Shown here piece by piece: positions 1 to 7,070 of a stretch of DNA of 7,070 nt; position 1 is the stretch's first letter, and each line of letters starts with the position of its first letter. The position numbers and the translations under genes are program-made. The notes under the pieces were generated by a model, which was given only the letters and a program-made list of their open reading frames with translations, was not told the origin of the DNA and did not search any database. The DNA comes from Fimbriimonadaceae bacterium (GTDB taxonomy: Bacteria > Armatimonadota > Fimbriimonadia > Fimbriimonadales > Fimbriimonadaceae). The stretch is from contig JAIBBE010000201.1 in NCBI GenBank assembly GCA_019694835.1, forward strand, positions 1-7,070, written 5' to 3'.

Positions 1-32
1 TAAAGGCAGACAAGATCGAGGCACTTCGTTAG
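1..32 (+). CDS. C-terminal tail of an upstream gene (partial, tentative)
   Basis: Reading from base 3 gives K-A-D-K-I-E-A-L-R followed by TAG at 30-32. This looks like the charged, helical end of a protein that begins outside the window. Only nine codons are visible, so no function can be assigned and the frame could be open by chance. If real, it ends 38 bases before the next start codon and could be in one operon with the secreted protein that follows. Confidence 0.3.
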   Translation, partial: KADKIEALR

Positions 33-70
33 CCACGGACGCAAGTCAAAAACAAACTGGGAGATACATT

Positions 71-454
71 ATGGACATGAGAAGGACGCTGGGAACTCTG
101 GCTCTGGCCGCGATCGCGGTGGGAGGAGCCTACGCATGGCAGGGGCACGCCCATGAACATGGCGGTGGAAAGGCAACTCAGATCACTGGACAGGTTGTGG
201 ACATCGCCTGTTTCGTTGGCCACGATAGCTCGGGTGAGAAGCATGCGAAGTGTGCCGAGGCTTGCGCGCGCGCCGGCAACCCGCTCGCGATCTTTGACGG
301 CAAGCAGATTTACTTGCCTGTCTCGATGAACCACAAGAACCCAAACGAGAAGCTGATGTCCTTCATCGAGAAGAAGGTTCGAGTAACCGGCACAGTCCTG
401 GAGAAGGCCGGTCTCAAGGGGATCGCAATCGAGAAGGTGGAAGCCGCCCAATAG
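71..454 (+). CDS. Small secreted His/Cys protein of a copper-resistance cluster
   Basis: A 127-residue protein. Residues 1-22 form a signal peptide (basic M-R-R, a hydrophobic stretch, and a likely cleavage site after A-Y-A at 20-22), so it should act outside the cytoplasmic membrane. The mature N-terminus has a His cluster (H26, H28, H30). The core has Cys47 in V-V-D-I-A-C-F, His51, His58 and Cys61/Cys65 (K-C-A-E-A-C), then alternating beta-like segments ending V-R-V-T-G-T-V and G-I-A-I-E-K-V. I recognise this as a small OB-like secreted family with conserved Cys/His seen near heavy-metal genes, but cannot name it. Metal binding is inferred from the residues and from the copper ATPase 105 bases downstream. 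ATG 71 is chosen because GGGAG (59-63) lies 7 bases upstream. The internal ATG at 77 would also keep the signal peptide. Confidence 0.85.
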   Translation: MDMRRTLGTLALAAIAVGGAYAWQGHAHEHGGGKATQITGQVVDIACFVGHDSSGEKHAKCAEACARAGNPLAIFDGKQIYLPVSMNHKNPNEKLMSFIEKKVRVTGTVLEKAGLKGIAIEKVEAAQ

Positions 455-559
455 CCACTCGAACCACCCATCTCAATCCACTGTGGAATGCCCGCCGTGT
501 GGAGTAGATACGGCTGGCCGGGCCTGCAATGAGTCAACCGACGCTATGGAGGTTGTTGT

Positions 560-3031
560 ATGAGCCACGAGGCAGCAGGACACGAAGGCCATCATCATGG
601 CGGCCAGCCGGACAAGCCAGTGCGCGATCCAGTATGCGGAATGGACGTTGATCCGAGGTCCACGTCGCACACGGACTCGTACGCCGGACGAACGTACTCT
701 TTCTGCAGCCAACACTGTTTGTCGAAATTCCAAAGCGATCCGAAGCTGTATGTTAAGCAGCAATCGCCGCCTACGGAGGAGGGACGGCCACACACTGCGG
801 CAGCTGAGGACGAGTACACGTGTCCGATGCATCCCGAGGTACGGCAGCAAGGGCCCGGTGCGTGCCCGAAGTGTGGGATGGCCCTGGAACCAGTTACGCC
901 GCCGGCGGCCACGCGCACAGAGTACGTGTGCCCCATGCATCCGGAAATCGTGCGCAGTGAGCCAGGTAGTTGTCCGATATGTGGCATGGCTCTGGAGCCC
1001 AAGACGATTTCGGCAGGCGACGAACCGAATCCCGAACTGGCCGATATGAAGCAGCGCTTCTGGGTTAGCGTTGCCCTCACTATCCCGGTAGTGATCGCCG
1101 CGATGGGCGACATGATCCCCGGACAACCGCTACAGCAACTGGCTTCCAAGCGGACCTGGACGTGGTTCGAACTCATCCTCAGCAGCCCTGTGATCCTTTG
1201 GGGAGGCTGGCCATTCTTTGTCCGCGGCTGGCAATCGATTCTGAATCGTAGCCTGAACATGTTTACGCTCATCGGCTTGGGCGTGTCGGTCGCTTACGTA
1301 TACAGTCTCATCGCAGCTTTAGTGCCCGGAGTATTCCCGGCGACTTTCCGCGATGATGGTGGCAACGTGGCAGTCTACTTCGAGGCCGCCGCTGTCATTG
1401 TCACGCTGGTTCTTCTAGGTCAGGTGCTGGAGCTGAGGGCTCGTAGCCAGACCGGCGCAGCCGTCAAAGCCCTTCTTGGCCTTACTCCGAAGACCGCCCG
1501 CCTGGTTCGAGACGACGGTTCGGAAGTGGATGTCCCGTTGGACCAGGTGCAGGTTGGCGCTCGCCTCCGAGTCCGGCCGGGAGAGAAGGTACCGGTGGAC
1601 GGCGTGGTCGAGGGGGGTACGAGCAGCATAGATGAATCAATGATCACCGGCGAACCGATCCCGGTCGAAAAGGCTGCCGGCGATCGGGTCACGGGCGCTA
1701 CGCTGAATGGCACCGGTACGCTGGTGATGCGGGCCGACCGCGTCGGTTCGGAGACGCTGCTGGCTCAGATCGTGCGAATGGTGTCCGAAGCTCAGCGCAG
1801 CCGTGCACCGATTCAGAAGCTGGCTGATCAGGTGGCCGGGTACTTCGTGCCCATCGTGATAGGTGTCTCCATCCTTACATTTGTCATCTGGGCGTCTGTT
1901 GGACCACAGCCGCGTATGGCTCATGCTTTGATCGCCGCTGTGGCGGTCCTGATTATCGCCTGCCCCTGCGCTCTGGGACTGGCGACACCAATGTCCATCA
2001 TGGTGGCGACCGGCAAAGGCGCGACGATGGGCGTGCTATTCAAGAACGCCGAAGCTATCGAGTTCATGCGTAAAGTGGACACTCTGGTGGTGGACAAAAC
2101 CGGGACGCTCACCGAGGGCAAGCCCAAATTGGTCGCGGTGAAGCCCGCTCCCGGCTTCGATGAAGCGCGCTTGCTGCAATTGGCGGCGAGTCTCGAACGC
2201 GCCAGTGAACACCCCCTTGCTGCTGCCATCGTAGCGGGAGCGGAGGCGCGCGGCGTTGCGTTTCTCGCCGCCGAAAGCTTTGAATCCGTGACGGGCAAGG
2301 GCGTCAAAGCACGGCTGGAAGGGCAGGGCGTGCTCCTCGGCAACGGTCGGCTAATGGAAGACTCAGGGGTTAGTCCGGCAGGCCTCGCCTCGGAGGCCGA
2401 ATCGATGCGCGCGGACGGCCAAACCGTCATGTTCGTCGCTGTGGACGGAAAACTCGCCGGGCTGATCGGTGTCGCGGACCCGATCAAGGCGACCACGGCG
2501 GAAGCCATTCGGCAGTTGCACGAAGAGAACATCCGAATCGTCATGTTGACCGGGGATAGTCGAACGACGGCGCAGGCGGTGGCCAGCAAGCTGGGAATCG
2601 ACGATGTGATTGCCGAGGTGCTGCCGCAAGACAAAAGCAACGCAGTTGGGCGGCTTCAGAACGAGGGCCGGTTCGTGGCCATGGCAGGCGACGGCATCAA
2701 CGACGCACCAGCTCTGGCGAAGGCCCAGATCGGGATTGCCATGGGAACAGGTACTGACGTGGCGATGGAGAGCGCAGGCGTGACCCTCGTCAAAGGTGAC
2801 CTCGGGGGCATCGTCCGGGCGCGACGTTTGAGCCGCGCCACGATGCGAAACATCAAGCAGAACCTGTTCTTCGCCTTCGTCTACAACGCTCTCGGAGTGC
2901 CCATCGCGGCCGGAGTGCTCTACCCCGTCTTTGGATTGCTGTTGAGCCCGATGATCGCGGCGGCCGCCATGAGTTTCAGCTCCGTCTCAGTGGTCGGCAA
3001 TGCCTTGCGCCTCCGACGAGCAGAGGCGTGA
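560..3031 (+). CDS. copA: Cu+-type P1B-ATPase with YHS and two heavy-metal-binding domains
   Basis: An intact 823-residue ATP-driven copper (possibly silver) exporter of the inner membrane. The N-terminus is His-rich (H3, H8, H11-H13). A YHS domain follows (residues 22-65: D-P-V-C26-G-M, C49, C53). Then come two short heavy-metal-binding domains, each CPMHP plus CPxCGM (86-111 and 122-147), in place of the usual ferredoxin-like HMA domains. The catalytic core is complete: TGE (363-365), membrane CPC (468-470), DKTGT with phosphorylated Asp512, the nucleotide-domain HP (551-552) and GDGINDAP (710-717). The last two helices carry Y775-N776 and M804-S-F-S-S808, the signature of the Cu+/Ag+ class P1B-1. 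Helices can be seen near 168-185, 203-222, 234-256, 271-291, 428-446, 455-480, 768-788 and 792-813. ATG 560 has GGAGG (548-552) 7 bases upstream. The symbol is by class; Cu versus Ag preference cannot be read from the sequence. Confidence 0.96.
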
Positions 3032-3118
3032 GCCATCCATTTCCGCTTGGGAGAACACCGTGCCCCTATGGGAGCCGCAAAGACTTGGTCACGTCTGGCC
3101 GCCCGGAGAAGACTCTCA

Positions 3119-3136
3119 GTAGCAGCACGCTGCTAT
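3119..3136. terminator. Weak hairpin between convergent genes
   Basis: TAGCAG (3120-3125) and CTGCTA (3130-3135) form a 6-bp stem around a 4-base loop, with a further G-T pair outside. It sits at the convergent junction, 88 bases after the ATPase stop, and includes the stop codon of the NosL-like gene on the other strand. There is no T-tract on either side, so a termination role is only suggested by its position. Confidence 0.25.
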
Positions 3137-3624
3137 CGCTGAAACGCCGAGGCGAAGTCGGAGAACCTGTCAACTTGGCCTCCATGTTCGGCTACGAAAA
3201 TTTGGGCGGTCTTCATATCACGGAAGGCGAGAATGCTCGGGGAGCATCGGTCGAAGTGAGCGTGCACTGGCTGTTTGTCAGGAGAAATGACCGCCTCGTG
3301 ACGGGTGCAGGGGTTGATATCGCTGTTTTGCACGATGTACGACTCCGAAGGGACTAGGGCGCCGCCTCCCATGTAGTCGGTCAGCTGCGTGACCTGAACC
3401 GGCTTGCCAGCCTGTTGATGTTCAGATAAGGCGCAGGCGGGACAGCAGTAATAGCCGCGCTTGCCATTGATCGACGCTATGGTTCGCGAGTGGTCGTGGA
3501 CTGGGCGGGAACAGGCGCGACAAGTTTGATGCTCCCGCTGGGCAACGTAGCGCCAACCGGAGTAGCCAAGGCCGGTGAGCGCAAGAACTGAAACGAATGT
3601 GACAGCGACGGACCTTCGGTTCAT
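3133..3624 (-). CDS. Membrane-anchored NosL-like metal-binding protein
   Basis: A 163-residue protein convergent with the copper ATPase. Residues 6-22 are a single hydrophobic segment after M-N-R-R, an uncleaved anchor or signal peptide that places the rest in the periplasm. C35-R-A-C38 is followed by H43 and H45, then a compact C60-C-P-A-C64. The C-terminal half has M-G-G-G (85-88), S-Y-I-V, C106 with H109, the D-R-C127-S-P segment and an ending like F-x-x-x-H-G-G-x-V-x-R-F (143-154). That ending is typical of NosL, a lipoprotein that delivers Cu(I) to nitrous oxide reductase. No lipobox is present and no nos genes are nearby, so a general copper-chaperone role is more likely here (inference). 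ATG 3624 is preferred over an in-frame TTG at 3645 because AGGGGA (3634-3639) lies 9 bases upstream of it. Confidence 0.8.
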   Translation of the reverse strand: MNRRSVAVTFVSVLALTGLGYSGWRYVAQREHQTCRACSRPVHDHSRTIASINGKRGYYCCPACALSEHQQAGKPVQVTQLTDYMGGGALVPSESYIVQNSDINPCTRHEAVISPDKQPVHAHFDRCSPSILAFRDMKTAQIFVAEHGGQVDRFSDFASAFQR

Positions 3625-3984
3625 AGCCGCCTGTCCCCTGAGCAAATGCTACATCCGAAGGAATCGCACCACAAGCGGGGCGCGCTGTGACCGCTGGAAG
3701 TGGCCCGAACGACTAAATACCCGCACTTCGTTACTACAGACTCACCGGAATCTAGGACCCCAGGTGGCTGGTCGGTCACCCGGGCGCACACTCGGTGCGG
3801 ATGCCCAATACTCTCCACCGGCTGCTCCTGTTGAGGCATTGGATCGTCGAAACGATCGCTGCGACGTTCGCAAACTCTTGAATCTAAGCACCCTAAGTTC
3901 TGCAGCCGGTTTGGACGTGGACTTGCACTACTCAGGGTGTCACGGCTCACCAAGTTGCTGAACCAGACGAAAGGAGATCTGAAG
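3625..3984. other. Divergent intergenic region with paired palindromes
   Basis: This stretch separates the minus-strand NosL-like gene from the plus-strand secreted helical protein and must hold both promoters. I could not find a convincing -35/-10 pair. One weak minus-strand candidate is TTGTGG and TAGCAT with 17 bases between, just upstream of the NosL-like gene. The clearest structure is a pair of adjacent palindromes at 3842-3857 and 3861-3871, listed separately. No conserved coding sequence is seen in any frame. Confidence 0.5.
3842..3871. promoter_or_regulatory. Two adjacent palindromes, possible operator
   Basis: GATCGT (3842-3847) and ACGATC (3852-3857) form a perfect 6-bp inverted repeat around CGAA. 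Three bases later GCGA (3861-3864) and TCGC (3868-3871) form a second one. They lie 114-143 bases upstream of the secreted protein's start, inside a divergent intergenic region, where a regulator site would be expected. They do not match the CueR or CopY operators as I know them, and no regulator gene is in the window. Confidence 0.25.
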
Positions 3985-4392
3985 ATGAAACGATCAAACA
4001 AGCGGTGGTTCCGAACGGTAGCCTCCGTCTTCCTCTTTGCGCTCACCCTGACCATCGCCAGCGGAACGGCCTCGGCTATTGAACCCGAGGGGGCGATGAA
4101 GTCAAAGGAAGTGAAGGCTCTGGTGGCGAACGCGAAAACACCGGCTGATCACATGAAGCTGGCTCGGCATTTCAACGCGATGGCAGAGAAGCATGAGGCG
4201 GAAGCGCTGGAGCATGAAGCGCTGGTTGTTGAGTACACGCGGAACCCGAGGATGGGTTCTTCAAAGACTCCGATGTCGCCGAATTCGGCAGAACACTGCA
4301 AGTACTTCGCCGAACACTGCCGCAAGGCGGCCAAGGAGATGCGCGCCATGGCCGCGAACCATGAGGCCATGGCGAAGGATGCCGGGAAGTAG
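3985..4392 (+). CDS. Secreted helical His/Cys protein near copper genes
   Basis: A 135-residue protein with a clear signal peptide: K-R-S-N-K-R, a hydrophobic core at about 11-24, and cleavage after A-S-A (29-31). The mature part is almost entirely predicted helix, with charged repeats such as A-E-K-H-E-A-E-A-L-E-H-E-A. His residues at 56, 62, 70 and 77, then H104-C105 and H111-C112 seven residues apart, and H126 make a plausible metal-binding face on a helical hairpin. I recall similar short secreted proteins beside heavy-metal genes in soil bacteria, but cannot give a family name. Copper or silver binding in the periplasm is inference. ATG 3985 is chosen over the longer frame from 3937 because AAAGGAG (3970-3976) lies 8 bases upstream and the signal peptide starts there. 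A terminator follows at 4466. Confidence 0.82.
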   Translation: MKRSNKRWFRTVASVFLFALTLTIASGTASAIEPEGAMKSKEVKALVANAKTPADHMKLARHFNAMAEKHEAEALEHEALVVEYTRNPRMGSSKTPMSPNSAEHCKYFAEHCRKAAKEMRAMAANHEAMAKDAGK

Positions 4393-4465
4393 CGGCTCCG
4401 CTATCCTTGGCGAGGTCGGCAGCAGTCGTCGGAGCTACGATCAGACAAGCGTTTGAAAGACCTGT

Positions 4466-4507
4466 ATCGCACCGGTGCCGTAAGGGTTGCCGGTGCGATT
4501 ACGTTTT
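4466..4507 (+). terminator. Intrinsic terminator of the secreted helical protein gene
   Basis: ATCGCACCGG (4466-4475) pairs perfectly with CCGGTGCGAT (4490-4499), giving a 10-bp GC-rich stem with a 14-base loop. T-A-C-G and then TTTT (4504-4507) follow. The hairpin starts 74 bases after the stop at 4392 and closes that transcription unit. The T-tract is short and set off by three bases, so efficiency may be moderate. Confidence 0.7.
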
Positions 4508-4527
4508 GACGCGGTGAGGAGCGCACC

Positions 4528-4713
4528 ATTCAGACTGGCGAAACAGCCAATGGCAAGCCCATCGTCGTTGTACAGCACCCGCACGCTTTGCTCATGGAGC
4601 TGGGCATCCACTGCGCGCCCTATCGGGAAACCGCGGAAGAGATCGGACGGTTAGGTGGCTCCTCACAGGACGCTTCTTTATTCCTTGTCAGCGCGCTTGA
4701 GACTTGTGATTGA
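4528..4713 (+). CDS. Unrecognised short reading frame upstream of methyltransferase
   Basis: The frame is open from 4510 to TGA 4711-4713 and reads like real protein: I-V-V-V-Q-H-P-H-A-L-L, then M-E-L-G-I-H-C-A-P-Y-R-E-T-A-E-E-I, ending S-A-L-E-T-C-D. There is no ATG, GTG or TTG near the front. GAGGAG (4516-4521) lies 6 bases before an ATT at 4528 (61 residues), a rare start codon. The first ATG in frame is at 4594 (39 residues). It may therefore be a gene with an unusual start or the remnant of a longer one. It ends 12 bases before the methyltransferase start, and its TGA overlaps that gene's Shine-Dalgarno, so translational coupling is likely. I do not recognise the family. Confidence 0.35.
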   Translation: MQTGETANGKPIVVVQHPHALLMELGIHCAPYRETAEEIGRLGGSSQDASLFLVSALETCD

Positions 4714-4725
4714 GGGGATTCCAGT

Positions 4726-5465
4726 TTGGAAGCGAACCGTATGAGATCGGACGCAGAGGGTCTCCGCGAGAGCGTTCGGGAAGCGTATAGAGCCGCGGCC
4801 ACCAATCCGGATGGCAAGCACCCCTTTCCTGTTGGAGCGGCCTTCGCACTCAGAGTGGGGTATCCACCCGAATGGCTGGAACAATTACCTTCTGAATCGG
4901 CCAACTTCTTTGCGGGCGTCTCAAACGTATCGCTGTGGGCTCCAATCCAAGAAGGAATGCTAGTTGTTGACCTCGGCTGCGGCGCAGGGCTGGACAGCAT
5001 CATCGCTGCTCAGCGAGCGGGCAATCGGGGGCTAGTCGTTGGTTTCGATTTCAGCGGTGAAATGCTACAGCGGACTCGCGCTGCCGCCACCGGAGCAAAA
5101 AGCGAAACCCTGAATTCCTGCGCTCACCAGCGGAACCGCTTCCGTGACGAGTGCTTCCGTAGATTCCGTACTCGTGAATGGGATCTTCAACCTGAACCCG
5201 CACCGGCGAGAGATCTTTCGGGGACTCGCACAGATCCTAAAGCCCGAGGCCGAGGTTTTCGGAGCCGAACTGATCGTGAACACGACCTTGTCGAAGTCAG
5301 ATCGCGAGCTGGTTCTCGTGAATCGCAGGAGCCAAGGATGCGGGTGCATTACTGGAGGAGTCTCACGGGGCTGGATTTCGCGTGTCCAGAATCGTGCGCT
5401 CGTTACGAAACGCAAGGACCAAGAATCCAGCCGTGGTCGCGGCCGAATTCAGCGTAGCTCGATGA
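4726..5465 (+). pseudogene. Class I SAM-dependent methyltransferase, three frameshifts and an in-frame TGA
   Basis: Related to arsenite-methyltransferase-like proteins. The start is TTG 4726 with AGGGGA (4713-4718) 7 bases upstream; ATG 4741 is the alternative. Frame 1 carries H-P-F-P-V-G, F-A-G-V-S-N-V-S, motif I V-V-D-L-G-C-G-A-G-L-D-S (residues 80-91) and acidic D108. Family sequence then moves to a second frame (N-P-E-F-L-R-S-P-A-E-P-L-P, 5106-5144), to a third (V-D-S-V-L-V-N-G-I-F-N-L-N-P, with I-L-K-P and A-E-L-I), and back to the second from TGG 5310 to TGA 5463-5465. The implied lesions are one base missing in the A-run 5097-5101, one G missing at 5144 and one extra base near 5309. 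The repaired product would be about 246 residues, normal for the family. An in-frame TGA (5319-5321) lies in W-F-S-*-I-A-G-A. A decayed gene is most likely. Sequencing error is possible, though the long ATPase gene is clean. Confidence 0.75.
5319..5355 (+). promoter_or_regulatory. Candidate selenocysteine TGA with bacterial SECIS-like hairpin
   Basis: After TGA (5319-5321), ATGC (5338-5341) and GCAT (5346-5349) pair around a GGGT loop (5342-5345). A G-U pair extends this, and beyond a 2x2 mismatch CCA (5332-5334) pairs with TGG (5353-5355). The loop begins 20 bases after the TGA and has G at its first two positions. This fits the published description of bacterial SECIS elements (loop 16-37 nt downstream, G in the first two loop positions). 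The hairpin is small and such fits can occur by chance. The TGA could also be a nonsense mutation of a Cys codon in a dying gene. Confidence 0.35.
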
Positions 5466-5617
5466 ACTCCAGCGTTCGACAATTGACGCGGCTTCCGAAT
5501 CTGGCCGAGCTAACCACAACCGGATCGGAGTGGGCTCAACACCGTCTCACCTCATTACGTTGACGTGCTGGGAAGACGCCACCGGCGCCATGTACTGACG
5601 ATCCCTGAAGGAGAGTG

Positions 5618-6256
5618 TCATAGGCCGCTTATGTAGGCGATTACCGCATCGACCTCATGCCGCTTGAGGAACTGGCCGCGAACAAGGACCTCTCGATCGT
5701 TGAGCTCGCCGATGCGCAGCTTTGCTCGAATCTCCGCAGCGGTGAAGCGGTTGCCGATGCCCACCAGCGGCTTCACGTCCTCGCAGATGTCGAGAGCACC
5801 ATCCGCCCCATGACAGCGGGCGCAGGAGCCTTCAAAGACGCCCTTGCCTTCCTGCCAAACCTTAACGAACACGGCTAGATGCGAGCCCGTCAACACTTGG
5901 CCTGCAAGGATGCGGCGCACCACACCGCTAGAGTCGATCAGGATGGTCCACGACCGAGCAGGGCCGAGCAGTCGCCGGTCTTGGTCCGTATTCCCTTGCA
6001 AGAAGAGCACGACCACATCAAGTGGTTCAAGCTGACGGCAGGCGTCATCACGGACCTCCACCGTCAGCAGGCCGCCCTGGGCCTGCGCTAACAGGATGGC
6101 GACCCTCTTCTGGCGGTTGTCGGCGAGGCGCACCGCAGTCCCCCTGCAGTCCTTCGCGTCAAGTTCCGGTGCCCGCACGCCAAGCTTCACCTCCGCGCCC
6201 TGCAGCAACGCGCAGTTCAGCAGGGCAAATCTTATCCACGAGATCCGGATGCGCAT
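5618..6256 (-). CDS. Secreted redoxin-like/cytochrome c fusion protein
   Basis: A 212-residue protein. Residues 1-21 resemble a signal peptide (M-R-I-R-I-S, hydrophobic to about 19, cleavage near G-A). Residues 26-125 follow a redoxin/TlpA pattern: R-A-P-E-L-D opening, a beta strand R-V-A-I-L-L-A, then V-V-V-L-F-L and W-T-I-L-I-D-S-S-G-V-V-R-R. The place where the catalytic cysteine(s) would sit reads A-Q-A-Q-G-G. Residues 134-212 are a monohaem cytochrome c with haem site C145-A-R-C148-H149 and final helix E-V-D-A-V-I-A-Y-I. No methionine occurs after M1, so the usual Met axial ligand is absent; H200 is a possible replacement. It is probably a periplasmic electron-transfer protein. ATG 6256 has GGGAAGGG (6267-6274) 10 bases upstream. 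It converges with the methyltransferase locus across about 150 bases in which I see nothing. Confidence 0.85.
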   Translation of the reverse strand: MRIRISWIRFALLNCALLQGAEVKLGVRAPELDAKDCRGTAVRLADNRQKRVAILLAQAQGGLLTVEVRDDACRQLEPLDVVVLFLQGNTDQDRRLLGPARSWTILIDSSGVVRRILAGQVLTGSHLAVFVKVWQEGKGVFEGSCARCHGADGALDICEDVKPLVGIGNRFTAAEIRAKLRIGELNDREVLVRGQFLKRHEVDAVIAYISGL

Positions 6257-6318
6257 AGCCTAAATACCCTTCCCATTATCGCGCCAGCGTCCTCAGAGGA
6301 TGCGATCTGCCCGCAGTC

Positions 6319-6377
6319 GGTTCGGCATCACGGTACTCACCGAGAATCGCAACGGTGAGCTGACGAGATGCCGAGCC
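6319..6377. repeat. 59-nt two-tier inverted repeat (stem-loop)
   Basis: The outer stem is TCGGCATC (6322-6329) with GATGCCGA (6367-6374), extended by a T-G wobble and two G-C pairs to 6319/6377. The inner stem is CTCACCG (6336-6342) with CGGTGAG (6353-6359), closing a 10-base loop. A 6/7-base internal loop joins the two. There is no T-tract, so it is not an ordinary terminator. It lies 63 bases upstream of the cytochrome-fusion start codon. It could be a leader structure, a small palindromic repeat element or a protein-binding site. The pairing is direct observation; the role is unknown. Confidence 0.55.
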
Positions 6378-6517
6378 AAAGTATCAACAAGTAGCTTTGG
6401 GTATTGAGAAGCGGAAGATAAGATGACTCGAGAAGGAGATTTCCCGAATGGACCGAGCGACGCGCAGGCCAACACGAACGGAGGCAGCGTTCTGCCGCCG
6501 TGTCCCCGAGAGTCGAT

Positions 6518-6543
6518 CTGTCCCAAAACTGTGCCAAAACCCC
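6518..6543 (+). repeat. Direct repeat CTGTGCCAAAACCCC, copies 1 and 2
   Basis: A variant copy CTGTCCCAAAAC (6518-6529) runs directly into an exact copy CTGTGCCAAAACCCC (6529-6543). The same unit recurs in the same orientation at 6768 and 6798, on the other side of the tRNA fragment. Repeats of this size flanking a tRNA-borne core resemble integrase arm-binding sites, but that is inference. Confidence 0.65.
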
Positions 6544-6655
6544 ATCTGATTGGGTGCCTTGAGGTTACTGACCGAGCGAGAGCAGATTCCCCAAGTTGTT
6601 GAAAACATAGCAATCAGTATAGAGCCATTGGAAGGTTTGGAGCCGGTACCTGTAC

Positions 6656-6700
6656 TTCGTAATCAGCAGGTCGCCGGTTCGATCCCGGCGGGTGGCTCCA
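6656..6700 (+). tRNA. 3' fragment of tRNA-Thr(CGU), likely att core
   Basis: The fragment matches a tRNA from the anticodon loop onward. It comprises loop TTCGTAA with anticodon CGT (6656-6662), 3' anticodon strand TCAGC, five-base variable loop AGGTC, T-arm GCCGG-TTCGATC-CCGGC (6673-6689), acceptor strand GGGTGGC (6690-6696), discriminator T and encoded CCA (6698-6700). The bases before the loop (TGTAC) do not pair with TCAGC. No D-arm or 5' acceptor (GCCACCC) occurs upstream, so the tRNA cannot fold and is not functional. Integrating elements that use tRNA genes often cross over at the anticodon loop and leave just such a 3' piece at one end. The native-looking terminator downstream suggests that the chromosome lies to the right and the element to the left. 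Confidence 0.85.
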
Positions 6701-6727
6701 GAAATCATTGAAAAACAAGAAGTTAGG

Positions 6728-6762
6728 AAGCCGGTTTTCTTCGGAGGACCGGCTTTTGCTTT
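6728..6762 (+). terminator. Strong intrinsic terminator downstream of the tRNA-Thr fragment
   Basis: AAGCCGGT (6728-6735) pairs with ACCGGCTT (6748-6755). The stem continues through TTTC/GAGG, with two G-U pairs, to a very stable C(TTCG)G tetraloop at 6740-6743. TTTT (6754-6757) and a further T-rich stretch follow. It lies 28 bases after the tRNA CCA end, the usual place for a tRNA terminator. Confidence 0.85.
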
Positions 6763-6767
6763 GTCAG

Positions 6768-6811
6768 CTGTGCCAAAACCCCGAACAGTCTTCTCACCTG
6801 TGCCAAAACCC
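6768..6811 (+). repeat. Direct repeat CTGTGCCAAAACCC, copies 3 and 4
   Basis: CTGTGCCAAAACCCC (6768-6782) and CTGTGCCAAAACCC (6798-6811) are 30 bases apart and in the same orientation as the copies at 6518-6543. They begin just after the terminator that follows the tRNA fragment. They are not inverted relative to the left copies, so they do not look like the two ends of one insertion sequence. Confidence 0.7.
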
Positions 6812-7070
6812 GGGTGATCAGGCAAGCTATTGAGCGACAAAGGTTAGCCACGATTGGCCCAACTTCGCAACACGACTTGGCGCCCAAGATCTGGCCGTTT
6901 GGCAGGCTCTCTGGACGATCCGCGTTCAAGGTTCTACAAAAGATTGAAGAAGAATCACTTACGGGGATTTTCGGGGGCTCATGTGTCGGTGGACCTGCTG
7001 ACTGATTGTCAGCGTCCCCACCTAACAGTTTGTCCAGTCAAGCTCGCCGACGATTCACGAGCGCGAGAAG
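6812..7070. other. Right-hand region without a recognisable gene
   Basis: No reading frame here has a ribosome site or a recognisable motif. A 63-codon frame starting near 6814 is rejected. The only clear structure is a bulged hairpin at 6991-7017: GGAC and GCTGAC pair with GTCAGC and GTCC around TGATT, with a CT bulge. It has no T-tract after it. The region could be chromosomal flank or the start of another mobile element. Confidence 0.4.

Follow-up and report, generated by a model that had tools for sequence, protein, structure and literature searches.

Does an in-frame TGA near the end of a methyltransferase gene specify selenocysteine (Sec), or is it merely one more lesion in a gene that is falling apart? 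The question is raised by a stretch of 7,070 nucleotides (the whole of which we call the window), where the residues W-F-S (5310-5318) are followed by TGA and then by I-A-G-A-K-D. A preliminary description, made from the letters of this DNA, had proposed a selenoprotein methyltransferase of the arsenite/selenium type with a SECIS-like hairpin past the TGA, and had allowed that this copy might be decaying. We favour, with a probability of about 0.88 for the explanation as a whole, the reading that the gene in the window has decayed and that its intact relatives encode selenoproteins. The features concerned are collected in Table 1.

Table 1. Features of the methyltransferase gene in the window
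Feature	Position	Strand	Remarks
Decayed ArsM-fold Sec-type methyltransferase gene	4741..5465	+	At least three frame pieces; tblastn with relatives L003, L008, L010 and L015 matches frames 1, 2 and 3(0)
First piece, frame 1	4741..5097	+	N-terminal region and SAM-binding motif D-L-G-C-G-A-G
Second piece, frame 2	5141..5305	+	Middle region with V-N-G-I-F-N-L-N; ArsM Cys174 falls at that place
Third piece, frame 0	5301..5465	+	W-F-S-[TGA]-I-A-G-A-K-D through the final stop
In-frame TGA, selenocysteine column (Cys224 of CmArsM)	5319..5321	+	TGA in 51/51 other loci; mapped on the CmArsM chain
SECIS-like hairpin	5337..5350	+	5-bp stem, GGGT loop
Closing stop of the methyltransferase frame, TGA	5463..5465	+	47 codons past the Sec codon, as in 41/51 relatives

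The window copy itself is almost certainly decayed. The gene is read in frame 1 to about 5100, in frame 2 from about 5141 to 5305 and in frame 0 to 5465, and an extra short piece in frame 0 can be made out by eye between the frame-1 and frame-2 pieces, so that the Sec codon is not the only interruption of the frame. Because the frame is broken, this copy should no longer give the protein. Pfam Methyltransf_31, Methyltransf_25 and Methyltransf_11 match the first piece, which holds the SAM-binding part. The letters around the TGA agree with the preliminary description, and what it called a proper stop at 5463 is itself TGA; its suspicion of decay is confirmed by the scattered frames. Contig JADLEU010000359.1, whose record names Anaerolineales bacterium SJ338, carries an identical broken gene with the same breaks, which makes random sequencing error in the window alone an unlikely source of them.

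The near-identity of the two contigs extends over window positions 2774-6705 (99.7% match, with 3039-6675 free of mismatches), and the surrounding genes indicate where this DNA might belong. A heavy-metal P-type ATPase with a YHS and two HMBD domains (window 560-3031, + strand) shares 81% identity with a gene of G008 and 87% (residues 111-823) with one of G010, both filed as Acidobacteria, whereas the best copy in G001, the Anaerolineales MAG, reaches 51% (33 genomes searched). Of the 51 other loci of its family, those closest to the window methyltransferase are likewise acidobacterial. We infer from these affinities that the window DNA is probably acidobacterial and that the matching Anaerolineales MAG contig was probably mis-binned. 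The near-identity ends abruptly at window 6705/6706, like an insertion or recombination edge, and the word CTGTGCCAAAACCC is seen by eye three times within 300 bases at 6526-6810. The window also holds, at 71-454 (+), 3937-4392 (+), 3133-3645 (-) and 5618-6256 (-), two exported-looking small proteins that lack a Pfam match, a NosL-like protein under the cut-off and a cytochrome c protein; these neighbours give a metal and respiration flavour to the surroundings of the methyltransferase gene.

The preliminary description placed Cys or Sec at this column and proposed that homologues be inspected for TGA or Cys codons; TGA and, in some proteins, Cys are found there. A collection-wide genome scan yielded 52 loci, one of which (L002) is the window's own broken gene, and every one of the 51 others has TGA at the column; the only rows with TGC are wrong-frame alignments of the window's own gene. 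The corresponding residue is Cys in ArsM and in two members of the family from the protein databases (P0024 and P0027). At least 183 open codons precede the TGA in 48/51 loci, and the frame beyond it runs for exactly 47 codons in 41/51 (range 26-54) before closing with TAG (21 loci), TAA (21) or TGA (9). The 47 residues past the TGA are conserved as protein, as in I-A-G-A-K and R-N-A-R-T-K. Some members are not clean: in L050, L052 and L053 the frame ahead of the TGA is open for fewer than 150 codons, the tails of L042 and L044 are short (28 and 26 codons), and L051 fails to align in its first part.

As filed, the hosts belong to Acidobacteriota, Chloroflexota, Myxococcota, Planctomycetota, Rokubacteria, Methylomirabilota, Nitrospirota, Actinomycetota, Thermodesulfobacteriota, Pseudomonadota and Gemmatimonadetes, about ten phyla altogether, with the proviso that most are MAGs and single phylum placements may be wrong. 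The spread is patchy: only 4 of 247 Acidobacteriota genomes (G003 included) carry the family, all four with TGA. At locus L035 two different Sec-type methyltransferase genes adjoin (2959-3705 and 3781-4419), the second belonging to another subgroup.

The hairpin past the TGA is present as the preliminary description had it, with ATGC (5338-5341) and GCAT (5346-5349) enclosing the loop GGGT (5342-5345) and an outer G-T pair at 5337/5350, a structure obtained by folding L002, whose sequence is identical. Its 4-bp stem starts at the 17th base past the TGA; in most relatives the stem is longer, at 7-8 bp, and closes a loop of 3-4 nt at the same distance. So short a hairpin is unremarkable by itself, and it goes beyond chance only at the level of the family. 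When folds were compared with shuffles that preserve the encoded protein and draw on the codon usage of the gene, a 27-nt window beginning 12 nt past the TGA gave a mean z of -1.79 in the 51 genes (43% in the lowest 5%), which are kin and so do not amount to 51 independent tests, while ten other windows of the same genes gave means of -0.21 to +0.14. The preliminary description had asked for a conserved hairpin downstream, and this is what the family has.

Two sets of controls show where the signal is confined. Among ArsM-like genes of Chloroflexota and Acidobacteriota, 14 Sec genes (two of them, L085b and L086, members of the family) gave z -1.5 at +6 and -1.6 at +9, as against -0.24 to +0.24 in 22 Cys genes. 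In Desulfobacterota, 15 Sec genes (L135 among them, which is very probably the L044 gene again, coming from the same genome and a contig of equal length) gave z -2.38 at +9, as against -0.23 to +0.09 in 56 Cys genes. The latter two groups were drawn from 80 loci, leaving out L130, L149, L158 and L168 (no motif), L164-L167 and L169 (no Cys or stop at the column) and 10 second motif matches in counted loci.

Evidence from base pairing is more mixed. In a 52-row alignment, 89.0% of the cells of an 8-pair helix pair, compared with 86.7 +/- 0.5% after shuffling and 48-66% when the helix is slid, and four helix pairs show changes on both sides, G-C to C-G among them. Counting against covariation, 23 of 500 shuffles reach the same number of such pairs (four), 20/51 rows leave the loop-closing columns 24/28 unpaired, and the RNAalifold covariation term is small (-0.22). 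Sliding the helix by -1 gives more doubly changed cells (34 vs 7) because some members, including the nearest relatives of the window, use a stem shifted by one base. No Rfam family exceeds its gathering score within the window. On the comparison with shuffled codons the hairpin is kept at the RNA level beyond codon choice, and Cys relatives on average give no such signal.

Host SelB and tRNA-Sec, which the preliminary description had named as a check on its proposal, are found singly or together in 47 of 50 family genomes (G002, with the broken gene of the window, and 49 others), with SelB over its cut-off in 44 and tRNA-Sec above 60 bits in 40. The 60-bit threshold is our own, since the Rfam gathering score for tRNA-Sec is unspecific and is exceeded in 5/14 control genomes. 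In the acidobacterial genomes G003, G008 and G010, whose genes resemble that of the window, SelB exceeds its cut-off and tRNA-Sec scores more than 70 bits; G011 and G030 have only matches like SelB fragments under the cut-off, and in G050, a partial MAG, neither component was found. ARAGORN detected no tRNA within the window. SelB is common in these phyla (158/201 Chloroflexota and 164/247 Acidobacteriota genomes), so its co-occurrence with the family (binomial p 0.07 and 0.0005 against the two backgrounds) is weak evidence.

Other readings of the TGA should be weighed against these data. It could be an ordinary nonsense mutation in a dying arsenite methyltransferase gene of the Cys type, with the hairpin there by chance, as might be argued from a window copy that is broken elsewhere too and from a hairpin that is ordinary by itself. 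For the family, however, this reading is refuted by the TGA in all other loci, nearly all of which are otherwise open, and by a hairpin selected beyond codon choice that Cys relatives on average do not show; we regard it as highly improbable. The protein databases bear on two further readings. Of 7999 candidates scored in a search of 5.8 billion proteins, 6669 matched at E <= 1e-10, these being methyltransferases in a wide sense, and among the best 120 of them 114 predicted proteins stop at the residue before the column (W-F-A or similar), two have Cys there, three have Trp (P0022, P0032 and P0053) and one has another ending. The 114 would agree with proteins that truly end at the TGA, the stretch beyond being a regulatory or separate element, but that stretch is conserved as protein, the predicted model has block means of 92-98 from residue 191 onward (they are lowest around the Sec, at 67 for block 171-180 and 72 for block 181-190), and the two Cys members read through the column. 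We give this reading hardly any credence.

Equally improbable is that the TGA is read as tryptophan under genetic code 4, or by unspecific read-through. The three proteins with W at the column speak for it; however, they lie at two separate places among Sec rows, on JGI contigs of 1066-1455 bases, which makes it likely that TGA was called under code 4, and we consider this the probable origin of the Trp in the databases. Moreover, TGA is also the end of 9/51 genes, two members have Cys, most hosts have SelB and tRNA-Sec, and tryptophan needs no hairpin. The comparisons point instead to selenocysteine at this column in the intact family, a prediction that we hold with great confidence. If it is correct, the family, whose database form is a methyltransferase of about 194-198 residues, would be mostly stored shortened at the Sec codon, and appears to be widespread and poorly annotated. 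In the four family members scanned, the cut-off was reached by none of the NCBIfam models listed, 25 per member. Correct reading gives back the C-terminal fifth of the protein together with a likely active-site residue.

What these selenoproteins might do must be approached through the fold, which is predicted to be that of the arsenite methyltransferase ArsM with its SAM motif. ArsM enzymes are the best PDB matches by both fold and sequence. Of the three arsenic-binding cysteines, only the one corresponding to C224 of CmArsM is retained, as Sec; the C72 column is V in 47/48 rows, the C174 column is G in 48/48, and the one further Cys that the family conserves falls within the SAM motif (49/50 rows). 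The family thus falls short of the ArsM definition given in PMC5552862, which asks for at least three of four conserved Cys (44, 72, 174 and 224 of CmArsM).

The window family forms a single clade in the trees (support 100/99 and 100/100). In one of them a wider split, itself supported at 100/99, separates 48 rows (43 Sec and 5 Cys, the latter including P0024, P0027 and the long-branch L161) from 41 rows of triad-type ArsM (37 Cys and 4 Sec). The loss of Cys72 and Cys174 marks a clade and is probably a single event, so that Fisher values for its association with Sec overstate independence. The nesting of two Cys members in the window family suggests one replacement of Sec by Cys. We also considered whether Sec is invariably accompanied by the loss of these cysteines, and this was rejected: 4/15 Desulfobacterota Sec genes (L120-L123) keep Cys72 and Cys174 and branch far from the window family, within Cys ArsM. 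Sec at the Cys224 column therefore probably arose in at least two settings, L120-L123 being a probable second and separate origin.

In the intact relatives, SelB and Sec-tRNA(Sec) would read the UGA with the help of the hairpin, giving a product of about 240 residues whose sole selenolate, beside the SAM site, would hold the substrate during methyl transfer from SAM. According to PMC3877260, arsenite is bound by three Cys, methylarsenite by two and dimethylarsenite by one, and the CmArsM variants C174A and C224A methylate neither arsenite nor methylarsenite. With one selenolate and no partner thiols, arsenite should therefore not be handled in the manner of ArsM, and a single ligand in place of three might suit a substrate that bonds at one position only, be it dimethylarsenite or some other organo-metalloid or metal species. 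This suggestion derives from the absence of residues and is offered tentatively; it is weakened by the sister Sec proteins of Desulfobacterota, most of which carry a further Cys two residues ahead of the C72 column. The alternative that intact members are Sec-type enzymes acting on As(III) or methylarsenite, with other ligands replacing Cys72 and Cys174, agrees with the ArsM matches and with the name arsenite methyltransferase in some sources. However, the inactivity of CmArsM lacking Cys174 and the location of the only other conserved Cys in the SAM motif argue against it, and we think it slightly less likely than a one-ligand substrate. The proposal of the preliminary description has thus held for selenocysteine, through the TGA at all other loci and the hairpin, while 'arsenite methyltransferase' is a doubtful function for the family because two of the three arsenic-binding Cys are absent. 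Genomic context is of little help, as none of 295 neighbour ORFs points to a substrate. A conserved operon was sought among them and dismissed, the largest groups in common being ABC transporters, which lie scattered at 7 loci, and a gene of the phosphorylase superfamily; the latter (PF01048 in the two scanned) adjoins six acidobacterial members (L004, L005, L008, L009, L013 and L025).

Sec-type arsenite methyltransferases are not new. They already stand on published lists (PMC2398784, PMC9312934 and PMC13188914), the GOS table of PMC2398784 containing 8 of them and PMC13188914 crediting the type to Fomenko et al. 2007. The PRK11873/NF008823 (UxxG) enzymes share the fold, the Sec column and the U-x-x-G motif with the window family, but the four members scanned stay below the cut-off of 263 bits (L003 164.2, L007 139.9, L015 179.2 and L035 155.9) and lack Cys at 72 and 174. 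Loci over the cut-offs of NF041537 (ArsM_AhpD_UU) and NF041536 (ArsM_DUF2284_UU) also combine the Sec column with the absence of Cys at 72 and 174. The two places above the NF041537 cut-off, L128 and L129, fall inside the 48-row clade; in both, as in L182 from NF041536, columns 72 and 174 are V and G, although an extra Cys stands two residues earlier. Of these two models, NF041537 is the one represented in the trees. These proteins are fusions with a second Sec domain, whereas the window family is free-standing and ends 26-54 residues past the Sec, and the four scanned members score 169-198 bits on NF041537 (cut-off 510) and 139-170 on NF041536 (cut-off 575). NF047649, a methyltransferase/UXPK-star double selenoprotein, is a next-best model at 143.5-183.5 bits in the same four, but its cut-off of 460 is unreached and the window family again has no second Sec domain. 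CmArsM, CrArsM and human AS3MT differ in having three arsenic-binding Cys and no Sec, and the algal ArsM chains are longer (377-387 residues vs about 240).

The literature searches brought up no description of the free-standing family, and Haft and Tolstoy 2025 and Haft and Gwadz 2023 could mention the group. Our provisional proposal, which we advance with more doubt than conviction, is that this would be a large free-standing family of single-selenol methyltransferases, spread over about ten phyla, in which a three-thiol site was given up for one Sec; its substrate might be a metal or metalloid compound left with one free position for bonding, whether dimethylarsenite, an organo-mercury-like species or something else, or the selenolate might serve as a catalytic handle during methyl transfer. 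The same fold equipped with either three thiols or one selenol constitutes a natural experiment, through which the role of selenium in metalloid methylation becomes testable. Further variants of the site and of the architecture are also seen: in the ArsM-like proteins L164-L167 the three columns of the arsenic site carry C, R and H/Q/E, and in G634:C6, G683:C1, G563:C55 and others (Desulfobacterota) ArsM-like domains lie in open frames of about 1000-1200 codons.
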